Source: Halobacillus kuroshimensis DSM 18393 (GTDB taxonomy: Bacteria > Bacillota > Bacilli > Bacillales > Halobacillaceae). From it: DNA of 64,000 nt. Positions 1-64,000 of the stretch are shown piece after piece. The notes below the pieces were generated by a model. It searched no databases. It worked only from the letters and a program-made list of their open reading frames with translations, and had not been told where the DNA came from. Location of the stretch: the NCBI RefSeq assembly GCF_000425705.1, contig NZ_AUDY01000010.1, forward strand, positions 372,001-436,000. The letters are read 5' to 3'. A program made the translations under genes and the position numbers. Position 1 is the stretch's first letter. Every line of letters begins with the position of its first letter.

Positions 1-1
1 A

Positions 2-508
2 GAATATGAAGAGGGGCCATTTGCGATCCGTTATCCGCGGGGTAACGCGAAAGGGATCGATACGGATAAACATATGAGGTCCATTCCCGTCGGCAGCTGG
101 GAAGTCCTGAAAGAGGGGACAGAGGCTGTCATCCTTACGTTCGGGACGACCATTGATGCAGCCCTTGATGCGGCGGGTCGCCTGGAAAAAGAAGGACGGT
201 CTGTGCGGGTGGTAAATGCCCGTTACATCAAACCGATGGACGAGTCTATGCTGCATGATATGATGAAGCAGGGGCTGCCGATTCTTACGGTAGAGGAAGC
301 GGTTCTGCTGGGAGGATTCGGTTCAGCAGTGCTTGAATTCGCTGAGGAAAACAATTACACCTCCCAATGGGTGCGCCGGATGGGCGTTCCAGACCGGTTC
401 ATCGAACACGGCAGTGTACCGAAACTCTGGGAAGAGATCGGGTTGACCCCGGAAAACATGGTGAAAAACCTAAAAGAATTGATACCTACAAAACAACAGA
501 GGGCATAA
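2..508 (+). CDS. dxs: 1-deoxy-D-xylulose-5-phosphate synthase, C-terminal part
   Basis: This is the C-terminal part of the thiamine-diphosphate enzyme that condenses pyruvate and glyceraldehyde-3-phosphate in the first step of the non-mevalonate isoprenoid pathway. The reading frame is open from base 2, and the first codons give [13 protein letters not shown], a conserved DXS stretch. The rest is the transketolase C-terminal domain (for example [17 protein letters not shown]). The gene starts outside the window, so the internal ATG at 74 is not its start. The stop lies 5 bases before tlyA, the same order as in Bacillus subtilis, which suggests co-transcription. Confidence 0.95.
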
Positions 509-513
509 ATCAT

Positions 514-1332
514 ATGGGCAGAAAAGTACGTTTAGATGTTTTACTTGTAGAAAAAGGCTATATAGAAACGCGTGAAAAAGCGAAACGGACCATCATGGCG
601 GGACTTGTTTTTCATGAGCAGGTCCGCCTTGATAAACCCGGCTTGAAAGTGGATGAGGAACTGGAATTGATTGTTAAAGGCCGTCCCATTCCGTATGTCA
701 GCCGCGGCGGATTAAAGCTTGAAAAAGCATTGAAGCACTTTGATCTTTCCGTTAAGGACAAGATTATGATTGATATCGGTTCATCCACCGGCGGTTTTAC
801 GGACTGCGCGCTTCAGAACGGTGCCAGGCTCAGCTATGCCGTGGATGTCGGATATAATCAGCTTGACTGGCGTCTCCGTAATCATGACCAGGTGGTCGTT
901 ATGGAACGGACCAATTTCCGATATGTGACGAAAGAGGATCTTACACACGGTCAGCCGCAGTTTGCTTCCATCGATGTCTCCTTCATATCCCTCCGTATCA
1001 TTCTGCCGGTTCTTGCTGAGATTCTGGAGCAGCAGGGAGATGTGGCAGCACTAATAAAACCACAGTTCGAAGCAGGTAGAGAACAGGTAGGGAAAAAAGG
1101 AATTGTAAGAGACCCATCGATTCATAAAGAGGTCGTAAAAACAATTCTTGATTTTGCTTCTGATCACGGATATTCTGTTTATGGACTCACTTTTTCTCCG
1201 ATTACCGGCGGGGATGGGAATATAGAATTCCTCGTCCATCTGCGGCTTGATGATGGCGGCAGCAGTGGAGAACAGGTGGATATCGATGCTGTAGTCAAAG
1301 AAGCGCATGAGGCGCACAGCAGAAACGCATAA
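514..1332 (+). CDS. tlyA: TlyA family rRNA 2'-O-methyltransferase / hemolysin-like protein
   Basis: The predicted product has 272 residues. An N-terminal S4 RNA-binding domain (about residues 1-65, starting RKVRLDVLLVEKGY) is followed by an FtsJ-like Rossmann methyltransferase domain whose SAM-binding motif is DIGSSTGGFTDC at about residues 87-98. Characterised members of the family methylate ribose in 16S and 23S rRNA. The ATG at 514 is preferred because it begins at the S4 domain and follows an AGAGGG ribosome site. A longer frame from 367 would run through dxs. The B. subtilis counterpart is yqxC, also between dxs and ahrC. Confidence 0.93.
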   Translation: MGRKVRLDVLLVEKGYIETREKAKRTIMAGLVFHEQVRLDKPGLKVDEELELIVKGRPIPYVSRGGLKLEKALKHFDLSVKDKIMIDIGSSTGGFTDCALQNGARLSYAVDVGYNQLDWRLRNHDQVVVMERTNFRYVTKEDLTHGQPQFASIDVSFISLRIILPVLAEILEQQGDVAALIKPQFEAGREQVGKKGIVRDPSIHKEVVKTILDFASDHGYSVYGLTFSPITGGDGNIEFLVHLRLDDGGSSGEQVDIDAVVKEAHEAHSRNA

Positions 1333-1339
1333 TGAGTGT

Positions 1340-1364
1340 AAAAGGGCTTAGCACAGGCCCTTTT
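1340..1364 (+). terminator. Hairpin between tlyA and argR
   Basis: Arms AAAAGGGC (1340-1347) and GCCCTTTT (1357-1364) enclose a 9-base loop. Only four T residues belong to the tail, so it may attenuate transcription rather than stop it, and argR may still be read from upstream. Confidence 0.5.
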
Positions 1365-1395
1365 CTTATGGAAGGACTTGAAACGGAGGATGGTC

Positions 1396-1845
1396 ATGAA
1401 CAAAGGACAACGTCACATCAAAATCAGGGAACTGATCACAAACGACGATATTGAAACCCAGGATGAGCTGGTCGATCGATTGAAGGGTATGGGATACAAT
1501 GTCACTCAGGCAACCGTATCCCGCGATATCAAAGAACTGCATCTTGTAAAGGTGCCGATGATGGATGGCCGGTACAAATACAGTCTCCCTGCAGATCAGC
1601 GCTTCAATCCGTTTGAAAAGCTGAAACGGCTCATGATGGATGCCTTTGTCAGTATAGATCGGGCCGGACATTTTATTATTTTGAAAACTCTGCCGGGAAA
1701 CGCCAATGCTGTAGGTGCTCTCGTGGATAATCTGGAATGGGATGAAATTATGGGGACCATCTGCGGAGATGATACCTGCTTAATTATCTGCCGCAGTGAA
1801 GATCATACGGAGTCAATTAGTGAGCAGTTGCTAAATATGCTATAA
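1396..1845 (+). CDS. argR: Arginine repressor ArgR/AhrC
   Basis: The product is 149 residues, the length of B. subtilis AhrC. The N-terminal winged helix-turn-helix includes [17 protein letters not shown]. The C-terminal oligomerisation and arginine-binding domain contains [21 protein letters not shown], with the conserved [10 protein letters not shown] near the end. The family represses arginine biosynthesis and activates catabolism when arginine binds. The ATG at 1396 follows GGAGGATGG. A start at 1378 would add six residues without family support. It lies 5 bases upstream of the recN ribosome site, as in B. subtilis. Confidence 0.95.
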
Positions 1846-1862
1846 CTGAGGTGGATGGTTTC

Positions 1863-3590
1863 ATGCTAACAGAGTTGTCTATTCGTGATTTTGCAATCAT
1901 TGATGAGATCTCAATCACGTTCAAAGAAGGGTTAACTGTACTGACCGGTGAAACAGGTGCTGGTAAATCCATCATTATTGATGCGATCCAGCTTCTTTCC
2001 GGTGGTCGGGGATCCGTTGAGTTTGTTCGTCATGGAACAAAAAAAGCTGAAATTGAAGGGTTGTTTACCGTGCAGCCTGACCATCCGATCTATAAGGTCG
2101 GACAGAACTATGGTGTCGATATTGATGAGGACGGCATGGTGGTGCTTGAACGGACCATTACCCATCAGGGGAAAAGCATCTGCCGGGTGAATGGAAAGCT
2201 GGTTACACTCGGAATCATGAAGGAGTTCGGACATTCCTTGATAGACATTCACAGCCAGCATGAGACGCAGTCGCTTATGGATCCTGACCGGCACGTCGAG
2301 CTTCTTGATGTATTTGCCGGTGAAGAGCTTCGCTCGGTCCTGGACGAGTATGTAAGCGTTTATGACAAATACAGAACGATGAAGAAGCGTTATAAAGAAT
2401 TGAGTGAGAATGAACAGGAAATGGCTCAGCGTCTGGATCTGCTTGAATTTCAGCTCCGTGAGCTTCAAGGAGCTGAAATGCAGCCGCTTGAAGATGAAGA
2501 GCTTTCCGAAGAGCGGAAGAAACTCATGAATTTTGAGAAGGTGTACCAAGGCATTCATGATGCGTATTATTCTTTGTACGGGGAACAGCGCGGAATGGAC
2601 TGGCTGAGTCATGCAATGACCTCTTTGGAAAGTACATCCGATGTGGATGATAACCTGGCAAAACTTTCGGAAGAAATGACGAACACATATTACCTGATGG
2701 AAGAAATGACGTTTAAGCTGAGTAATCAGATGGCAGAGCTCGAATTTGACCCTGAAAGACTCAACCAGATCGAATCCCGGCTGAACGAACTGAACCGTCT
2801 GAAGAAGAAGTACGGAGCTACGGTGGATGATATGCTGCAGTATGCTTCACGGATTGAAGAGGAGATTGATGAAATCCGCAATAAAGATTCTCATCTGAGT
2901 AAGATGGAGAGTGAAATTGCCGAATTGTCCGAGGATGCTCTTCTTGAGGCGCAGGGGATGCGTGAAATCCGTGTGAAAGCTGCAGATCAGCTGGCTGAAT
3001 TCATTCATGTAGAATTGAGAGATCTTTACTTGGAGAAAGCAGCTTTTGCTGTGGACCTGCAGACGAAACCGGGGAAACAAGGAGATCCGGAACTGGATGG
3101 TACTCCTGTCCAGCTGCTGCCGAACGGTATTGATTTAGTGAAATTCCTGATCACGACCAATCCCGGAGAGCCGTTGAAGGAACTACATAAAGTAGCATCC
3201 GGGGGTGAGATGTCCCGGATTATGCTTGCGTTGAAGCGGATTTTCTCTCGTCATCAGGGCATTACAAGCGTGATTTTTGATGAAGTGGATACGGGTGTCA
3301 GCGGAAGAGTGGCCCAGGCAATTGCTGAGAAGATTTACGGGATCTCAGAGGGATCACAGGTGCTCTGTATTTCCCACCTGCCACAGGTAGCGGCTATGGC
3401 GGATACACATGTCCGCATTGAAAAACGTGTGGAGGATGAGCGGACGTCGACAGCAGCCAAGGAACTTTCAATGGACGAAAAAGCTGACGAAATCTCCCGC
3501 ATGATTACCGGAGCAGAATTAACCGCTACAACCGTTGAGCATGCGCGGGAACTGCTTACGATGGCAGATAAACATAAAAGTAAATCATAA
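1863..3590 (+). CDS. recN: DNA repair protein RecN
   Basis: RecN is an SMC-like ATPase that acts early in double-strand-break repair. The 575-residue product has the Walker A motif GETGAGKS near residue 30, a long charged coiled-coil centre (about 150-370), an ABC signature in KVASGGEMSRIMLALKRI, and Walker B in VIFDEVDTGVSG, followed by the CISHLPQVAA block. The ATG at 1863 is chosen because GAGGTGG at 1848-1854 is ideally spaced from it. The upstream GTG at 1851 lies inside that ribosome site. A strong terminator follows. Confidence 0.96.
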   Translation: MLTELSIRDFAIIDEISITFKEGLTVLTGETGAGKSIIIDAIQLLSGGRGSVEFVRHGTKKAEIEGLFTVQPDHPIYKVGQNYGVDIDEDGMVVLERTITHQGKSICRVNGKLVTLGIMKEFGHSLIDIHSQHETQSLMDPDRHVELLDVFAGEELRSVLDEYVSVYDKYRTMKKRYKELSENEQEMAQRLDLLEFQLRELQGAEMQPLEDEELSEERKKLMNFEKVYQGIHDAYYSLYGEQRGMDWLSHAMTSLESTSDVDDNLAKLSEEMTNTYYLMEEMTFKLSNQMAELEFDPERLNQIESRLNELNRLKKKYGATVDDMLQYASRIEEEIDEIRNKDSHLSKMESEIAELSEDALLEAQGMREIRVKAADQLAEFIHVELRDLYLEKAAFAVDLQTKPGKQGDPELDGTPVQLLPNGIDLVKFLITTNPGEPLKELHKVASGGEMSRIMLALKRIFSRHQGITSVIFDEVDTGVSGRVAQAIAEKIYGISEGSQVLCISHLPQVAAMADTHVRIEKRVEDERTSTAAKELSMDEKADEISRMITGAELTATTVEHARELLTMADKHKSKS

Positions 3591-3600
3591 TGATGAACCT

Positions 3601-3633
3601 AAGCGCATGGACGAGTCCATGCGCTTTTGTTTG
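3601..3633 (+). terminator. Rho-independent terminator after recN
   Basis: AAGCGCATGGAC (3601-3612) and GTCCATGCGCTT (3615-3626) form a perfect 12-bp stem with a very tight loop, followed by TTTTGTTTG. It separates recN from spoIVB, so spoIVB needs its own promoter within 3634-3813. A CATTATA at 3763-3769 there resembles a sigma-F/G -10 element, but no good -35 element is visible. Confidence 0.85.
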
Positions 3634-3813
3634 TTTTATCATTTCCACCGACACACCTCTTTATACAACGTTTACCTATACGTTGGAGAATGTTTCAAAG
3701 CAAGGCAAACGGTACTATAATTACTCAGATTATGCTCGTTTAAAAAGGATTAAGGAAGACCACATTATAAGTAAGCCATTTAGTTGGTACTGGAGTACAA
3801 GGAGAGTGAACCC

Positions 3814-5046
3814 GTGAAAAATCAAGCCTTTAACTATATATGTGGTTCTGTTCTCCTGCTGTTTATGCTTATTTTGCCCTTTTATGCCCCTGTCCAGCAC
3901 TATCTATCCATCCCGACAGAAGTAAAGGTCGGCGCCAGCCCTGATCAGCATTCTGTTGATCAGGAAGCGTGGACGGCGTTTTCGTCCACAAATGATCACG
4001 AAGTGTTTTATGAATTTGCAGGTGTACCGGTTAAGAAAACAAGCCTGGAGCCGTTCAAAGATATCCGGTTGATCCCCGGCGGTCAGTCGGTAGGTGTAGA
4101 GCTTCATACGAAAGGTGTGCTTGTCGTAGGGCACCACCTTGTAAACGGCAAAGGCGAACAACGGACTTCGCCAGGAGAACAAGCGGAAATTCTCATCGGC
4201 GACATCCTGCTTGAAGGTAATGGAGAGGAAATTAACAGTATGGAGAAATTATCCTCCATCGTAAAGGAAACCGGAGAAAAGGAAGAATCCCTGGAACTGA
4301 AAATTAAACGGGGAAAGGAAATAACGACGGCAAGTCTGACGCCGGCCTACAACCCGCGGGAAAAGGAATATCAGATTGGTCTGTATATTCGTGATTCTGC
4401 AGCCGGCATAGGGACAATGACTTTTTATGATCCTGAAACGAAAAAGTACGGCGCTCTCGGTCATGTCATTTCGGATATGGATACGAAAAAGCCGATTGAA
4501 ATCCATGAAGGCACCATTGTCAAATCGCAGGTCACCTCCATTGAAAAAGGAGCACAGGGCGTTCCAGGAGAGAAAAAAGCCAGGTTTTCCTTGAGGAACG
4601 ACCGCCTCGGAATCATCACCAAAAACACGCCGTTCGGTATCTTTGGAACATTGGATGATGATATGACGAATGAGGAATACCCGGAGGGACTTCCGATCGG
4701 TTTCGCAGAACAGGTGGAAGAAGGTCCGGCTCAAATCATGACGGTCCTTGACGGGGAAAAAATGCAGACCTTCGATGTGGAGATTGTCAGCAATATGCCA
4801 AAGAAATCTGCGGTGACAAAAGGAATGATTGTTAAAATCACAGACCCTGAACTTCTGGATAAAACGGGAGGAATTGTTCAGGGGATGAGTGGCAGCCCGA
4901 TCATCCAGAATGGAAAAATCATCGGTGCAGTGACCCATGTGTTTGTCAATGATCCGACAAGCGGATACGGCGTCCATATTGAATGGATGCTTCAGGAAGC
5001 AGGTATTTCCCTTCATGAAGAAGAAGGGGAAAAGAAAGCAGGCTAG
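3814..5046 (+). CDS. spoIVB: SpoIVB serine peptidase (sporulation checkpoint)
   Basis: In sporulating bacilli SpoIVB is made in the forespore and signals across the intermembrane space to activate pro-sigma-K processing. The 410-residue product has an N-terminal hydrophobic segment (about residues 7-27), a PDZ-like region (about 95-175) and an S55-type peptidase domain. The serine motif GMSGSPI lies near residue 350 and the GALGHVI histidine region near 210. The GTG at 3814 follows AAGGAGAG. The upstream ATG at 3784 precedes that ribosome site and adds residues without family support. spo0A follows, as in B. subtilis. Confidence 0.94.
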
Positions 5047-5076
5047 GAGCTCATAAAGGGCTCCTTTTCCTTTTTG
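5045..5076 (+). terminator. Terminator after spoIVB
   Basis: AGGAGC (5045-5050) and GCTCCT (5060-5065) form a 6-bp stem with a T-rich tail. It begins within the last bases of the spoIVB stop codon. Confidence 0.65.
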
Positions 5077-5116
5077 TCGACAAATTTCGACAAAACTGAC
5101 CGGTCATATGTCGAAT
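5073..5116 (+). promoter_or_regulatory. Cluster of 0A boxes upstream of spo0A
   Basis: Three matches to the Spo0A box core TGTCGAA are visible. They are TGTCGAC at 5075-5081, a perfect TTTTGTCGAAA on the minus strand at 5085-5095, and ATGTCGAA at 5108-5115. Spo0A~P is known to autoregulate spo0A through such boxes in B. subtilis. Binding here is inferred. Confidence 0.75.
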
Positions 5117-5178
5117 ACATACGAAAAAACGAGTATTTTTAAGCATTTGCCAGATATTCTCTAATTCCTTATATTTTT

Positions 5179-5187
5179 TGTTATAAT
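5179..5187 (+). promoter_or_regulatory. Extended -10 vegetative promoter of spo0A
   Basis: TGTTATAAT at 5179-5187 is a perfect extended -10 element (TGnTATAAT). No good -35 is present, which is typical of extended -10 promoters. It fits the vegetative Pv promoter known for spo0A. Confidence 0.65.
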
Positions 5188-5190
5188 AAA

Positions 5191-5218
5191 AAAGGAATGT
5201 TTCTTATGCCTGTCGAAT
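5191..5218 (+). promoter_or_regulatory. Sigma-H-type promoter of spo0A with overlapping 0A box
   Basis: AAAGGAATG (5191-5199), a 12-base spacer, then GTCGAAT (5212-5218) matches the sigma-H consensus RnAGGAWWW-N11/12-RnnGAAT at all but the last -35 base. The -10 region coincides with another TGTCGAA box at 5211-5217. This corresponds to the sporulation promoter Ps, and Spo0A bound there could modulate it directly. Confidence 0.7.
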
Positions 5219-5268
5219 ACGTGTATTACGGAAATAAAGAGGACTATTCTCTTAAGGAGGAAAAAGGA

Positions 5269-6048
5269 ATGGAAAAGATTCAAGTGTGTTTGGCTGATGA
5301 TAATAGAGAGCTGGTAAAGCTTCTTGAAGAGTATTTTGAAGACACTCACGATATAGAAGTGGTCGGTACTTCCTACAATGGAAAAGACTGTCTGCAAATG
5401 GTCGAAGAGAAGAAACCGGACGTGCTGATTTTGGATATCATTATGCCGCATCTCGACGGTCTTGCTGTGTTGAACAAGCTGAGGGATATGGACAAGCATC
5501 CTGAGGTCATTATGTTAACAGCGTTCGGGCAGGAAGAAGTGACGAAAAAAGCTGTCGAACTTGGAGCGGCTTATTTTATGATGAAGCCATTCGATCTTGA
5601 TCACCTTGGAGAGCAGGTCCGCCAGATCAAACATGCCGGCGATCCAATCAATCGTGCCCTCGGCAGCAGTTATTCCTCAGCAAGATCGAAAAAACCGGAT
5701 CTGGATACAAGCATCACCCATATCATTCATGAAGTCGGGGTGCCGGCCCACATTAAAGGGTATCAGTACCTTCGTGAAGCCATCACAATGGTTTATAAAG
5801 ATTTGGAACTGCTTGGATCCATTACAAAAGTTCTTTATCCAGATATCGCCACTAAATATAATACGACCGCTTCCCGTGTCGAACGGGCCATCCGCCACGC
5901 CATTGAAGTAGCTTGGAACAGAGGCAATATCGATGCTATTTCCTCCTTGTTCGGCTATACGATTTCCAATACAAAAGCAAAACCCACGAACAGCGAATTC
6001 ATCGCGATGGTGGCTGATCGTCTCCGCCTGGAGCATCGAGCAAGCTAA
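5269..6048 (+). CDS. spo0A: Sporulation master response regulator Spo0A
   Basis: The product has 259 residues. The N-terminal receiver domain carries the acidic pair DD at about residues 10-11, the phospho-acceptor Asp in [14 protein letters not shown], Thr in MLTAFG and Lys in MMKPFD. A linker leads to the Spo0A-specific C-terminal DNA-binding domain, with the signature region [20 protein letters not shown]. The ATG at 5269 follows AAGGAGGAAAAAGG. The longer frame from 5197 would start inside the sigma-H promoter. It receives phosphate through the phosphorelay and controls entry into sporulation. Confidence 0.97.
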
Positions 6049-6055
6049 TCCATTG

Positions 6056-6090
6056 AAAAAGCACGTATGTGACAACATACGTGCTTTTTT
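6056..6090. terminator. Bidirectional terminator between spo0A and a convergent gene
   Basis: AAAAAGCACGTATGT (6056-6070) and ACATACGTGCTTTTT (6075-6089) form a perfect 15-bp stem with loop GACA. A-tracts and T-tracts on both sides let it serve spo0A and the leftward gene whose stop codon begins at 6089. Confidence 0.88.
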
Positions 6091-6361
6091 ATGTCATTAG
6101 CTGTTTAATTTGACCTGCGAGTTCTGCGTTATCATAAACCCCTTCGTCAATGGAGAAGAGCTCCTCCTTCAAGAAATCATGGGCTTCCTTATCGACAAAG
6201 GCAAGGCCGTCGAGGTTAATCAACCGGTAACTGAAAGGAAGGTCCAAATATTGAATAATGACATATCTGTGTCCTTGATCAAAATAGCTGCAAAGGACAG
6301 ACATTTCGCTGTTTTCTGGATAATATCGTGTTCCACCGAACCCGTCATTCATCAAAACCAT
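6089..6361 (-). CDS. Conserved-looking hypothetical protein, 90 aa
   Basis: I do not recognise this family. The product begins MVLMNDGFGGTRYYPE and contains a region rich in aromatic residues (HRYVIIQYLDLPFSYRLINLDG), ending in an acidic, mostly helical part (KEAHDFLKEELFSIDEG). No signal peptide or membrane segment is seen. The start at 6361 is chosen because AGGAGGAAGG lies 8 bases upstream. Earlier in-frame starts encode an AT-rich hydrophobic run with no ribosome site. It is monocistronic, convergent with spo0A and divergent from the aspartokinase gene. Confidence 0.7.
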   Translation of the reverse strand: MVLMNDGFGGTRYYPENSEMSVLCSYFDQGHRYVIIQYLDLPFSYRLINLDGLAFVDKEAHDFLKEELFSIDEGVYDNAELAGQIKQLMT

Positions 6362-6512
6362 CTGATCACCCTTCCTCCTAGTATCCATAATATAGGATAA
6401 TGAACAAATATGTAACAAATTTATAAGGAAATTGTAAAAAACTTGTAGAAATATAAGAAAAAAAGTTTTTGAAAATTTTTTGATAAATCTGTTCAACTTT
6501 GCACCTCATTTG

Positions 6513-6521
6513 TGTTACAAT
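6513..6521 (+). promoter_or_regulatory. Extended -10 promoter of the aspartokinase gene
   Basis: TGTTACAAT at 6513-6521 is an extended -10 element 46 bases before the start codon. The -35 region is poor. The leader is short and shows no lysine-riboswitch structure. Confidence 0.45.
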
Positions 6522-6566
6522 TCTTAATTATTAATTACTTTGGTACTCTAATGAGGTGTTGTACAT

Positions 6567-7916
6567 ATGAAAGTCGTAAAATTTGGCGGCAGCTCCGTTG
6601 CCGATGCAGGACAGCTCCAAAAAGTGAAGAATATCGTTACATCTGAAGACAATCGTCGTGTTGTCGTCGTCTCCGCCCCTGGGAAACGATACAGCGGCGA
6701 TCAGAAAGTGACCGATCTGCTCATCAAACTGGGCGAATCAATCCAACACGATCAGGTTGACCATGAGGTATATAAAATGATCGTTGACCGTTTTCAATCG
6801 ATGGTAGATGAGTTGAACCTTCCGCTGAATGTATTGGAAGAAGTGAGGAAGCGGTTGGAGTTCTCAATGGAGCAGGTGCAGAAAAAAGAAGCCAAAGCCA
6901 TAGACTCCCTGAAATCCTGTGGTGAAGATGGGACTGCATTAATCTTGAGCGCTTATTTAAGACAGGAAGGCTATGATTCCTCGTATGTAAATCCGAAGGA
7001 AGCGGGCATTCTGGTTCGTGATGAGCCAGGTGGCGCTCTTGTGTTAGAAGAAAGTTTCGACCAGCTTTACCGTTTAAGGGAGCGCAGGGAAATCCTCGTG
7101 ATTCCTGGATTTTTCGGTTATACACCTGAAGGGACACTCGTGACCTTCTCCAGAGGTGGATCGGATATTACTGGTTCGATTGTTGCAGCAGGGCTGCAGG
7201 CGGAGCTTTATGAGAACTTCACCGATGTGGATTCAGTCTATTGTGTGAATCCGATGTATGTGGACCGGCCGAAGGAACTTACATCTCTGACTTACAGGGA
7301 GATGCGTGAATTATCGTATGCCGGCTTTTCGGTTTTTCATGATGAAGCGCTTATTCCTGCTTTTAAAGCTAAAATTCCCGTCTGTATTAAAAACACAAAC
7401 AACCCTTCCGCCCCTGGTACGATGATTACAGCAGATCTGCCTGACCGTGAATCCCATGTAGTGGGAATTGCCAGTGACAAAGGCTTTCTTAACTTGTATG
7501 TCAGTAAATACTTGATGAACAGAGAGCTTGGTTTTGGGCGGAAACTTCTGCAGATTCTGGAAGATGAAGGAGTCTCTTTTGAGCATGCACCTTCTGGAAT
7601 CGATGACATGTCTGTTGTACTAAGGGATCACCAGCTTCCGCCGGAGAAAGAGAAAGTGGTTGTCGGCAGAATTAAGGAAGAATTGAAAGTGGACACGGTT
7701 ATCATTGAACGGGATATGGCAATGATTATGATCGTGGGAGAAGGAATGAACCAGACCATCGGAATTGCCAGCCAGGCAGCCTGTGCCTTCAGAGAAGCCG
7801 ATGTGAACATCGAGATGATTAACCAGGGATCTTCTGAGGTTTCCATGATGTTTGGGGTGAAGACAGAAGGACTGGCCGATGCTGTTCAGTCGTTATACCG
7901 TACATTTTTTGAATAA
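6567..7916 (+). CDS. yclM: Aspartate kinase, class III (YclM/ThrD type)
   Basis: Aspartate kinase phosphorylates aspartate in the first step toward lysine, threonine, methionine and diaminopimelate. The 449-residue product starts with the hallmark KVVKFGGSSVADA and has the catalytic FSRGGSDITGSI region near residue 200, followed by two C-terminal ACT domains (about 290-449, with NQTIGIASQAACAFREA in the second). Length and the intact single-polypeptide kinase domain match B. subtilis YclM (aspartokinase III) rather than the overlapping alpha/beta LysC type. Which amino acid inhibits it cannot be read from sequence. It stands alone, with its own promoter and terminator. Confidence 0.9.
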   Translation: MKVVKFGGSSVADAGQLQKVKNIVTSEDNRRVVVVSAPGKRYSGDQKVTDLLIKLGESIQHDQVDHEVYKMIVDRFQSMVDELNLPLNVLEEVRKRLEFSMEQVQKKEAKAIDSLKSCGEDGTALILSAYLRQEGYDSSYVNPKEAGILVRDEPGGALVLEESFDQLYRLRERREILVIPGFFGYTPEGTLVTFSRGGSDITGSIVAAGLQAELYENFTDVDSVYCVNPMYVDRPKELTSLTYREMRELSYAGFSVFHDEALIPAFKAKIPVCIKNTNNPSAPGTMITADLPDRESHVVGIASDKGFLNLYVSKYLMNRELGFGRKLLQILEDEGVSFEHAPSGIDDMSVVLRDHQLPPEKEKVVVGRIKEELKVDTVIIERDMAMIMIVGEGMNQTIGIASQAACAFREADVNIEMINQGSSEVSMMFGVKTEGLADAVQSLYRTFFE

Positions 7917-7923
7917 CAGATAG

Positions 7924-7963
7924 AAAAAGACGAAGCCCTTATGACCGGGGCTTCGTCTTTTTT
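7924..7963. terminator. Shared bidirectional terminator
   Basis: The stem AAAGACGAAGCCC (7926-7938) pairs with GGGCTTCGTCTTT (7948-7960), with A- and T-tracts at the ends. The last codons and stop (7939-7941) of the convergent exonuclease gene lie inside the hairpin, so the same bases code protein and end both transcripts. Confidence 0.85.
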
Positions 7964-8688
7964 AGACCATCTAACTGCTGGTATAAATCATTCAGCGTGT
8001 GAATGCCATGCTGTTCGGTCTTCTCCAAAAGGAAACGGAACAACTCTGCAGTCATAATGGCATCATTCAAGGCATGGTGCCGGTCCCTTTTTTCAATGCC
8101 GACATGTTTCAATAGTGGATCGAGCTGATGACGGACATGCGGGAGCAGCCATTGGGCCATCACCTGGGAATCAATCACGTGCGGGTCATAGTCAGGGAGC
8201 TTCCATCGTTTCAACATCGTTTTGAGAAAACGCATATCAAATTTAGCTGGATGAGCGACTAAGACGGATCCTTCGCTGAACTCCATGAAAGATTGAAACC
8301 CTTCTATAAAGGGGCTGGCGTTTTTCAACTGATCCTTGGAAAGGCCTGTAAGGCGGAGAGTCTGCTTGTTGACAGGCCGGATCGGCCGGATCACTTGATA
8401 AAACGTCTTCCTGTGACAGGCATTCCATCCGTTCAGACGAATCGCCCCGATGGAAATGATCTCGTGACCGATCTCAGGAAGAAAGCCGGTGGTCTCTAAA
8501 TCGAAGATGGTAAAATCGAGAGAGGTCAGCGACTGTTCTTTGAAGTGCGCCTCTTTCCCGGCCTCGTGAAGCCTCTGTTCCAGCTGGTGATACGTATGCC
8601 ATTTTAAATAAGGCTTTATCTTGTAATAATATAAAGGTTTTTCAAAAAGCAGATACTTTATGATCTGTAAGTCAACAGGTAACATCAA
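7939..8688 (-). CDS. DnaQ-like 3'-5' exonuclease (DEDD family)
   Basis: The 249-residue product has the epsilon-type exonuclease core. Exo I is FTIFDLETTGF (about residues 59-69), Exo II is VLVAHPAKFDMRFL near 138-151, and Exo III is RHHALNDAIMTAEL near 206-219, giving the DEDDh residue set. An N-terminal extension of about 55 residues precedes the domain. It is not the replicative polC proofreading unit, and the substrate is unknown. Its start overlaps the stop of the upstream CBS/nucleotidyltransferase gene by ATGA, so the two are translationally coupled and probably act together. Confidence 0.9.
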   Translation of the reverse strand: MMLPVDLQIIKYLLFEKPLYYYKIKPYLKWHTYHQLEQRLHEAGKEAHFKEQSLTSLDFTIFDLETTGFLPEIGHEIISIGAIRLNGWNACHRKTFYQVIRPIRPVNKQTLRLTGLSKDQLKNASPFIEGFQSFMEFSEGSVLVAHPAKFDMRFLKTMLKRWKLPDYDPHVIDSQVMAQWLLPHVRHQLDPLLKHVGIEKRDRHHALNDAIMTAELFRFLLEKTEQHGIHTLNDLYQQLDGLKKTKPRS

Positions 8689-10610
8689 ACCACCCGATTT
8701 CGGTTATAACTCAGTTCAAGCACCTGCTGCAGCCGCTTCGCAATAATAAGTGCTTCTCTCAAGGAGCGGCGTTCTTCCTTTTTCAGTGGAGCGAGCTTTA
8801 AATCATTGGATAAGGTGTCTCCTTCTTCCAACTGCTCAAGGTTGGACTGCAGACGGAAAAGCATCAGCCTGTGCAGGGCTGTTTTTGCGTTTTCCACGTC
8901 CCTGGGGTGGAAACGTTCATGTTCGGCCAGGGCGTCCAGGCGGTTGACTGTATTGATTTCTTCAATTCCATATTTCATGCTGTATATGCGTATGGCGTTG
9001 ACAATCTGCATGATGGCAGATTTTTTAATATTCAAGGTCCGTTTTTTACCGATGCCTGAAATCCTGCCAAAGGGCTGGACGGGTACGCGGAACCGGAGGG
9101 TATCCTTCATCAGAAGCTGATGAAGGTTCAAGGATTTCTGAACTTTTTGTGTTACGTATTTTTTTAAATCATAGGCCAGGGAGTAGTCTCCGCTGATAGG
9201 TCTGAAATCCATAAAAATAGTGAAGTCGCGGATTTCTTCTGCATCCATCTTGGAGATCCATTGATCGATATCCGCATGCCACTCATCTGTCTGTTTTCTC
9301 CATTTGTCCTCTTTGGCCATGATTCCTCCTGTGCAGTACGGATATCCGCACTCATTAAGCATATCATTGATCTTCCTGGAAAAAATGGAGAAATAGGCAT
9401 CGATTTTCTTCTTATGCTTGGACTTATCGTAATCCGCCATGATCATCGCATTATCCTGATCGGTGGAAAAGGCCTGTTCTTTACGGCCTTCACTTCCGAG
9501 CACAAGAAAACAATAGTTCACCGGCGGCGCCCCATAGCCCTCGCGGATCATTTCATCTTCTGCAATTTGAACAATCTGCTTATGAATTCTATCGTTGTAG
9601 TTCGTCATCAATTCCGCAATATCATAGGCGAGCATCTTGTCTTTAATCAAGCTGCGGACAAACTGCTGGAACCGTTCATTATAAATCGGGGACAATGACT
9701 TGATTTCCTCCACACTTGCAGAATTGGAAATTTTGTAGGTAAGGTCGAAATAAACCGAGTTCTTAATGGTGAAAAACGACGACTGCCTTAAGATGCCGAC
9801 CACTTTGTCCTTATGCAGGACCGGAATGATTTCCGTCGGATGGTGTTTCAAATAACTAAGCGCATCATAGATGAACTCCTGCTCACTAATTTCATATGCT
9901 TCCTCAGACATATAGGCTTGGACGGGGTTGTTATGATCATTTTCGAAGTAGGCCTTTAAAATTTCACTGTAGCCGATCATCCCAAGCATTGACCTTGAAT
10001 CTTCGCTCACGATAAGCGCTTCAATTTTCTGCTGCTGCAGCATCCGGGCTGCTTTTTCAATGGAGGCCTGGGGATGGATGAATGTAGGGGGCTCCATGTA
10101 AGCGTCGGCTCTTTTTTTATATAATTCACGGTCGTCCTCTTCATCTGTGGAGGAACTCTTATATTTGACTTCGTCATACAAGCTTTTCATCAAGTGGCTG
10201 ATTCCGTCCATCACCACTTTGGAAAACTGGGTGTTGTTTGACATGATCTGCAGGAAGGATTCACGTTCAAAACAGATCGTTTTTATCGGCTCAAGAGCCT
10301 GTACAGAGAATCGCATTTCTCCGCTGGTCAATAAGATCATGACCCCGATCAAATCACCGGGGTAATAAAAGCGGACAGACAGCTGCCGGCCGTTGGACCG
10401 GTGCATAATATTCTTGGCGAGACCGGAGATCATAAAGTGGATATCGATCGAATCATCTTCCTGATCCTCATGAATGATAAATTCGTTCGTGCTGTATTCC
10501 TTTACGGAAGCTTTTCCGAAAACGTCCTGGAATTCCTCCTCAGACAACAGATCAAACGGGTACTGCTGCCTGAATAATTCAAACTCTGTCACAGAGCAAA
10601 ACTCCTTCAT
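8685..10610 (-). CDS. cNMP-binding / CBS / nucleotidyltransferase (DUF294) signalling protein
   Basis: The 641-residue soluble protein has four parts. They are a cyclic-nucleotide-binding-like beta barrel (about 15-135), a CBS pair (about 170-290), a DUF294 nucleotidyltransferase domain with LGSEGRKEQAFSTDQDNAMI near 370-390 (the GS...D-D motif also seen in GlnD), and a DUF294 C-terminal helical domain (about 490-635). The family is thought to sense adenylates or cyclic nucleotides and transfer nucleotides, but the reaction is unknown. It overlaps its neighbours by 4 bases on both sides, so it is the middle gene of a tight three-gene unit with the DUF2627 protein and the exonuclease. Confidence 0.88.
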   Translation of the reverse strand: MKEFCSVTEFELFRQQYPFDLLSEEEFQDVFGKASVKEYSTNEFIIHEDQEDDSIDIHFMISGLAKNIMHRSNGRQLSVRFYYPGDLIGVMILLTSGEMRFSVQALEPIKTICFERESFLQIMSNNTQFSKVVMDGISHLMKSLYDEVKYKSSSTDEEDDRELYKKRADAYMEPPTFIHPQASIEKAARMLQQQKIEALIVSEDSRSMLGMIGYSEILKAYFENDHNNPVQAYMSEEAYEISEQEFIYDALSYLKHHPTEIIPVLHKDKVVGILRQSSFFTIKNSVYFDLTYKISNSASVEEIKSLSPIYNERFQQFVRSLIKDKMLAYDIAELMTNYNDRIHKQIVQIAEDEMIREGYGAPPVNYCFLVLGSEGRKEQAFSTDQDNAMIMADYDKSKHKKKIDAYFSIFSRKINDMLNECGYPYCTGGIMAKEDKWRKQTDEWHADIDQWISKMDAEEIRDFTIFMDFRPISGDYSLAYDLKKYVTQKVQKSLNLHQLLMKDTLRFRVPVQPFGRISGIGKKRTLNIKKSAIMQIVNAIRIYSMKYGIEEINTVNRLDALAEHERFHPRDVENAKTALHRLMLFRLQSNLEQLEEGDTLSNDLKLAPLKKEERRSLREALIIAKRLQQVLELSYNRNRVV

Positions 10611-10858
10611 TCTGGATAGTTAGATTGTTTGAACCTTCCTTTAGTCAAGTTCCTTTTTCTGTCCCGGTGGAGAATGAAGCCTCCAATGAAAGCCAGTCCG
10701 CCTGCGAAAAATAGAATACCAGCCAGACCCTGGAGGGCAATATGAAAATAAAGATCATGGAATTCCCCGAACAGGGCATCACGGATTAATTTTATGCCGT
10801 AGACGGCGATCAAACCCGGAGTTACTAATAGCAGTAGTGCTATGAGGCGCATGGGCAT
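10607..10858 (-). CDS. yqzF: DUF2627 small membrane protein (YqzF)
   Basis: The 83-residue product has two hydrophobic segments, about residues 4-26 and 40-62, followed by a basic tail (HRDRKRNLTKGR). It matches the DUF2627 family seen beside bkdR in B. subtilis (yqzF). Its function is unknown. It is the first gene of the leftward operon, overlaps the next gene by ATGA, and faces away from bkdR. Confidence 0.85.
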   Translation of the reverse strand: MPMRLIALLLLVTPGLIAVYGIKLIRDALFGEFHDLYFHIALQGLAGILFFAGGLAFIGGFILHRDRKRNLTKGRFKQSNYPE

Positions 10859-10984
10859 CGCTCCTTTTTATAGTCCATTCACAGTATATCAAATGGGGAA
10901 GGAAGTGGAAACAATCCCATGCTTGCTAAAATGTGCAGATTGATATACGATGAAGTTACGCAAAATATTGCAGGGTGTGGTGAA

Positions 10985-13060
10985 ATGAAACGAGTATTGA
11001 TTGTTGGAGCCGGCAAAGGCGGTACTGCTCTGCTGAAGCTGCTTAGTCAAGTGGACCGTATGCAGGTAGTGGCTGTGACAGACATCAATTCAGACGCTCC
11101 TGGTCTTGCTCTTGCGGAATCCTATGGAATTCCAGCGGGCCGGTCCTGGGAGCAGTGGATACATAAAAAGATTGATATCGTTATTGAAGCGACTGGACAG
11201 GAAGATGTGTTCCAGTCGATTAGAGAAGAAAGAGATGAAACGACGGTGGTTATTCCAGGGTCAGTGGCTTATGTGACAGCTGAACTTCTGGAAGAAAAGG
11301 AAGCTCTTGTTCAAAAGCTGAAACGGCAGACGGATAACCAGCATTTCATTTTAAACAGCATTCACGATGGTATGATTGTCGTCGATCACAAGGAGAACAT
11401 TACATTCATCAACCCCAGCGCTGCCCGGATTCTGGGCAGAAATCATCAGGACGTTCTCCATTGTCCCGTTCAAGAGATTATTCCTGCCTCCAGACTGCCT
11501 TACACGATGGCTTCCAAACAGGAGGAAGTGAACAAGAAGCTGGAACTGGAAAATGGAAAGACGGTGGTGACGACCAGGATTCCAATGATTGACGAAAGTG
11601 GAAGTGTCATTGGTGCCTATGCGGTGTTCAAGGATATCACAGAGGTGGTTCACCTGGCTGAGGAAGTCACCGATTTGAAAGAAGTCAAAACAATGCTGGA
11701 AGCTATTATACAATCGTCGGATGAGGCGATTTCTGTTGTAGATGAGAATGGAAGCGGTTTAATGGTGAATCCTGCCTACACAAGGATTACTGGTCTCCCG
11801 GAAAAAGACATCGTCGGAAAGCCTGCGACAGTGGATATTTCAGAAGGGGAAAGTATGCATATGAAAGTCCTCCGTACGCGCAGACCTGTCCGAGGAGTGC
11901 GGATGAAGGTTGGTCCTGCCAGGAAAGATGTCCTCGTTAACGTAGCCCCTGTCATTGTCGATGGCAAATTAAAGGGAAGTGTCGGGGTTCTGCATGATGT
12001 GTCAGAGATTAAATCCCTGACGAGTGAATTGAAAAGAGCCCGGCAGATCATCCGAAGCCTTGAAGCGAAATACACGTTTGATGATATTATCGGAGATTCT
12101 CCTGAAATGACCCTGGCGCTCGAACAGGCTAAGGTTGGAGCGCGGACTCCGGCTTCTGTGCTTCTGCGTGGCGAATCAGGTACAGGGAAGGAACTGTTTG
12201 CGCACGCCATCCATAACGAAAGCGGGAGACGTCATAACAAGTTTATCCGGGTGAATTGCGCGGCCATAGCCGAGTCGCTGCTTGAAAGTGAGTTGTTCGG
12301 ATATGAGGATGGGGCTTTCTCCGGGGCACGCCGTGGAGGGAAAAAGGGATTATTTGAGGAAGCAGACAACGGGAGCATTTTTCTAGATGAAATCGGCGAG
12401 TTGACCCTGCCGATGCAGGCGAAACTTTTGCGTGTGCTTCAAGAAAATGAAATGATTCGTGTGGGCGGAACCAAACCGGTTCACATTGATGTGCGGGTCA
12501 TTGCTGCTACAAATATAAATCTGGAAAAAGCGATTATGAATAAAAATTTCAGAGAAGACTTGTACTACCGGCTGAACCGTCTTCCTATCTATATCCCCCC
12601 TCTCCGGGAAAGGATTGAGGACATCCCATTGCTGACCGCCCACCTGATTCAAAAGCTCAATGAGGATTATGGGCGGAACGTAACGTCCCTCAATGGAGAG
12701 GCTTACCAGTGTTTAATGGACTATCCGTGGCCTGGAAACGTAAGGGAACTGGAGAATATTATCGGAAGAGCTATGATCTATATGGAACATACAGATGAAA
12801 TCATAAAGCCTGAACATCTGCCCACTCTTAAAAAACAAGAGGATGCCGTCGAACCGGGCCGGACAGCTTCCGGTTGGACAGGGGAGACGCTGCAGGAGGC
12901 TGTGGACGACTATGAAAAGAAACTGCTCGTCGAAGCGTATCGTTCGCACGAGTTTAATAAGACCAAAACAGCCAAGGCTCTCGGTATTTCCATTAGAAAT
13001 CTTTATTATAAGCTTGAAAAGTATGGGTTGGATAAAAACAGCATGCAGTATTTTTCATAA
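10985..13060 (+). CDS. bkdR: Sigma-54-dependent activator BkdR
   Basis: BkdR activates the sigma-54 promoter of the branched-chain keto-acid operon downstream. The 691-residue protein has an N-terminal Rossmann-like segment ([17 protein letters not shown]), two PAS domains (about 115-225 and 235-345), an AAA+ domain with Walker A GESGTGKE near residue 395 and Walker [12 protein letters not shown], and a C-terminal Fis-type helix-turn-helix ([20 protein letters not shown]). The sigma-54 contact loop reads GAFSGA instead of the usual GAFTGA. The ATG at 10985 gives the B. subtilis length; 10919 would add 22 unsupported residues. Confidence 0.94.
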
Positions 13061-13117
13061 TGCAGAATCCTGCATGTGCCGAAAAGCCTTGTATGGCTGT
13101 CCGGGCGCATCAGACTT

Positions 13118-13135
13118 TTGGCATGAAATTTGCAT
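13118..13135 (+). promoter_or_regulatory. Sigma-54 (-24/-12) promoter of the bkd operon
   Basis: TTGGCATGAAATTTGCAT at 13118-13135 has GG (13120-13121) and GC (13132-13133) exactly 12 bases apart, the sigma-54 signature. A small palindrome ATGCAG-AATC-CTGCAT at 13060-13075 lies about 45 bases upstream and could be part of a BkdR enhancer site, which is inferred. Confidence 0.9.
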
Positions 13136-13162
13136 GAATGAGATTAGGGATGAGGTGAAGCT

Positions 13163-14065
13163 TTGAAATCGTTAGATGAACTGGTAGAGACAATTGACCG
13201 CACCAGCAGACAAACCGTGGCTGTCGCACAGGCCGCAGATCCAGAAGTGTTAAAAGCCGTGAAAATGGCCTTGGACCAGGATCTGGCTCGTTTTATCCTT
13301 ACAGGTGAAGAAGCGGATCTTAAAACGTGTGCCGCGGAGGCGGGCCTGCCGCTTGACCACCCGGATCTGCAGTGGAAACCGGCGCAGGCGAAAGAAAGTG
13401 CCCTCCTGGCTGTACAGGCTGTAGCAGAGGGGGAAGCGGATGTCCTGATGAAAGGGCATGTAGATACGAAAACCCTCCTGCAGGCAGTGCTCCATAAGGA
13501 ATACGGCCTTAAAAAAAGAAAGGTCCTTTCCCACGTAGCTTTGTTTGAAATTCCCGGGAGAGACCGATTAATATACTTAACAGATGCCGCTATGAACATT
13601 CAGCCAACGCTGGAGGACAAAGTGGAGATTATTCTCAATGCGGTGGAAGTGGCCCACAAAGCAGGGTGGGACAATCCGAAAGTGGCTGCCCTCGCAGCCG
13701 TAGAGGCAGTCAACCCTAAAATGCCGGCATCCACCGATGCTGCCTTGCTGACCCAGATGAACCGCCGTGGTCAAATCGCGGGATGTGTGGTGGACGGGCC
13801 GCTCGCCTTTGACAATGCGGTGGATGCAGAAGCGGCTGCTCATAAGAACATTCAGTCAGAAGTAGCCGGTCAGGCAGATATCCTCGTTGTTCCTACCATC
13901 GAGACGGCCAATGCGCTTTATAAATCGTTTGTATACTTTGCCCATGCCAAAGTGGCGGGTGTGATCAGTGGAGCATCCGCTCCCATCGTGTTAACATCAA
14001 GGGCTGATGATGCCCAGAGCAAAATTTACTCACTGGCTTTAGCTTTAAAAGCCAGTCAATCCTAG
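13163..14065 (+). CDS. ptb: Phosphate butyryltransferase
   Basis: Ptb interconverts butyryl-CoA (or branched-chain acyl-CoA) and the acyl phosphate. The 300-residue product belongs to the phosphate acetyl/butyryltransferase family, with conserved MLMKGHVDTKTLLQAVL-like and DGPLAFDNAVD regions and SGASAPIVLTSR near the end. Translation starts at TTG 13163, with GAGGTG 5 bases upstream. No ATG or GTG start would preserve the N-terminus. It is first in the seven-gene bkd operon. Confidence 0.93.
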   Translation: MKSLDELVETIDRTSRQTVAVAQAADPEVLKAVKMALDQDLARFILTGEEADLKTCAAEAGLPLDHPDLQWKPAQAKESALLAVQAVAEGEADVLMKGHVDTKTLLQAVLHKEYGLKKRKVLSHVALFEIPGRDRLIYLTDAAMNIQPTLEDKVEIILNAVEVAHKAGWDNPKVAALAAVEAVNPKMPASTDAALLTQMNRRGQIAGCVVDGPLAFDNAVDAEAAAHKNIQSEVAGQADILVVPTIETANALYKSFVYFAHAKVAGVISGASAPIVLTSRADDAQSKIYSLALALKASQS

Positions 14066-14077
14066 GAGGAATACAAA

Positions 14078-15181
14078 ATGGAAATTTTCAGCTATATGCA
14101 GGAATATGATTACGAGCAATTGTTGTTTTGTCAGGATGAACAGTCTGGTTTGAAAGCGATTATCGCCGTCCATGATACGACCCTCGGACCCGCTCTTGGA
14201 GGGACACGCATGTGGACGTATGCATCTGAAGACGATGCTGTTGAAGATGCTCTGCGTCTTGCTAAAGGAATGACCTATAAAAACGCAGCGGCCGGTCTGA
14301 ATCTCGGCGGTGGAAAGACCGTAATCATCGGTGATCCGAAAAAGGATAAAAATGAGGAGATGTTCCGCGCATTCGGCCGTTACATTCAAGGACTGAACGG
14401 AAGGTACATTACAGCGGAAGATGTGGGAACAACGGTTCAGGATATGGATTTAATTCATGAGGAAACCGATTATGTCACTGGGATTTCACCTGCCTTCGGT
14501 TCTTCCGGCAACCCTTCCCCAGTAACAGCCTATGGGGTGTACCGCGGAATGAAAGCAGCTGCTAAGGAAGGCTTTGGATCAGATTCCCTGGAAGGTAAAA
14601 CAGTTGCTGTCCAGGGTGTCGGGAACGTAGCTTTCACCTTGTGCCGCCATCTTCACGAGGAAGGTGCGAATCTGGTTGTGACCGATATTAATAAAGAAGC
14701 TGTTCAGCGTGCTGTTGAGGAATTCGGAGCTAAAGCAGTGGAGACGGACGAAATCTACAGCGTGGACTGTGATATTTATGCACCGTGTGCCCTGGGTGCG
14801 ACCATCAATGATGAAACGATTCCACAGTTGAAAGCGAAAGTCATTGCCGGTGCAGCAAACAACCAGCTCAAAGAAACGAAACATGGTGATATTCTTCATG
14901 AGAAAGGCATCGTCTATACACCGGACTATGTCATCAATGCGGGTGGCGTGATCAACGTCGCCGATGAACTTCACGGGTACAATAAGGACCGTGCGATGAA
15001 GCGAGTGGAAACCATCTACGATAACGTATCCCGTGTATTTGAAATTTCCCGCCGTGATAATATCCCTACGTATCTTGCAGCGGATCGTATGGCGGAAGAA
15101 CGCATTGAGCGTATGCGTCGTTCCCGCAGCCAGTTCCTTCAGAACGGCCATCACATCCTAAGCAGAAGACAGAACGGATAA
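14078..15181 (+). CDS. bcd: Leucine dehydrogenase
   Basis: Bcd is an NAD-dependent oxidative deaminase of leucine, valine and isoleucine that supplies the keto acids for the dehydrogenase complex encoded downstream. The 367-residue product carries the glutamate/leucine dehydrogenase N-terminal domain with ALGGTRMW and the catalytic-lysine region [19 protein letters not shown] near residues 68-86, and the Rossmann motif VQGVGNVAF near 180. It starts 12 bases after ptb, with AGGAGGAATAC upstream. Confidence 0.95.
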
Positions 15182-15195
15182 CGGAGGTCTTTGTT

Positions 15196-16281
15196 GTGCA
15201 CACTCATCGAATCCTGGTTATAAACCCCGGTTCCACGTCAACAAAAATCGGTGTGTTTGATGACCTGGAAGCCGTCTTTGAAAAAACGATCCGCCACAGC
15301 GGAGATGAAATCAATCAATTCAAACGTATTATCGACCAGTACGATTTTCGAAAGCAGGTCATTCTTGATGTGCTCGATCAGGAAGGGATTAACATAAGCA
15401 AACTCAGCGCCGTCTGCGGAAGAGGGGGACTCCTGCGTCCAATTGAAGGCGGCACCTACGAAGTGAATGCCGCTATGCTTGAAGATTTGAAAAACGGCTA
15501 TAATGGAGAACATGCCTCCAACCTTGGCGGCATCATCGCCTATGAAATTGCCCGCGGCCTGAACATCGGAGCCTATATCGTCGATCCCGTGGTTGTCGAT
15601 GAGCTCCAGGAGCTTGCCCGGATCTCAGGCGTGCCGGAAATCCCAAGGAAGAGTATTTTCCACGCCTTGAACCAGAAGGCGGTCGCCCGGCGTGCGGCAG
15701 CTGATCTGGAGATGGATTATCCGGAGGCCCGTCTGATTGTCGCTCATATGGGGGGAGGAATTACCGTCGGTGCTCATATTGGAGGCCGGGTGGTTGATGT
15801 TAACAACGGTCTTCACGGCGATGGTCCTTTTTCACCTGAAAGAGCCGGTACCGTGCCTGCCGGTGACCTTGTCTCGATGTGTTACTCAGGCCAGTATTAC
15901 CGTGATGAAGTTATGAAGAAACTCGTCGGGCAGGGAGGCCTCATGGCTTATCTCGATACCAATGACGCCAGGGAAGTCGAAAATATGATCGCCCATGGCG
16001 ACAAAAAGGCCGAAATGGTCTTCAACGCTATGGCCTATCAGATTGCCAAAGAGATCGGAAGCATGAGTGCTGTGATGGAAGGCCGGGTGGACGCCGTCGC
16101 TTTGACAGGTGGACTGGCCTATGGGAAAGCCTTCATCAAAGAGATTTCCAAACGGGTGCACTGGATTGCTGATGTGCTTGTTTATCCGGGAGAAAATGAA
16201 CTGGAGGCATTGAACGAAGGAACGCTGCGCGTCCTCAATCACGAAGAAATTCCAAAGCAGTATCCGAATTTTCAGGAATAA
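15196..16281 (+). CDS. buk: Butyrate kinase / branched-chain fatty-acid kinase
   Basis: Buk makes ATP from butyryl phosphate or branched acyl phosphates. The 361-residue ASKHA-fold protein has the phosphate-1 motif [14 protein letters not shown] at the N-terminus, [11 protein letters not shown] near residue 185 and [10 protein letters not shown] near 300. The start is GTG at 15196, after CGGAGGTC. Together with Ptb it allows substrate-level phosphorylation from acyl-CoAs produced by the Bkd complex. Confidence 0.94.
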
Positions 16282-16296
16282 AAAGGAGCGGTAGAT

Positions 16297-17718
16297 ATGG
16301 CAGAGGAGTATGATCTAGTAGTTCTAGGAGGCGGGACGGGAGGATACGTGGCCGCCATCCGTGCTTCAAGGATCGGCTTGAAAACAGCGATTGTTGAAAA
16401 ACGTGAGCTGGGCGGAACCTGTCTTCACAGAGGCTGTATTCCATCAAAAGCATTATTGAGAAGTGCAGAAGTTTTCAAACAAACGAAAGAAGCCGACAGC
16501 TACGGCATTACAGTTGAAAACCCTGTATTGAACTTCCAGAAAGTCCAGGAGCGTAAGCAGTCGATTGTGGACACATTACATAAAGGTGTTCAAGGTTTGA
16601 TGAAAAAAGGGAAAATTGATGTTTATGAAGGTGTCGGCCGAATTCTCGGCCCTTCCATCTTTTCACCGACCGCAGGAACCATCTCTGTTGAAATGAACAA
16701 CGGTGAAGAGAATGAAATGCTGATTCCGAAAAACGTCCTTATTGCAACCGGCTCCAGTCCAAAAAGTCTGCCCGGCCTGGAAGTAGATGGACAGTATGTG
16801 ATGACCTCAGATGAAGCCTTGAATATGGAAGAACTGCCATCGTCCATCATCATTGTCGGGGGCGGAGTTATCGGCATCGAGTGGGCTTCCATGCTCGCGG
16901 ACTTCGGCGTTGAGGTGACGGTCCTTGAGTATCTTCCTCACATTCTCCCAACAGAAGACGAGGATATTTCCAGGGAAATGAAAAAACAGATGAAGAAAAA
17001 AGGTGTGGACGTTGTTACCGGTGCCAAAGTCCTTTCCGAAACGCTTGAAACGGATGATGGTGTCACGATCCAGGTTGAAGTTGACGGAGAAACCACAACC
17101 TATAAAGCAGAAAAAATGCTTGTATCTGTCGGGCGGTCCGCCAATGTGACCAACATCGGCCTTGAGAATACGGATATTCAAGTGGAGAACGGGTTCATAC
17201 AAACGAATGACTATTATCAAACAAAAGAAAGTCATATTTATGCGATCGGTGATGTGATCGGTGGTATGCAGCTGGCCCATGTCGCTTCCCATGAAGGAAT
17301 GACGGCGGTGGAGCACATGTCAGACAACGAGCCCCATCCATTGAATCCCGAACAAATTCCAAGCTGCATTTATTCCAGCCCGGAAGCCTCCAGTGTCGGA
17401 CTGACGGAAGCACAGGCCAAGGAAAAAGGTTATAACATTAAGACCGGTAAGTTTCCGTTTCAGGCCATCGGTAAGGCACTCGTACATGGGGAAACGGACG
17501 GATTCGTGAAAATCATTGCTGATAAGGACACCGACGATCTGCTGGGTGTCCATATGATCGGCCCGCATGTCACCGATATGATTTCGGAAGCAGGGCTGGC
17601 CAAAGTTCTGGATGCAACCCCTTGGGAGATTGCTGAAACCATCCATCCTCACCCAACCCTCGCCGAGGCTGTCGGAGAGGCAGCGATGGCTGTTGATGGG
17701 AATCAGATTCACGGATAA
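16297..17718 (+). CDS. lpdV: Dihydrolipoyl dehydrogenase (E3) of the branched-chain complex
   Basis: The 473-residue flavoprotein reoxidises lipoyl groups. It has an N-terminal FAD motif (VVLGGGTGGYVAAIRA), the redox-active disulfide GGTCLHRGCIPSK near residues 40-52, an NAD motif (IIVGGGVIGIEWASM near 183-197) and the C-terminal dimer-interface HPHPTLAEAVGEA, which contributes the active-site histidine. Its place between buk and bkdAA assigns it to this complex rather than to pyruvate dehydrogenase. Confidence 0.95.
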   Translation: MAEEYDLVVLGGGTGGYVAAIRASRIGLKTAIVEKRELGGTCLHRGCIPSKALLRSAEVFKQTKEADSYGITVENPVLNFQKVQERKQSIVDTLHKGVQGLMKKGKIDVYEGVGRILGPSIFSPTAGTISVEMNNGEENEMLIPKNVLIATGSSPKSLPGLEVDGQYVMTSDEALNMEELPSSIIIVGGGVIGIEWASMLADFGVEVTVLEYLPHILPTEDEDISREMKKQMKKKGVDVVTGAKVLSETLETDDGVTIQVEVDGETTTYKAEKMLVSVGRSANVTNIGLENTDIQVENGFIQTNDYYQTKESHIYAIGDVIGGMQLAHVASHEGMTAVEHMSDNEPHPLNPEQIPSCIYSSPEASSVGLTEAQAKEKGYNIKTGKFPFQAIGKALVHGETDGFVKIIADKDTDDLLGVHMIGPHVTDMISEAGLAKVLDATPWEIAETIHPHPTLAEAVGEAAMAVDGNQIHG

Positions 17719-17737
17719 GAACAAAGGAGGGAAACCC

Positions 17738-18730
17738 ATGGCTGAAAACCGCCATAAGGATTTAGGATTAACGGATGAACAGGTGCTGGATATGTTCCGC
17801 ACCATGCTATTAGCTAGAAGAATTGACGAACGGATGTGGCTTTTGAACCGTGCAGGGAAAATCCCATTCGTCATTTCCTGTCAAGGGCAGGAAGCCGCCC
17901 AGGTCGGCGCCTCCTATGCACTTGATCGAGATAAGGACTATGCGCTGCCTTACTACCGTGACATGGGAGTTGTGCTTTCCTTTGGTATGACGGCACAGGA
18001 TTTGATGCTTTCCGGTTTCGCCAAAGCGGAAGATCCTAACTCCGGGGGGAGACAGATGCCTGGACACTTCGGTCAGAAGAAAAACCGGATTGTTACAGGG
18101 TCATCTCCAGTAACCACCCAGGTTCCTCACGCTGTAGGAATCGCTCTTGCAGGGAAAATGGAGAAGAAAGATTTCGTTTCTCTTGTTACTTTTGGAGAAG
18201 GATCTTCCAACCAAGGGGATTTTCATGAGGGAGCCAACTTTGCAGGCGTCCATAAACTCCCTGTGATCTTCATGGTTGAAAATAATAAATACGCTATTTC
18301 TGTTCCGGTCTCCAAACAGCTGGCCTGTGAGAAGGTATCAGACCGGGCGATCGGGTACGGCATGCCTGGGTATACAGTCGACGGAAATGATCCACTTGCC
18401 GTTTATGAAGCAGTAAAAGCTGCTGCAGACCGCGGACGTAACGGAGAGGGGCCGACATTGATCGAGACGGTTTCCTACCGCCTGACGCCGCACTCCAGTG
18501 ATGATGACGACCGTGTTTATCGTGAGCGTGACGAAGTGGATGAAGCGAAGAAGAAAGATTCCATCGTTACGTTTGCCAACTATCTCCGTGAACAGGGGAT
18601 TTTGACGGAAGAGAAAGAAACAGAGCTGAATGACGAAATCAATCAAATCGTCAATGAAGCCACCGACTATGCTGAAAACGCGGCTTATGCCGAGCCGGAA
18701 TCAGCAATGAAATTCGTGTACGAAGAGTAA
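17738..18730 (+). CDS. bkdAA: 2-oxoisovalerate dehydrogenase E1 alpha
   Basis: This is the thiamine-diphosphate-binding alpha subunit of the branched-chain 2-oxo acid dehydrogenase, 330 residues. The TPP motif is GEGSSNQGDFHEGANFA near 155-171, and the phospho-loop region YRLTPHSSDDDD lies near 250. The ATG at 17738 follows AAAGGAGGG; a frame extending to 17612 would overlap lpdV by more than 100 bases and is not used. bkdAB follows after 15 bases. Confidence 0.95.
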   Translation: MAENRHKDLGLTDEQVLDMFRTMLLARRIDERMWLLNRAGKIPFVISCQGQEAAQVGASYALDRDKDYALPYYRDMGVVLSFGMTAQDLMLSGFAKAEDPNSGGRQMPGHFGQKKNRIVTGSSPVTTQVPHAVGIALAGKMEKKDFVSLVTFGEGSSNQGDFHEGANFAGVHKLPVIFMVENNKYAISVPVSKQLACEKVSDRAIGYGMPGYTVDGNDPLAVYEAVKAAADRGRNGEGPTLIETVSYRLTPHSSDDDDRVYRERDEVDEAKKKDSIVTFANYLREQGILTEEKETELNDEINQIVNEATDYAENAAYAEPESAMKFVYEE

Positions 18731-18745
18731 GGAGGGGGCACGATT

Positions 18746-19729
18746 ATGGCAGTCATTTCGTATATTCAAGCTGTCACCCAGGCACTTCGGGAAGAAATGC
18801 AGCGGGATGAAAAAGTATTTGTATTAGGAGAGGACGTTGGTAAACGCGGAGGCGTTTTCCGTGCAACGGACGGCCTTTATGATGAATTTGGAGAAGATCG
18901 TGTACTGGATACGCCTCTTGCCGAGTCTGCGATTGCTGGTGTAGGCATAGGAGCGGCTATGTATGGGATGCGCCCGGTTGCTGAAATGCAGTTTGCTGAC
19001 TTTATCATGCCGGCGGTCAACCAGATTATTTCAGAAGCAGCGAAGATCCGTTACCGGTCCAACAACGACTGGAGCGCTCCTATCACTATTCGTGCGCCTT
19101 ATGGCGGGGGAGTTCACGGGGCTCTTTACCACTCTCAGTCTGTTGAAGCAGTATTCGCCAATCAACCGGGCCTTAAAATTGTTATGCCGTCCACACCATA
19201 TGATGTGAAAGGTCTGCTTAAAGCGTCCATCCGTGATAACGATCCTGTTCTTTTCTTTGAGCATAAACGGGCCTACCGTTTGATCAAAGGGGAAGTTCCT
19301 GAAGAAGATTACACACTTCCGATTGGAAAAGCAGATGTGAAGCGGGAAGGCTCGGACATTACGGTCATTACGTATGGATTGTGCGTTCATTTTGCTCTTC
19401 AGGCAGCAGAAAAGCTTGCAGAAGAAGGCATTGATGCCCACATCCTCGACCTTCGTACGGTCTATCCTTTAGATAAGGAAAGCATCATTGAAGCAGCTTC
19501 CAAAACTGGAAAAGTGCTGCTTGTGACGGAAGATAACAAAGAAGGCGGGATTATTTCAGAGGTTTCTGCTATTGTCAGCGAAAACTGTCTGTTTGATCTG
19601 GACGCTCCTGTCCAGCGTCTCGCTGGTCCTGATATTCCTTCCATGCCGTATGCACCAACAATGGAAAAGCATTTCATGATGAATCCTGATAAAGTCGAAA
19701 AAGCGATGCGTGATCTCGCAGAATTTTAA
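18746..19729 (+). CDS. bkdAB: 2-oxoisovalerate dehydrogenase E1 beta
   Basis: The 327-residue beta subunit pairs with BkdAA. It has the transketolase pyrimidine-binding domain (LGEDVGKRGGVFRAT near residues 27-41, and ETPLAES-like DTPLAESAIAG) and the C-terminal transketolase domain (TVYPLDKESI). It is preceded by AAGGAGGGGG. An ATG overlaps its stop (TAATG at 19728), but the following gene more probably starts at the GTG at 19747. Confidence 0.95.
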   Translation: MAVISYIQAVTQALREEMQRDEKVFVLGEDVGKRGGVFRATDGLYDEFGEDRVLDTPLAESAIAGVGIGAAMYGMRPVAEMQFADFIMPAVNQIISEAAKIRYRSNNDWSAPITIRAPYGGGVHGALYHSQSVEAVFANQPGLKIVMPSTPYDVKGLLKASIRDNDPVLFFEHKRAYRLIKGEVPEEDYTLPIGKADVKREGSDITVITYGLCVHFALQAAEKLAEEGIDAHILDLRTVYPLDKESIIEAASKTGKVLLVTEDNKEGGIISEVSAIVSENCLFDLDAPVQRLAGPDIPSMPYAPTMEKHFMMNPDKVEKAMRDLAEF

Positions 19730-19746
19730 TGAAGGAGGCGTTCGTC

Positions 19747-21051
19747 GTGGGCGTAGAAAAAATCAATATGCCTCAACTCGGAGAGAGTGTAACAGAGGGC
19801 ACCATCAGCACTTGGCTGGTCCAGCCAGGAGATAAAGTAAACAAATATGATCCGATTGCTGAAGTCATGACGGATAAGGTGAACGCGGAAGTCCCTTCCT
19901 CCTTCACGGGTGTGATCAAAGATTTAGTGGCATCTGAAGGAGATACCATCGAAGTTGGTGAACTGATGTGTCATATTGAAATCGAAGGAGGAGGCTCTTC
20001 CTCAGAACCGGCAGCGGCTGAGCAGAAAGAAGACGAACCTTCAACGACGACTTCAAAGTCACAGGCATCCGAGTCAGCTTCGAATGGGAAAGACCAGGGG
20101 CAGAAGAAACGCTATTCACCGGCAGTTATGACCCTTGCTCAGGAAAATGACATTGATTTAAATCAGGTGGAAGGGACTGGACGCGGCGGCCGGATCACCC
20201 GCAAAGACATCGAGAAGGTGATTGAAAGTGGAGGGGTTTCAAAAGCCGAAGACCGTCCACAGACGGAACAGAAAGCCCCGTCTGCCGAACCGTCTGCGCC
20301 CGAATCCGCAGCAAAGCCGGCTCCATCTGTTCCTGATGTCCAGGCAGGAGAAGGGGATATCGAAATCCCTGTCACCGGCGTCCGTAAGGCGATTGCCGCC
20401 AATATGGTGAAATCCAAAACCGAAATTCCACATGCGTGGATGATGGTCGAAGTGGATGTGACCAATCTGGTGGAGCTTAGAAATGCGAAGAAAAATCAAT
20501 TTAAAAAACAGGAAGGCTACAGCCTGACGTATTTTGCTTTCTTCGTCAAAGCTGTCGCCCAGGCCTTGAAAGAATATCCACAGCTTAATAGTACATGGGC
20601 AGGCGATAAGATCATTCAACGCAAGGCGATTAACTTGAACATCGCTGTCGCTAAAGAAGATCAGTTGTTTGTGCCAGTGATTAAAAATGCGGATGAAAAA
20701 AGTATCAAAGGCATTGCCCGTGATATTACAGAACTGGCTGGTAAAGCCCGTGACGGGAAATTGACGTCCAAGGATATGGAAGGCGGAACCTTTACTGTAA
20801 ACAATACGGGTTCGTTCGGATCCGTTCAGTCCATGGGTGTAATCAATCATCCACAATCAGCCATTTTACAGGTGGAATCCATTGTGAAAAAACCGGTTTA
20901 TCAAAACGGCATGTTCGGTGCGCGTGATATGGTTAATCTCTGTCTGTCGCTGGATCACCGTGTGCTTGATGGTCTTGTTGCTGGTAATTTCCTTGCCCGT
21001 GTAAAGGAAATACTCGAGAAAATGAGTGAAGAGAATACTTCCATCTACTAA
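19747..21051 (+). CDS. bkdB: Dihydrolipoyl acyltransferase (E2) of the branched-chain complex
   Basis: The 434-residue E2 core has one lipoyl domain (about 1-77, with the lipoyl lysine in MTDKVNAEV), a Pro/Ser/Glu-rich linker, a peripheral subunit-binding domain (about 120-155, RYSPAVMTLAQENDIDL), a second flexible linker rich in Ala and Pro, and a catalytic domain with DHRVLDG near residue 405. The GTG at 19747 is preferred because GAAGGAGGCG (19731-19740) is well placed. The overlapping ATG at 19729 lies before that site. It closes the operon. Confidence 0.94.
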   Translation: MGVEKINMPQLGESVTEGTISTWLVQPGDKVNKYDPIAEVMTDKVNAEVPSSFTGVIKDLVASEGDTIEVGELMCHIEIEGGGSSSEPAAAEQKEDEPSTTTSKSQASESASNGKDQGQKKRYSPAVMTLAQENDIDLNQVEGTGRGGRITRKDIEKVIESGGVSKAEDRPQTEQKAPSAEPSAPESAAKPAPSVPDVQAGEGDIEIPVTGVRKAIAANMVKSKTEIPHAWMMVEVDVTNLVELRNAKKNQFKKQEGYSLTYFAFFVKAVAQALKEYPQLNSTWAGDKIIQRKAINLNIAVAKEDQLFVPVIKNADEKSIKGIARDITELAGKARDGKLTSKDMEGGTFTVNNTGSFGSVQSMGVINHPQSAILQVESIVKKPVYQNGMFGARDMVNLCLSLDHRVLDGLVAGNFLARVKEILEKMSEENTSIY

Positions 21052-21080
21052 AGAGGAAAAGCGGCTCCATCGGCTGCTTC

Positions 21081-21120
21081 CAGGCTGCCTGCTAAAGTTT
21101 CAGGCAGCCTGATTTTTATT
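21081..21120 (+). terminator. Terminator of the bkd operon
   Basis: CAGGCTGCCTG (21081-21091) and CAGGCAGCCTG (21101-21111) form a perfect 11-bp stem followed by ATTTTTATT. Confidence 0.88.
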
Positions 21121-21247
21121 GGATCCCTCTTTGCCGGAAGATGTTTTATGATCTGCCGGACATCGATATGTCTCTGGGGGAAAAGTATAGTTCCAGGTTC
21201 CGGCAGGGGGAAAGGTTTTTATAGACAGGAAAGAAACGGCAGAAGAA

Positions 21248-21276
21248 TTGAAAGCCTTCTGTTATCTTGGTAAAAT
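21248..21276 (+). promoter_or_regulatory. Sigma-A promoter of brxB
   Basis: TTGAAA (21248-21253), a 17-base spacer and TAAAAT (21271-21276) lie 34 bases upstream of the brxB start codon. Confidence 0.65.
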
Positions 21277-21309
21277 GTTCATAGTATTTATAAAAAGGGG
21301 CCATGTCTA

Positions 21310-21741
21310 ATGGATTTCAATATTTTCATGAATGATGTCGTTACAAAAGCACGTGAAGAAATTACGCAAGCGGGGTACACCGAACTTACTTCACCTGAAG
21401 AAGTCGATCAGGCACTGACTCAGGAAGGAACCACTCTTGTCATGGTCAATTCCGTCTGCGGGTGTGCAGGAGGGATTGCACGTCCAGCCGCTGCTCATGC
21501 TATTCATTATGATAAACGCCCGGACCGCCTGGTCACAGTGTTTGCCGGTCAGGATCGCGAAGCGACGAACCGGGCACGTGAGTATTTCGAAGGATACCCG
21601 CCGTCTTCTCCTTCCTTCGCACTTTTGAAGGATGGGAAAATCCAGACGATGGTGGAGCGTCATGATATCGAAGGCTTTGAACCGATGGAAGTCATCGGAA
21701 AGCTTCAGCGCAGTTTTGAAGAATACTGCGAAGAGGTATAA
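21310..21741 (+). CDS. brxB: Bacilliredoxin BrxB (YqiW)
   Basis: The 143-residue thioredoxin-fold protein of the BrxA/BrxB family removes bacillithiol from S-bacillithiolated proteins. The active site is the CGC motif in NSVCGCAGG at about residues 51-59. The B. subtilis orthologue yqiW also lies directly after the bkd operon. It is monocistronic here, with its own promoter and terminator. Confidence 0.93.
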
Positions 21742-21756
21742 TAAAGAAAAGGCTTG

Positions 21757-21785
21757 GGATCTTTGTGATGAGCAAAGGTCCTTTT
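21757..21785 (+). terminator. Terminator after brxB
   Basis: GGATCTTTG (21757-21765) pairs with CAAAGGTCC (21773-21781) with one G-U pair, and a TTTT tail follows. Confidence 0.65.
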
Positions 21786-21839
21786 GCATTTCTGATTGGT
21801 TTTTAGACAGTATTAGGAAGAGAAAGGATTAGACAGACA

Positions 21840-22790
21840 TTGAAGATAGGATACCGTACCATTAAGACAGCGTTAGGCACCCCTTTTGCCATCTGGGTGG
21901 CCCAGATGCTGCAGCTGGAAAACTTTGCATCAGCAGGGATCTTGACGATTCTCTGCATCCAGATTACGAGGAAGCGGTCATTTTTAAGTGCATGGCACCG
22001 TTTTTCAGCGTGTATTGTAGCTATGGTTTTTTCGTTCGCCTTTTTTGAGCTGATTGGATATAACCCGCTGGCTATCGGGATCATGCTGTTTGCCTTTATC
22101 CCTGTGACCGTCTGGCTGAACATTACACCTGGTATTGTGACGAGTTCAGTCATCATTCTCCATCTATACGGCTCAGGCAGTATAGGCTGGGAGATTATTA
22201 TAAACGAAGTGATCCTGATTACTGTAGGAATCGGTACGGCTCTGCTGCTGAATTTATACATGCCGAGTCTGGAAAATAAACTGGGGGAGTACCGGAGTCA
22301 GGTCGAGCATAACTTTTCCCTGATCATGAAGGAGCTTGCTACGTTTTTAAGAGATGGAGACAATGACTGGACAGGACACGAGCTTACAGAAACAGCGGCA
22401 CTGCTTGAAAAAGCCAAGTCCTTATCCTACAGGGATGTTGAAAACCACCTGCTTCGGACTCATAACCATTTTTATCATTACTTTCACATGCGGACGAAAC
22501 AGTTTGAGTTATTGGAGAGGATGCTTCCGCTTGTGAGCCGGATTTCCACCTCGAATATGCACAGCTCTAAAATCGCTGATTTCTTTGATGATTTAGCCGG
22601 TGCAATTCATCCTGGTAATACAGCGGTCATTTACCTGCAGCGGTTCAAAGAGATGAAGGAGGAGTTCAGGGAGGATGACCTTCCACAGACGCGCGAGGAA
22701 TTTGAGATGCGTGCCAGTCTTTTTCACCTGCTTAATGAGATTGAGGAATATTTAATCATTAAACGGTCATTTAAGAAGAGTGACGTATAA
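21840..22790 (+). CDS. yqjA: YqjA-type membrane protein (aromatic acid exporter family)
   Basis: The 316-residue product has an N-terminal membrane half of about five or six helices (about residues 1-135) and a cytoplasmic, charged alpha-helical C-terminal half containing NHLLRTHNHFYHYFHMR. This is the ArAE_1/DUF939 arrangement of B. subtilis YqjA. The substrate is unknown. Translation appears to start at TTG 21840, with AGAAAGGA upstream at somewhat long spacing. No ATG or GTG fits the family N-terminus. yqjB follows after 45 bases. Confidence 0.85.
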   Translation: MKIGYRTIKTALGTPFAIWVAQMLQLENFASAGILTILCIQITRKRSFLSAWHRFSACIVAMVFSFAFFELIGYNPLAIGIMLFAFIPVTVWLNITPGIVTSSVIILHLYGSGSIGWEIIINEVILITVGIGTALLLNLYMPSLENKLGEYRSQVEHNFSLIMKELATFLRDGDNDWTGHELTETAALLEKAKSLSYRDVENHLLRTHNHFYHYFHMRTKQFELLERMLPLVSRISTSNMHSSKIADFFDDLAGAIHPGNTAVIYLQRFKEMKEEFREDDLPQTREEFEMRASLFHLLNEIEEYLIIKRSFKKSDV

Positions 22791-22835
22791 AGGACATGAG
22801 GGCGGGGAAACTTGAATTAAAAAGAAGGGATATGC

Positions 22836-23348
22836 ATGACATTCTTTTTTCTGGTCTTCTCCAGCCTCCAGCTGCTGCTTCCTGCGTCAGCTGAAGAGCC
22901 TGTCGTTCTTGTCAACAAAGCCGTACACGAACTCGTAGTGTATGAGGACGGGGAGCGGACATTCCAAGCTCCTGCGGCTATCGGGAAAACCGATGAACTC
23001 ACACCGGAAGGACTATTCGTAATTAAAGTGAAAGCCGTAGATCCGTATTATCGAAAAAACAATATTCCAGGCGGCGTTCCGGAAAATCCTCTGGGAAGCC
23101 GTTGGATCGGGTTTGATGCAGAGGGAACGGACGGCCGGATTTACGGCATCCACGGTACGAATCAGCCGGAGTCGGTCGGAACCTCTGCTTCCGCAGGGTG
23201 TATCAGGCTGAAGAATGACGACGTCGAAACCTTATACACCATGATCGAAGAAGAGATGGACGTGTGGATCGTGGACGATCCGGACGTATCAATGGAAGTT
23301 TTGTATGAACAGTGGCTGAAAAAGAAATGGCAGCAGTTTCTGAATTAA
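22836..23348 (+). CDS. yqjB: Secreted L,D-transpeptidase (YqjB)
   Basis: The 170-residue product has an N-terminal signal peptide (hydrophobic run of about residues 2-17, ending near PASAEE) and a YkuD-type L,D-transpeptidase domain. The catalytic block is IHGTNQPESVG...SAGCIRL, with the nucleophile Cys near residue 128. It would act on peptidoglycan stem peptides outside the membrane. Start and neighbours match B. subtilis yqjB. Confidence 0.9.
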   Translation: MTFFFLVFSSLQLLLPASAEEPVVLVNKAVHELVVYEDGERTFQAPAAIGKTDELTPEGLFVIKVKAVDPYYRKNNIPGGVPENPLGSRWIGFDAEGTDGRIYGIHGTNQPESVGTSASAGCIRLKNDDVETLYTMIEEEMDVWIVDDPDVSMEVLYEQWLKKKWQQFLN

Positions 23349-23395
23349 AAAAAGCCGGGAAGGGTGGAGAACCACCTTGCCCGGCTTTTCCTCTT
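23349..23395. terminator. Bidirectional terminator between yqjB and the Prli42-like gene
   Basis: AAAAGCCGGG... (from 23350) pairs with ...CCCGGCTTTT (to 23389), with internal mismatches and the loop AGAA. It ends both convergent genes. Confidence 0.75.
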
Positions 23396-23512
23396 TTATA
23401 GGAAGAAGCTCGCTCCCGCCAGTACCGTAGAGAGAACCATGGAGAGAATCATAATATAAATAACGATTTTCATGCGGCGTTCTCGCTTTGAGCGTTTTTT
23501 CGTTTCAGCCAA
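23396..23512 (-). CDS. Prli42-like 38-aa membrane protein
   Basis: This short gene encodes MAETKKRSKRERRMKIVIYI..., a basic N-terminus followed by one hydrophobic helix (about residues 15-36) ending GASFFL. Size, charge pattern and the VIYIMILSMVLSTVLAG-type helix resemble Prli42, the membrane miniprotein that anchors the stressosome in Listeria. The start is TTG 23512, with AAGGAGGT 8 bases upstream, a strong ribosome site that supports a real gene. The assignment rests on similarity of pattern. Confidence 0.7.
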   Translation of the reverse strand: MAETKKRSKRERRMKIVIYIMILSMVLSTVLAGASFFL

Positions 23513-23589
23513 GGTTGGTAACCTCCTTCTCAGTCGTTCCTGTTCAATATTTTACCGAAAAAAAAGAAAATGGACAAGGGGACGTTTGG

Positions 23590-23609
23590 ATTCACAATTT
23601 GTTGTGAAT
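23590..23609. promoter_or_regulatory. Perfect palindrome, candidate operator between prli42-like and mcm genes
   Basis: ATTCACAA-TTTG-TTGTGAAT is an 8-bp perfect inverted repeat lying between two divergent genes. It has no T-tail, so an operator is more likely than a terminator. The cognate regulator is not known. Confidence 0.55.
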
Positions 23610-23627
23610 TATGTTAATTTTTAGATA

Positions 23628-23653
23628 GGTAAGCGCTTCATTTCTGGTATGCT
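23628..23653 (+). promoter_or_regulatory. Promoter of the mcm operon with cre-like site
   Basis: TGGTATGCT at 23645-23653 is an extended -10 element. GGTAAGCGCTTCAT at 23628-23641 matches the CcpA cre consensus TGWAARCGYTWWCA at 10 of 14 positions, including the AAGCGCTT core, and overlaps the -35 region, where CcpA would repress. The match is moderate. Confidence 0.45.
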
Positions 23654-23686
23654 AGAAGAGAATAGACGAAAGAGGAGGCTTTTCCA

Positions 23687-25342
23687 ATGACCCTGTCATC
23701 CAATGGACAACATTTCAAGCAGGAATGGGAGAAGAATGTAGAAAAAACCATGCAGCGTTTCCCAGAGCGCCGTCGTTCTTTTCATACGAGTTCGGATATT
23801 CCTGTGGATCGTCTCTATACACCCGAATCGTTAAGTGAAGATTACATAAACCAAATCGGTTTTCCAGGCCAGTATCCATATACGCGAGGGATTCAGCCGA
23901 CGATGTTCCGCTCCCGGTACTGGACAATGCGCCAGTATGCAGGTTTTGGTTCAGCAGAAGAGACGAACGAACGTTTTCGTTACCTGCTGAAACAGGGCCA
24001 GACAGGCTTATCCGTCGCCTTTGATCTGCCGACGCAGATCGGCTATGACTCAGACGACCCCATGGCTGAGGGCGAAGTCGGCAAAGTTGGAGTAGCGATT
24101 GATTCACTGAAAGATATGGAGCAGCTGTTCCATGAAATTCCACTCGATCAAGTGAGCACCTCCATGACTATAAACGCGCCTGCAGGCATACTCCTTGCGA
24201 TGTACATTGCTGTAGGGGAGAAGCAGGGGGTGCCGAGGGAAAAGCTGACCGGTACGATTCAAAACGATATTTTGAAGGAGTACATTGCCCGAGGGACGTA
24301 TATTTATCCTCCTAAACCATCGATGCGGCTCATCACGGATATTTTTGCCTACTGTCAGGAGCACCTGCCTAAATTCAACACCATCAGCATATCCGGCTAT
24401 CATATCCGTGAAGCAGGATCGACCGCTGTGCAGGAAGTCGCTTTTACGATCGCCAACGGCATGGCTTATGTAGATGCTGCCATTGAAGCAGGATTGAAAG
24501 TGGATCAATTTGCTCCCCGCCTGGCCTTCTTCTTTAATGCCCACAATCAGTTTTTTGAAGAAGCAGCCAAATTCAGGGCAGCACGCCGGATGTGGGCGAA
24601 AATCATGAAAGAGCACTACAAAGCGGAAGATCCAAAGAGCTGGAAAATGCGTTTCCACACCCAGACAGGTGGAAGTACGCTGACGGCCCAGCAGCCGGAT
24701 AATAATATTGTCCGCGTAACGATGCAGGCTCTGGCTGCTGTATTAGGAGGCACACAGAGTCTTCATACCAATTCCAGGGATGAGGCTCTGGCGCTCCCGA
24801 CAGAGGATTCTGCGAGGATTGCTCTGCGGACACAGCAGATTATCGCCAATGAGAGCGGTGTCGCTGATACAGTCGATCCGCTTGCTGGATCCTACTATGT
24901 CGAGTCCTTGACTGACCAGATTGAAAAAGAGGCCGGTGCGTACCTGGAGCGGATCAGTGAATTCGGCGGGGCTGTTCAGGCTGTAGAAGAGGGGTACATG
25001 CAGCGGGAAATCCATCAGGCGGCCTACGAGGCGCAGAAACGGATGGAATCCAAAGAGGATATCGTTGTCGGCATGAACGAGTATCAGGTGGATGAAGAAA
25101 TCCACGCGGATCTCTTGAAAGTGGATGAAGCCCTTGAAAAAGGACAGATAGAAAAAACAAAGCAGGTAAGAGAGCAGAGAAATCAGGAAATTGTCGATCG
25201 CTGCCTTCAGGAACTCCGCAACGCAGCAGCGAAGCAGGACAATGTCATGCCTCCGATCGTCAGGGCTGTCCAGGCTTACGCCACAGTCGGGGAAATTGCC
25301 AACGTCCTGCGTGAGGAATTCGGTGAATATACAGCGATGTAG
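23687..25342 (+). CDS. Acyl-CoA mutase large subunit (methylmalonyl-CoA mutase type)
   Basis: The 551-residue TIM-barrel domain of the B12-dependent acyl-CoA mutases lacks a cobalamin domain of its own. Conserved blocks are [15 protein letters not shown] (near 80), [43 protein letters not shown] and [20 protein letters not shown]. The Tyr in RQYAGF is the residue methylmalonyl-CoA mutases keep, whereas isobutyryl-CoA mutases usually replace it. I therefore favour methylmalonyl-CoA, but isobutyryl-CoA remains possible next to the bkd operon. The B12 subunit is the next gene. Confidence 0.85.
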
Positions 25343-25358
25343 AAAGGGATGAGTCAGT

Positions 25359-26171
25359 ATGAAGCCAATTCGAGTACTTATAGCTAAACCAGGACTGGAT
25401 GGGCATGACCGTGGTGCTTTAATCATCGCCCAGGCTCTCCGGGACCACGGAATGGAAGTCATCTATACAGGTCTCAGACAGTCTGCCGTGCAGATTGCCC
25501 GGGCTGCCGTGCAGGAGGATGTCGATGTCGTCGGTTTATCTTCGTTATCCGGAGCGCACAAATCCTTGTTTCCGAAAGTAGTGGAAGCTCTCAAGAAGGA
25601 AGGGGCCGATGACATCCCTGTCATCGGTGGAGGAGTTATTCCCGCTGAGGATATTCCGTATCTGGAAGGAAAAGGGGTCCATAAAATTTTCACCAGCGGA
25701 TCGCCGACAGACGCTATTGCCGTTTATATTAAACAGCTGATCCATCAGGAAACGATCAGCACTCCAAAGAAAATTGCCCACATTGGGATTGCAGTGGAAA
25801 GTATAGATGCAGCACTTCCTTTTTATCAGCATACGCTGGGGATGGAACTGGAAGCTGTAGAGGACGTGGAATCGGAGCATGTTCGTGCTGCTTTTTTAAG
25901 AATTGGTGAAACGAAGCTGGAGCTTTTGGAGCCTCTGAATGAAACCTCCGCCATCGCTTCCTTTTTGGAGAAAAGAGGCAGTGGAATCCATCACATCGCC
26001 TTGGAAGTCGATGATCTGCATAAACGCCTCCAGCAATACAAGGAACAGGGAATCCGGATGATACATGACGAACCGAAAACCGGGGCTCATCAGGCCGATA
26101 TTGCCTTTATGCATCCGAAAGCCTCCGGCGGTGTCCTTTATGAACTCTGGCAGCCAGGGAAGGGGGAGTAG
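25359..26171 (+). CDS. Cobalamin-binding mutase subunit fused to methylmalonyl-CoA epimerase
   Basis: The 270-residue product has two domains. Residues 1-130 are a B12-binding domain with the DxHxxG motif in [11 protein letters not shown], then [12 protein letters not shown] and VIGGGVIP, the base-off/His-on type used by acyl-CoA mutases. Residues 138-270 are a vicinal oxygen chelate domain of the methylmalonyl-CoA epimerase kind, with [31 protein letters not shown] and a final GVLYELWQ. The fusion joins two consecutive steps. Spacing of 16 bases to the mutase and 2 bases to the carboxyltransferase gene indicates one operon. Confidence 0.9.
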
Positions 26172-26173
26172 AC

Positions 26174-27721
26174 ATGGATATTTTCGATAAAATCAATGAA
26201 CTTTACGATAAGCGCAGAGAGGTTGAACTCGGCGGCGGGGATGAACGCATCGATAAGCAGCACGAAAAAGGGAAATGGACGGCCCGTGAACGGATCGATC
26301 ACCTTTTGGATGAGGACAGTTTCATTGAGCTGAACCCTTTCATAGAGCATCGCCATGATGCCTTCGGGATGGACGATAAAACAGCACCGGGAGAAGGGGT
26401 AGTCACAGGATACGGGAAAATTGATGGAAGAAGTGTGTATCTTTTTGCCCAGGATTTCACAGTTTACGGTGGAGCATTGGGAGAGATGCACGCAAAGAAA
26501 ATTGCTGCCGTCATGGACCTGGCTGCCAAAAACGGAACGCCTTTCATTGGTTTGAATGACTCGGGAGGAGCGAGAATCCAGGAGGGGGTTTCATCTCTGG
26601 ATGGATATGGACAGGTGTTTTACCGTAATTCGATCTATTCGGGAGTCATCCCCCAGATCTCAGTCATCATGGGGCCGTGTGCAGGTGGAGCGGTCTATTC
26701 ACCGGCCATCACCGATTTTGTCATCATGGTGGAAAAGACGTCCCAGATGTTCATTACAGGTCCGAAAGTCATTGAAACGGTTACGGGAGAACAAATATCC
26801 GCTGAGGATCTCGGAGGCGCCGGTGTTCACAATACGCTCAGTGGAAATGCCCATATGAAGACAAAGGATGAAGCGGAGGCCCTGGATGCTGTACGAAAGA
26901 TCATCAGTTATCTTCCTCAGAATAACGAAGAGAAGACACCAATGATCCAGGAAGAAATGAAGGATCATTTCCGTCCGGACCTGACCGATAAGATCCCTTT
27001 TGATCCCATCCGTCCTTATGATGTCCGCGTCATTATTGATGAAGTGGTGGACGAGTCGTCATTCTTTGAAATTCAAAAAGACTTTGCCAAAAACATTGTC
27101 GTTGGTTTTGCCCGAATGAACGGCCGGGCTGTCGGCCTTGTCTGCAATCAGCCGAAATATATGGCGGGCGGACTGGATATCGACTCCAGCGATAAAGCCG
27201 CACGATTTATCCGTACGTGCGATTCCTTTAACATCCCAATTATTACGTTTGAGGATGTTACCGGATTTTTCCCCGGTATTAAGCAGGAACACGGGGGAAT
27301 CATACGACACGGAGCAAAAATTCTGTATGCTTATTCAGAAGCTACGGTGCCCAAACTTACAGTGATCACCCGAAAGGCGTATGGCGGGGCCTATGTGGCG
27401 CTGAACAGTAAGTCCATAGGAGCGGATCTTGTCTACGCTTGGCCGAACGCTGAGATTGCTGTCATGGGGCCTGAAGGGGCAGCCAACATCATTTTCGCCA
27501 AGGAAATCAAGGAAAGTGAACAGCCTGAAGAAACGAGGAAGAATAAGATCAATGAATACCGCGAACGTTTTGCCAACCCTTACGTTGCTGCAGGGCTCGG
27601 GATGATCGATGATGTCATCGATCCACGGGAAACGCGGAGCACACTTGTAAAGGCTTTGGATATGCTGCAGGACAAGCGGGAGGAACGCCCTTATAAAAAG
27701 CATGGAAATATTCCTCTTTAA
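26174..27721 (+). CDS. yqjD: Acyl-CoA carboxylase carboxyltransferase subunit (propionyl-CoA carboxylase beta / MmdA, YqjD)
   Basis: The 515-residue product carries both halves of the biotin-dependent carboxyltransferase fold, with GLNDSGGARIQEGV (N-half oxyanion loop), GPCAGGAVYSPA and, in the C-half, ITRKAYGGAYVAL and GPEGAANIIF. It either makes methylmalonyl-CoA from propionyl-CoA or runs in the decarboxylase direction. No biotin carboxylase or biotin carrier gene lies in the window, so the direction is not settled. Context with mutase and epimerase favours propionyl-CoA breakdown. Confidence 0.92.
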   Translation: MDIFDKINELYDKRREVELGGGDERIDKQHEKGKWTARERIDHLLDEDSFIELNPFIEHRHDAFGMDDKTAPGEGVVTGYGKIDGRSVYLFAQDFTVYGGALGEMHAKKIAAVMDLAAKNGTPFIGLNDSGGARIQEGVSSLDGYGQVFYRNSIYSGVIPQISVIMGPCAGGAVYSPAITDFVIMVEKTSQMFITGPKVIETVTGEQISAEDLGGAGVHNTLSGNAHMKTKDEAEALDAVRKIISYLPQNNEEKTPMIQEEMKDHFRPDLTDKIPFDPIRPYDVRVIIDEVVDESSFFEIQKDFAKNIVVGFARMNGRAVGLVCNQPKYMAGGLDIDSSDKAARFIRTCDSFNIPIITFEDVTGFFPGIKQEHGGIIRHGAKILYAYSEATVPKLTVITRKAYGGAYVALNSKSIGADLVYAWPNAEIAVMGPEGAANIIFAKEIKESEQPEETRKNKINEYRERFANPYVAAGLGMIDDVIDPRETRSTLVKALDMLQDKREERPYKKHGNIPL

Positions 27722-27790
27722 TTGACATGATTCTTTCGTTCCGCTAACGTACAAAGAGGAATGTGGTTACATATGAAGGAGGAAACATCC

Positions 27791-28915
27791 ATGGCAGAAA
27801 TCAACAAACAGCGCTTGCTGGACGAATTTTTAGAACTCGTACAAATTGATTCCGAAACAACGCAGGAAGCAGAGATTTCCAAAGTACTCAAGAAGAAATT
27901 TACGGACCTCGGACTTGAAGTACTGGAAGATGAGGCGGCTTCCGCGACAGGTCACGGAGCCAACAACCTGATCTGTAATCTCAAAGGCTCGAAAGATGGA
28001 GCCGATACGATTTACTTCACTTCGCATATGGATACCGTTGTGCCAGGGAACGGCGTGAAACCTTCCATCGAGGACGGGTATGTCGTCACGGACGGAACGA
28101 CGATTCTCGGTGCGGATGACAAAGCAGGGATTGCTGCGATCCTTGAGGCCATCCGTTCTCTGAAAGAACAAAGCGTAGAGCATGGAGATATTCAATTCGT
28201 TATTACAGTCGGAGAAGAGAGCGGCCTTGTCGGTGCGAAAGCTCTGGACAGTTCCCTCTTGAAAGCGAAATACGGCTATGCGATTGACAGTGACGGGCAG
28301 GTTGGAAATATTGTCGTGGCTGCTCCGACACAGGCGAAAATCAATGCTGTCGTCAAAGGCAGAACGGCTCATGCCGGTGTAGCTCCTGAAAAAGGGGTTT
28401 CAGCTATCACGCTGGCGTCACGCGCCATCGCAAAAATGCCTCTGGGACGTATTGATGAGGAAACGACAGCGAATATCGGTCGCTTTGAAGGTGGTCAGAA
28501 AACCAACATCGTGTGCGATCATGCCGAAATTCTCGCTGAAGCCCGCTCGCTCGACCCTGCGAAAATGGAAGAGCAGGTCGAAAAAATGAAACAGGCATTT
28601 TATGAAACAGCAGAAGAAATGGGTGGAGAAGTGGACTTGGATATCCAGGTCATGTACCCGGGCTATAAACAGGAGGCTGGTGACGAAGTGGTCGAAGTGG
28701 CCCGCTCGGCAGCCAAACGAATCGGCCGGGAAAGCGAACTGCTCCGCAGCGGCGGCGGCAGTGATGCCAACGTGATTGCCGGCCACGGAGTTCCGACGGT
28801 AAACTTGAGCGTCGGTTACGAAGAAATCCATACGACCAATGAGCGCATCTCTGTAGCTGAACTTGAAAAAATTGCCGAATTTATTACAGCTATTGCTGAA
28901 GAAGCAGCATCATAA
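27791..28915 (+). CDS. yqjE: M20 family peptidase/deacylase, YqjE (PepT-like)
   Basis: The 374-residue metallopeptidase has the zinc-site motifs TSHMDTVVPG (His-x-Asp), GADDKAGIAA and GEESGLVG, plus a dimerisation insert around 175-285 and a late HTTNE histidine. This is the tripeptidase-like branch represented by B. subtilis YqjE. The substrate is unknown. The ATG at 27791 follows AAGGAGGAAAC. The upstream ATG at 27761 precedes that site and is not used. Confidence 0.88.
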   Translation: MAEINKQRLLDEFLELVQIDSETTQEAEISKVLKKKFTDLGLEVLEDEAASATGHGANNLICNLKGSKDGADTIYFTSHMDTVVPGNGVKPSIEDGYVVTDGTTILGADDKAGIAAILEAIRSLKEQSVEHGDIQFVITVGEESGLVGAKALDSSLLKAKYGYAIDSDGQVGNIVVAAPTQAKINAVVKGRTAHAGVAPEKGVSAITLASRAIAKMPLGRIDEETTANIGRFEGGQKTNIVCDHAEILAEARSLDPAKMEEQVEKMKQAFYETAEEMGGEVDLDIQVMYPGYKQEAGDEVVEVARSAAKRIGRESELLRSGGGSDANVIAGHGVPTVNLSVGYEEIHTTNERISVAELEKIAEFITAIAEEAAS

Positions 28916-28945
28916 CGAAGAGGAAGAGTTCCTTCCCCGGTACAC

Positions 28946-28985
28946 AACCCGTACGGTGATCCACAACCACCGTACGGGTTTTTAT
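28946..28985 (+). terminator. Terminator after yqjE
   Basis: AACCCGTACGGTG (28946-28958) and CACCGTACGGGTT (28968-28980) form a perfect 13-bp stem followed by TTTATTT. Confidence 0.88.
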
Positions 28986-29058
28986 TTCGGCCGTTTTTTC
29001 AGTTGAATGATGCAGCGTGTCCTCTGCGAGCAGTCCGCTCCATACATCCCGTGGTCTA

Positions 29059-29084
29059 TGCTATAATAAAAGAACAAATGTTCT
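29059..29084 (+). promoter_or_regulatory. Promoter and LexA (SOS) box of the Y-family polymerase gene
   Basis: TGCTATAAT at 29059-29067 is a perfect extended -10 element. Just downstream, AGAACAAATGTTCT (29071-29084) contains GAAC-N4-GTTC with A-A-A-T inside, fitting the Gram-positive LexA/DinR box CGAACRNRYGTTYC in its core. LexA bound over the transcription start would repress the gene until DNA damage. Confidence 0.8.
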
Positions 29085-29100
29085 AATGGAGGAAAGATGT

Positions 29101-30348
29101 ATGGCTTCAAAGTGGTATCCAAAAAAAGGGCGGGTCATTTTTCATGTGGATATGAACAGCTTCTATGCTTCAGTGGAAGCTGCCTTTGATCCCAGCTTAA
29201 AAGGGAAGCCTTTAGCTATTGCCGGAAATCCGGAAGAACGCCGCGGGATCATCGTGACGAGCAGCTATGAAGCAAGAAAATACGGAGTGAAAACGACAAT
29301 GCCGCTTGGAGAAGCCAGAAGGCTCTGTCCGGACCTGATGGTGATGCGGCCGAATTTTGAACGCTATCGCACAGCATCCAAAGAGATGTTTAAAATTCTT
29401 GCCGATGTGACCTCTCTCGTGCAGCCTGTATCCATTGATGAAGGCTATATGGACATTACCGAGTGTTCCGACCAAGGTTCTCCTCCTGAAATTGCAGAAC
29501 GCATTCAGCAGCGGATAGCCGAAGAGCTTGACCTTCCATGCAGTATCGGGATTGCTCCCAATAAATTTCTGGCGAAAATGGCTTCCGATATGAAAAAACC
29601 CATGGGGATAACCATTTTAAGGAAAAGGGATCTCGAACATACGCTCTGGAAGCTTCCGATTGAAGACATGCATGGCGTGGGATCAAAAACAGCAGAGAAG
29701 TTAAGAAAAATTGGGATCGAAACGATCGGCGGACTTGCTTCGCACTCCGTCATAGAACTGAAAGGGATCCTCGGTATAAATGGAGAGCGCCTGCAGAACA
29801 GAGCCAACGGATTGGACGACAGACCGGTGGACCCTGAAGCTGTGCATGATTTCAAAAGTATCGGCACTTCCACGACGCTTCCTCATGACACGACGGACGA
29901 GGATGAAATCCAAACCGTCCTGCGCCGTCTTTCCAATAAGGTTGCTGCGAGGATGAACGGGAAAAAGGTCCTCGCCAGGAACGTGCAGCTCATGATCCGG
30001 TATCATGACAGGAAAACGGTGACGAGGAGCCGCCAGCTCCAGGAATTCATCAGTAAACCCGATGAACTGTTCCAACACAGCATCCAGCTTTTTGACCAGC
30101 ACTGGAATCAGGACCCTGTCCGGCTTCTCGGTGTAACCGCCGGTGACCTCGCAGAAAAATCCGAGGTCACCCAGCAGCTTGATCTATTCAATTATGAGCA
30201 GTATGCCGGTAAGGAAAAGCTGTATAAAACCATTGATACACTCACGGAGAAATATGGGAAAAACCCTTTCCGCACGTTGACGAATCCGGATGAAACTAAA
30301 GTATCCACCAGCTTTCAAAAAGACTTTCTGGACGATTACAAAAAGTGA
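29101..30348 (+). CDS. dinB: DNA polymerase IV (Y-family, YqjH/PolY1 type)
   Basis: This error-prone translesion polymerase has 415 residues. The palm motif FHVDMNSFYASVE near residues 14-26 and SIDEGYMD near 115 carry the catalytic acidic residues. A helix-hairpin-helix segment (GVGSKTAEKLRKIGI) and the little-finger domain follow. QLDLF near residue 360 is a typical beta-clamp-binding motif, with an extra C-terminal tail of about 55 residues. The ATG at 29101 follows TGGAGGAAAG. Confidence 0.93.
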   Translation: MASKWYPKKGRVIFHVDMNSFYASVEAAFDPSLKGKPLAIAGNPEERRGIIVTSSYEARKYGVKTTMPLGEARRLCPDLMVMRPNFERYRTASKEMFKILADVTSLVQPVSIDEGYMDITECSDQGSPPEIAERIQQRIAEELDLPCSIGIAPNKFLAKMASDMKKPMGITILRKRDLEHTLWKLPIEDMHGVGSKTAEKLRKIGIETIGGLASHSVIELKGILGINGERLQNRANGLDDRPVDPEAVHDFKSIGTSTTLPHDTTDEDEIQTVLRRLSNKVAARMNGKKVLARNVQLMIRYHDRKTVTRSRQLQEFISKPDELFQHSIQLFDQHWNQDPVRLLGVTAGDLAEKSEVTQQLDLFNYEQYAGKEKLYKTIDTLTEKYGKNPFRTLTNPDETKVSTSFQKDFLDDYKK

Positions 30349-30355
30349 TTCCCAG

Positions 30356-30384
30356 GCATGACTCCGCTTTTTTGTTTCATACTA
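30356..30384 (+). promoter_or_regulatory. Sigma-G-type forespore promoter
   Basis: GCATG (30356-30360), a 17-base spacer and CATACTA (30378-30384) match the sigma-G consensus GHATR-N17/18-CATWMTA at every defined position. It drives the two tiny genes that follow, one of which resembles a spore protein. Confidence 0.8.
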
Positions 30385-30406
30385 AACAGGAAGGGAGGAA
30401 GGAATC

Positions 30407-30535
30407 ATGGGTAGAGATCGACAAGAAAAGAAATTGAAAAAGTCCGGAAAGGTCCAGTCCGACCGTGATCAGAGCCTCAGTTATCCAGGGGCGACGATGA
30501 TGGAGGGGCCGGAGCCTGCTCGAAAACGCAGATAA
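30407..30535 (+). CDS. Tiny basic protein, 42 aa, probably forespore-expressed
   Basis: The frame encodes a 42-residue, highly charged protein starting MGRDRQEKKLKKSGKVQ and ending EPARKRR. It has no hydrophobic stretch and resembles no family I can name. GGAGGAAGGA lies immediately upstream. It is the first gene after a sigma-G-type promoter and is followed after 14 bases by the SspP-like gene. A minor spore protein role is therefore plausible but inferred. Confidence 0.7.
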   Translation: MGRDRQEKKLKKSGKVQSDRDQSLSYPGATMMEGPEPARKRR

Positions 30536-30549
30536 GGAGGCGGTTTCTT

Positions 30550-30702
30550 ATGGGTGGACGCCGCATGGGACCCAAACAACAAACGCGTCCGGACATTCCT
30601 CTCGGTCCGGATCAGGCATATGGCGAAAAGGCGCAGGGCTCACACAAAGCCAAGCAGGCCCGTCATTCCCGTCAAAAACAAAAAACTTCGCACGACATGT
30701 AA
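30550..30702 (+). CDS. sspP: SspP-like small acid-soluble spore protein
   Basis: The 50-residue protein ends ...ARHSRQKQKTSHDM. This resembles the C-terminus of B. subtilis SspP (formerly CotL), which ends in a similar HTRQKHNTSHDM tail. The N-terminal half is rich in Gly, Pro and Gln. AAGGAGG sits 8 bases before the ATG. Expression from the sigma-G-type promoter at 30356 agrees with a forespore protein. In B. subtilis sspP lies elsewhere (near citB), so the location differs. Confidence 0.78.
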   Translation: MGGRRMGPKQQTRPDIPLGPDQAYGEKAQGSHKAKQARHSRQKQKTSHDM

Positions 30703-30708
30703 TCAAAA

Positions 30709-30731
30709 GTAGCCGGAAGCGGCTGCTTTTT
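30709..30731 (+). terminator. Terminator after the sspP-like gene
   Basis: GTAGCCG (30709-30715) and CGGCTGC (30720-30726) pair with one T-G wobble around the loop GAAG, followed by TTTTT. Confidence 0.75.
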
Positions 30732-30795
30732 CCATTCTTTACTGTTCATAGCTTCAAGGCTGCAGGGGATTCTATAAAGGAGGAGGTTGAGAACT

Positions 30796-31020
30796 ATGCC
30801 GGAACGAATTGTCGCTGTAAAAAAGAACGGGCAGGGAAGCATTGTTGAGATGCAGCTGTCGTCAGGACGTGTGGTCGATTATAAACAGGCCCACGATATG
30901 GCGCGCAGCGGTGAGCTGGAACACGTGAACCTGATTCGTGGTAAGGATGGGGAAGACCATCTGCGCAGTGAGCCGGATGGCATACAATCCAACAACCTGG
31001 ACAACCTTCCCTCTTTCTAA
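30796..31020 (+). CDS. DUF3892 family protein
   Basis: The 74-residue protein starts MPERIVAVKKNGQGSIVEM and ends NNLDNLPSF, which is the DUF3892 pattern found widely in Bacillaceae. Its function is unknown. The ATG at 30796 follows AGGAGGTTGA. The in-frame TTG at 30787 lies inside that site. It is monocistronic with a strong terminator. Confidence 0.85.
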   Translation: MPERIVAVKKNGQGSIVEMQLSSGRVVDYKQAHDMARSGELEHVNLIRGKDGEDHLRSEPDGIQSNNLDNLPSF

Positions 31021-31022
31021 AG

Positions 31023-31062
31023 AAAGCCGGACAGAGCACACAAAGCTCTGTCCGGTTTTTTT
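31023..31062 (+). terminator. Terminator after the DUF3892 gene
   Basis: CCGGACAGAGC (31027-31037) and GCTCTGTCCGG (31045-31055) form a perfect 11-bp stem followed by seven T residues. Confidence 0.92.
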
Positions 31063-31144
31063 GCTTTCAAATATAGAGATCAATGGACAGATCAGATGGA
31101 TGTGATAAAAATGAAATAAGATCATATAAATATTTCAAAAGTAG

Positions 31145-31172
31145 TTGACTTTTTTTAGGGGTGTTGTAAACT
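31145..31172 (+). promoter_or_regulatory. Sigma-A promoter of the ABC exporter operon
   Basis: TTGACT (31145-31150) and TAAACT (31167-31172) are separated by 16 bases in an AT-rich leader 55 bases before the ATPase start. Confidence 0.55.
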
Positions 31173-31227
31173 TAAAATGAAATATAAAACATAAAATATT
31201 ACAAAACTTTTTAATGGGGATGATGAA

Positions 31228-31929
31228 ATGGCGATCTTCGCAGAAAAGGTAACAAAGACGTATCAAAGCGGAGAGGTGACGGTTAAGGCGCTGCGTGAGG
31301 CGAGCCTGACTGTACCGGACAAAAAGATTGTCACAATTCTAGGACCTTCCGGATCGGGTAAATCCACACTATTGAACGTAATCGGCGGCATCGACCGCTA
31401 TGACGAAGGACAGATTGTAGTGGATGGCCGGACGCTTGATGGATTGAAGGACAAACAGCTGACGGAATATCGAAGAAAAAACATTGGGTTCATTTTTCAA
31501 CAGTATAATCTTATTCCCACTCTCACTGTCGAGGAAAATGTTGAAGTCGGCCGGGAGTTGAGCAGTAATCCGCTTCCTATGGAGGATACGCTGAAAAAAG
31601 TGGGAATGCTTGATAAAAAAGCTAAATTCCCCTTTCAATTGAGTGGTGGAGAGCAGCAGCGTGTGGCCATCGCCCGTGCATTAATCAAAAATCCGAACAT
31701 CCTATTATGTGATGAGCCTACGGGAGCCCTGGATGAGGATACGGGTAAGAATATTTTGAAGCTGCTGAAATACGTGAACGAAACCTACGGAACGACCGTT
31801 CTCATCATTACTCATAACCAGGGAATCGGAGAGATGGCCCATCAGGTGATCCGGATGAGCAGCGGGGAAATCGTAGAGACGTTTGAAAACGAGACACTAG
31901 TGGACCCTGAGCAGGTGACGTGGTCATGA
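31228..31929 (+). CDS. ABC transporter ATP-binding protein (MacB/LolD-like)
   Basis: The 233-residue ATPase has Walker [10 protein letters not shown] near residue 40, the Q-loop [18 protein letters not shown], the signature [15 protein letters not shown] and Walker [13 protein letters not shown], then the H-loop ITHNQ. This is the type that energises FtsX-like permeases in macrolide/peptide exporters or envelope-stress pumps. Its stop overlaps the permease start by ATGA. Confidence 0.92.
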
Positions 31930-34169
31930 TTTTAAAAAAATCGATGATCCGTACACTGAAAGAGAAGAAATTTCAATATGCAGGTGTCAGTCTGCTCCTC
32001 CTGCTGGCTGTTACACTGTATGTCTCCTTGTCGATGGCTGTGACGACGTTGGAAGAGCGGAATGCCAGGTTTACCGAAGATTATAAACAGGAGACCTTCC
32101 ATTTCGTACCATCTGAACCTGTGGACTCCTCCAAGCTGCAGGAGTGGGAGGAGGAGTTTGATGTCACCCTTGAGGCCAGGTCCTATTATGATGCTGATGT
32201 AGACGATTCAGTACTCAGGGTCTTTTCACAAACAGAAGAAATCAACCTTCCTTATCTATCAGAGGGTTCAAACCCGACAGACGGTAGTGAAATCGCTGTT
32301 TCCTCCGTTTTCGCTGAAAAAAATGATCTCCATATCGGTGATGAGGTGGAAATCAGCGGAGAACGGATGGAAGTGACAGGATTTGTTTATCTTCCTGACT
32401 ATATTTACATGATTGAACAATTGACGGATTTGATCAGCGATGCCGAGAAATTCGGTATAGCCATAGCTTCAGAAAGTGTCATGGATCAATGGTCTTCCCG
32501 GTCCCAGACAGAAATCACGGGCTGGACCAGTGATGGAGAGGTTCCTGATGGTTTCATGGAGGCTGTCCGTGCGGAGACGACCATTCTGCAATTTGTAGAA
32601 GCCGGTGACAACCCCCGGATTCAGTTCGTGGATACGGAAATTGAAGGCGCAAAAAGTATGAACAATACGCTCCCGCTCTTCATTCTGGCTCTTGCTGCAG
32701 CGATGGTCCTTCTTTTAATGAGACGCCGGATCGAGATGCAGCGCAAGGAAATCGGGACGCTGCTGGCGCTTGGCTACCGGAGGAATGAACTGCTTCGGCA
32801 TTACCTCGGCTATGCGTGGGTCATCGGCCTAAGTGGTACGGTTCTCGGACTGGCAGCTGGTGCCGGCTTATCCGTTCCGTTATCTAATCTATATGCAAAC
32901 TATTTCAATCTACCTGCCTTATCTATGTTCGATTTTAATCCGATGGTGCTCGTCATTGGTCTGATTATTCCTCTGGTGCTCATGCTCTCATTGACAGCGT
33001 GGGGGATTCACAGGGCTTTAAAAGTCGAGCCTTTGACACTTCTGCGCCCGAAAGAAGTGACGGTCGGCAGGAAATCGTGGCTGGAGCGTCTTCCGTTATT
33101 GAACAAAGGCAGCTTTATTCAACGGTTCCGACTGCGTCTCCTTGTACGTAACAAAGCGAGGAGTCTCTATATATTCCTTGGTGTCATGTTTTCAACCGTT
33201 TTACTGCTGTTTGGTTTTATTACATTCAACAGTATGGATCAACTGGTGGAAACGACGTATGAGGACATTATGACCTACGATTATGCGGTTTATTACCAGT
33301 CTTTACAAACGGAAGAACCAGCCGATGGTTCTGATCCTTTTACTGTCGGCGAAGTGAATGTAAAAGGTCAGGATGCAAAATTGACGGGATATGGAATCGA
33401 AACAGGCACCCCTTATATCCATCTTCTTTCTGACGAGGAAAAACTCAACTCCGAACTTAAGGAAGGTGCTGTTCTGAGTACACCGGCTGCGGCAGTCCTT
33501 GGTGTCGGGGCAGGGGAGGACATAACGCTTACCAACTCCTTAAATGACGAGGAAATGACCGTTCAGGTAGCGGGAGTGGCTGATGTGTATATTGGCAGTC
33601 AGATCTACCTGCCCCGGGAGGTATTTAACGAATTTCTCGGCTATCCCGGTGATGCTTACAGTGCCGTCTGGCAGGCTGAAAAACCGGAACGGGGGGCGGA
33701 TGTTTATCAAATCGAAGATAAGCAGAAGGTGATTGACAGTTTTGAAGCGACATCCGGAGCTACGCGGTCATCGGTGATCGGAATGGCTGTTTTTGCTGTC
33801 GTCATCAGTGTCATCGTCCTTACGCTGCTGACGAATTTGATCGTGGAGGAAAATTCGCCTTCCATCTCCTTGTTCAAGGTCATGGGCTATCACAACAGTG
33901 AAGTATCCAAGCTTGTTCTTAGTGTTTATACACCTGTTGTTATGCTCTCTTATTTGATTTCGATACCTCTGGCAGGTTTGACACTTGGGCAGTTGATGAA
34001 TTCCCTCGTAGAGCAGACAGGATTCATTCTTCCGACAGATGTATCCTTGTGGATGGCTGCTACAGGATTTGTCGTCATTATGCTGACCTATGCGCTCTCG
34101 ATTGCTCTTTCCAAACGGAAGTTGAAGCAAGTCTCCCTGCAGGAAGCTTTGAAAAAACAACAGGATTAA
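31926..34169 (+). CDS. FtsX-like ABC transporter permease, two-module
   Basis: The 747-residue membrane protein has one N-terminal helix (about 17-37), a large extracytoplasmic region (about 40-245), a three-helix FtsX core (about 250-360), another helix at 415-435, a second extracytoplasmic domain and a C-terminal three-helix FtsX core (about 620-735). That is the duplicated arrangement of single-polypeptide FtsX-type permeases. The ATG at 31926 is chosen because it gives the ATGA overlap with the ATPase gene. The substrate is unknown. Confidence 0.88.
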   Translation: MILKKSMIRTLKEKKFQYAGVSLLLLLAVTLYVSLSMAVTTLEERNARFTEDYKQETFHFVPSEPVDSSKLQEWEEEFDVTLEARSYYDADVDDSVLRVFSQTEEINLPYLSEGSNPTDGSEIAVSSVFAEKNDLHIGDEVEISGERMEVTGFVYLPDYIYMIEQLTDLISDAEKFGIAIASESVMDQWSSRSQTEITGWTSDGEVPDGFMEAVRAETTILQFVEAGDNPRIQFVDTEIEGAKSMNNTLPLFILALAAAMVLLLMRRRIEMQRKEIGTLLALGYRRNELLRHYLGYAWVIGLSGTVLGLAAGAGLSVPLSNLYANYFNLPALSMFDFNPMVLVIGLIIPLVLMLSLTAWGIHRALKVEPLTLLRPKEVTVGRKSWLERLPLLNKGSFIQRFRLRLLVRNKARSLYIFLGVMFSTVLLLFGFITFNSMDQLVETTYEDIMTYDYAVYYQSLQTEEPADGSDPFTVGEVNVKGQDAKLTGYGIETGTPYIHLLSDEEKLNSELKEGAVLSTPAAAVLGVGAGEDITLTNSLNDEEMTVQVAGVADVYIGSQIYLPREVFNEFLGYPGDAYSAVWQAEKPERGADVYQIEDKQKVIDSFEATSGATRSSVIGMAVFAVVISVIVLTLLTNLIVEENSPSISLFKVMGYHNSEVSKLVLSVYTPVVMLSYLISIPLAGLTLGQLMNSLVEQTGFILPTDVSLWMAATGFVVIMLTYALSIALSKRKLKQVSLQEALKKQQD

Positions 34170-34172
34170 TAG

Positions 34173-34210
34173 AAAAAAAGACACTCATGAAAAACGGAGT
34201 GTCTTTTTTT
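34173..34210. terminator. Terminator after the ABC permease, probably once shared with ALDH
   Basis: AAAAAAAGACACTC (34173-34186) and GAGTGTCTTTTTTT (34197-34210) form a perfect 14-bp stem. It is symmetrical, so it could end transcripts from both sides. The mobile island begins only 4 bases downstream and now separates it from the convergent aldehyde dehydrogenase gene at 38183. Confidence 0.9.
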
Positions 34211-34213
34211 ATT

Positions 34214-34242
34214 GGCTCTGCTGAAGTTTAATGTTGATATTA
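34214..34242 (+). repeat. Left terminal inverted repeat of the island
   Basis: This 29-base end begins GGCTCTG and ends GTTGATATTA. Its reverse complement partner is at 38148-38176. The mismatches are scattered, so both ends have aged. Confidence 0.75.
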
Positions 34243-34264
34243 TATACCGCTCGCGCCATCTTCA

Positions 34265-34447
34265 TCGTTGGATGAAGTTTATTGAATGTATGATAGAGGG
34301 TTAGCAGCCAAGTTGATGGGAGACGTTATCCACGTAACCTTGTTCTATTGGAGGCACAAGCTTCTTTCGGCATTAAAACAGATGGAAAGTTCAACATTCC
34401 AGGGTATCGTTGAAATGGACGAGACCTATTTCCTGTACCTGACTTAG
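34265..34447 (+). pseudogene. IS1595-family transposase remnant (frameshifted, truncated)
   Basis: One frame reads HRWMKFIECMIEG and then stops. A shift of one base continues as LFYWRHKLLSALKQM and then FQGIVEMDETYFLYLT before a stop at 34445. These are recognisable inner blocks of IS1595-type transposases, including the DET of the catalytic DDE-type domain. The N-terminal zinc-binding part and the whole C-terminal half are missing, so no functional transposase is encoded. Confidence 0.75.
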
Positions 34448-34467
34448 TTTCAGGTGTTAGAGAGTAT

Positions 34468-34513
34468 TTTCGCTAAAGGGCAGGTTAATTGAAGACTCGA
34501 ATTCAAGATAAAC
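34468..34513 (+). repeat. Degenerate copy R0 of the gene-flanking module
   Basis: The stretch contains an AAAGGGC...TTAATTGAAG part followed by ACTCGAATTCAAGATA. The same elements occur after the four genes of the island, here in a rearranged order. It lies between the transposase remnant and the OLD gene. Confidence 0.45.
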
Positions 34514-34564
34514 ACCTTCTTTTACCAATATTTATGTTATGATTTGGAAAAAGGAGGAGTTTGA

Positions 34565-36337
34565 ATGAGAGATTCTAACCAACAAATTTCTGATGAAGAA
34601 GTTGCGACATCAAGACCTCGATTACATAAGTTGAAAATTAAGAATTTCAGAGCAATTGGACCAACACCTGTCACAATCGATTTGGATGAGATTGTGGTTT
34701 TAGTAGGACCTAATAATGCAGGTAAAAGCTCCATATTAAGAGCTTATCAAGTAGTAATGTCAGAAGGGTCAAATAATGCAAAGTTATTTATTGATGATTT
34801 TCCTAATAAGGTAGTAGATCCTAATAATGCACCCGAAATTGAATTATACTCTATTGTTAATTCAGAAAACTCACCAGGGAAAAGATGGATCGATAATTCA
34901 TCCGGTGAAATGATAGTCAGAGAAAGATGGAAATGGGCAGAGCCTGGCTCTCCAAGAAGACAAGGTTATGATGCTAATATCAATGATTGGGCTGAAGAAG
35001 TACCATGGGGGGCTGCTAATGTTGCAAACTCACGAAGGCCAGAACCTCATAGGGTGGATGCATTTGAAAACCCAGAGGATCAAGCGAAATCAATTATTAA
35101 AATATTAGAGTCTATTCTAAATGAAAAAGTGAAGGAAGTAACTTCAAATATAGAAGCAGATGGTGACAAGACTGAATTTGGTTCGCTTTTAGAACAAATA
35201 AAGGGAATACAGAAAAAGATTGTTGACGAGTCGGAATCTCAAATAAGAATAGTTGAATCTGAACTAACTAGTTCAATAAATAAAGTATTCCCAGGATATC
35301 AAGTTAGTTTTGATGCCAAACCTGAAGATGAGATAGAGAAGTCAATTAGTTTTTTTAAGAGTTCACCTCAATTATTAATGGGTCCTGAGAATGGTTTTAA
35401 AAGTGATATCGAAAAGCAAGGTAGTGGTGCACGAAGAACACTCCTATGGGCTGCTTTGAGGTTCATCACAGAGAATGGATATCACAAGAAAAGTAAAAAA
35501 GATCGTCAAAGTTCATTAGAGAGACCTAATGTGTTACTAATTGATGAACCAGAATTATGTTTGCATCCAAGTGCAATTAGAGAAGCATGTAAAGTACTTT
35601 ACGACCTGCCTAAAACTAATAACTGGCAAGTGATGGTGACGACACATTCTCCAGCATTCATAGATTTATCTAGAGATAACACTACAATTGTTAGAGTAGA
35701 AAGAGATATTGATGGAGCTATTCAGGGTACTACACTATTCAGACCTGATAAAGTACAACTTGATGAAGATGATAAACGTTTATTGAAACTCTTAAATCAA
35801 TTTGATCCATATGTAGCTGAGTTTTTCTTTGGAGGACGTTCAATTATTGTTGAGGGTGACACTGAATATACCGCATTTAAGTATGTAATTAATAATGAAG
35901 GCGATTTCTTTAAAGATACTCATGTGATTAGAGCGAGAGGGAAAGCAACGATTGCTTCATTAGTTAAAATTTTGAATCACTTCAATTGTAGTTATTCAGT
36001 GTTACATGATAGTGATACACCTTTAAACAAAAATAGAGGTAAAAGTGCGGCTTGGGGAACAAATAAAAATATTTTGAATTCTGTTAAGCGACATTCTAAT
36101 CCTGAAGAGGTAAGGCTTGTAAGTTCTATTAAAAACTTCGAATCTGCTTTCTTAAGCAAGGAAGTAAGTAGTGACAAACCTTATAATGCTCTTATGGAGT
36201 TGACTAGGGATGATGAGGCTTATAAAAGCATAAGGGAGCTCTTACATGCTTTGTACAATCATGACCACAACTTACCAAAAGGTGCTATTGAATGGGATCA
36301 TATTTCTCAACTTGAGGAAGCTGTTAGTGAGATGTAA
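34565..36337 (+). CDS. OLD-family ATPase/Toprim nuclease
   Basis: The 590-residue product has an SMC-like ATPase with Walker A GPNNAGKSS (residues 48-56), a signature-like QGSGARRTLLWAAL near 280, Walker B VLLIDEPELCLHPSA near 323-337 and an H-loop TTHSPAFI near 360. A Toprim nuclease domain follows, with IIVEGDTEY near 426-434 and LHDSDTP near 480. OLD proteins act as phage-exclusion nucleases. No UvrD-like helicase gene follows, so it is a stand-alone OLD protein rather than Gabija. GGAGGAG precedes the ATG, and an extended -10 TGTTATGAT lies at 34535-34543. Defence is inferred. Confidence 0.88.
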   Translation: MRDSNQQISDEEVATSRPRLHKLKIKNFRAIGPTPVTIDLDEIVVLVGPNNAGKSSILRAYQVVMSEGSNNAKLFIDDFPNKVVDPNNAPEIELYSIVNSENSPGKRWIDNSSGEMIVRERWKWAEPGSPRRQGYDANINDWAEEVPWGAANVANSRRPEPHRVDAFENPEDQAKSIIKILESILNEKVKEVTSNIEADGDKTEFGSLLEQIKGIQKKIVDESESQIRIVESELTSSINKVFPGYQVSFDAKPEDEIEKSISFFKSSPQLLMGPENGFKSDIEKQGSGARRTLLWAALRFITENGYHKKSKKDRQSSLERPNVLLIDEPELCLHPSAIREACKVLYDLPKTNNWQVMVTTHSPAFIDLSRDNTTIVRVERDIDGAIQGTTLFRPDKVQLDEDDKRLLKLLNQFDPYVAEFFFGGRSIIVEGDTEYTAFKYVINNEGDFFKDTHVIRARGKATIASLVKILNHFNCSYSVLHDSDTPLNKNRGKSAAWGTNKNILNSVKRHSNPEEVRLVSSIKNFESAFLSKEVSSDKPYNALMELTRDDEAYKSIRELLHALYNHDHNLPKGAIEWDHISQLEEAVSEM

Positions 36338-36478
36338 GTTTATTTGGATTACTTTTCTTAATTTAAAAGGTTGTTTTCATACTGCCAAGTAATCACCAAA
36401 GAAGCCTCTGAACTTAAAGATGGTAAGAAAAAAGATCACAGACTTGTGTATAACCCTAATCATTAATATTAAGAATAT

Positions 36479-36537
36479 CTCGTTTTCAAGTCTTCAACTA
36501 TAGGGGGCGTTTCTTCAATTGAAGGATCGCCTTTTTT
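36479..36537 (+). repeat. Module R1 after the OLD gene, with terminator
   Basis: CTCGTTTTCAAGTCTTCAAC then GGGGGCG...TTCTTCAATTGAAGG. GGCG (36506-36509) and CGCC (36528-36531) enclose the palindrome CTTCAATTGAAG and are followed by TTTTTT, so this copy also forms a terminator. The 141 bases between the OLD stop and this copy hold only a short ORF tail (36362-36466) without a start or ribosome site. Confidence 0.7.
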
Positions 36538-36627
36538 ACATTGGTATAGTTTGGGAATGTACTCCGCTGGTAATAGAGGTCAGTAAGGACAGAGATTAAA
36601 TATAGGTAGTAGGAGGAGAATTGCAAT

Positions 36628-36801
36628 ATGAATAAAAGAATTAAGGATCGCATTATCTCTGCACTCGCTTATGCAGTCGCTGCTATTCTCTTCGGATACT
36701 TCATATTCGGTGAAATGAACTGGTCACTTGTATTAGGATTAACGCTAGGCGGTTTCACTTTTCCTATAACAGGCAAGTTTGGGCGTAGTAACACATCGTA
36801 A
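36628..36801 (+). CDS. Small membrane protein, 57 aa
   Basis: The protein begins MNKRIKDRIISALAYAVAAI and has two hydrophobic segments, about residues 10-28 and 33-47, with a basic N-terminus. I do not recognise the family. GGAGGAGAA lies 8 bases before the ATG, a good ribosome site. It is the second passenger gene of the island and is followed directly by module R2. Confidence 0.7.
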   Translation: MNKRIKDRIISALAYAVAAILFGYFIFGEMNWSLVLGLTLGGFTFPITGKFGRSNTS

Positions 36802-36807
36802 AAACCA

Positions 36808-36852
36808 CTCGAATTCAAGTCTTAAAGAAACGGGGGCAATTACTCAATAGAG
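36808..36852 (+). repeat. Module R2 after the small membrane protein gene
   Basis: CTCGAATTCAAGTCTTAAAG, then AAACGGGGGCAATTACTCAA and TAGAG. It aligns with R1 base for base over about 45 positions with roughly two thirds identity, including CAAGTCTT and GGGGGC at the same spacing. Confidence 0.7.
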
Positions 36853-36910
36853 TTTTTGTCTAATGTGTAATGCGTGACATTCTAACTATCTATACTTAGG
36901 AGGGCTATTA

Positions 36911-37390
36911 ATGGAGATTACAGCAATAAGTGATATTTCCAAGGCTAAAGTAATTGATTTTTTCAAGCAGCATTGGGGTAGTACAGTAATGGTTATTTCT
37001 TCTGGGATTTATGATTGTAGTAAACTGGACGGATATGCGGTATTAGATAATGACGAGGCAGTTATTGGTTTAATTACTTATATAATTACCAACGATACAT
37101 GCGGAATTATTTCTTTGGATAGCACAGAAGAAAATAAAGGGATCGGGACCTCTCTTATAAAAGCAGTTGAGAGAGGTGCATTAGAGAATGAATGTAAATA
37201 CATAAACCTTATAACCACTAATGATAATTTATTAGCACTGAAGTTTTACCAAAAACGTGGTTATGTTTTAGCAGATTTATATAGAAATGCAGTTGGAAAA
37301 GCAAGGGAATTGAAGCCCGAAATTCCATTTGAAGGTAACGATGGTATTCCTATTAGAGACGAAATTAAGCTCGAAAAATTATTAAGATAA
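36911..37390 (+). CDS. GNAT family N-acetyltransferase (first)
   Basis: The 159-residue protein has the acetyl-CoA pyrophosphate-binding motif A in NKGIGTSLIKAVER near residues 78-91 and motif B in ALKFYQKRGYVLADLYRNA near 113-131. The family transfers acetyl groups to amines; the substrate is not predictable. AGGAGGGC precedes the ATG. It is a passenger gene of the island with AT-rich codon use. Confidence 0.85.
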   Translation: MEITAISDISKAKVIDFFKQHWGSTVMVISSGIYDCSKLDGYAVLDNDEAVIGLITYIITNDTCGIISLDSTEENKGIGTSLIKAVERGALENECKYINLITTNDNLLALKFYQKRGYVLADLYRNAVGKARELKPEIPFEGNDGIPIRDEIKLEKLLR

Positions 37391-37409
37391 TAGCCAGAGT
37401 AGTTTGTAT

Positions 37410-37475
37410 TTCACTCTAATCTCTTGAGTCTAAGCCTTTCGCTGGTGTGGGCTATTCTTCAATAAAGACGAAAGC
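37410..37475 (+). repeat. Divergent module R3 after the first GNAT gene
   Basis: The stretch has CTCTTGAGTCTAAGCC, then GTGTGGGCTATTCTTCAATA and AAG. Only the GGGC-N-TTCTTCAATAAAG half matches the other copies well. CTTTCGC (37436-37442) can pair partly with GACGAAAG downstream. Confidence 0.45.
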
Positions 37476-37537
37476 TTTTGTGCTCACAGAGAAGGATAGT
37501 TGAAGAAGGGTTTTGATATTTACGAAGGGGGATTAAA

Positions 37538-38002
37538 ATGATCTTTGAGGATATTGATATAAATAAACATCAAGATACAGTAGTTAGATTTCGGAAAGAT
37601 TCATTTTATGTAAGTTTTGGGGATACTATGAGTTTCGGTGAAGAAGAGGAATATTTAAGCTGGTTAGATGAAAAAATCGGAGATTTTCCTGAAGGTTTTG
37701 TATTAGCCAAAGAAGATGGTAAATATATCGGACAACTTGAATTAACTATTCATAAATACGAAGGCAATAAAATTGGGTATGTAAACTTGTATTATTTAAC
37801 ACCGGAAATGCGTGGACAAGGTAAAGGGAAAGTTTTACACCAATATGCAAAGCAATTCTTTAAAAACAATGAAGTTCGTGAGTATCATCTAAGAGTCTCT
37901 CCATCAAATAACCACGCGATCAAGTTTTATCGTTCATTCGGAATGGATGAAATCGGTCCAGAAGTTGGTGGAAAAGTAATTAGAATGAAAGGTTATATAT
38001 GA
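37538..38002 (+). CDS. GNAT family N-acetyltransferase (second)
   Basis: The 154-residue protein carries motif A in MRGQGKGKVLHQYAKQF near residues 88-104 and motif B in NNHAIKFYRSFGMDEIG near 126-142. It is of the RimI-like or broad GNAT type and not close to its neighbour. GGGGGAT precedes the ATG. It is the last passenger gene, followed by module R4 and the right end of the island. Confidence 0.85.
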   Translation: MIFEDIDINKHQDTVVRFRKDSFYVSFGDTMSFGEEEEYLSWLDEKIGDFPEGFVLAKEDGKYIGQLELTIHKYEGNKIGYVNLYYLTPEMRGQGKGKVLHQYAKQFFKNNEVREYHLRVSPSNNHAIKFYRSFGMDEIGPEVGGKVIRMKGYI

Positions 38003-38030
38003 GATTTTATATAGTTCTAGTGGACGCTTA

Positions 38031-38098
38031 GTTTAACACTTGAATTCAAGATATTTCGAATTCAAGTGTTAAACAAAAGGGACTTTAGTTCAATAAGT
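38031..38098 (+). repeat. Module R4 with perfect 17-bp hairpin
   Basis: GTTTAACACTTGAATTC (38031-38047) and GAATTCAAGTGTTAAAC (38058-38074) are perfect inverted copies around a 10-base loop. The right arm belongs to the shared module TTCGAATTCAAGTGTTAAAC plus AAAAGGGACTTTAGTTCAAT seen after the other genes. The ends GTTTAAC and GTTAAAC fit the RYYYAAC/GTTRRRY form of integron attC core sites. A palindrome with these ends would match automatically, so this is only suggestive. Confidence 0.7.
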
Positions 38099-38106
38099 CA
38101 ATTACC

Positions 38107-38143
38107 AAAAAAAGGAACCCCATAAAATTGGAAGTTCCTTTTT
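38107..38143. terminator. Terminator near the right end of the island
   Basis: AAAAAGGAAC (38109-38118) and GTTCCTTTTT (38134-38143) form a 10-bp stem. It would end transcription from the GNAT gene and, on the other strand, from the aldehyde dehydrogenase gene. Confidence 0.7.
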
Positions 38144-38147
38144 GTAG

Positions 38148-38176
38148 TAATATCAACTCTAAAATTTAACAGAGTC
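38148..38176 (-). repeat. Right terminal inverted repeat of the island
   Basis: Read on the minus strand it begins GACTCTGTTAAATTTTAGAG and matches the left end at 23 of 29 positions. It ends 6 bases before the aldehyde dehydrogenase stop codon. Confidence 0.75.
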
Positions 38177-38182
38177 TTTTAA

Positions 38183-39544
38183 TTAACCGAAGATCCGCTT
38201 CATGATAGCCAGTCCAAGGGATGAACCGGGATAACGGAAGCTTTGATCGAATTTAGTGGTTTGTTTTGTAATGCTCTTCTGATGGGTGAACGTGTCAAAG
38301 CTGGCCTGGCCGTGGTAATGACCCATGCCACTTTCACCAACGCCCCCGAAGGGGAGGTGAGGGTTGATAATATGGTAAAGGGTGTCATTGATACAGCCTC
38401 CACCGAATGAAATGCGGTTGAGCACCTGCTGCTGTTCGATTTCATTTTCTCCGAAGTAATAAAGGGCCAGTGGTTTTGGACGTTCGTTAATCTGTTCAAC
38501 CACCTCATCCAGTTCATCATAGGTGAGGACCGGAAGAATCGGTCCGAAAATCTCATCCTGCATCACAGGATCAGCCCAAGTCACCTGATCGAGGATGGTG
38601 GGAGCGATTTTCTCCTGGCGTTCATCGACAGCTCCCCCGACAACGGTCGTACCGGACGTTAAATAATTGGAAAGTCTCTCAAAGTGGGAGGCATTCACGA
38701 TTTTCGTATAGTCCGGGTTTTTGAGAGGATGTTCTCCGTAGAACTCCTGGATGTACTTCTTCATCGATCGGATCAGGTCAGCCTTCACTTCATGATGGAC
38801 GTACAAATAGTCCGGAGCAATGCAGGTCTGCCCGGCATTGGTGAATTTCCCCCAGACAATCCGTTTGGCAGCAAGGTCTACGGAAGCATCTTTATGGACG
38901 ATGGTCGGGCTCTTCCCGCCAAGTTCGAGTGTGACTGGAATCAACCGTTGGCTCGCTTTTTCCATGATGATTTTCCCAACCGGAACACTTCCTGTGAAGA
39001 AGATGTAGTCCAGAGGCTGGTCGAGCAGCTCCTGTGTCACGTCCTTATCCCCTTCCACAACAGTAATATAGGAGGAAGGGAAGTACTGCTCCACCATCTT
39101 TTTCAATACCCAGGAAACGGTCGGTGTCAGTTCGGAGGGTTTAAGGATGACCGTATTTCCAGCCGCAACGGCTCCGATCACCGGGGCGAGGGCCAGCTGA
39201 ATCGGATAATTCCACGGGGCAATGACAAGGACGGTTCCGAATGGCTCTTTTTTGATGTAGTTTTTTGAACCGGTATGTGTGAGAGGCGCTTTAACCTTTG
39301 TCGGCTGCATCCAATTTTTCAACTGTTTAAGATGATGGTCGATTTCACTCTTAAGAAAAGCAATCTCTGAGGCATAGGCTTCATATTCGGATTTGTTCAA
39401 ATCAAATTTTAATGCATTCAAAATCGGTTTTTCAAAGGTGGTGAGCATCTGTTTCATCTTCTGCAGCTGCTCCCTGCGAAAGGTGTAGCTTCTCGTGTGA
39501 CCTTCCTGGAACCATGATTTCTGTGCTTGTACAATGGTATGCAT
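38183..39544 (-). CDS. Aldehyde dehydrogenase (class 3-like)
   Basis: The 453-residue NAD(P)-dependent enzyme oxidises aldehydes to acids. Its length and sequence fit the short class 3 / coniferyl-aldehyde type (B. subtilis YwdH group). Motifs are APWNYPIQLALAP, the NAD-binding FTGSVPVGK near residue 183, the catalytic Glu in LELGGKSP and the nucleophilic Cys in NAGQTCIAPDY near 244. A C-terminal segment ending IMKRIFG may associate with the membrane. It lies 12 bases downstream of rnz, and the mobile island abuts its stop codon. Confidence 0.92.
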   Translation of the reverse strand: MHTIVQAQKSWFQEGHTRSYTFRREQLQKMKQMLTTFEKPILNALKFDLNKSEYEAYASEIAFLKSEIDHHLKQLKNWMQPTKVKAPLTHTGSKNYIKKEPFGTVLVIAPWNYPIQLALAPVIGAVAAGNTVILKPSELTPTVSWVLKKMVEQYFPSSYITVVEGDKDVTQELLDQPLDYIFFTGSVPVGKIIMEKASQRLIPVTLELGGKSPTIVHKDASVDLAAKRIVWGKFTNAGQTCIAPDYLYVHHEVKADLIRSMKKYIQEFYGEHPLKNPDYTKIVNASHFERLSNYLTSGTTVVGGAVDERQEKIAPTILDQVTWADPVMQDEIFGPILPVLTYDELDEVVEQINERPKPLALYYFGENEIEQQQVLNRISFGGGCINDTLYHIINPHLPFGGVGESGMGHYHGQASFDTFTHQKSITKQTTKFDQSFRYPGSSLGLAIMKRIFG

Positions 39545-39556
39545 CCTAGGGCCTCC

Positions 39557-40483
39557 TCAATGATTTCTGGAAATATAATGCTGGTAAAAATCCTTGGAAA
39601 TGGTCGTGTTCGGGAAAATTTCCCTGGCTTCATCCAGCAGCTGCTGGACAGCTTTTCCCTGGTACCTGGATGAGATGTGGTTGAGAATCAACTCGCGCAC
39701 GCCGGCTTCTTTAGCAAGGGAGGCGGCCTGTTTCACGGTGGAATGGAAATAATTAAAGGCCATTTCCTCCTGATCACCGGCAAATGTTGCTTCATGAACG
39801 AGGACATCAAAGTCTTTCAAGGTCCCTGCAAGCTCCGGAAGACAGCGGGTATCACCAAGAATGGCTACTTTCCTTCCTTTTTTAGGGGGACCGGTGACAT
39901 CGTTCCGTCGAATGATTCGTCCATCCTCGAGCTCTGTTTCCGGCCGGCTTTTAATCTGCTGATAAAGAGGGCCGGGATGGATACCAAGCTCCTGCAGCTT
40001 TGATGGGAGGAGTTCACCGAGCTGGTCCTTTTCCTTTAGGAGATACCCAAAGCTCTCAAGCCCATGCTCCAGACGGACAGCTTCAACAATAAACTGTTTA
40101 TCCTCAAACAACAGCCCCTCTTCAACCTCTTCGACATACAGAGGGTAACGCAGGTGTGTTCCGCTTAATCTCAAGCTGATATCAATGTATTCTTTTAATC
40201 CGCGAGGACCGTAAACGGTTACAGGACTCTCGCCGCCCTGGAAGGACCGGCTGCTTAATAAACCGGGCAGCCCGTATATATGGTCGCCGTGCAGGTGGGT
40301 AATGAAAATAGCTTCGATTCTGCGGGGCCTTATCGTTGTATTCAGGATCTGCTGCTGGGTGCCTTCCCCGCAGTCAAAGACCCATGTGGTTCCCCGTTCT
40401 TCGAGCATTCGTAAAACGAGCGAAGAAACATTCCGCTCTTTTGATGGGACTCCGGATCCTGTCCCTAGAAAAAATAGTTCCAT
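39557..40483 (-). CDS. rnz: Ribonuclease Z
   Basis: RNase Z removes the 3' trailer from tRNA precursors that lack an encoded CCA. The 308-residue protein begins MELFFLGTGSGVPSKERNV and has the zinc motif THLHGDHIYGLPG near residues 61-73, an exosite insert (about 150-210) and the late motifs HEATF and HISSRY. Its length is normal for bacterial RNase Z. It lies upstream of the aldehyde dehydrogenase gene and behind a terminator from the namA operon. Confidence 0.95.
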   Translation of the reverse strand: MELFFLGTGSGVPSKERNVSSLVLRMLEERGTTWVFDCGEGTQQQILNTTIRPRRIEAIFITHLHGDHIYGLPGLLSSRSFQGGESPVTVYGPRGLKEYIDISLRLSGTHLRYPLYVEEVEEGLLFEDKQFIVEAVRLEHGLESFGYLLKEKDQLGELLPSKLQELGIHPGPLYQQIKSRPETELEDGRIIRRNDVTGPPKKGRKVAILGDTRCLPELAGTLKDFDVLVHEATFAGDQEEMAFNYFHSTVKQAASLAKEAGVRELILNHISSRYQGKAVQQLLDEAREIFPNTTISKDFYQHYISRNH

Positions 40484-40545
40484 AGCAACACACTCCTACT
40501 TTCTCCATCATACCATCCGCGGAAGGAGAACTCACTTCATATGGT

Positions 40546-40577
40546 ACAAAAAACTGCTGGACTTGGATCCGGCAGTT
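40546..40577 (-). terminator. Terminator of the GDPD-glycosyltransferase-namA operon
   Basis: On the minus strand AACTGCCGGA and TCCAGCAGTT pair with one mismatch around the loop TCCAAG and are followed by TTTTTTG. It separates namA from rnz. Confidence 0.75.
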
Positions 40578-40589
40578 GAGGTGCATCCT

Positions 40590-41606
40590 TTACCAGGCTC
40601 TTGTATACGGCCTTGGTCCTTCTAATGAATAACCAAGATCATCAGCAGCCTGTTTCGGCCAGTAAGGGTTCCTTAAAAAAGCGCGGGCGATGAAGATCAA
40701 GTCGGCCCGTTCGTTCTGCAGAATTTCCTCTGCCTGTACCCCGCTGGTGATTAACCCGACGGCTCCTGCCGCAATATCCGCCCCGTGCTTGATCTGTTCA
40801 GCAAATGTCACCTGATAACCGGGGTAAGGATCGATGGATGCAGGGACGACGCCCCCTGAGCTGACATCGATGAGATCCACTCCCTGCGTTTTCATCTCGG
40901 AGGAGAAATAAAGAAAGTCATCCATGGTATTCCCATCCTCATGATATTCTTCACCGGATATCCGTACAAACAATGGACCGGACCACACTTCTTTGACGGC
41001 TTCAATGACTTTACGAAGAAAGAGGTACCGGCGCTCGCGGCTGCCTCCGTATTGGTCCGTCCGGAAGTTGGTGAGCGGGGACAAAAACTGGTTAATCAAG
41101 TAGCCATGGGCGGCGTGAAGTTCGATGATATCGAATCCGGCTTTTTCTGCACGTTCGGCACTTTTGCGGAAAGCTTCGATGGCTGATTCAATTTTTTCCT
41201 TGGACATTTCCACAGGTTCTTTCATCGAAGAGTTGAATGCTTTTGCACTCGGAGCGAAAATCTCTCCCTGGAGATTCGCTTTACGTCCGGCATGAGCAAG
41301 TTGTATGGCGGAGGCAGCTCCATGACGGTGAATGCCATCATTGATCTTCTTCAATCCTTCGATATGGTCATCCTCCCAGATGCCGAGGTCCTCGTGGGAG
41401 ATCCTTCCTTCCGGTAGAACGGAGGTTGCTTCAATCATCACAAGACCAGCCTGGCCGGCAGCGCGGCTTTCGTAGTGGGCGAGATGGAAGGGCTGGACTC
41501 TTCCGTCCTGTTCGTGTGAGGAATACATACACATGGGAGACATAACGATCCGGTTTTTTAACGTGACGTTTTTTATCGTGCAGGGTTGGAACAATTGATG
41601 TTTCAT
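40590..41606 (-). CDS. namA: NADPH dehydrogenase NamA (YqjM), old yellow enzyme
   Basis: This FMN enzyme reduces the C=C bond of enones and nitro compounds and responds to xenobiotic or oxidative stress. The 338-residue product has Cys26 and Tyr28 in MSPMCMYSS, the YqjM-specific pair that tunes the flavin, and the substrate-binding histidines in [13 protein letters not shown] near residues 162-174. Arg-rich barrel residues appear in FVRISGEEY. It overlaps the upstream glycosyltransferase gene by ATGA. Confidence 0.94.
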
Positions 41607-42772
41607 TCAGACTCCTCCTTGGTGTCCCGGAAATTCTGTTTCAGTTCACGCAGCGAATACCGGCTTCCCCGCCATTCAATGCCGCCTCTGAACCATGTCA
41701 GGATGAGGGCCCGTGTCAGCATGTAGAGAAACAGAACGGCGGACAGCGGGAGGGCAGAGGCAAGCCACAGTGGATACGTTGTAAACGCCCGGGTCGATAA
41801 GATATATAAATAAAATAACAAAAGGACATTGATGAAGCTAATCATCTGCACGGAGGAATCGGGATGAAACAAAAGGAAAAAGGGAAGGACCTGGGATAGA
41901 AAGACACCAAATAAAGCAGAAATGGAAAGCAGGAATGAATAGTTCAGTCCGGCAAAGGCGTTTTTCTCAAACCCTTTCAGGGCAGAAGGGAGATCTGGAT
42001 ACCATTCAACAGAGAGGTGCTGTGTAGCGGAAACGAACATTTGAGAGTAACGTGCGGCTTTCATCCGCTGACCAAGAGCCAGATCATCGTCCGCCCGCAT
42101 TTTCATTTTTTCATGGCCGCCGATATTTTGATACGCCTCAGCTCGAATGAACTGGAAGGCACCAATTCCCATCCCTTGATTTGACTCCGGATCATTTGCG
42201 GTCCATGGTCGTTTCAAGTAACTGAACCCGAATAAGAAAAAAGAGATTAAACCTTTTAAAAGGAACGAACCGGCCTTGAGATCAGGAGCGGCTGTTACAT
42301 AGTCGAGCTGATGCTTTTCCATCAGCTTCACGGCATATCGGAGGGTATCCTCGTGGAAATGGATATCCGCATCTGTAAATACTAGATAGTCTCCTCCGGC
42401 CTTGGAGGCTCCCAGGTGAAGGGCGTGATTTTTACCGAGCCAGCCTTCCGGGAGATCCGTTACGTGAACAGGGATAATCTGCGGATGACGGGCAGCCGCC
42501 TCATCAATCCATGTGCCCGTCTTGTCGGTAGAGCGGTCATTGATGACGATGATTTCATTAGGAGGGAGGGTTTGTTGAACAAGGGAATCCAGCGTCTGGG
42601 TGATCGCTGTTTCCTCGTCCTTCGCAGCGATGATAATGGAAATGTCCGCCACCGGCTCTGAATGTGAAAGGCCGGCTGAAGACAGGAAGGGGACTTTCCG
42701 TATCCCTGTCTTAAAATCAACAAGTAAAACGAACCATACAACCGCTGTCAGCACGTAGATCCAGAACAGCAT
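41603..42772 (-). CDS. Family 2 glycosyltransferase, membrane-anchored
   Basis: The 389-residue product has an N-terminal helix, a GT-A domain with [14 protein letters not shown], the nucleotide-sugar Asp in [11 protein letters not shown] and a DxD-type FTDADIHF, then a QxxRW-like late region ([14 protein letters not shown]), and three or four C-terminal helices (about 270-365). This fits enzymes that glycosylate lipids or carotenoids. The acceptor is unknown. Start and stop overlap both neighbours (TAATG with GDPD, ATGA with namA), so translation is coupled. Confidence 0.85.
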
Positions 42773-43521
42773 TATCGTCCACTCCGTTTATGGTGCAGAT
42801 CTCTGTATTCAAGAGCAAGGTGCGGCACATCGGTAAAAATGCCATTGACTCCAAGCTTGTAGCATTTTTTCATCAGGGCCGGTCGATTGACGGTATAGAT
42901 GCGCAGGGCCAGTTTTTCCTTGGCGGCCTGTTTAACGAGTCGTTTGTCCAACAGGCGGTGTTTCACATGAAGGGCATCGGCCTGCAGGGATTTCGCATAG
43001 TGAGGAAGCCGCCTCATTTTTGTAGAGGTGAGAAAGGCTGTCTCTACGGAGGGGTTAATTTTTTTCATCCGTTCGATAGAATCCGAATTGAAGCTTGATA
43101 TGACGGTCCGTTCCAGAACGTGATACCGCTTTAAGGAATCGTAGACGATGCGTTCAATATTCTTGTATTCAATGACATTTGTTTTTAATTCCACATTCAG
43201 GAACATCGGCTGGTCCCGAAACCAGCGAAGGAACTCGTCTAGTGATACAATGGATGTATCAGAAAATTCCGGCGAAAACCAGCTTCCAGCATCAAGAAGC
43301 CGGAGTTCCGCATATGTATAATCTTGTACGAACCCGGTTCCATTCGTCGTACGTCTCAGGTTTTCATCATGGATGAGGACGGGAACCTGGTCTTTCGTCA
43401 GCTGGACGTCGGTTTCAATTCCCTCTGCGCCAGCCTGACGAGCCAGCTCAAAAGCGGGCATGGTGTTTTCCGGAGCCAGTTTACTTGCTCCTCTGTGGGC
43501 ATAAACGAGTGTTTTTACCAA
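42772..43521 (-). CDS. Glycerophosphodiester phosphodiesterase
   Basis: The 249-residue TIM-barrel enzyme hydrolyses glycerophosphodiesters to glycerol-3-phosphate and alcohols. It has the catalytic YAHRGASKLAPENTMPAF at the N-terminus (HRG...EN), ETDVQLTKD and VLIHDENLRRTTNG, and ends ALEYRDLHHKRSGR. The start is TTG at 43521, with GAGGTGA upstream, directly before VKTLVYAHRG. A longer frame to 43629 would overlap the divergent gene. B. subtilis yqiK is the nearest neighbour-type homologue. No signal peptide is seen, so it is cytoplasmic. Confidence 0.9.
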   Translation of the reverse strand: MVKTLVYAHRGASKLAPENTMPAFELARQAGAEGIETDVQLTKDQVPVLIHDENLRRTTNGTGFVQDYTYAELRLLDAGSWFSPEFSDTSIVSLDEFLRWFRDQPMFLNVELKTNVIEYKNIERIVYDSLKRYHVLERTVISSFNSDSIERMKKINPSVETAFLTSTKMRRLPHYAKSLQADALHVKHRLLDKRLVKQAAKEKLALRIYTVNRPALMKKCYKLGVNGIFTDVPHLALEYRDLHHKRSGR

Positions 43522-43602
43522 GGGGGTCACCTCTTCCAAGTGGGCTCTATGAGTCTGATTGTGTTTGATATTCTGTGAAAAGTCAACAAGGAGTGTGGAG
43601 TG

Positions 43603-45219
43603 ATGAAGGTATGGCAGACGAAAGAACAATTGACGGATCTGCTCTGTTCGCTGGTGGAGTATCCGAGTATTACGAACAGTGATGAAGAGATCGCCATCAT
43701 TGAATACTTATATTATATTTTGGAGGACAGGGATTATTATAAAAAGCATCCCGATCACCTCAAGCGGCATCCTCTTGATGATGGACGACAGCTTCTCACT
43801 GCGCTTGTGAAAAATGGAGAAGCGGAGGAAACCATCGTCCTGCTTGCTCATGTGGATGTCGTTGGTGTCGAAGATTACGGATCGTATCAGAATCTGGCGT
43901 TCTATCCACGTGAGTTAACACAGGAACTACATAAAAACAGCAGCGACCTGCCAAAAGAAGCGTTGAAGGATTTGGAATCCGGAAACTGGCTCTTCGGGCG
44001 GGGGACGATGGATATGAAAGCCGGTCTAACCGTTCATTTGTCTCTTCTGGAAAAGGCGATGAATGGTGAATTTGAAGGGAATCTACTGCTCATTGCGGTC
44101 CCCGATGAGGAAGTGAACTCTGAAGGGATGCTGGCAGCACTCCCGGCCTTGAGGGAAATCAAAGAACAAGAAAGTCTCGTGTATAAGACCGCTTTGAACG
44201 GCGAGCCGATGTTCAGTAAGTATCCTGGTGATCCGGCCTACTATTTATATACCGGTTCCATAGGGAAAGCGCTGCCCGGTTTCCTGTGTTACGGGAAGGA
44301 AACCCATGCAGGGGAGCCCTTCGGTGGTTTGAATGCCAATTTAATGGTCAGCTATCTGGCTCAGGAAATGGAGCTGAATGAAGCCTTTATCGAAAAGGTC
44401 GGGGAGGAGCGGACACCGCCGCCGATCAGTTTGATGCAGCGGGACTTGAAATTTGAATATTCCGTACAGACCCCGCAGGCAGCTGTGGCCATGTACAACG
44501 TCCTGTATATGAAGCAGACGATCAAGGAATTGAATGAGAAGCTGCTGCTGGCCGCCCAACGTGCAAAAGCCAAGATCATCAATCATTATCATCATCAGGC
44601 ATCGTATTATTTGGAAGGCACCCAGACGTCAGCCTTTCATCCGGATATCACGATCCTTACGTATGACCAGCTTTACAAAGAAGCGGTCGAAAGGTATGGG
44701 GAGATGGAAGTGGAACGTCGGCAGAACCGGCTTGTTAAACTGCGTGATCAGGGAGATCGTGATTTCTCAACGACTCTCGTGCAGAGTCTCGCTTCCCTGT
44801 GTAAGGATATCAGTCCGATGATTGTTCTTTTTTACAGTCCACCGTTCTACCCGGCGGTTTCCTCGCACCACGATCCAATGATCCAGCACGGAGCGCAGAC
44901 AGCTATGGATTATGCCCGGACACATTATGGTGAAGAACTCGAAGTGGTGGAGTACTTTACAGGATTGTCAGACTTGAGTTTCATCGGCCCGACATCCGCC
45001 CGCTCGTCCCTGACGGATTTGACGAAACAGATGCCGATTCACGGAAATGGGTTTGAATGGCCGGCGGAGGACATGGAATCGATCACAATGCCGATTATTA
45101 ACGTAGGCCCTCTGGGTAGGGACCCTCACCAGTGGACGGAGCGGCTTGAGTTGACCTACAGTTTTGAAAAGCTTCCAAAAATCGTAACCGAAACGATTCA
45201 CGAACTATTTAAAGCTTGA
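43603..45219 (+). CDS. M20 family metallopeptidase, RocB-like
   Basis: The 538-residue zinc hydrolase has LLAHVDVVGVEDYG near residues 83-96, GRGTMDMKAGL near 130, PDEEVNSEGM near 163 and a long C-terminal region with a RocB-like HHDPM block and HQWTERL near the end. RocB-type proteins are linked to arginine catabolism, but the substrate is not demonstrated. The ATG at 43603 is used; the adjacent GTG at 43600 is equally possible. It is convergent with an AbgT transporter, and cooperative uptake and cleavage of an acylated amino acid is possible. Confidence 0.85.
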   Translation: MKVWQTKEQLTDLLCSLVEYPSITNSDEEIAIIEYLYYILEDRDYYKKHPDHLKRHPLDDGRQLLTALVKNGEAEETIVLLAHVDVVGVEDYGSYQNLAFYPRELTQELHKNSSDLPKEALKDLESGNWLFGRGTMDMKAGLTVHLSLLEKAMNGEFEGNLLLIAVPDEEVNSEGMLAALPALREIKEQESLVYKTALNGEPMFSKYPGDPAYYLYTGSIGKALPGFLCYGKETHAGEPFGGLNANLMVSYLAQEMELNEAFIEKVGEERTPPPISLMQRDLKFEYSVQTPQAAVAMYNVLYMKQTIKELNEKLLLAAQRAKAKIINHYHHQASYYLEGTQTSAFHPDITILTYDQLYKEAVERYGEMEVERRQNRLVKLRDQGDRDFSTTLVQSLASLCKDISPMIVLFYSPPFYPAVSSHHDPMIQHGAQTAMDYARTHYGEELEVVEYFTGLSDLSFIGPTSARSSLTDLTKQMPIHGNGFEWPAEDMESITMPIINVGPLGRDPHQWTERLELTYSFEKLPKIVTETIHELFKA

Positions 45220-45229
45220 AACACATAAG

Positions 45230-45263
45230 AAAAGCCTGGAATGAAAATCATTCCAGGCTTTTT
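45230..45263. terminator. Bidirectional terminator, M20 peptidase / AbgT
   Basis: AAAAGCCTGGAATGA (45230-45244) pairs with TCATTCCAGGCTTTT around a 3-base loop. It ends 3 bases before the AbgT stop codon, so it serves both convergent genes. Confidence 0.9.
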
Positions 45264-45265
45264 GA

Positions 45266-46789
45266 TTATCCATTGTATTCGAAACCGGCACCAGGACCGA
45301 TTGGAAGACCTGTCATCATCCAGATGAGGAGCATAATCATCCAGATGATGAAGAATGCAATGGAATATGGGAGCATGGCGGAAATCAGTGTACCAATGCC
45401 CACTTTTTTATCATATTTTTGTGCAAAAGCAATCACAATCGCAAAGTACGGCATCAACGGTGAGATGACGTTGGTCGTAGAATCTGCAATCCGGTAGGCA
45501 AGGGTTGTCAGTTCCGGTGAATAGCCGAGCTGCATCATAAGTGGCACGAAAACCGGCGCCATGATGGCCCATTTGGCGGAAGAGCTTCCGATAAACAGGT
45601 TGATGAAACCAGCGACAAAAATGAACGCAATGATTAACCCGATGCCTGTAAAGCCGAGATTATCAAGGAATTCCGCGCCACTGACGGCAATGACTTTACC
45701 AAGGTTGGTATGGTTGAAGTAGGCAACGAACTGTCCTGCCGTAAAGGCAAGGACGATGTACATGCCCATGGAAGCCATCGTATCGGACATCTGCCCGGCG
45801 ACATCCTTATCGTTTTTAATTTCCTTCGTCACTTTTCCATAAATAAATCCTGGGACAAAGAACAAAATCAAGATAACAGGAACAAGGCTGTGGAAAAATG
45901 GTGAAGCGAGAAAGTCATCCGGATCCCGCAGCGGCCCCCACTCCGGGACAACAAGAAGAGCCATGAGAGCGATGGTCACGATGAAACCGATCAGAGCACC
46001 TGTCATTCCTTTTTTCTCAAGGGCTGTTAAGTAGTTGACTTCTTCCTTCACGCCACCCTTATACGTGCCAAGACGCGGCTCAACGATTTTATCTGTTACA
46101 ATGGTACCGACAATCGTTAAGACAAACACAGAGACAATCATGAAGTAATAGTTCATCGTATACAAAATCGTGTCCGCATACTCCGGATCAATGGTAGCAG
46201 CTGCCTGAATCGTTAAATCACCAAGCAGTGGATCCAGAGCGGTCAGCAGCAGGTTGGCACTGAACCCGGCGGATACACCGGCAAAAGCAGCTGCAAGTCC
46301 TGCGAGCGGATGTCGGCCGAGGCCGGCAAACAGTACGGCGCCGAGAGGCGTCAGTACGACATACCCGGCGTCTGCGGCCATACTGGACATAATTCCTCCG
46401 AAAACGAGGGACGCGGTCATTAATGAGCGTGGCACGGAAGTAACCAGACCCCGGAGCATCGCACTGATCAATCCGGACCTCTCAGCAATCCCGATACCCA
46501 GCATCGTGACCAACACGGTTCCAAGCGGTGCGAACCCTACAAAGTTTTCAACCATACTTTCAAACATATATTTAATACCTTCACTGGAAAGCAGATTCAC
46601 CACCTGCAGGGTTTCACCTGAAGCGGGATCTTCCACTTCAACACCTGCTGTGGAAGCAATCCATGAAGCAATGATAACCAGCAGTGCAAAAACAGCAAAC
46701 AATGTAACAGGGTGGGGAAGTTTGTTCCCGACACGTTCCACGCCGTCAAGCAGGCGCATTGTCAGCCCTTTTTTCTCCTGTTTTTCCAT
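45266..46789 (-). CDS. abgT: AbgT family transporter
   Basis: The 507-residue membrane protein has about 11-13 helices and the AbgT-type blocks GVERVGNKLPHPVTLFAVFA near the N-terminus, MAADAGYVVLTPLGAVLFAG and FIGSSSAKWAIMAPVFVPLM. The family imports p-aminobenzoyl-glutamate in Escherichia coli, and some members export sulfonamides. The direction here is unknown. AGGAGAATC precedes the ATG. The convergent M20 peptidase gene parallels the E. coli pairing of abgT with M20 enzymes. Confidence 0.9.
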   Translation of the reverse strand: MEKQEKKGLTMRLLDGVERVGNKLPHPVTLFAVFALLVIIASWIASTAGVEVEDPASGETLQVVNLLSSEGIKYMFESMVENFVGFAPLGTVLVTMLGIGIAERSGLISAMLRGLVTSVPRSLMTASLVFGGIMSSMAADAGYVVLTPLGAVLFAGLGRHPLAGLAAAFAGVSAGFSANLLLTALDPLLGDLTIQAAATIDPEYADTILYTMNYYFMIVSVFVLTIVGTIVTDKIVEPRLGTYKGGVKEEVNYLTALEKKGMTGALIGFIVTIALMALLVVPEWGPLRDPDDFLASPFFHSLVPVILILFFVPGFIYGKVTKEIKNDKDVAGQMSDTMASMGMYIVLAFTAGQFVAYFNHTNLGKVIAVSGAEFLDNLGFTGIGLIIAFIFVAGFINLFIGSSSAKWAIMAPVFVPLMMQLGYSPELTTLAYRIADSTTNVISPLMPYFAIVIAFAQKYDKKVGIGTLISAMLPYSIAFFIIWMIMLLIWMMTGLPIGPGAGFEYNG

Positions 46790-46959
46790 GATTCTCCTCC
46801 TTACAGCTTTTCAAAAAGTTCTTTCTTTTACATAGACGCGTTAAAGTATAAAGAATTGTAAGACTTTTTTGAAGGGTGTTTGAAAAAGTGCTACTAGAAA
46901 GAGTATTACGAATTATAGGATATTTAAACATCCGCACACGGGAAATCCGAAAAGAAACA

Positions 46960-46990
46960 TGGTACAATATAAGAAATGAATGTTCATTCA
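46960..46990 (+). promoter_or_regulatory. Promoter of yqjP with FadR-like palindrome
   Basis: TGGTACAAT (46960-46968) is an extended -10 element. Immediately downstream TGAATGTTCATTCA (46977-46990) contains the palindrome ATGAA-TG-TTCAT. It resembles a shortened form of the FadR box TGAATGANTANTCATTCA, which occurs intact before another hydrolase gene at 50957. A TetR-type regulator is likely. Confidence 0.55.
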
Positions 46991-47005
46991 GTTTGGAGGA
47001 AGGGT

Positions 47006-47971
47006 ATGAAAACGTTGAAAGATACAATTACTCAAATCACAATGCCGACGCCCTATGCGGTGGGAGATGTCCATACGTACCTGTTGAAAGGGGACCGCCT
47101 TACCCTTGTGGATGCCGGTGTCCGTACAGAAGATGCCTGGAACGCGCTTGTCGATCAGTTGAAAATGACAGGGTACCAGCCGGAGGATATTGAGCAGGTG
47201 ATCCTTACTCATCATCATCCGGATCATATGGGATGGGTGGATCGTTTTTCACGTGTCCAGACGATCGCAGGTCATCCTAAATTGAAGCCGTGGCTGGAGA
47301 GGGATGACGGCTTCTTTGAACGGTACGAATCTTTTTTTAAGTGGATGTATAAGGAATCGGGTGTCCCGGAGCGTTTTGATTCCCTTTTGAAAGGACTGAA
47401 AAAACCTTTGAAATGGACGGCAGAGGGGAAAATGACGCACCTCCTGGAAGAAGGCCGTCTTCTTCCGGGCCATGACGAATGGCAGGTGCTTGAAACCCCT
47501 GGTCATGCCCAGAACCATCTGTCCTTTTTCCGCAAAGAGGACGGTGCCCTGATCGGGGGAGATCATCTTCTTGCCCATATTTCCTCCAACCCTTTACTGG
47601 AGCCTGCCTACAGTCCGGGAGAAGGACGGCCGAAGCCTCTTCTTCAGTACCGGGCTTCCATGAAAAAACTGCTTCCTTTGAACATGAACACGGTTTACCC
47701 TGGCCATGGGAAGGTGTTCGGTGACGTGAACGCTCTTATACAAACGCGTCTGACAAAGCAGGAGCAGCGGGCGGAAAAAGTTTTCCGCATGTTTAAGGAC
47801 GGACCGCAGCGTGCCTATGACATATGTGAGCGTCTGTTTCCCAAGCATGTAGAATCCCAGCTTGGGCTGACGATGTCGGAGACTGTAGGGCAGCTGGATT
47901 ATTTGGAGTCGATAAATCGGCTGAAAACGTCTATCATAGAAGGGGAGAAATTTTACGAAATGAACGGGTGA
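47006..47971 (+). CDS. yqjP: Metallo-beta-lactamase-fold hydrolase, YqjP
   Basis: The 321-residue protein has the metal motif THHHPDHMGW near residues 70-79, GHAQNHLSFF near 165 and HVESQLG-type C-terminal helices. It belongs to the RNase J/glyoxalase-like hydrolases with an extra C-terminal winged region, as in B. subtilis YqjP. The substrate is unknown. The ATG at 47006 follows TGGAGGAAGG. yqjQ follows after 4 bases, as in B. subtilis. Confidence 0.88.
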   Translation: MKTLKDTITQITMPTPYAVGDVHTYLLKGDRLTLVDAGVRTEDAWNALVDQLKMTGYQPEDIEQVILTHHHPDHMGWVDRFSRVQTIAGHPKLKPWLERDDGFFERYESFFKWMYKESGVPERFDSLLKGLKKPLKWTAEGKMTHLLEEGRLLPGHDEWQVLETPGHAQNHLSFFRKEDGALIGGDHLLAHISSNPLLEPAYSPGEGRPKPLLQYRASMKKLLPLNMNTVYPGHGKVFGDVNALIQTRLTKQEQRAEKVFRMFKDGPQRAYDICERLFPKHVESQLGLTMSETVGQLDYLESINRLKTSIIEGEKFYEMNG

Positions 47972-47975
47972 TGAC

Positions 47976-48770
47976 ATGAATGAACGTTTAAAGGGAAAAA
48001 AGATCCTGATTACCGGGGCCTCCAGTGGAATCGGACAGTTTCTTGCCATCCATGCAGCATCAGAAGGTGCTGTTCCGATTTTGACGGCCAGGTCAGAGGA
48101 TAAACTTGAACTGATGAGTGAAACCATTGAAAGCACTTTCGGCACATCCTGCCCATGGTATAAAGCGGATCTGTCCAATGATGCAGAATGGAAAGACACG
48201 ATTGACAGAATCTGCTATGAGCAGGGGTCTGTTGATGCATTGATTAACAATGCAGGGGTGGCAGTGTTCGATTATGTAGCCGATTCAAACTGGCAGGATA
48301 TTGACCGGATGGTGTCGGTCAATGTGACGTCGTTGTTCCGCGCGACTCATCAACTGCTGCCCCACCTGCTTCAGAACGGGGAAGGGCATATTGTGAATAT
48401 CGCCTCCCAGGCTGGAAAGATGGCGACGCCTAAATCCGCTGTTTACGCCGCTACGAAACATGCGGTACTCGGGTTTACCAACGCATTAAGGATGGAAGTA
48501 GAGCCGCTCGGCCTTCATGTTACGAGCGTCAATCTCGGCCCTGTCCGTACAAACTTTTTTAAACAGGCGGACCCGAGCGGGAATTATGAAAAAGCCGTGG
48601 ATAAGATGATGCTGGATCCGAATAAGGTGGCAAGGATTGTCATCAGCCGCTTATTCACGAAACAGCGGGAGATCAACCTGCCTTCCTGGATGAATTCAGG
48701 AAGTAAAGTCTACGCGGTGGCACCTTCAGCGGTCGAAAAAATCATGCATAAACAGTTTAAGAAAAAATAA
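47976..48770 (+). CDS. yqjQ: Short-chain dehydrogenase YqjQ
   Basis: The 264-residue SDR oxidoreductase has the cofactor motif TGASSGIGQF at residues 12-21, NNAG near 91, the catalytic Ser in NIASQAGK and YxxxK in YAATKHAV near 157-164. The C-terminus is basic and somewhat hydrophobic, as in membrane-associated members. It is co-transcribed with yqjP. Confidence 0.9.
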   Translation: MNERLKGKKILITGASSGIGQFLAIHAASEGAVPILTARSEDKLELMSETIESTFGTSCPWYKADLSNDAEWKDTIDRICYEQGSVDALINNAGVAVFDYVADSNWQDIDRMVSVNVTSLFRATHQLLPHLLQNGEGHIVNIASQAGKMATPKSAVYAATKHAVLGFTNALRMEVEPLGLHVTSVNLGPVRTNFFKQADPSGNYEKAVDKMMLDPNKVARIVISRLFTKQREINLPSWMNSGSKVYAVAPSAVEKIMHKQFKKK

Positions 48771-48779
48771 GGATATCCC

Positions 48780-48809
48780 ACCTCCGGGCCTGCTGCCCGG
48801 AGGTTTTTT
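48780..48809 (+). terminator. Terminator after yqjQ
   Basis: CCTCCGGGC (48781-48789) and GCCCGGAGG (48795-48803) form a perfect 9-bp stem around CTGCT, followed by TTTTTTA. Confidence 0.9.
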
Positions 48810-48842
48810 ATATTCAGGAGCAGGATGACAGGAATTGGAACT

Positions 48843-48870
48843 TGCAAACACGAACATATATTCGCATAAT
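48843..48870 (+). promoter_or_regulatory. Promoter with LexA (SOS) box before the second Y-family polymerase
   Basis: TTGCAA (48843-48848) and CATAAT (48865-48870) are 16 bases apart. The spacer holds CGAACATATATTCG (48851-48864), which differs from the LexA box CGAAC-N4-GTTCG at one base. LexA would block RNA polymerase here, as for yqjW in B. subtilis. Confidence 0.75.
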
Positions 48871-48897
48871 AGTAGTAAAAACGAAAGGAGAAGGGGC

Positions 48898-50172
48898 ATG
48901 AGCAATCCGAATATTGATTACACCCGCTATCCGGATCGTGGAATCCTCTGTGTAGATATGAAAAGTTTTTACGCCAGCTGTGCAGCGATTGACCGCGGGC
49001 TTGATCCTTTAACCTGTCCACTGGCCGTCGTTGCGGATATGAACCGGAGAGGGAGCGTTGTTTTGGCTGCTACACCGGCCATGAAACAGAAATACGGCAT
49101 CCGCACGGGGAGCCGTCTGTTTGAAATACCATCGTCACCGGATATTGTGATTGTGTCCGCTCAGATGAGGAAATATTTGGAGGTGTCTACACAAGTCACG
49201 CACCTCTTTCATAAATTCGTTCCCAAAGAGAACATCCATACGTACAGTGTCGATGAAAGCTTTTTGGAAGTTGGGGGGAACAAGGGGAAATTCGGCCGTC
49301 CGGATGAGACGGCACGGATGATTATTAATGAATTGAAGGAAACCTTCCATTTGGATGCCGCCATCGGAATCGGACCGAATATGCTGTTATCAAAACTGTG
49401 TCTCGATCTGGAAGCGAAAAAAAAGGGCATAGCCCGCTGGACGTTTGAGAACTTCCAGGAGAAACTGTGGCCCGTCGCTCCCTTGTCTGAGATGTGGGGG
49501 ATCGGGCCGCGGATGGAGCACAGGCTGAACCGGATGGGCATCTGGTCAGTCGGCCAGCTGGCAAAATTCCCGCTGGAACGACTGGAGAAGGCATTTGGTG
49601 TGATGGGGAATCAGCTTTATTACCATGCGAATGGGGTGGACTTATCCGATCCGGGAGCTCCGATTATCCATGGCCAGGTCAGCTATGGAAAAAGTCAGAT
49701 TCTCCTCAGGGATTATCCGGACCCTGAGGAAGTGAAGTATGTTATCCTGGAAATGTGTGAGGAGGTGGCCCGTCGTGCGCGCCGCAAGGGCCATGCGGGC
49801 CGGACGATTTCGCTCGGTATCGGCTACAGTAAAAGGGAAGATGGCAGCGGCTTTCACCGGTCTGTATCCATCAACCAGCCGACAAGCATTACGATGGATA
49901 TTTACCATGCCTGCCTCACATTGTTTCACCGCTTTTACCACGGGGGAGTCGTCCGCCGCATATCCATTTCGCTTGGCAATATTACGGAGGATGCCAGTGT
50001 TCAGCTGGACTTGTTTGATCAAGGAAGGGATAAAAAACGTGACCTCGGTTATGTCATGGATGAGATTCGTGAACGGTTCGGCCAGGATATGCTGCTCCGG
50101 GCGGTTTCCTGGACGGACGCCGGCACAGCTCGACATCGCAGCCGTCTAGTTGGCGGACATTATGCCGAATAA
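48898..50172 (+). CDS. yqjW: Y-family DNA polymerase, YqjW/UvrX (UmuC-like) type
   Basis: The 424-residue translesion polymerase is distinct from the one at 29101. The palm motifs are ILCVDMKSFYASCAA near residues 18-32 and YSVDESFLEVG near 115-125. A helix-hairpin-helix region follows (WGIGPRMEHRLNRMGI) and a beta-clamp motif VQLDLF lies near 367. It resembles the UmuC-type PolY2 group of bacilli. AAAGGAG precedes the ATG at 48898. A LexA box sits in the promoter. Confidence 0.92.
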   Translation: MSNPNIDYTRYPDRGILCVDMKSFYASCAAIDRGLDPLTCPLAVVADMNRRGSVVLAATPAMKQKYGIRTGSRLFEIPSSPDIVIVSAQMRKYLEVSTQVTHLFHKFVPKENIHTYSVDESFLEVGGNKGKFGRPDETARMIINELKETFHLDAAIGIGPNMLLSKLCLDLEAKKKGIARWTFENFQEKLWPVAPLSEMWGIGPRMEHRLNRMGIWSVGQLAKFPLERLEKAFGVMGNQLYYHANGVDLSDPGAPIIHGQVSYGKSQILLRDYPDPEEVKYVILEMCEEVARRARRKGHAGRTISLGIGYSKREDGSGFHRSVSINQPTSITMDIYHACLTLFHRFYHGGVVRRISISLGNITEDASVQLDLFDQGRDKKRDLGYVMDEIRERFGQDMLLRAVSWTDAGTARHRSRLVGGHYAE

Positions 50173-50234
50173 AATCAAAACGATTGTTCTTTGTCAAAGG
50201 ATTTTTTACAATAGAAGGACAGGAGGGATGAAAG

Positions 50235-50567
50235 ATGAAACTACGCATCACAGATGAAGCTAAACAACAGCTCGAGCAGATACAGGAAGCCGGCCGGCCG
50301 CTTCTCCGTCTTTTTTATGATACCGAAGGGTGCGGCTGTGGAGTGAACGGACTCCCGACCCTTCGTCTGGAGCATGAAGAACGGACGACGGATGAGAAAG
50401 TGGAAAATGAGGATTATCCGGTCATTATTGACAACCAGCAGGCCATTTTCTTCAAAAAGGAGATGAAGCTTGATTTTGTCCGTGGCACTTTCCGCCTTTC
50501 CAGCCCTGATGGTATCTTGAATCCGATCATCCCGATCAAAGACGTGAAAGAAGGAGCGACGATATGA
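50235..50567 (+). CDS. yqkB: HesB/IscA-like iron-sulfur fold protein (YqkB)
   Basis: The 110-residue protein starts MKLRITDEAKQQLEQI and has a CGC pair in EGCGCGVNG near residues 34-42. The third cysteine of typical A-type carriers near the C-terminus is absent, as in B. subtilis YqkB. Cluster binding is therefore uncertain. GGAGGGATG precedes the ATG. It overlaps the next gene by ATGA. Confidence 0.85.
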   Translation: MKLRITDEAKQQLEQIQEAGRPLLRLFYDTEGCGCGVNGLPTLRLEHEERTTDEKVENEDYPVIIDNQQAIFFKKEMKLDFVRGTFRLSSPDGILNPIIPIKDVKEGATI

Positions 50568-50788
50568 GTAAAAGGAAACTGGAAGAAGGCTCTCTGGGCT
50601 CCCAGCTGAACGCCGATGTTTTATCCAAGCTCAAGTCGAAGCAGAATGAATGGAAACAGCAGGCAGCAGAACGGGAAGAACAGGAAAAACATCGCCGGAT
50701 GGAAGAAAGAAAGCGCAGAGAAGCCAATAAGAGTTTTGAAGAGCTTCTTAATGAGAGTGAACTCGATTGGAAAAGCTTTAAAAAATAA
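50564..50788 (+). CDS. DUF3886 (YqkE-like) charged helical protein
   Basis: The 74-residue protein is almost entirely helical and highly charged, with KLKSKQNEWKQQAAEREEQE followed by the C-terminal NKSFEELLNESELDWKSFKK. This is the DUF3886 pattern of B. subtilis YqkE. Its function is unknown. It is translationally coupled to yqkB. Confidence 0.82.
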   Translation: MSKRKLEEGSLGSQLNADVLSKLKSKQNEWKQQAAEREEQEKHRRMEERKRREANKSFEELLNESELDWKSFKK

Positions 50789-50816
50789 GCACGCCCTCCA
50801 GGGGTGCTTATTTTTT
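50783..50816 (+). terminator. Terminator after the DUF3886 gene
   Basis: AAATAAGCAC-G-CCC pairs with GGG-GTGCTTATTT with one bulge around a short loop, followed by TTTTTT. The left arm overlaps the end of the gene. Confidence 0.8.
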
Positions 50817-50956
50817 AGTTTGCAGAGAAACCGCATGTTTTTCCAAACGGATCAGGGACCCGGTGATTCCTGCGAAAAAGGAGGCAGTGCAACCACTTTA
50901 GACATAAACACTTCTACGGCAGGGACTATTTATTTTTTGATGACTTTATTATATAG

Positions 50957-50983
50957 TGAATGATTATTCATTCATGTTACAAT
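50957..50983 (+). promoter_or_regulatory. FadR box abutting an extended -10 promoter
   Basis: TGAATGATTATTCATTCA (50957-50974) matches the Bacillus FadR (YsiA) box TGAATGANTANTCATTCA at every position. TGTTACAAT (50975-50983) follows at once as an extended -10. FadR bound there would repress, with release by long-chain acyl-CoA. The site assignment rests on the known consensus. Confidence 0.8.
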
Positions 50984-51013
50984 AGGGAAAGAATCAAAAA
51001 AGGAGTGAACCCT

Positions 51014-51811
51014 ATGTTTCAAGTCTTTGAAAAAGAGCAGGTCACATGTGTGGAAATGGTCGTCCCTCATATGGGCAGTGTGTATGCGTATTACGTAGAC
51101 GGTATGATTGTGGATACGGGCACCCGACATTTTGAAAATGAACTCATTTCGTTTTATGAACGCATGCCGATAGATGTGACAGCTCTGACACATAACCATG
51201 AAGATCATACAGGGACTGCTGCGTGGCTGGAGCAGCACCACCGTTCTCCGATCTATGTTCACCCATCTGGTATTGATACGTGTACAGAATTTGCTCCTTA
51301 CCCGGAATACCGGAGGAAGACGTGGGGGCTTCGGGAAGCCTTTCATCCTGTCCCATACCCGTCTCAGCTTTCCTCCCGCCATTTGGATTGGGAAGTGATT
51401 GAAACTCCGGGCCATGCTGTGGATCACGTTTCCCTGTTCAACAAAGATCGTGGTCTGTTATTTTCAGGAGATTTGTTCGTACGGCCGAAGACAAAGGTAA
51501 TCATGCGGGAGGAATCCATCCCGCAGATCATGGATTCCATACAAAAGGTGCTCACTTACGATTTTGGCCCGATGTTTTGTGGTCATGCCGGTTATATAGA
51601 GGATGGGCGCAGCCGCCTGGAAGAGAAACTGGACCATCTGCAGCACCTCTATGGAGAAGTCAAGCACCTTCACGAATCCGGACTGTCCGATCGTGACATT
51701 CAAAAGAAGCTGTTCCCGAAGGAATATCCGATTATTTCTTACTCTGATGGAGAATGGGATTCCTTTCACATCATTACGTCCATTGTCGCTGACGTGAACG
51801 CCCGTGTGTAA
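51014..51811 (+). CDS. Metallo-beta-lactamase-fold hydrolase under a FadR-type box
   Basis: The 265-residue protein has IVDTGTRHFENEL near residue 30, the metal-binding THNHEDHTGTAAW near 59-71, ETPGHAVDHVSLF near 133 and FCGHAGYIEDG near 178. The substrate is unknown. The FadR box suggests a role connected with fatty acid or acyl-CoA breakdown, perhaps as a thioesterase-like hydrolase. The ATG at 51014 follows AAAGGAGTG. The frame from 50960 begins inside the operator. Confidence 0.85.
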   Translation: MFQVFEKEQVTCVEMVVPHMGSVYAYYVDGMIVDTGTRHFENELISFYERMPIDVTALTHNHEDHTGTAAWLEQHHRSPIYVHPSGIDTCTEFAPYPEYRRKTWGLREAFHPVPYPSQLSSRHLDWEVIETPGHAVDHVSLFNKDRGLLFSGDLFVRPKTKVIMREESIPQIMDSIQKVLTYDFGPMFCGHAGYIEDGRSRLEEKLDHLQHLYGEVKHLHESGLSDRDIQKKLFPKEYPIISYSDGEWDSFHIITSIVADVNARV

Positions 51812-51889
51812 AGGATGAAAACCGACGTTTAACACAAAAAGGCCGGGTTCATCGTGTCCGGAAAATACTACTTATCGCATGACATGTGT

Positions 51890-52015
51890 GTGGTCGCGTT
51901 CCGCTTATCGGTGGATGCTTACGGCGGGCACGGCCTCCGTTGACTTGGAGAGGAAGAACACCTGCCGAAGTGGATCTTCGGCTCGTGCTGTTCCCGCAGG
52001 CGTCCCCAACGAACG
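51890..52015. repeat. Long structured extragenic element
   Basis: GGATGC (51913-51918) pairs with GCGTCC (52000-52005), GCGGG with CCCGC and GCACG with CGTGC further in. The centre contains the perfect hairpin GCCGAAG-TGGAT-CTTCGGC (51964-51982). The composition is GC-richer than the flanks and no convincing gene is encoded. It resembles dispersed extragenic repeats found in halophilic bacilli, from memory of such sequences. A non-coding RNA is another possibility. Confidence 0.5.
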
Positions 52016-52129
52016 CTCCTCGTGTACGCAGGTTCAAAAGAACGGCATGGGCTGCGCTATTGCGCACTTGCGTGGAAAACAAAAAGGGAAAGAACAGGCG
52101 CTTTCGCTCCTGGCGGTAAGAAAGAAAAA

Positions 52130-52163
52130 AGCTTGTAAAGAAACAGGGGTTTCTCTACAAGCT
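52130..52163. other. Strong hairpin in the intergenic region
   Basis: AGCTTGTAAAGAAAC (52130-52144) and GTTTCTCTACAAGCT (52149-52163) pair over 15 positions with one mismatch around AGGG. It has no T-tail and stands directly in front of the next hairpin, a tandem arrangement that could form the 3' end of a structured RNA. Confidence 0.6.
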
Positions 52164-52164
52164 G

Positions 52165-52197
52165 AGACCGCTGCGGGGCAGCGGTCTGTCTTTTTGT
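52165..52197. terminator. Terminator at the end of the iclR-type gene
   Basis: AGACCGCTGC (52165-52174) and GCAGCGGTCT (52178-52187) form a perfect stem with loop GGG, then GTCTTTTTG. It can end rightward transcription from 51014 and, less clearly, leftward transcription from the regulator gene. Confidence 0.8.
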
Positions 52198-52949
52198 TAT
52201 GTTTTGGAGAGTTCGTTTGATACAGCTTCTCCTGCTTTTTTGAGGAGTTTCTCCCATCTTTCCTGATCAGCCAGGAGCTGATTGGTTTTTGCACCGACGA
52301 TGGAGAGGGCTGCGGCGGTTTCGGTTTTGCTGAAAATCGGTACGGCCATGCTGATCGACCCATCAATCGGGTCATCCACGCTTTTGGAGAGCCGTTCTTC
52401 CTTTACGTGTTCCAGCTGCTTTATATATTCGCTACGATCGACAATGGAAAGGGATCCGTATTTCTCCAGTGGCTGGCCGGCTAAATAATTCTCCCGCTCG
52501 TCGATATCCATAAAAGCCAGAAATACTTTTCCGAAATTACCATACGTGACGGGGAGGGTTTGGCCTGCTTTGGAGAAAAACCTCAATTCCTTCGTTCCTT
52601 CCACCGCTTCGATGATCAGCAGCTGATCATTTTCCATAACAGCCAGCTGTACCGTTTCCCCCAACCGGTCACGCAGGTCCACCATATGGGGAACGGCTGC
52701 ATTTCTTAATTCGTGATGAGCCTTTAATTGAACACCGAGTTCAAGAATTTGATAACCAAGAGAGTATTTTTGTGTAGCGCTGTCTTGTTTAACAAATCCT
52801 CGGGATTCCAATGTCTGAAGCGTCCGGTGCAGCGTGCTTTTTGAGATATCAAGCTGGCCGCCAAGCTCCCGGATGCTCTTTTCTTTGTTCTGGCTGAGAA
52901 CCATTAATATGTCAATCGCATTATCAATGGCTGCAATACGCGCAGGCAT
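52197..52949 (-). CDS. IclR family transcriptional regulator
   Basis: The 250-residue protein has an N-terminal winged helix-turn-helix (SIRELGGQLDISKSTLHRTL near residues 25-44) and a C-terminal effector-binding domain (LGETVQLAVMENDQLLIIEA, then SISMAVPIFSK and AALSIVGAK). IclR proteins usually control nearby catabolic genes. The start at 52949 follows AAAGGAGGTC; 52979 would place the ribosome site inside the gene. It lies 71 bases downstream of the saccharopine dehydrogenase-like gene in the same orientation. Confidence 0.9.
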   Translation of the reverse strand: MPARIAAIDNAIDILMVLSQNKEKSIRELGGQLDISKSTLHRTLQTLESRGFVKQDSATQKYSLGYQILELGVQLKAHHELRNAAVPHMVDLRDRLGETVQLAVMENDQLLIIEAVEGTKELRFFSKAGQTLPVTYGNFGKVFLAFMDIDERENYLAGQPLEKYGSLSIVDRSEYIKQLEHVKEERLSKSVDDPIDGSISMAVPIFSKTETAAALSIVGAKTNQLLADQERWEKLLKKAGEAVSNELSKT

Positions 52950-53020
52950 CGCATGACCTCCTTTACGTAACAAACGCATTTTCCCTCTATCATACCACGT
53001 CTTTTTAGTGGATGGACTTT

Positions 53021-54136
53021 TTAAGACGGGTACCGGGCAGCGAGCTTTTGATAACTGCTCATCATTTCTTTTGCGAGCTGGAGGCTGTCTTCCGGTCTGA
53101 AGCTGGCATGATCGAAATGCAGCATTTCTTTCAAAATCTGATGGGTGTAGTCCGAATAATAAATGGCCCCATCCTCGCTGATGTGATCAATCCCATCCAG
53201 CTTGGCAGAAGCTTCATTGATCTGAACGGCTTCTTCCAGCGTCAATCCTTCTGGGAGGACGGGTTCAGCCCCTTCCCGGCTCAAATAGACAGGATACCCG
53301 CCGGGCAGTCCTAGAGGAGAGGGGGAGTGTGTAAACCACTTGGCCGGCTGGAGGAGGGCAAACATATTTTTAATTGTGGAGCTTGCGGAAACGGTCGTGA
53401 ATGCTGTGCCCTCCGGATACTGTTTGATGGCGTCCCACAGCAGCTGTTCGGTGTCAAACTGGCTCGTAACATCTTGGTCATGCACCATGATTTTCATATA
53501 ATGCGGGGCTTTCTGATAGCCGGCTTCTCTTGGATAGACCCACCATTGATGATGGATGACCAGGTAGATCGTTACGGCGTCGGCCGGTACATGAAGGGTT
53601 TCAGCAACTGAAAGTTTTACAGAAGGTTCGATTACATCCACATTCCCAATGCCGATGGTAGGGGCAAGTCCGAGTTTCCCAAGGGCAGGATTGACCAGGT
53701 CGGATAAAGCTGTATTAATCACGTGCGGGGAAACAGAAGACTGGCAGACGGCCAGCATAAGGTGATAGACAAGGGCGAGCTGGCATGGAAGCCAGGCTCC
53801 CAGACTGGCTGCGCTCAACTTTTCATAGATTTCCTTAGGAAGCTTGCGAATGGTATGCCATGTCTGAAGAACGGCGCAGTTAATGATTACGTCTGGTTGC
53901 TCTCTATTAATGAGATCAGCTGTTTCGTGGACATTGGTTACGTCCAGCCTTTTGAACGTAACTTCAGGGTACAAACGGTGGACGGCCGCTCCGCTTAAGG
54001 CGTTATGCACTTTCTTCCTGCCGTTTTCCTCATTAATATCACAAACCACCAGCTCCGGGCATTTAGGATCACGAACGAGAAATTCCATAATATGACTGCC
54101 AACTTCACCAGTTCCGATCAACAGCACTTTATTCAT
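53021..54136 (-). CDS. Saccharopine dehydrogenase-like NAD(P) oxidoreductase
   Basis: The 371-residue product has an N-terminal Rossmann domain (MNKVLLIGTGEVGSHIMEFL, then VVCDINEENGRKK) and a middle domain of the saccharopine/homospermidine dehydrogenase kind. The substrate is not predictable. The start at 54136 follows TGGAGGTTTT. The longer frame to 54205 would begin inside the promoter. An operator-bearing promoter lies upstream and an iclR-type gene downstream, indicating a small self-regulated unit. Confidence 0.8.
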   Translation of the reverse strand: MNKVLLIGTGEVGSHIMEFLVRDPKCPELVVCDINEENGRKKVHNALSGAAVHRLYPEVTFKRLDVTNVHETADLINREQPDVIINCAVLQTWHTIRKLPKEIYEKLSAASLGAWLPCQLALVYHLMLAVCQSSVSPHVINTALSDLVNPALGKLGLAPTIGIGNVDVIEPSVKLSVAETLHVPADAVTIYLVIHHQWWVYPREAGYQKAPHYMKIMVHDQDVTSQFDTEQLLWDAIKQYPEGTAFTTVSASSTIKNMFALLQPAKWFTHSPSPLGLPGGYPVYLSREGAEPVLPEGLTLEEAVQINEASAKLDGIDHISEDGAIYYSDYTHQILKEMLHFDHASFRPEDSLQLAKEMMSSYQKLAARYPS

Positions 54137-54153
54137 CGTAAAACCTCCATTTT

Positions 54154-54205
54154 GGGACAGTGTCCCTTTTTTGATATTATACGTACGGAGATGATGGTGG
54201 GTCAA
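54154..54205 (-). promoter_or_regulatory. Promoter and palindromic operator of the dehydrogenase-iclR unit
   Basis: On the minus strand TTGACC (54200-54205) and TATAAT (54176-54181) are 18 bases apart. Downstream, between promoter and ribosome site, GGGACA-n-TGTCCC (54154-54166) is a perfect inverted repeat in the position of a repressor site. The IclR protein encoded in the same unit is the likely ligand, by inference. Confidence 0.7.
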
Positions 54206-54310
54206 TAGAGAACTTGTACTGCAAAGATATGAATATTGATTATGAATAAAAATTTATTGTTTTTCGATAAATGTATCGATAAAATAGAAAACAAGAATGG
54301 GGGGAGGAAA

Positions 54311-54781
54311 GTGAAAAAAGGATCGACGATATTTTTAACGGCTGTGATTTATGTGCTGGGACTGGGAGTGCTGATTTTATGCGTGTTTCTGCTTCCTTGG
54401 ACAGAAGCGGGAGCAAGGGGGATGTGGGGTTCTCATTATCCTGTGCTGATCGGGATGTATGCAGCGGCTGTTCCTTTTTTTACCGCCTTATACGAGGCAC
54501 TCCGCCTGCTGCGGCTGATTGAAAAAGAAGCGGCATTTTCCGAGGCATCGGTACACTCATTAGCCAAAATCAAGCGGAGTGCTTTTGCGGTCAGTGCGAT
54601 TTATGTGCTGGTGTTTCCGTTCTTTTACAGAGCAGGGGAAGTGGATGATGCTCCTGGATTGATTGCCGCCGGCCTTGCCTTCATGGCAGCGTCCTTTGTC
54701 ATAGGCGTTTTCGCTGCGGTCCTGCAGGCCCTGCTTAAACAGGCACTTGAAATAAAAAAAGAAAATGATCTGACGGTGTGA
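54311..54781 (+). CDS. DUF2975 membrane protein
   Basis: The 156-residue protein has four hydrophobic segments, about residues 7-28, 46-62, 90-108 and 118-140, with a basic cytoplasmic stretch between the second and third. It fits DUF2975, a family usually paired with a small Xre-type regulator, as here. The GTG at 54311 follows GGGGAGGAAA; an upstream ATG at 54236 has no ribosome site. The Xre gene begins 9 bases after its stop. Confidence 0.82.
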   Translation: MKKGSTIFLTAVIYVLGLGVLILCVFLLPWTEAGARGMWGSHYPVLIGMYAAAVPFFTALYEALRLLRLIEKEAAFSEASVHSLAKIKRSAFAVSAIYVLVFPFFYRAGEVDDAPGLIAAGLAFMAASFVIGVFAAVLQALLKQALEIKKENDLTV

Positions 54782-54790
54782 GGTGATGAG

Positions 54791-55012
54791 ATGGCGGTGA
54801 GGGTTCATATAGATGTGATGCTTGCGAAAAGGAAGATGAGTGTGACAGAACTGGCGGATAAAGTGGGGATAACGATGGCCAACCTTTCCATTTTGAAAAA
54901 TGGTAAAGCGAAGGCCGTTCGTTTTTCCACCTTGGAAGCCATTTGTAAAGCCTTGGACTGCCAGCCTGGTGATTTGTTGGAGTATGTAGAGGATGAACGT
55001 GATGAAACATAG
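54791..55012 (+). CDS. Small Xre-type helix-turn-helix regulator (YozG-like)
   Basis: The 73-residue protein consists of one HTH_26-type domain: VHIDVMLAKRKMSVTELADK, then VGITMANLSILKNGKAKAVR and a tail ALDCQPGDLLEYVEDE. These miniature regulators accompany DUF2975 genes and probably repress them. TGAGGTGATGAG overlaps the stop of the preceding gene, so translation is coupled. Confidence 0.9.
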   Translation: MAVRVHIDVMLAKRKMSVTELADKVGITMANLSILKNGKAKAVRFSTLEAICKALDCQPGDLLEYVEDERDET

Positions 55013-55826
55013 ATGTTTTCATAAGGTGTCAGACGCTGTGCATCAGCTTTTTCACTTTGGCTGGCAGCAGGCACTATCATGCATCTTTCCGGTTATCATT
55101 TTTGCAGCGCTTGCAGTTACGCAGGTATTCCCGCTGCCTGTTCTTCCACGTTATGACTGGCTGTTGATCTTCTTCTTACTGACGCAGTGGCTGATGCTTC
55201 GGTTCGGTCTTGAAACAAAAGATGAACTGAAGGTGATCACGCTTTTTCACGTCATCGGTCTGGCATTGGAAATCTTTAAAGTGCACATGGGTTCGTGGTC
55301 ATATCCGGAGCCCGGATACAGTAAGGTCTGGGGAGTCCCGTTGTACAGCGGATTTATGTATGCCAGTGTAGCCAGTTATCTGTGTCAAGCTTGGAGGAGA
55401 CTGGACGTACAGTTGGTTCACTGGCCTTCCTCCCTGTTGGCCGGAGGTTTGGCAGGGGCGGTTTACCTCAATTTCTTCTTTCATCACTTCTGGATTGATA
55501 TCCGTTGGTGGCTCGCCTCCCTTGTCGTTCTCCTGTTTATTCGGACACGGGTAACTTATATTGTTCATGGGCGGGAATATTCAATGCCGCTCGTTCTGTC
55601 CTTTGTCCTGATCGGTTTTTTTATCTGGATTGCTGAAAACATTGCAACATTTTTCGGTGCGTGGCAGTATCCCGGCCAGCAGGAAGCCTGGACGCTTGTT
55701 CACGTGGGGAAGATCAGCTCCTGGCTGCTGCTTGTGATTGTCAGTTTTCTTATTGTTGCTCTCTTGAAGCATGTGAAGGGAAAGCGTTCAGGAACAGGTG
55801 AGGAGAAGGAAACAAAGGCTGTATGA
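55002..55826 (+). CDS. DUF817 membrane protein (YoaT-like)
   Basis: The 274-residue protein has about eight hydrophobic helices and the DUF817 blocks HMGSWSYPEPGYSKVWGVPL near residue 90, FHHFWIDIRWWL and GAWQYPGQQEAW. The function is unknown; the aromatic motifs look like a lipid- or small-molecule-handling membrane enzyme. ATG 55002 is preferred over ATG 54993, which lies only 2-4 bases from AGAGG. It overlaps the Xre gene by 11 bases. Confidence 0.85.
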   Translation: MKHRCFHKVSDAVHQLFHFGWQQALSCIFPVIIFAALAVTQVFPLPVLPRYDWLLIFFLLTQWLMLRFGLETKDELKVITLFHVIGLALEIFKVHMGSWSYPEPGYSKVWGVPLYSGFMYASVASYLCQAWRRLDVQLVHWPSSLLAGGLAGAVYLNFFFHHFWIDIRWWLASLVVLLFIRTRVTYIVHGREYSMPLVLSFVLIGFFIWIAENIATFFGAWQYPGQQEAWTLVHVGKISSWLLLVIVSFLIVALLKHVKGKRSGTGEEKETKAV

Positions 55827-55828
55827 GC

Positions 55829-55867
55829 AAAAAAGAGGAAGCCTCATATTCAGGCTTCCTCTTTTTT
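55829..55867. terminator. Bidirectional terminator, DUF817 / tetR-type gene
   Basis: AAAAAAGAGGAAGCCT (55829-55844) and AGGCTTCCTCTTTTTT (55852-55867) form a perfect 16-bp stem. The last codons of the convergent tetR-type gene lie in the right arm. Confidence 0.92.
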
Positions 55868-56446
55868 ATAGTCTGCGGATTGAATGAGCATGTGTGCCGT
55901 TTCTTTCGCTCCAGCGGTCCCTCGTTCATAAATATCAAGGGAATAGGTCACCATTAATCCTTCGTGAAGAATAAACAATTGTTCTGCTATAGGATCAGGA
56001 TTTTCCAGCTGCAGTTGTCCTAAAAGAGAGGCAAACAATTCCTTCAGCCATTTTTTCTCTTCAATAATAACCTTCCGTCCTGGATGGGTTTCTTCAGAAA
56101 GCTCAGCCAGGGCATTTACGAAGGCGCAGCCTCTTTTGTTCCGTGTGCTCATCCAGTTTTCAAGGGCATCGAAAATACGCAGGATTTTATCCACCGGCTG
56201 ATCGTCCGGAACTTCGTCCATGCAGGAGAACAGGTGCTTCCTCCACTTTTGATCCCGCTCTTCCAAGTACGCTACAATAAGCTGATCTTTGGATCCGAAA
56301 CGGTCATACAAGGTCTTTTTGGTGACACCAGCTTCACTTGCGATTGTTTCCACACCTACAGCATGGATGCCTTTGGAATAAAACAGCTCTGAAGCGGTAT
56401 CGAGAATCCGCCTGGCCGCCGGTGTCATTTTTGTCGTTTCACCCAT
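55850..56446 (-). CDS. TetR family regulator
   Basis: The 198-residue protein has the N-terminal TetR helix-turn-helix (AVGVETIASEAGVTKKTLYDRF near residues 30-50) and a C-terminal TetR_C domain of the YxaF/LmrA-like group (GCAFVNALAEL). Start 56446 follows GGAGGTGG; the ATG at 56461 is part of that site. Its gene overlaps the end of the EamA transporter gene by 8 bases, so both form one transcript controlled by the twin operators at 57382-57430. Confidence 0.9.
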   Translation of the reverse strand: MGETTKMTPAARRILDTASELFYSKGIHAVGVETIASEAGVTKKTLYDRFGSKDQLIVAYLEERDQKWRKHLFSCMDEVPDDQPVDKILRIFDALENWMSTRNKRGCAFVNALAELSEETHPGRKVIIEEKKWLKELFASLLGQLQLENPDPIAEQLFILHEGLMVTYSLDIYERGTAGAKETAHMLIQSADYKKEEA

Positions 56447-57362
56447 GCAAGCCACCTCCATCTATCTGTTTGTATGGATCCGTCTCATAAGGACCGGCTT
56501 CTGCCTTTTGAATGACCCATACACCTAGAAAACATATTATCATTCCTAAGAGGGTTAAGAAACCAATTGTATCTCCAAACATAACATAAGCCCAGATCAT
56601 TGTTACAGGTGGTGTTAAATAAAGGAGACTGCTGACTCTTGTGACACTGCCGATTTTTAAGTTCAACCAGTAAAAACCGTATCCTCCAATGGTGGACAAA
56701 CCGGCGACCCAGGCGATTGCGAACCAGAAATCAAAGGTAGCCGGGGGCGCCGCATTGTCCGTTACTATCCCAATGACTGTAAAGAAAACTGCAGTTACGG
56801 CCGTTTGAATCGGCAGCGCATCCATTAAAGATAAGGGACGTTTGATTGTCTTTTCAAATAGTGTGGCGATGACAAGGGAAATCATGGCAGCAAATGATAG
56901 TCCATAAGCCCAGATCGGTACGTCTGAAGCTTTTCCTAGATCACCGTAAACGACGAACAATACGCCTGTGATGCCGATGAATAATCCGATCCACTGTTTA
57001 CGTGATGTCCCTTCCTTTAAAACAGGTCCCGCCAGCAGTGCCGCAGCTATAGGCTGCAGCGTCGTTATTAAATTGGAGGTCCCTGCTGAAACTCCTTGTT
57101 CCACGGAAAGGAATACACAGTATAAGTATCCTCCCTGAGCCAGCAGTCCAATCAACACCTGTGTCATTACACTCTTAAGACTCAAACGGGTACGCTGTTT
57201 CCATAACCACCAAATTCCCAAAATAGTAGCGGCCGTTATAAAACGCCACATCAAAACCGTCATAGAAGCTGCTTCATCGGTCCCGAGCCTCGCTCCGATA
57301 AACCCTGAGCTCCACATGATTATAAAGCCTGTCGCAGCCAGTATATTTAATTGTTTATTCAT
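56439..57362 (-). CDS. EamA/DMT family transporter
   Basis: The 307-residue protein has ten hydrophobic helices in two EamA repeats, starting LNILAATGFIIMWSSGFIGA; the second half contains the family-typical GYGFYWLNLKIG and YLTPPVTMIWAYVMFGD. Members export amino acids, metabolites or drugs; the substrate is unknown. The start at 57362 is the first ATG after the operators, with AAAGGAAGGGG upstream. The longer frame to 57569 covers the promoter. It is the first gene of the EamA-TetR unit. Confidence 0.88.
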   Translation of the reverse strand: MNKQLNILAATGFIIMWSSGFIGARLGTDEAASMTVLMWRFITAATILGIWWLWKQRTRLSLKSVMTQVLIGLLAQGGYLYCVFLSVEQGVSAGTSNLITTLQPIAAALLAGPVLKEGTSRKQWIGLFIGITGVLFVVYGDLGKASDVPIWAYGLSFAAMISLVIATLFEKTIKRPLSLMDALPIQTAVTAVFFTVIGIVTDNAAPPATFDFWFAIAWVAGLSTIGGYGFYWLNLKIGSVTRVSSLLYLTPPVTMIWAYVMFGDTIGFLTLLGMIICFLGVWVIQKAEAGPYETDPYKQIDGGGLHG

Positions 57363-57381
57363 GAATCCCCTTCCTTTCAAG

Positions 57382-57437
57382 TAAACCGATCGGTATATCT
57401 TAATACAATATAACCATACCGGTCGGTTTACTGTCAA
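57382..57437 (-). promoter_or_regulatory. Promoter with two TetR-type operators
   Basis: On the minus strand TTGACA (57432-57437) is a perfect -35 with an AT-rich -10 about 18 bases on. TAAACCGATCGGTAT (57382-57396) and ATACCGGTCGGTTTA (57416-57430) are inverted copies of one site differing at one base, one in the promoter spacer and one downstream of the -10. TetR dimers on both would block initiation. Confidence 0.8.
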
Positions 57438-57534
57438 GAAGAAGGAATAGATGGAACAGTAACGGAATTTTTTGAAAAAAGTGAAACATTTGCAAACGGA
57501 GTGACGTAAGGAGGTGTGAAAGGGGAGACGGAAA

Positions 57535-57708
57535 GTGGACCGCAGTTTACACGTGGCATCCGCGCTCATTACGGGTGATCGTTATTCACGTTACGTGCTT
57601 CCTGAGGGAGGGCTCATCAGTGCGGGCGCGGTCTGGTATGTGCTGACTATGAAAAAGCGTACATATACAGCCGTAGGTAAAAATGGATTAATGATCCATG
57701 GAGGATAG
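57535..57708 (+). CDS. Possible small protein, 57 aa
   Basis: The frame starts GTG at 57535 after GGGGAGACGGAA and encodes VDRSLHVASALITGDRYSRY, then VLPEGGLISAGAVWYVLTMK and a basic end. One weakly hydrophobic segment (about 28-39) is present. I recognise no family. The frame stays open without rare bias and has an acceptable ribosome site, but it could be chance. The 197 bases after it hold only a small hairpin (CCAGAAG...CTTCTGG near 57828-57850). Confidence 0.3.
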   Translation: MDRSLHVASALITGDRYSRYVLPEGGLISAGAVWYVLTMKKRTYTAVGKNGLMIHGG

Positions 57709-57905
57709 GGAGGCGGATACCTCAATCTTCCATTTCAAGACATTATGCGGATAACAAAAGTAAAGGACGTCTTGATTATAAAAGGAGGTCGGACCGCGCA
57801 GAGGAATTGTATATGGAGTACTGATGTCCAAAAGACCAGAAGTATCTGCTTCTGGAAATTGAAAATCACTGGGACCGGTCCATCCAATGAAAAGGGGAAA
57901 AATGA

Positions 57906-58658
57906 ATGACGAAAATTACAAAGCACAACGAAAAAGCCTGGGATCGAAAAGTCGAGGATCAGGTCCGCTATACAAGAGCGGTCGATGCGGAAGTCATTAA
58001 GAAGGCTTCTGCTGGTGATTGGTCCGTCGGGGTGACGGCCGTACGTCAGGTGCCGATGGACTGGTTTCCTGCTCCTGTCCATACGTTGAAAATTTTGTGT
58101 TTAGCTTCCGGAGGCGGACAGCAGGGCCCGGTGCTCGCTGCCGCAGGAGCTGACGTAACGGTATTCGATTTATCGGCAGCTCAGTTGGAACAGGATAAAA
58201 GAGTCAGTGAAAGGGAAGGGCTTTCGCTTCAAACCGTTCAGGGAGATATGACTGACTTGTCCGTTTTTGAAGATGAAACCTTTGATTTGATTGTTCACCC
58301 GGTTTCCAACGTATTTGTGGAAAATGTCCGGCCGGTATGGAAGGAAGCCTCCCGGGTGTTGAAAACAAAAGGCACATTGATTGCTGGTTTTATGAATCCA
58401 GTGCTATATCTGTTTGATGATCAGAAAGAAGAGCAAGGAAAGCTTGAAGTGGCTCATGCGATTCCGTATTCAGGACTGGAAGATCCTGTTGAGGAAAACG
58501 AGGCAATAGAGTTTGGACATACGCTTGAAGATCAGATTCAAGGACAGATCGAAGCCGGACTGTTGATGACCGGTTTTTACGAGGATGATTTTGGAGACGG
58601 CCGGACTATCGATAAGTATATAAAGACGATGATTGCGACAAAGGCGGTTAAAGGGTAG
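57906..58658 (+). CDS. Class I SAM-dependent methyltransferase
   Basis: The 250-residue protein has motif I in ILCLASGGGQQGPVLAAAG near residues 63-81, the acidic motif II in VTVFDLS, a motif around GDMTDLSVFEDETFDLIV (about 115-132) and motif III in VLKTKGTLIAGFMNP. It is a Methyltransf_11/25-type small-molecule methylase whose acceptor is unknown. The ribosome site is weak (AAAAGGGG). It is monocistronic with a strong palindrome downstream. Confidence 0.88.
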   Translation: MTKITKHNEKAWDRKVEDQVRYTRAVDAEVIKKASAGDWSVGVTAVRQVPMDWFPAPVHTLKILCLASGGGQQGPVLAAAGADVTVFDLSAAQLEQDKRVSEREGLSLQTVQGDMTDLSVFEDETFDLIVHPVSNVFVENVRPVWKEASRVLKTKGTLIAGFMNPVLYLFDDQKEEQGKLEVAHAIPYSGLEDPVEENEAIEFGHTLEDQIQGQIEAGLLMTGFYEDDFGDGRTIDKYIKTMIATKAVKG

Positions 58659-58690
58659 GGGACAGAAGGTTTTGGTTGTAGGAGAATAAC

Positions 58691-58724
58691 AGCAGGCAGC
58701 ACCTTGATCAAGGTGCTGCCTGCT
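58691..58724. terminator. Perfect 34-bp palindrome between convergent genes
   Basis: AGCAGGCAGCACCTTGA (58691-58707) and its exact inverse (58708-58724) have no spacer and can form a 17-bp hairpin. The T-tail is short (TTTACG), so termination efficiency is uncertain. It lies between the methyltransferase and DUF2515 genes. Confidence 0.75.
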
Positions 58725-58750
58725 TTACGTACATTAGGGAGAATCTCTGA

Positions 58751-59851
58751 TTACGGAAAAAAGGTTTGTTTCGCCTGGACCGCGGTGTGGACTTCCTCCA
58801 GAGACTGGCAGCAGGCAGCTTCTATTTCTCCTGAAAATTTTTCCGGTTTCTTTTTCAGCAGACGAAGCACATGACAATCGGTAAACCAGTCTCCTTCTTC
58901 CGCGGGAGGGTGGATCCAGTCATCCCAGGCACTTGTTAGCGCCGGACTGAAAAGCTTGTTTCTCCCAAGCCCTCTGCATGGACTTGAAGATGATACAGGT
59001 GTCGAACTGTTCCCTTCCATAAGGAATAACTCAGGCCAGTAATCCGCTCTTGATCCGGTATGAGGACGGGATTCGGCCCACAGAATGATGGATTCCAGCC
59101 GTGATTCTATAGAATAGAGGAGGTCGTAGAGGGAACGCCCCAGTGATACGCGTTTATTTACGGAAGTGAAATGGTGAACCGTCCCACCCGTCAATTTTAT
59201 CCGCTTTTGTACAGGTGTCAGATAAGGGAAAAGGATGTGGTTCATGGACATGAGTTCCTGAAGCTTAAACATGACTTTATCCATCACTGTCTGCATGTAC
59301 AGAGAGTTGTTAAGTACACGATTTTCAATATAATGCTGTTCGTTTACAATCAGGGCTTTGGTGATTTCTTCACTGCAGCCGCTTTCCCAGAAACGTTCCC
59401 AGAAAGGGCGCATGAAGGCGGATACATTCAGAGAGGGTAACAAATGCCAAAGGGGCTCTCCCCGCTTCCGGCTGTATTCATAGAGAAGAAGTTGAGGATA
59501 GGCATCCTGAAAAATGAGCCAGTTCCCCCGTTCCAAAAACATATAAAAATCGACCGCTTCTTTTGCTGTCAGCAGTTTAGGGAGATAAGTTCCCTTTAAA
59601 TCGGTCATATTCCAACCGGCATTTCTCGAGACTAAATGGGCAAGGAGAGCCCAGTGGATTTCTGGGTGAATGAGAAAGAAATCCAAATAGGCTTTTGTAC
59701 GGGTGACATTGTTCTGATTGGCTTTCTTCGTTTTATATCTGATGGTCTCCAACAGTTTTTTTTCTTTATTATCCAGCTGTGGTGGTGGACTCGATTTTAA
59801 AGCATTCTTCAACTGCTTCTTTAGAACACCTGCATCAGAACGGAAATTCAC
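58751..59851 (-). CDS. DUF2515 protein (YppC-like)
   Basis: The 366-residue protein contains the family block NVTRTKAYLDFFLIHPEIHW near residue 48, followed by ALLAHLVSRNAGWNMTDLKG, and many Trp and aromatic residues. Its function is unknown. No signal peptide or membrane helix is evident. The GTG at 59851 is chosen because GGAGGGGG precedes it; the ATG at 59893 lies before that site. It is monocistronic. Confidence 0.82.
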   Translation of the reverse strand: MNFRSDAGVLKKQLKNALKSSPPPQLDNKEKKLLETIRYKTKKANQNNVTRTKAYLDFFLIHPEIHWALLAHLVSRNAGWNMTDLKGTYLPKLLTAKEAVDFYMFLERGNWLIFQDAYPQLLLYEYSRKRGEPLWHLLPSLNVSAFMRPFWERFWESGCSEEITKALIVNEQHYIENRVLNNSLYMQTVMDKVMFKLQELMSMNHILFPYLTPVQKRIKLTGGTVHHFTSVNKRVSLGRSLYDLLYSIESRLESIILWAESRPHTGSRADYWPELFLMEGNSSTPVSSSSPCRGLGRNKLFSPALTSAWDDWIHPPAEEGDWFTDCHVLRLLKKKPEKFSGEIEAACCQSLEEVHTAVQAKQTFFP

Positions 59852-59997
59852 TGTACCCCCTCCCCTATACACAAAAGTGTTGAAGTTTTTCATGATTTTT
59901 CTAGTGTATGCAGGAATTTAAACCGTATGTAAAACAAGGAAGGAATATCGTTGGATCTCAACGAATCTTTCTAAAATAAGGGGATAAAGAGGGGGAA

Positions 59998-60672
59998 GTG
60001 TGGCAGCTCAGTGTCGAAATTACAAAGGAGGAAGTCCTATTGGTGCAGCGTATGATGTGGGATCATCTTGATGCCGCCGGTTCGGAATATGTGACGATAG
60101 ACAAAGGGGCAGATGGTATGGAAGTGAACGGTACCGTGCTGTTGATCAGTGGCAGCAGCCCCTGCCGCATCTCTTATGTTTTAAGGCTTGGTCATGACTG
60201 GAAAACGAAGAAGCTGAAGGTTTTTACCAACGAAGAAAAAGACCCGTTCGTTATTGAAGCAGTTAAAGAGGACAAGTGGTGGGTGGGAGGCTGTTATATG
60301 GAGGCGCTGGATGGGGCGTCCAATGTCGATATGCCGATCACTCCTGTCACCCACTCGCTTCCGATCAACCGGGTTTCATGGATGGTTGGAGAGAAAAGAA
60401 CGTTTAAAATGGTCTCTGTACAGCCGCTGAGCAGGGAAGTTATACCACTAATGCAGACGTATACGTATCTAGGGGATTCTGATGGCTGCCGGATTTTCCA
60501 GTACAGGTGCCGGAATTACGAAACGGCGCTGGTCGTTGACCAAAACGGATGGGTTGTCGAATATCCAGGATGTTTTTACAGGCAGGGAGTGTCAGATTAC
60601 ACGGGTATTTTTCCCGGGACACAGGTATTTCTCACTTCGGAAGGTAAATCAGGGGGAAGGCTACCATCCTGA
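59998..60672 (+). CDS. Putative glycolipid-binding domain protein (DUF1089)
   Basis: The 224-residue protein matches the Glycolipid_bind (DUF1089) pattern, with SGSSPCRISYVLRLGHDWKT near residues 50-70, GCYMEALDGASNVDMPITP near 98-116 and FQYRCRNYETALVVDQNGWV, then VEYPGCFYR. It is probably cytoplasmic. Start GTG 59998 follows AGAGGGGGA. The ligand is unconfirmed. Confidence 0.78.
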   Translation: MWQLSVEITKEEVLLVQRMMWDHLDAAGSEYVTIDKGADGMEVNGTVLLISGSSPCRISYVLRLGHDWKTKKLKVFTNEEKDPFVIEAVKEDKWWVGGCYMEALDGASNVDMPITPVTHSLPINRVSWMVGEKRTFKMVSVQPLSREVIPLMQTYTYLGDSDGCRIFQYRCRNYETALVVDQNGWVVEYPGCFYRQGVSDYTGIFPGTQVFLTSEGKSGGRLPS

Positions 60673-60739
60673 CGGCAATTCCGTCGGAGGAGAAGAGGAT
60701 GGATAACTTGCTCGATATCAACAGTTTCTTTACACTTTT

Positions 60740-60753
60740 TGTAAGCGCTTTAA
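60740..60753 (+). promoter_or_regulatory. CcpA cre site before the acyl-CoA ligase gene
   Basis: TGTAAGCGCTTTAA matches the cre consensus TGWAARCGYTWWCA at 13 of 14 positions and ends 17 bases before the start codon. Bound CcpA would block transcription or elongation when glucose is plentiful. Confidence 0.8.
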
Positions 60754-60770
60754 AATAGGAGGGTGTTAGC

Positions 60771-62345
60771 ATGCATGTACCTTTAGTCTTAACAGATTTT
60801 CTGGATCGGGCGGTCGATTTATATGGAGAAAAAACAGCCGTTATTGATGATACCTTTTCCTTGACCTACAGTCAGTTGAATCAGAGGGTCAACCGGCTTT
60901 CCCGCGGCCTGCAGTCCATCGGCGTCGGAAAGGGGGATAAAGTCGCTTATCTGGCTCCCAATTCAACAGAAATGCTTGAAGGGTTCTACGGGGTCTTTCA
61001 ACTCGGAGCGGTCATGACACCGTTGAATACCCGTCTGCAGCCGGCAGATTATCAATTTATTTTGAGACATAGTGAAAGTAAAGTTCTGCTTGTTGATGAA
61101 ACGTTGTATCCAATGGTTGAAGGCATTGCTGGTGATATTCCTTCCCTGGAGCACGTGATTGTCCATGGGGATTCCTCCGATCAGGGATATGAACATTGGC
61201 TCCACTCCTTTTCCGGCGATCCATTTCCACGGGCTGAAGTAGAGGAAACGGACCCGGCCTCTCTCTTGTATACAAGCGGGACCACCGGAAACCCCAAAGG
61301 TGTGTTGCTGAATCATCGGTCGAACTATTTACATGCTTTATCATCGATGCACCATTTGCGTGTATCAGATCAGGATACCCTGCTGCATGTACTTCCGATG
61401 TTTCATGTAAACGGATGGGGGTCTCCTTTTTACTATACAGCAAATGGGGCGACACAGGTGATGCTCCGTAGAACTGAACCATCCCTCATCATTGATAAGG
61501 TGGAGAAGCATAAGGTGAGTGTCCTACATATGGCTCCCACGGTGTTGAATATGGTGATTGAGGCATATGAAGCGGCTGATCCAAAAATCGAGCAGGATGT
61601 CCGCGTCGTTATTGCGGGGTCGGCTCCTCCTCCGGCTTTTGTCAGGAAAGTGGAAGAGGGCTTAGGGTGGAAGTTCATTCAAGTGTACGGCATGACTGAA
61701 ATCTCCCCACTCATTACGACCTCTGAGCTCAAGTCTATGGATAGGGAAAAGGCGCCGGAAGAACGCTATCGATTGAAGGCGAAAGCCGGTTACAGTATGA
61801 TAGGAAGCCGGGTTAAGGTCGTGGATGAACAGGGAAATCAAGTGCCTCACGATGGAAGATCGATAGGCGAAATCATTACACGATCGAATAATGTCATGGA
61901 CGGTTATTACAAAAACGAAGAAGCTACGACAGCTGCCATTCGTGATGGGTGGCTGTACACAGGAGATATGGCTGCGGTGGATAAAAACGGTTATATTGAA
62001 ATCGTAGACCGGAAGAAGGACGTCATTATCAGCGGTGGTGAAAACATCTCTTCCATCGAGGTGGAAGGAACATTGTACGATCACCCCTCTATATTGGAGG
62101 CCGCGGTCGTAGCGGTTCCCCACGAAAAATGGGGGGAGGTTCCGCACGCAAGCATCGTTCTCAGAGAAGGGGAAATGCTCACAGAAGAAGAGGTGGTACG
62201 TTTCTGCAGGGAAAAACTCGCTCATTTTAAAGTGCCGAAGAGCATTTCCTTTATTGAAGAATTACCAAAAACCGCATCTGGAAAAATACAAAAAGTGGCG
62301 ATCCGGAAGGAATTCTGGAAAGGTCACAGCCGGATGGTCCATTAA
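60771..62345 (+). CDS. Acyl-CoA synthetase (AMP-forming)
   Basis: The 524-residue adenylate-forming enzyme has the P-loop LLYTSGTTGNPKGV near residues 166-179, VYGMTEISP near 305, GWLYTGDMA near 393 and the C-terminal catalytic lysine in TASGKIQKVAIRK near 505. It activates a medium- or long-chain fatty acid for beta-oxidation; chain length is not predictable. AGGAGGG precedes the ATG. The cre site fits catabolic use. Confidence 0.92.
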   Translation: MHVPLVLTDFLDRAVDLYGEKTAVIDDTFSLTYSQLNQRVNRLSRGLQSIGVGKGDKVAYLAPNSTEMLEGFYGVFQLGAVMTPLNTRLQPADYQFILRHSESKVLLVDETLYPMVEGIAGDIPSLEHVIVHGDSSDQGYEHWLHSFSGDPFPRAEVEETDPASLLYTSGTTGNPKGVLLNHRSNYLHALSSMHHLRVSDQDTLLHVLPMFHVNGWGSPFYYTANGATQVMLRRTEPSLIIDKVEKHKVSVLHMAPTVLNMVIEAYEAADPKIEQDVRVVIAGSAPPPAFVRKVEEGLGWKFIQVYGMTEISPLITTSELKSMDREKAPEERYRLKAKAGYSMIGSRVKVVDEQGNQVPHDGRSIGEIITRSNNVMDGYYKNEEATTAAIRDGWLYTGDMAAVDKNGYIEIVDRKKDVIISGGENISSIEVEGTLYDHPSILEAAVVAVPHEKWGEVPHASIVLREGEMLTEEEVVRFCREKLAHFKVPKSISFIEELPKTASGKIQKVAIRKEFWKGHSRMVH

Positions 62346-62380
62346 TCAGTATCTCCCTCATTAAAATGGGGGGATCTGCG

Positions 62381-62408
62381 TTGACATTTATACCTTTGGG
62401 GGTATAAA
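62381..62408 (+). promoter_or_regulatory. Promoter with CsoR/CstR-type operator
   Basis: TTGACA (62381-62386) and TATAAA (62403-62408) are 16 bases apart. The spacer carries TTTATACC-TTTG-GGGGTATAAA, an imperfect palindrome with the ATACC/GGTAT ends of CsoR-family operators. These respond to copper(I) in CsoR or to persulfide in CstR. Confidence 0.7.
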
Positions 62409-62435
62409 ATACAACTAGAAAAGGAGGGACGGATC

Positions 62436-62810
62436 ATGACGGTAGTAATGACTGCCCTGGTTATGTTTGTCTTATACCATATCCTCTATCGGATTTGGCC
62501 GGTGCACTCGGTTCATAAAGTTCCCATGACTCCAGGTAAATCTTTTACAGGCAGAGCGGTTGTCGATACACGGGATTATCAGATTTCATATAAAGATCCG
62601 TATCCTCAGGCGTACTGCCTGCCTCTTGCCTATTTAAAACGGCACGCAGGAGAGCTGCCGGATCAGCCGCTTGTGTTGATCTCCACGAACGAAGTTGAGA
62701 AAAACATGGCGGCAAGGGTCCTTAGAAAAAAAGGATTCACCATTGAAGGCTACGCCATTGCCGGCGAGTGTGAAGAATGTTCGAAAGTTCCTTGTATGGC
62801 CGGCTCATAA
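62436..62810 (+). CDS. Membrane-anchored rhodanese-like protein without the catalytic cysteine
   Basis: The 124-residue protein has one N-terminal helix (about 3-18) and a rhodanese-like fold (AVVDTRDYQISYKDPYPQAY, later PLAYLKRH and VLISTNEVEKN). In active rhodaneses a CxxGxR loop follows the VL strand; here that place reads STNEVEKN. The only cysteines are one in AYCLPL and a cluster in ECEECSKVPC at the end, which might bind metal or persulfide. The CsoR/CstR-type operator supports a sulfur- or copper-related role. It is not otherwise characterised. Confidence 0.65.
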   Translation: MTVVMTALVMFVLYHILYRIWPVHSVHKVPMTPGKSFTGRAVVDTRDYQISYKDPYPQAYCLPLAYLKRHAGELPDQPLVLISTNEVEKNMAARVLRKKGFTIEGYAIAGECEECSKVPCMAGS

Positions 62811-62847
62811 ATGTTCATGGTTAACGTAAGTACTCATGACGGATTCT

Positions 62848-62900
62848 AAAAAACGCTCCATTCCTCAGCTGCCCCTGCAGAGGAATGGAGCGTTTTTTTT
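62848..62900. terminator. Bidirectional terminator
   Basis: AAAAAACGCTCCATTCCTC (62848-62866) and GAGGAATGGAGCGTTTTTT (62880-62898) form a perfect 19-bp stem. It separates the rhodanese-like gene from the convergent hxlR-type gene. Confidence 0.93.
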
Positions 62901-62914
62901 TAAAGAGCCGTCCT

Positions 62915-63265
62915 TTAATCTTCCTCACATAAAACACGCTGCAGCTGCGTCTTCGGTACATTTTGCAGCCCCCAGTCACAGATCAAATCAAGCACAGGAA
63001 TCAGGGACCGCCCGCGTTCTGTCAGAGAATATTCAACCTTGGGAGGAACTTCTGGATAAACCTTCCTGGAAAGAAGTCCGTCTTGTTCCAGTTCTCTTAA
63101 CTGTCTTGTCAATGTTTTGTGGGATACATCTTGTATATACTGCTTCAAATCACCGAAACGTCTACAACCGGACTCATGAATTTCATACAGGATCAGAACT
63201 TTCCATTTTCCTTGAATGATCTGCAGCGTCGCATCGAACTCATTTAAATAAAGCGCCTTTTCCAT
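62915..63265 (-). CDS. HxlR family transcriptional regulator
   Basis: The 116-residue winged-helix protein has the HxlR block IIQGKWKVLILYEIHESGCR near residues 16-35, then RFGDLKQYIQDVSHKTLTRQ and LRELEQDGLL, and a beta-wing VPPKVEYSLTERG. No conserved N-terminal cysteine for redox sensing is present; Cys occurs at about residues 34, 95 and 113. It diverges from a short-chain dehydrogenase gene, its likely target. Confidence 0.9.
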   Translation of the reverse strand: MEKALYLNEFDATLQIIQGKWKVLILYEIHESGCRRFGDLKQYIQDVSHKTLTRQLRELEQDGLLSRKVYPEVPPKVEYSLTERGRSLIPVLDLICDWGLQNVPKTQLQRVLCEED

Positions 63266-63289
63266 ACGGTTTCCTTTCCATACGTTACC

Positions 63290-63312
63290 TTCATGTCACC
63301 ATCTGACATGAA
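63290..63312. promoter_or_regulatory. Perfect palindromic operator between hxlR-type and SDR genes
   Basis: TTCATGTCA-CCATC-TGACATGAA has 9-bp perfect arms and sits in the divergent intergenic region, 25 bases upstream of the hxlR-type start. It is the likely binding site of that regulator. Confidence 0.65.
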
Positions 63313-63384
63313 AGTGCGTACTTTTTTCTGCATGGTTCCTACTGTACACTACCCATGAGTGAAAGAAAAGAAAGGGGAATGAAG

Positions 63385-64000
63385 ATGAAATCGGGATTTA
63401 TCGCCATTACAGGTGCTTCCAGCGGGATAGGGAAAGCGACGGCTTCATTATTTGTGAACAAGGGTTTTAATGTCCTGCTATTGGCCAGAAGACAGCATCT
63501 TCTGGAAGAATTTTCAGGAGATCACGTCATGAAAGTGGAAGTGGATGTTACAGATGAAAAGGCATTGAAGGAAGCCATAGGGAAAGCGGAGGAGCGGTTT
63601 GGTGCGGTTGACCTGATCGTAAACAATGCAGGACGGATGCTTCTTGGTGACATTACCAGTCAAAACTCAGCTGAATGGAAAGAAATGTATGATGTTAACG
63701 TGCTTGGGGTATTGAATGGGATGCAGGCCGTTCTCCCCTCGATGAAAGAACGGCAGCGCGGGACCATCATAAATATCGGATCGATTGCCGGTAGAAAAAC
63801 CTTTCCGGATCATGCGGCTTATGTAGGGACAAAATTTGCCGTTCATGCGATGACGGAAAATGTGCGGGAGGAAGCAGCCGGCGACAATATCCGTGTCACG
63901 ATCATAGCCCCGGGTGTTGTGGAAACAGAATTGCTCGATCATACATCTGATGACGGCATTAAGCAAGGCTACAAGGATTGGAAAGCCTCCATCAATGGAG
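63385..64000 (+). CDS. Short-chain dehydrogenase/reductase, partial (runs off the window)
   Basis: The first 205 residues are present. The cofactor motif is TGASSGIGKATA at residues 9-20, NNAG near 82, the catalytic Ser in NIGSIAGRK near 132 and YxxxK in YVGTKFAV near 148-155, followed by APGVVETELL. It is a classical SDR of about 245 residues, of the type often annotated as NADP-dependent oxidoreductase. AAAGGGG precedes the ATG. It is divergent from the hxlR-type gene and probably controlled by it. Confidence 0.88.
   Translation, partial: MKSGFIAITGASSGIGKATASLFVNKGFNVLLLARRQHLLEEFSGDHVMKVEVDVTDEKALKEAIGKAEERFGAVDLIVNNAGRMLLGDITSQNSAEWKEMYDVNVLGVLNGMQAVLPSMKERQRGTIINIGSIAGRKTFPDHAAYVGTKFAVHAMTENVREEAAGDNIRVTIIAPGVVETELLDHTSDDGIKQGYKDWKASING

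Follow-up and report, generated by a model that had tools for sequence, protein, structure and literature searches.

We propose that the island at 34214–38176 of the window (the whole 64-kb stretch of DNA analysed) is very probably an IS1595 transposon with a decayed transposase, carrying an integron-like array which is orphaned and for which a dedicated Xer-type tyrosine recombinase is the likely enzyme. The layout would run from a compact head site through four independent cassettes to an end module, behind which lies the right inverted repeat; each cassette would close with a site made up of a conserved left arm, a GGGGGC-type centre, and a right arm bearing a terminator-like hairpin. Site-specific recombination inside the GGGG centre would insert, swap and excise cassettes, probably catalysed by an enzyme of about 280 amino acids whose gene adjoins the array head site in related bacteria, while the orphan array would have moved as a block via IS1595 transposition. 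The sites, the arrays, the boundaries at cores, the linkage of recombinase, head site and array in relatives, the complete carriers and the insertion are documented by the sequences.

The island is bounded by inverted repeats of the IS1595 type at 34214–34242 (+ strand) and 38148–38176 (− strand), the former being of the same type as the ends of a complete IS1595 carrier. Recomputation gave 23 identities in 29 positions, as originally claimed, and in the 400-nt stretches around both ends this best end-to-end match of 23 compares with 17–20 in 12 shuffles. The flanking octamers TTTTTATT (34206–34213) and TTTTAATT (38177–38184), already described as near-identical, agree at 7 of 8 positions and are a probable target duplication. 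Members of the IS1595 family produce 8-bp duplications, and some have passenger genes. The island has a GC content of 0.351 versus 0.477 for the rest of the window, in keeping with the claim that its genes are AT-rich and unlike their surroundings. Of the relatives read on both flanks, 16/16 lack the island, and only 27–475 bp separate their two flank alignments. Because all of these sites are empty and complete carriers exist, the analysis supports the view, put forward in the original prediction, that the island is real and was inserted, as an IS1595-type carrier, between the ABC permease and aldehyde dehydrogenase genes.

Just inside the left end, where a broken IS1595-type transposase had been noted, lies a remnant on the + strand (34239–34467). 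Nucleotides 34239–34442 share 81% DNA identity with a Pontibacillus transposase gene of the IS1595 family, and the 21-nt stretch 34447–34467 matches near the 3′ end of the same gene; the transposase gene in the window has therefore suffered internal deletions. A tblastn search with 34286–34444 revealed 84% over 45/53 amino acids to an annotated IS1595 transposase. No Pfam match was obtained with a hand-typed 58-amino acid reading of the remnant, and the IS1595-type transposase domain (PF12762) is absent from this bacterium's own genome; a complete relative, itself a carrier, possesses it (2.3e-13). The IS1595 end pattern was found 0 times in viral contigs. The Pontibacillus plasmid NZ_CP062975.1 contains two IS1595 carriers with different cargo and perfect 8-bp duplications (8/8 each), ATTCGAAA and TTATATTA. 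The DUF6176 cassette also occurs alone on this plasmid at 117317–117976 (98%), with its limits at sites.

The gene junctions of the island repeat one recombination-type site, a feature which the original prediction had missed, giving five sites for four genes. A 50-nt model, R1, built from other genomes and without the window sequence, yielded five matches in the window at E ≤ 0.05, all inside the island. Likewise, a matrix of 75 Peribacillus sites, from another family than the window host, reached at least 4 bits only four times in the 64-kb window, always on the + strand at island junctions, and 0 times in three shuffles. Site A (34478–34511, +), the compact-type head site, has its GGGCAG centre at 34478–34483 followed by a right arm (R1 match 34484–34511 on the − strand, E 6.7e-7); its left arm is not recognisable, and a similar arrangement is seen in another locus (L147). 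Sites B (36474–36520, +; R1 E 2.4e-10) and C (36808–36850, +; E 9.7e-15) have GGGGGC cores at 36503 and 36832, respectively. Site D (37448–37509, +), which like site A is degenerate, has its core at 37448–37470 and a second box at 37476–37509; it scores 13.6 bits with the Peribacillus matrix, is missed by R1 at E 0.05, and gives a weak HMM fragment at 37449–37465 (E 2.3). Site E (38028–38097, +) comprises a right arm (38028–38055; R1 E 3.7e-6, − strand) and then a left arm with core (38051–38097; E 5.3e-8, + strand). The end module carries a terminator-like hairpin (38101–38151, +; inverted repeat I22) and recurs in the genus. By eye, a terminator-like hairpin also follows site B.

The contents had been given as an OLD nuclease, two acetyltransferases and a small membrane protein. 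Cassette 1 (34565–36337, +) encodes an OLD-family ATPase-TOPRIM protein, a candidate anti-phage function (PADLOC Old, 1.1e-99; Pfam OLD-like_TOPRIM, 4e-11); cassette 2 (36628–36801, +) a 57-amino acid protein that looks membrane-like by eye and matches no Pfam family significantly; and cassettes 3 (36911–37390, +; Acetyltransf_1, 3.4e-11) and 4 (37538–38002, +; GNAT2, Pfam 3.5e-16) GNAT acetyltransferases. The proposal that these genes were captured as one block was not supported, the genes being separate cassettes; some of them occur in relatives with no transposon ends next to them, which the original prediction had named as an argument against insertion as a unit. Nucleotides 36503–36815, containing the small membrane gene, are 88% identical in DNA to Halobacillus litoralis (G014:C2:1245–1557); the cassette begins at the site B core in both, and its right limit is site C in the window, but in H. 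litoralis it ends 304 nt before the following core is detected. The GNAT2 cassette matches two further genomes, G010 (37449–38081, 95%) and G019 (37449–38078, 88%), and in both it is delimited by the site D and site E cores; its neighbours differ in G010, and in G019 an end module again lies behind it. Among the matches listed, none linked the OLD cassette in DNA to any of the other 21 genomes.

R1 matches are present in all 22 sampled Halobacillus genomes and range from 1 to at least 150 per genome, although one site may yield two matches; there are 12 in G000, at least 150 in five genomes, and a single weak one in G020. An exact early site pattern was too narrow, finding three stretches in genome contigs, of which only that in Halobacillus litoralis (L045) was judged, by its flanks, a true site. 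The window and 13 array loci, regions chosen because of their clustered sites, contain 131 site intervals shorter than 2.5 kb, with a median of 612 bp; 99 of these intervals hold exactly one gene, and 133/156 genes lie on the site strand. These loci thus display the tandem, mostly one-gene, same-orientation cassettes, each with a site, that are expected of an integron. Ten GGGCAG-centred compact sites each precede all other cores of their locus (0 before, 1–14 after). The cassette genes are small and GNAT-rich, and include NUDIX, transporter and OLD-type defence genes. Of 136 cassette ORFs, the 111 with at least 75 amino acids were screened with PADLOC, which returned one family (C3a186, two members), which we read as the product of an over-broad model. 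No known RNA family reached gathering scores in 43 kb of arrays plus the island.

In three relatives (L156, L183 and L184) a gene for a 281-amino acid Xer-type tyrosine recombinase is followed directly by a compact, attI-like GGGCAG site and then by the array, and these loci, together with those of Peribacillus, combine the recombinase gene, primary insertion site and array of an integron. Seven Peribacillus recombinase loci are 94–98% identical over their last 300 nt, and 24–45% identical in the DNA past the site (shuffled, 37%). Of 377 genomes sampled across the order, 68 carry a member of the dedicated recombinase clade, and so do 37 of 131 genera. A close recombinase (85–100%) occurs in only 3/22 Halobacillus genomes versus site matches in 22/22; G009, G015 and G019 retain no more than fragments of it, most of which are interrupted by stops. 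The genome of the window lacks the recombinase-head-array arrangement and any close copy of the recombinase, and the island array is therefore an orphan, like CALIN. In Peribacillus, no co-occurrence of recombinase and sites (one pattern) was found: 7/12 genomes with the recombinase and 15/24 without it had sites. These distributions weigh against the main reading, as do the missing covariation between site halves, the alignment ends away from cores, the degeneracy of window sites A and D, and the lack of an OLD cassette match among those listed. We infer both the part of this enzyme in cassette recombination and the mode of strand exchange.

Pdif modules are gene modules surrounded by XerCD sites of the form arm-6 nt-arm. 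The sites could be dif-like modules of this kind, recombined by housekeeping XerC/XerD with no dedicated enzyme, since they share the arm-6 nt centre-arm layout and flank gene modules, and the relatives of the recombinase in the window's genome are all distant (best 41%, in the Xer clade). This is unlikely, as the arrays, unlike pdif modules, are essentially of one orientation and have at their heads a dedicated recombinase whose clade is set apart from the Halobacillus Xer proteins by a fully supported split. It is still less likely that we are dealing with an ordinary IS1595-family transposon with passengers, whose junction repeats are terminators or REP-like elements shuffled only by homologous recombination. 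In its favour, the IS1595 ends, the remnant and the empty junctions are genuine, the sites contain terminator-like hairpins, and Bacillus genomes hold stem-loop repeat families, Bant-1 and Bhal-1, described as unexplained (PMC2267715). Against it, 27/76 alignments between array loci end no more than 20 nt from a core (5.6% expected) and 12/76 start that close to one (5.9% expected); the sites share the orientation of the genes; and the head site, 37–38 nt past the recombinase gene, is immediately followed by unrelated DNA. The remaining 49/76 alignment ends, which do not lie near a core, weigh the other way.

A canonical integron with IntI and attC, overlooked by standard tools, is very improbable: the order of recombinase, attI-like site and cassettes, the many cassettes with small GNAT-rich genes, and the score of recombinase P0001 on NF040815 (XerA_Arch, "site-specific tyrosine recombinase/integron integrase"; 221.7, NCBIfam cut-off 220) would fit, but the TIGR02249 cut-off is reached in 0/22 Halobacillus genomes, P0001 scores 97 against a cut-off of 265, and the 281-amino acid proteins skip profile positions of about 182–233, as Xer proteins do. 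No canonical integrase with the additional IntI domain near patch III was thus recognised. On the XerC model P0001 scores 209 (cut-off 335), and the best PDB sequence matches are 4a8e (XerC-like) and 1a0p (XerD), with IntI4 matching only at residues 203–267. Pairing within the sites is possible, but attC-like folding was not supported: there was no covariation between site halves and no clear excess over shuffles. Box 1/box 2 pairing in 47 Peribacillus sites showed no such excess, and in 29 Halobacillus sites just one of 27 arm positions, the innermost, had a level of pairing that as few as 46/2000 shuffles reached. We read the system as integron-like and distinct from IntI/attC integrons.

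More broadly, we consider it probable that the Bacillales own a large, hitherto unrecognised integron lineage in which an Xer-type recombinase lacking the IntI domain assembles arrays that can total a hundred cassettes or more in one genome, and in which IS1595 transposons capture array pieces, including anti-phage genes, and spread them between replicons. The IntegronFinder 2.0 paper (PMC9024848) gives integrons as very rare in Firmicutes, listing one complete integron (Limnochorda pilosa) and a few CALIN. No description of such a system in these bacteria was found among the open-access PMC titles and abstract beginnings surveyed. If the action of the recombinase is confirmed, the Bacillales would possess their own cassette-shuffling platform, integron-like recombination would be possible without the IntI-specific domain, and a store of small accessory genes for acetyltransferases, NUDIX proteins, transporters and OLD-type defence would become readable.

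Among known systems, IS1595-family transposons with passenger genes are alike in their ends and, in the complete relative, in PF12762 and the 8-bp duplication; here, in contrast, sites downstream of the transposase gene would make the cargo exchangeable. A parallel is offered by class 1 integrons on Tn402, in which the transposon moves the cassette array as a block, although the present carrier belongs to the IS1595 family and has no integrase on board in the window. With chromosomal integrons and CALIN the system shares a recombinase gene beside the head site, unidirectional arrays with roughly one gene for each site, the occurrence of both large and orphan arrays, and shared cassettes with different neighbours. 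It differs from chromosomal integrons in that the recombinase is Xer-type, skips the profile stretch of the IntI insertion and, in Halobacillus as well as in one Peribacillus clade, is oriented toward the array, and in that the sites are long-armed, with a GGGGGC or GGGCAG centre and no sign of folding covariation.

The island at window positions 34214-38176 is a carrier of the IS1595 family whose transposase has decayed; it holds an orphan array in which all four cassettes belong to one system. As in the original prediction, it is AT-rich (GC 0.351 versus 0.477 elsewhere in the window), its inverted ends are 23/29 identical (at most 20 in 12 shuffles of the same stretches), its flanking octamers agree at 7/8 positions, and a broken IS1595 transposase lies inside the left end. 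Positions 34239-34442 show 81% DNA identity to a transposase gene of this family from Pontibacillus, and 34447-34467 align close to its 3' end, from which we conclude that the island's transposase gene has been internally deleted. Relatives also show an empty junction here: both flanks could be read together in 16 of 21 same-genus relatives (G001, G009, G010, G012 and G019 are not among them), and all 16 lack the island, with 27-475 bp between the flank alignments.

The original prediction overlooked that the four genes are separated and flanked by similar junctions; we call these recombination-type sites A (the head) to E (the last). A related motif, AACTAAMGGGNGCNNTTAGTTNAATAA (up to two mismatches), is frequent in a genus of another family, read as Peribacillus, occurring in 22/36 genomes with no instance of the reversed pattern. 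A weight matrix from 75 Peribacillus sites reached 4 bits or more just four times in the window, always on the plus strand at island junctions (34466, 36491, 37476 and 38067), and never in three shuffles. When the island was compared with 22 genomes of its own genus using blastn, short matches recurred at four of the junctions (A, B, C and E) as well as at the ends. R1, a 50-position sequence model made from 52 sites of other genomes, gave five matches in the window at E ≤ 0.05, all within the island, and missed the degenerate site D. It matched all 22 genomes of the genus, with 12 matches in the window's own genome (G000, 3.85 Mb in 15 contigs, with the window at C3:372001-436000), one in G020 (E 0.004) and at least 150 in five genomes; these numbers are not cassette counts, as one site may yield two matches, one per arm (compare sites A and E). 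The window's own genome also holds another array end (L164:4560-5160; G000:C1:155059), which shares the island's IS1595-type end module. Among the stem-loop repeats in Table 3 of PMC2267715 are two families of Bacillus genomes, Bant-1 (72 bp, 104 copies) and Bhal-1, with no literature entry in that table; judged from the table rather than from the repeat sequences, they might represent cassette sites of the kind described here.

The proposal that the genes were captured as one block found no support. The GNAT2 acetyltransferase cassette recurs in G010 (95% over 37449-38081) and G019 (88% over 37449-38078), the limits being the cores, or centres, of D and E; in G010 it has differing DNA on both sides, and in G019 the end module again follows. 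For the small membrane protein gene, the H. litoralis match (88%, 36503-36815) runs in the window from the B core to the left arm of C; on the H. litoralis side, 304 nt separate its end from the next core detected. Near-identical cassette ends followed by differing DNA right past the core were seen at L147 9946 and L148 16347 (within one genome), L150 3179 and L153 10508, and L151 14495 and L160 5091. Of 76 alignments between array loci, 27 had their end no more than 20 nt from a core of one or both loci (5.6% expected), and 12 had their start as close to one (5.9% expected); 41 started no more than 40 nt away, many of them where the left arm begins, a raw count without an expected value. These alignments indicate that the cassettes move one at a time. 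The OLD-family candidate anti-phage gene (34565-36337) rides as a single cassette, and had no counterpart among the matches listed in the search of the genus genomes.

Three places in G010 and one in G002 (L147:14355-17035, L148:1240-3919, L184:7904-10584 and L156, oriented 12278-14961) share, at 94-99.9% identity, an element of 2.7 kb that encodes a reverse transcriptase-HNH protein of 604 aa (scanned in L147) and starts 30-43 nt ahead of a site core. Group IIC-attC introns target integron sites, and by analogy this element is perhaps a group II intron targeting the present ones.

Array statistics were drawn from the window and 13 relative loci picked for clustered matches, with genes called by a simple frame picker. 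The 131 site intervals below 2.5 kb had a median of 612 bp and held one gene in 99 cases, two in 19, more in five and none in eight; 133/156 genes lay on the same strand as the site. A domain scan taking in 111 of 136 cassette ORFs (≥75 aa) was headed by GNAT acetyltransferases (Acetyltransf_1 in nine), with S66 peptidases, RDD, MFS, NUDIX and others. Both arms were recognised in 29 Halobacillus sites. Of these, 12 are compact, with a 6-nt centre between two 27-nt arms (GGGCAG centre in ten). The other 17 are expanded: their arms are 43-54 nt apart, and the spacer typically combines GGGGGC with a terminator-like hairpin and a GGGCAG-like end. All ten GGGCAG compact sites precede every other core in their loci (none before, 1 to 14 after), and three lie directly 3' of a recombinase gene (L156, L183 and L184). 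No covariation was detected between the arms of the 29 Halobacillus sites or between box 1 and box 2 in 47 Peribacillus sites, and attC-like folding is therefore unproven; the missing arm covariation agrees with arms reassorting through recombination.

The L156 recombinase, P0001, is a 281-aa tyrosine recombinase encoded upstream of the compact site and array, and homologues occupy the same position in L183 (98%) and L184 (85%); two further copies at 53-54%, in G021 and G002:C20, showed no compact site right downstream, and G009, G015 and G019 hold fragments only. Homologues (E ≤ 1e-75) were found in 68/377 genomes of the order. They form a clade split with full support from same-genus Xer proteins, and R138, K162, H229, R232, H255 and Y264 are invariant in 34/34. 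By TIGR02249 the recombinase is Xer-like rather than IntI; it scores just above the cut-off of NF040815, whose name includes integron integrase. GAAATAATTGGTATTAA follows shortly after the stop codon in 9/22 distinct recombinase loci. Seven Peribacillus loci (G215 contributes two, one chromosomal and one on a plasmid) are 94-98% identical over the final 300 nt of the gene and 62-94% over the 66 nt behind it; over the subsequent 100 nt, identity falls to 24-45%, comparable to shuffled DNA (37%). Five of the seven have a site within five mismatches of the consensus at +37/38 nt past the stop; in L212 the site at this position diverges further from it, and L221 shows a box1-like site, then a hairpin and an IS1595-type end. 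In another subfamily, an inverted site was seen by eye 3' of the gene (L211, L213, L215-L217, L219). Any simple link between recombinase and sites is weakened, because the two are not associated in Peribacillus (sites in 7/12 genomes with the recombinase, 15/24 without) and a close recombinase is missing from most of the Halobacillus genomes that have sites. Plasmid CP053689.1, labelled Arthrobacter citreus, carries this recombinase at 127827-128666, coordinates identical to those in G405:C2; as G405 is a genome of the same order as the window, the plasmid has probably been mislabelled.

A complete carrier (IS1595 transposase, PF12762 2.3e-13) resides on the Pontibacillus sp. ALD_SL1 plasmid NZ_CP062975.1. 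Between its inverted repeats, the transposase is followed by a 74-aa gene and then a DUF6176 gene, with a site ahead of each and another behind the second; a terminator-like hairpin separates this last site from the closing repeat. The carrier splits a glutamine synthetase gene, with ATTCGAAA at both flanks. A second carrier there (769587-770978) is 89% identical over the left end and transposase; its cargo is different and shorter, and its duplication, TTATATTA, is perfect. There is part of a third at 186554-186990, and the DUF6176 cassette occurs alone at 117317-117976 (98%, site to site, neighbours differing). The Halobacillus end module matches 17 distinct fetched loci (weakest E 8e-4), some fetched for that match, and adjoins a called site in at least L149, L150, L153, L154, L160 and L164. 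L160 lacks a transposase between its left repeat and the compact head, which sits 30 nt inside that repeat, and it also has a right repeat; in L147 a compact site adjoins a transposase remnant, as in the window. An IS1595-like element at L190:3196-4298 (G014:C10, presumed H. litoralis) has a perfect 8-bp duplication, TTTCTGTT, and by eye contains an apparently decayed transposase and one passenger gene.

In searches of an open-access paper collection, no listed paper described this system. Compared with integrons, the island array works like an integron array but, by the tests made, falls outside the IntI/attC family.
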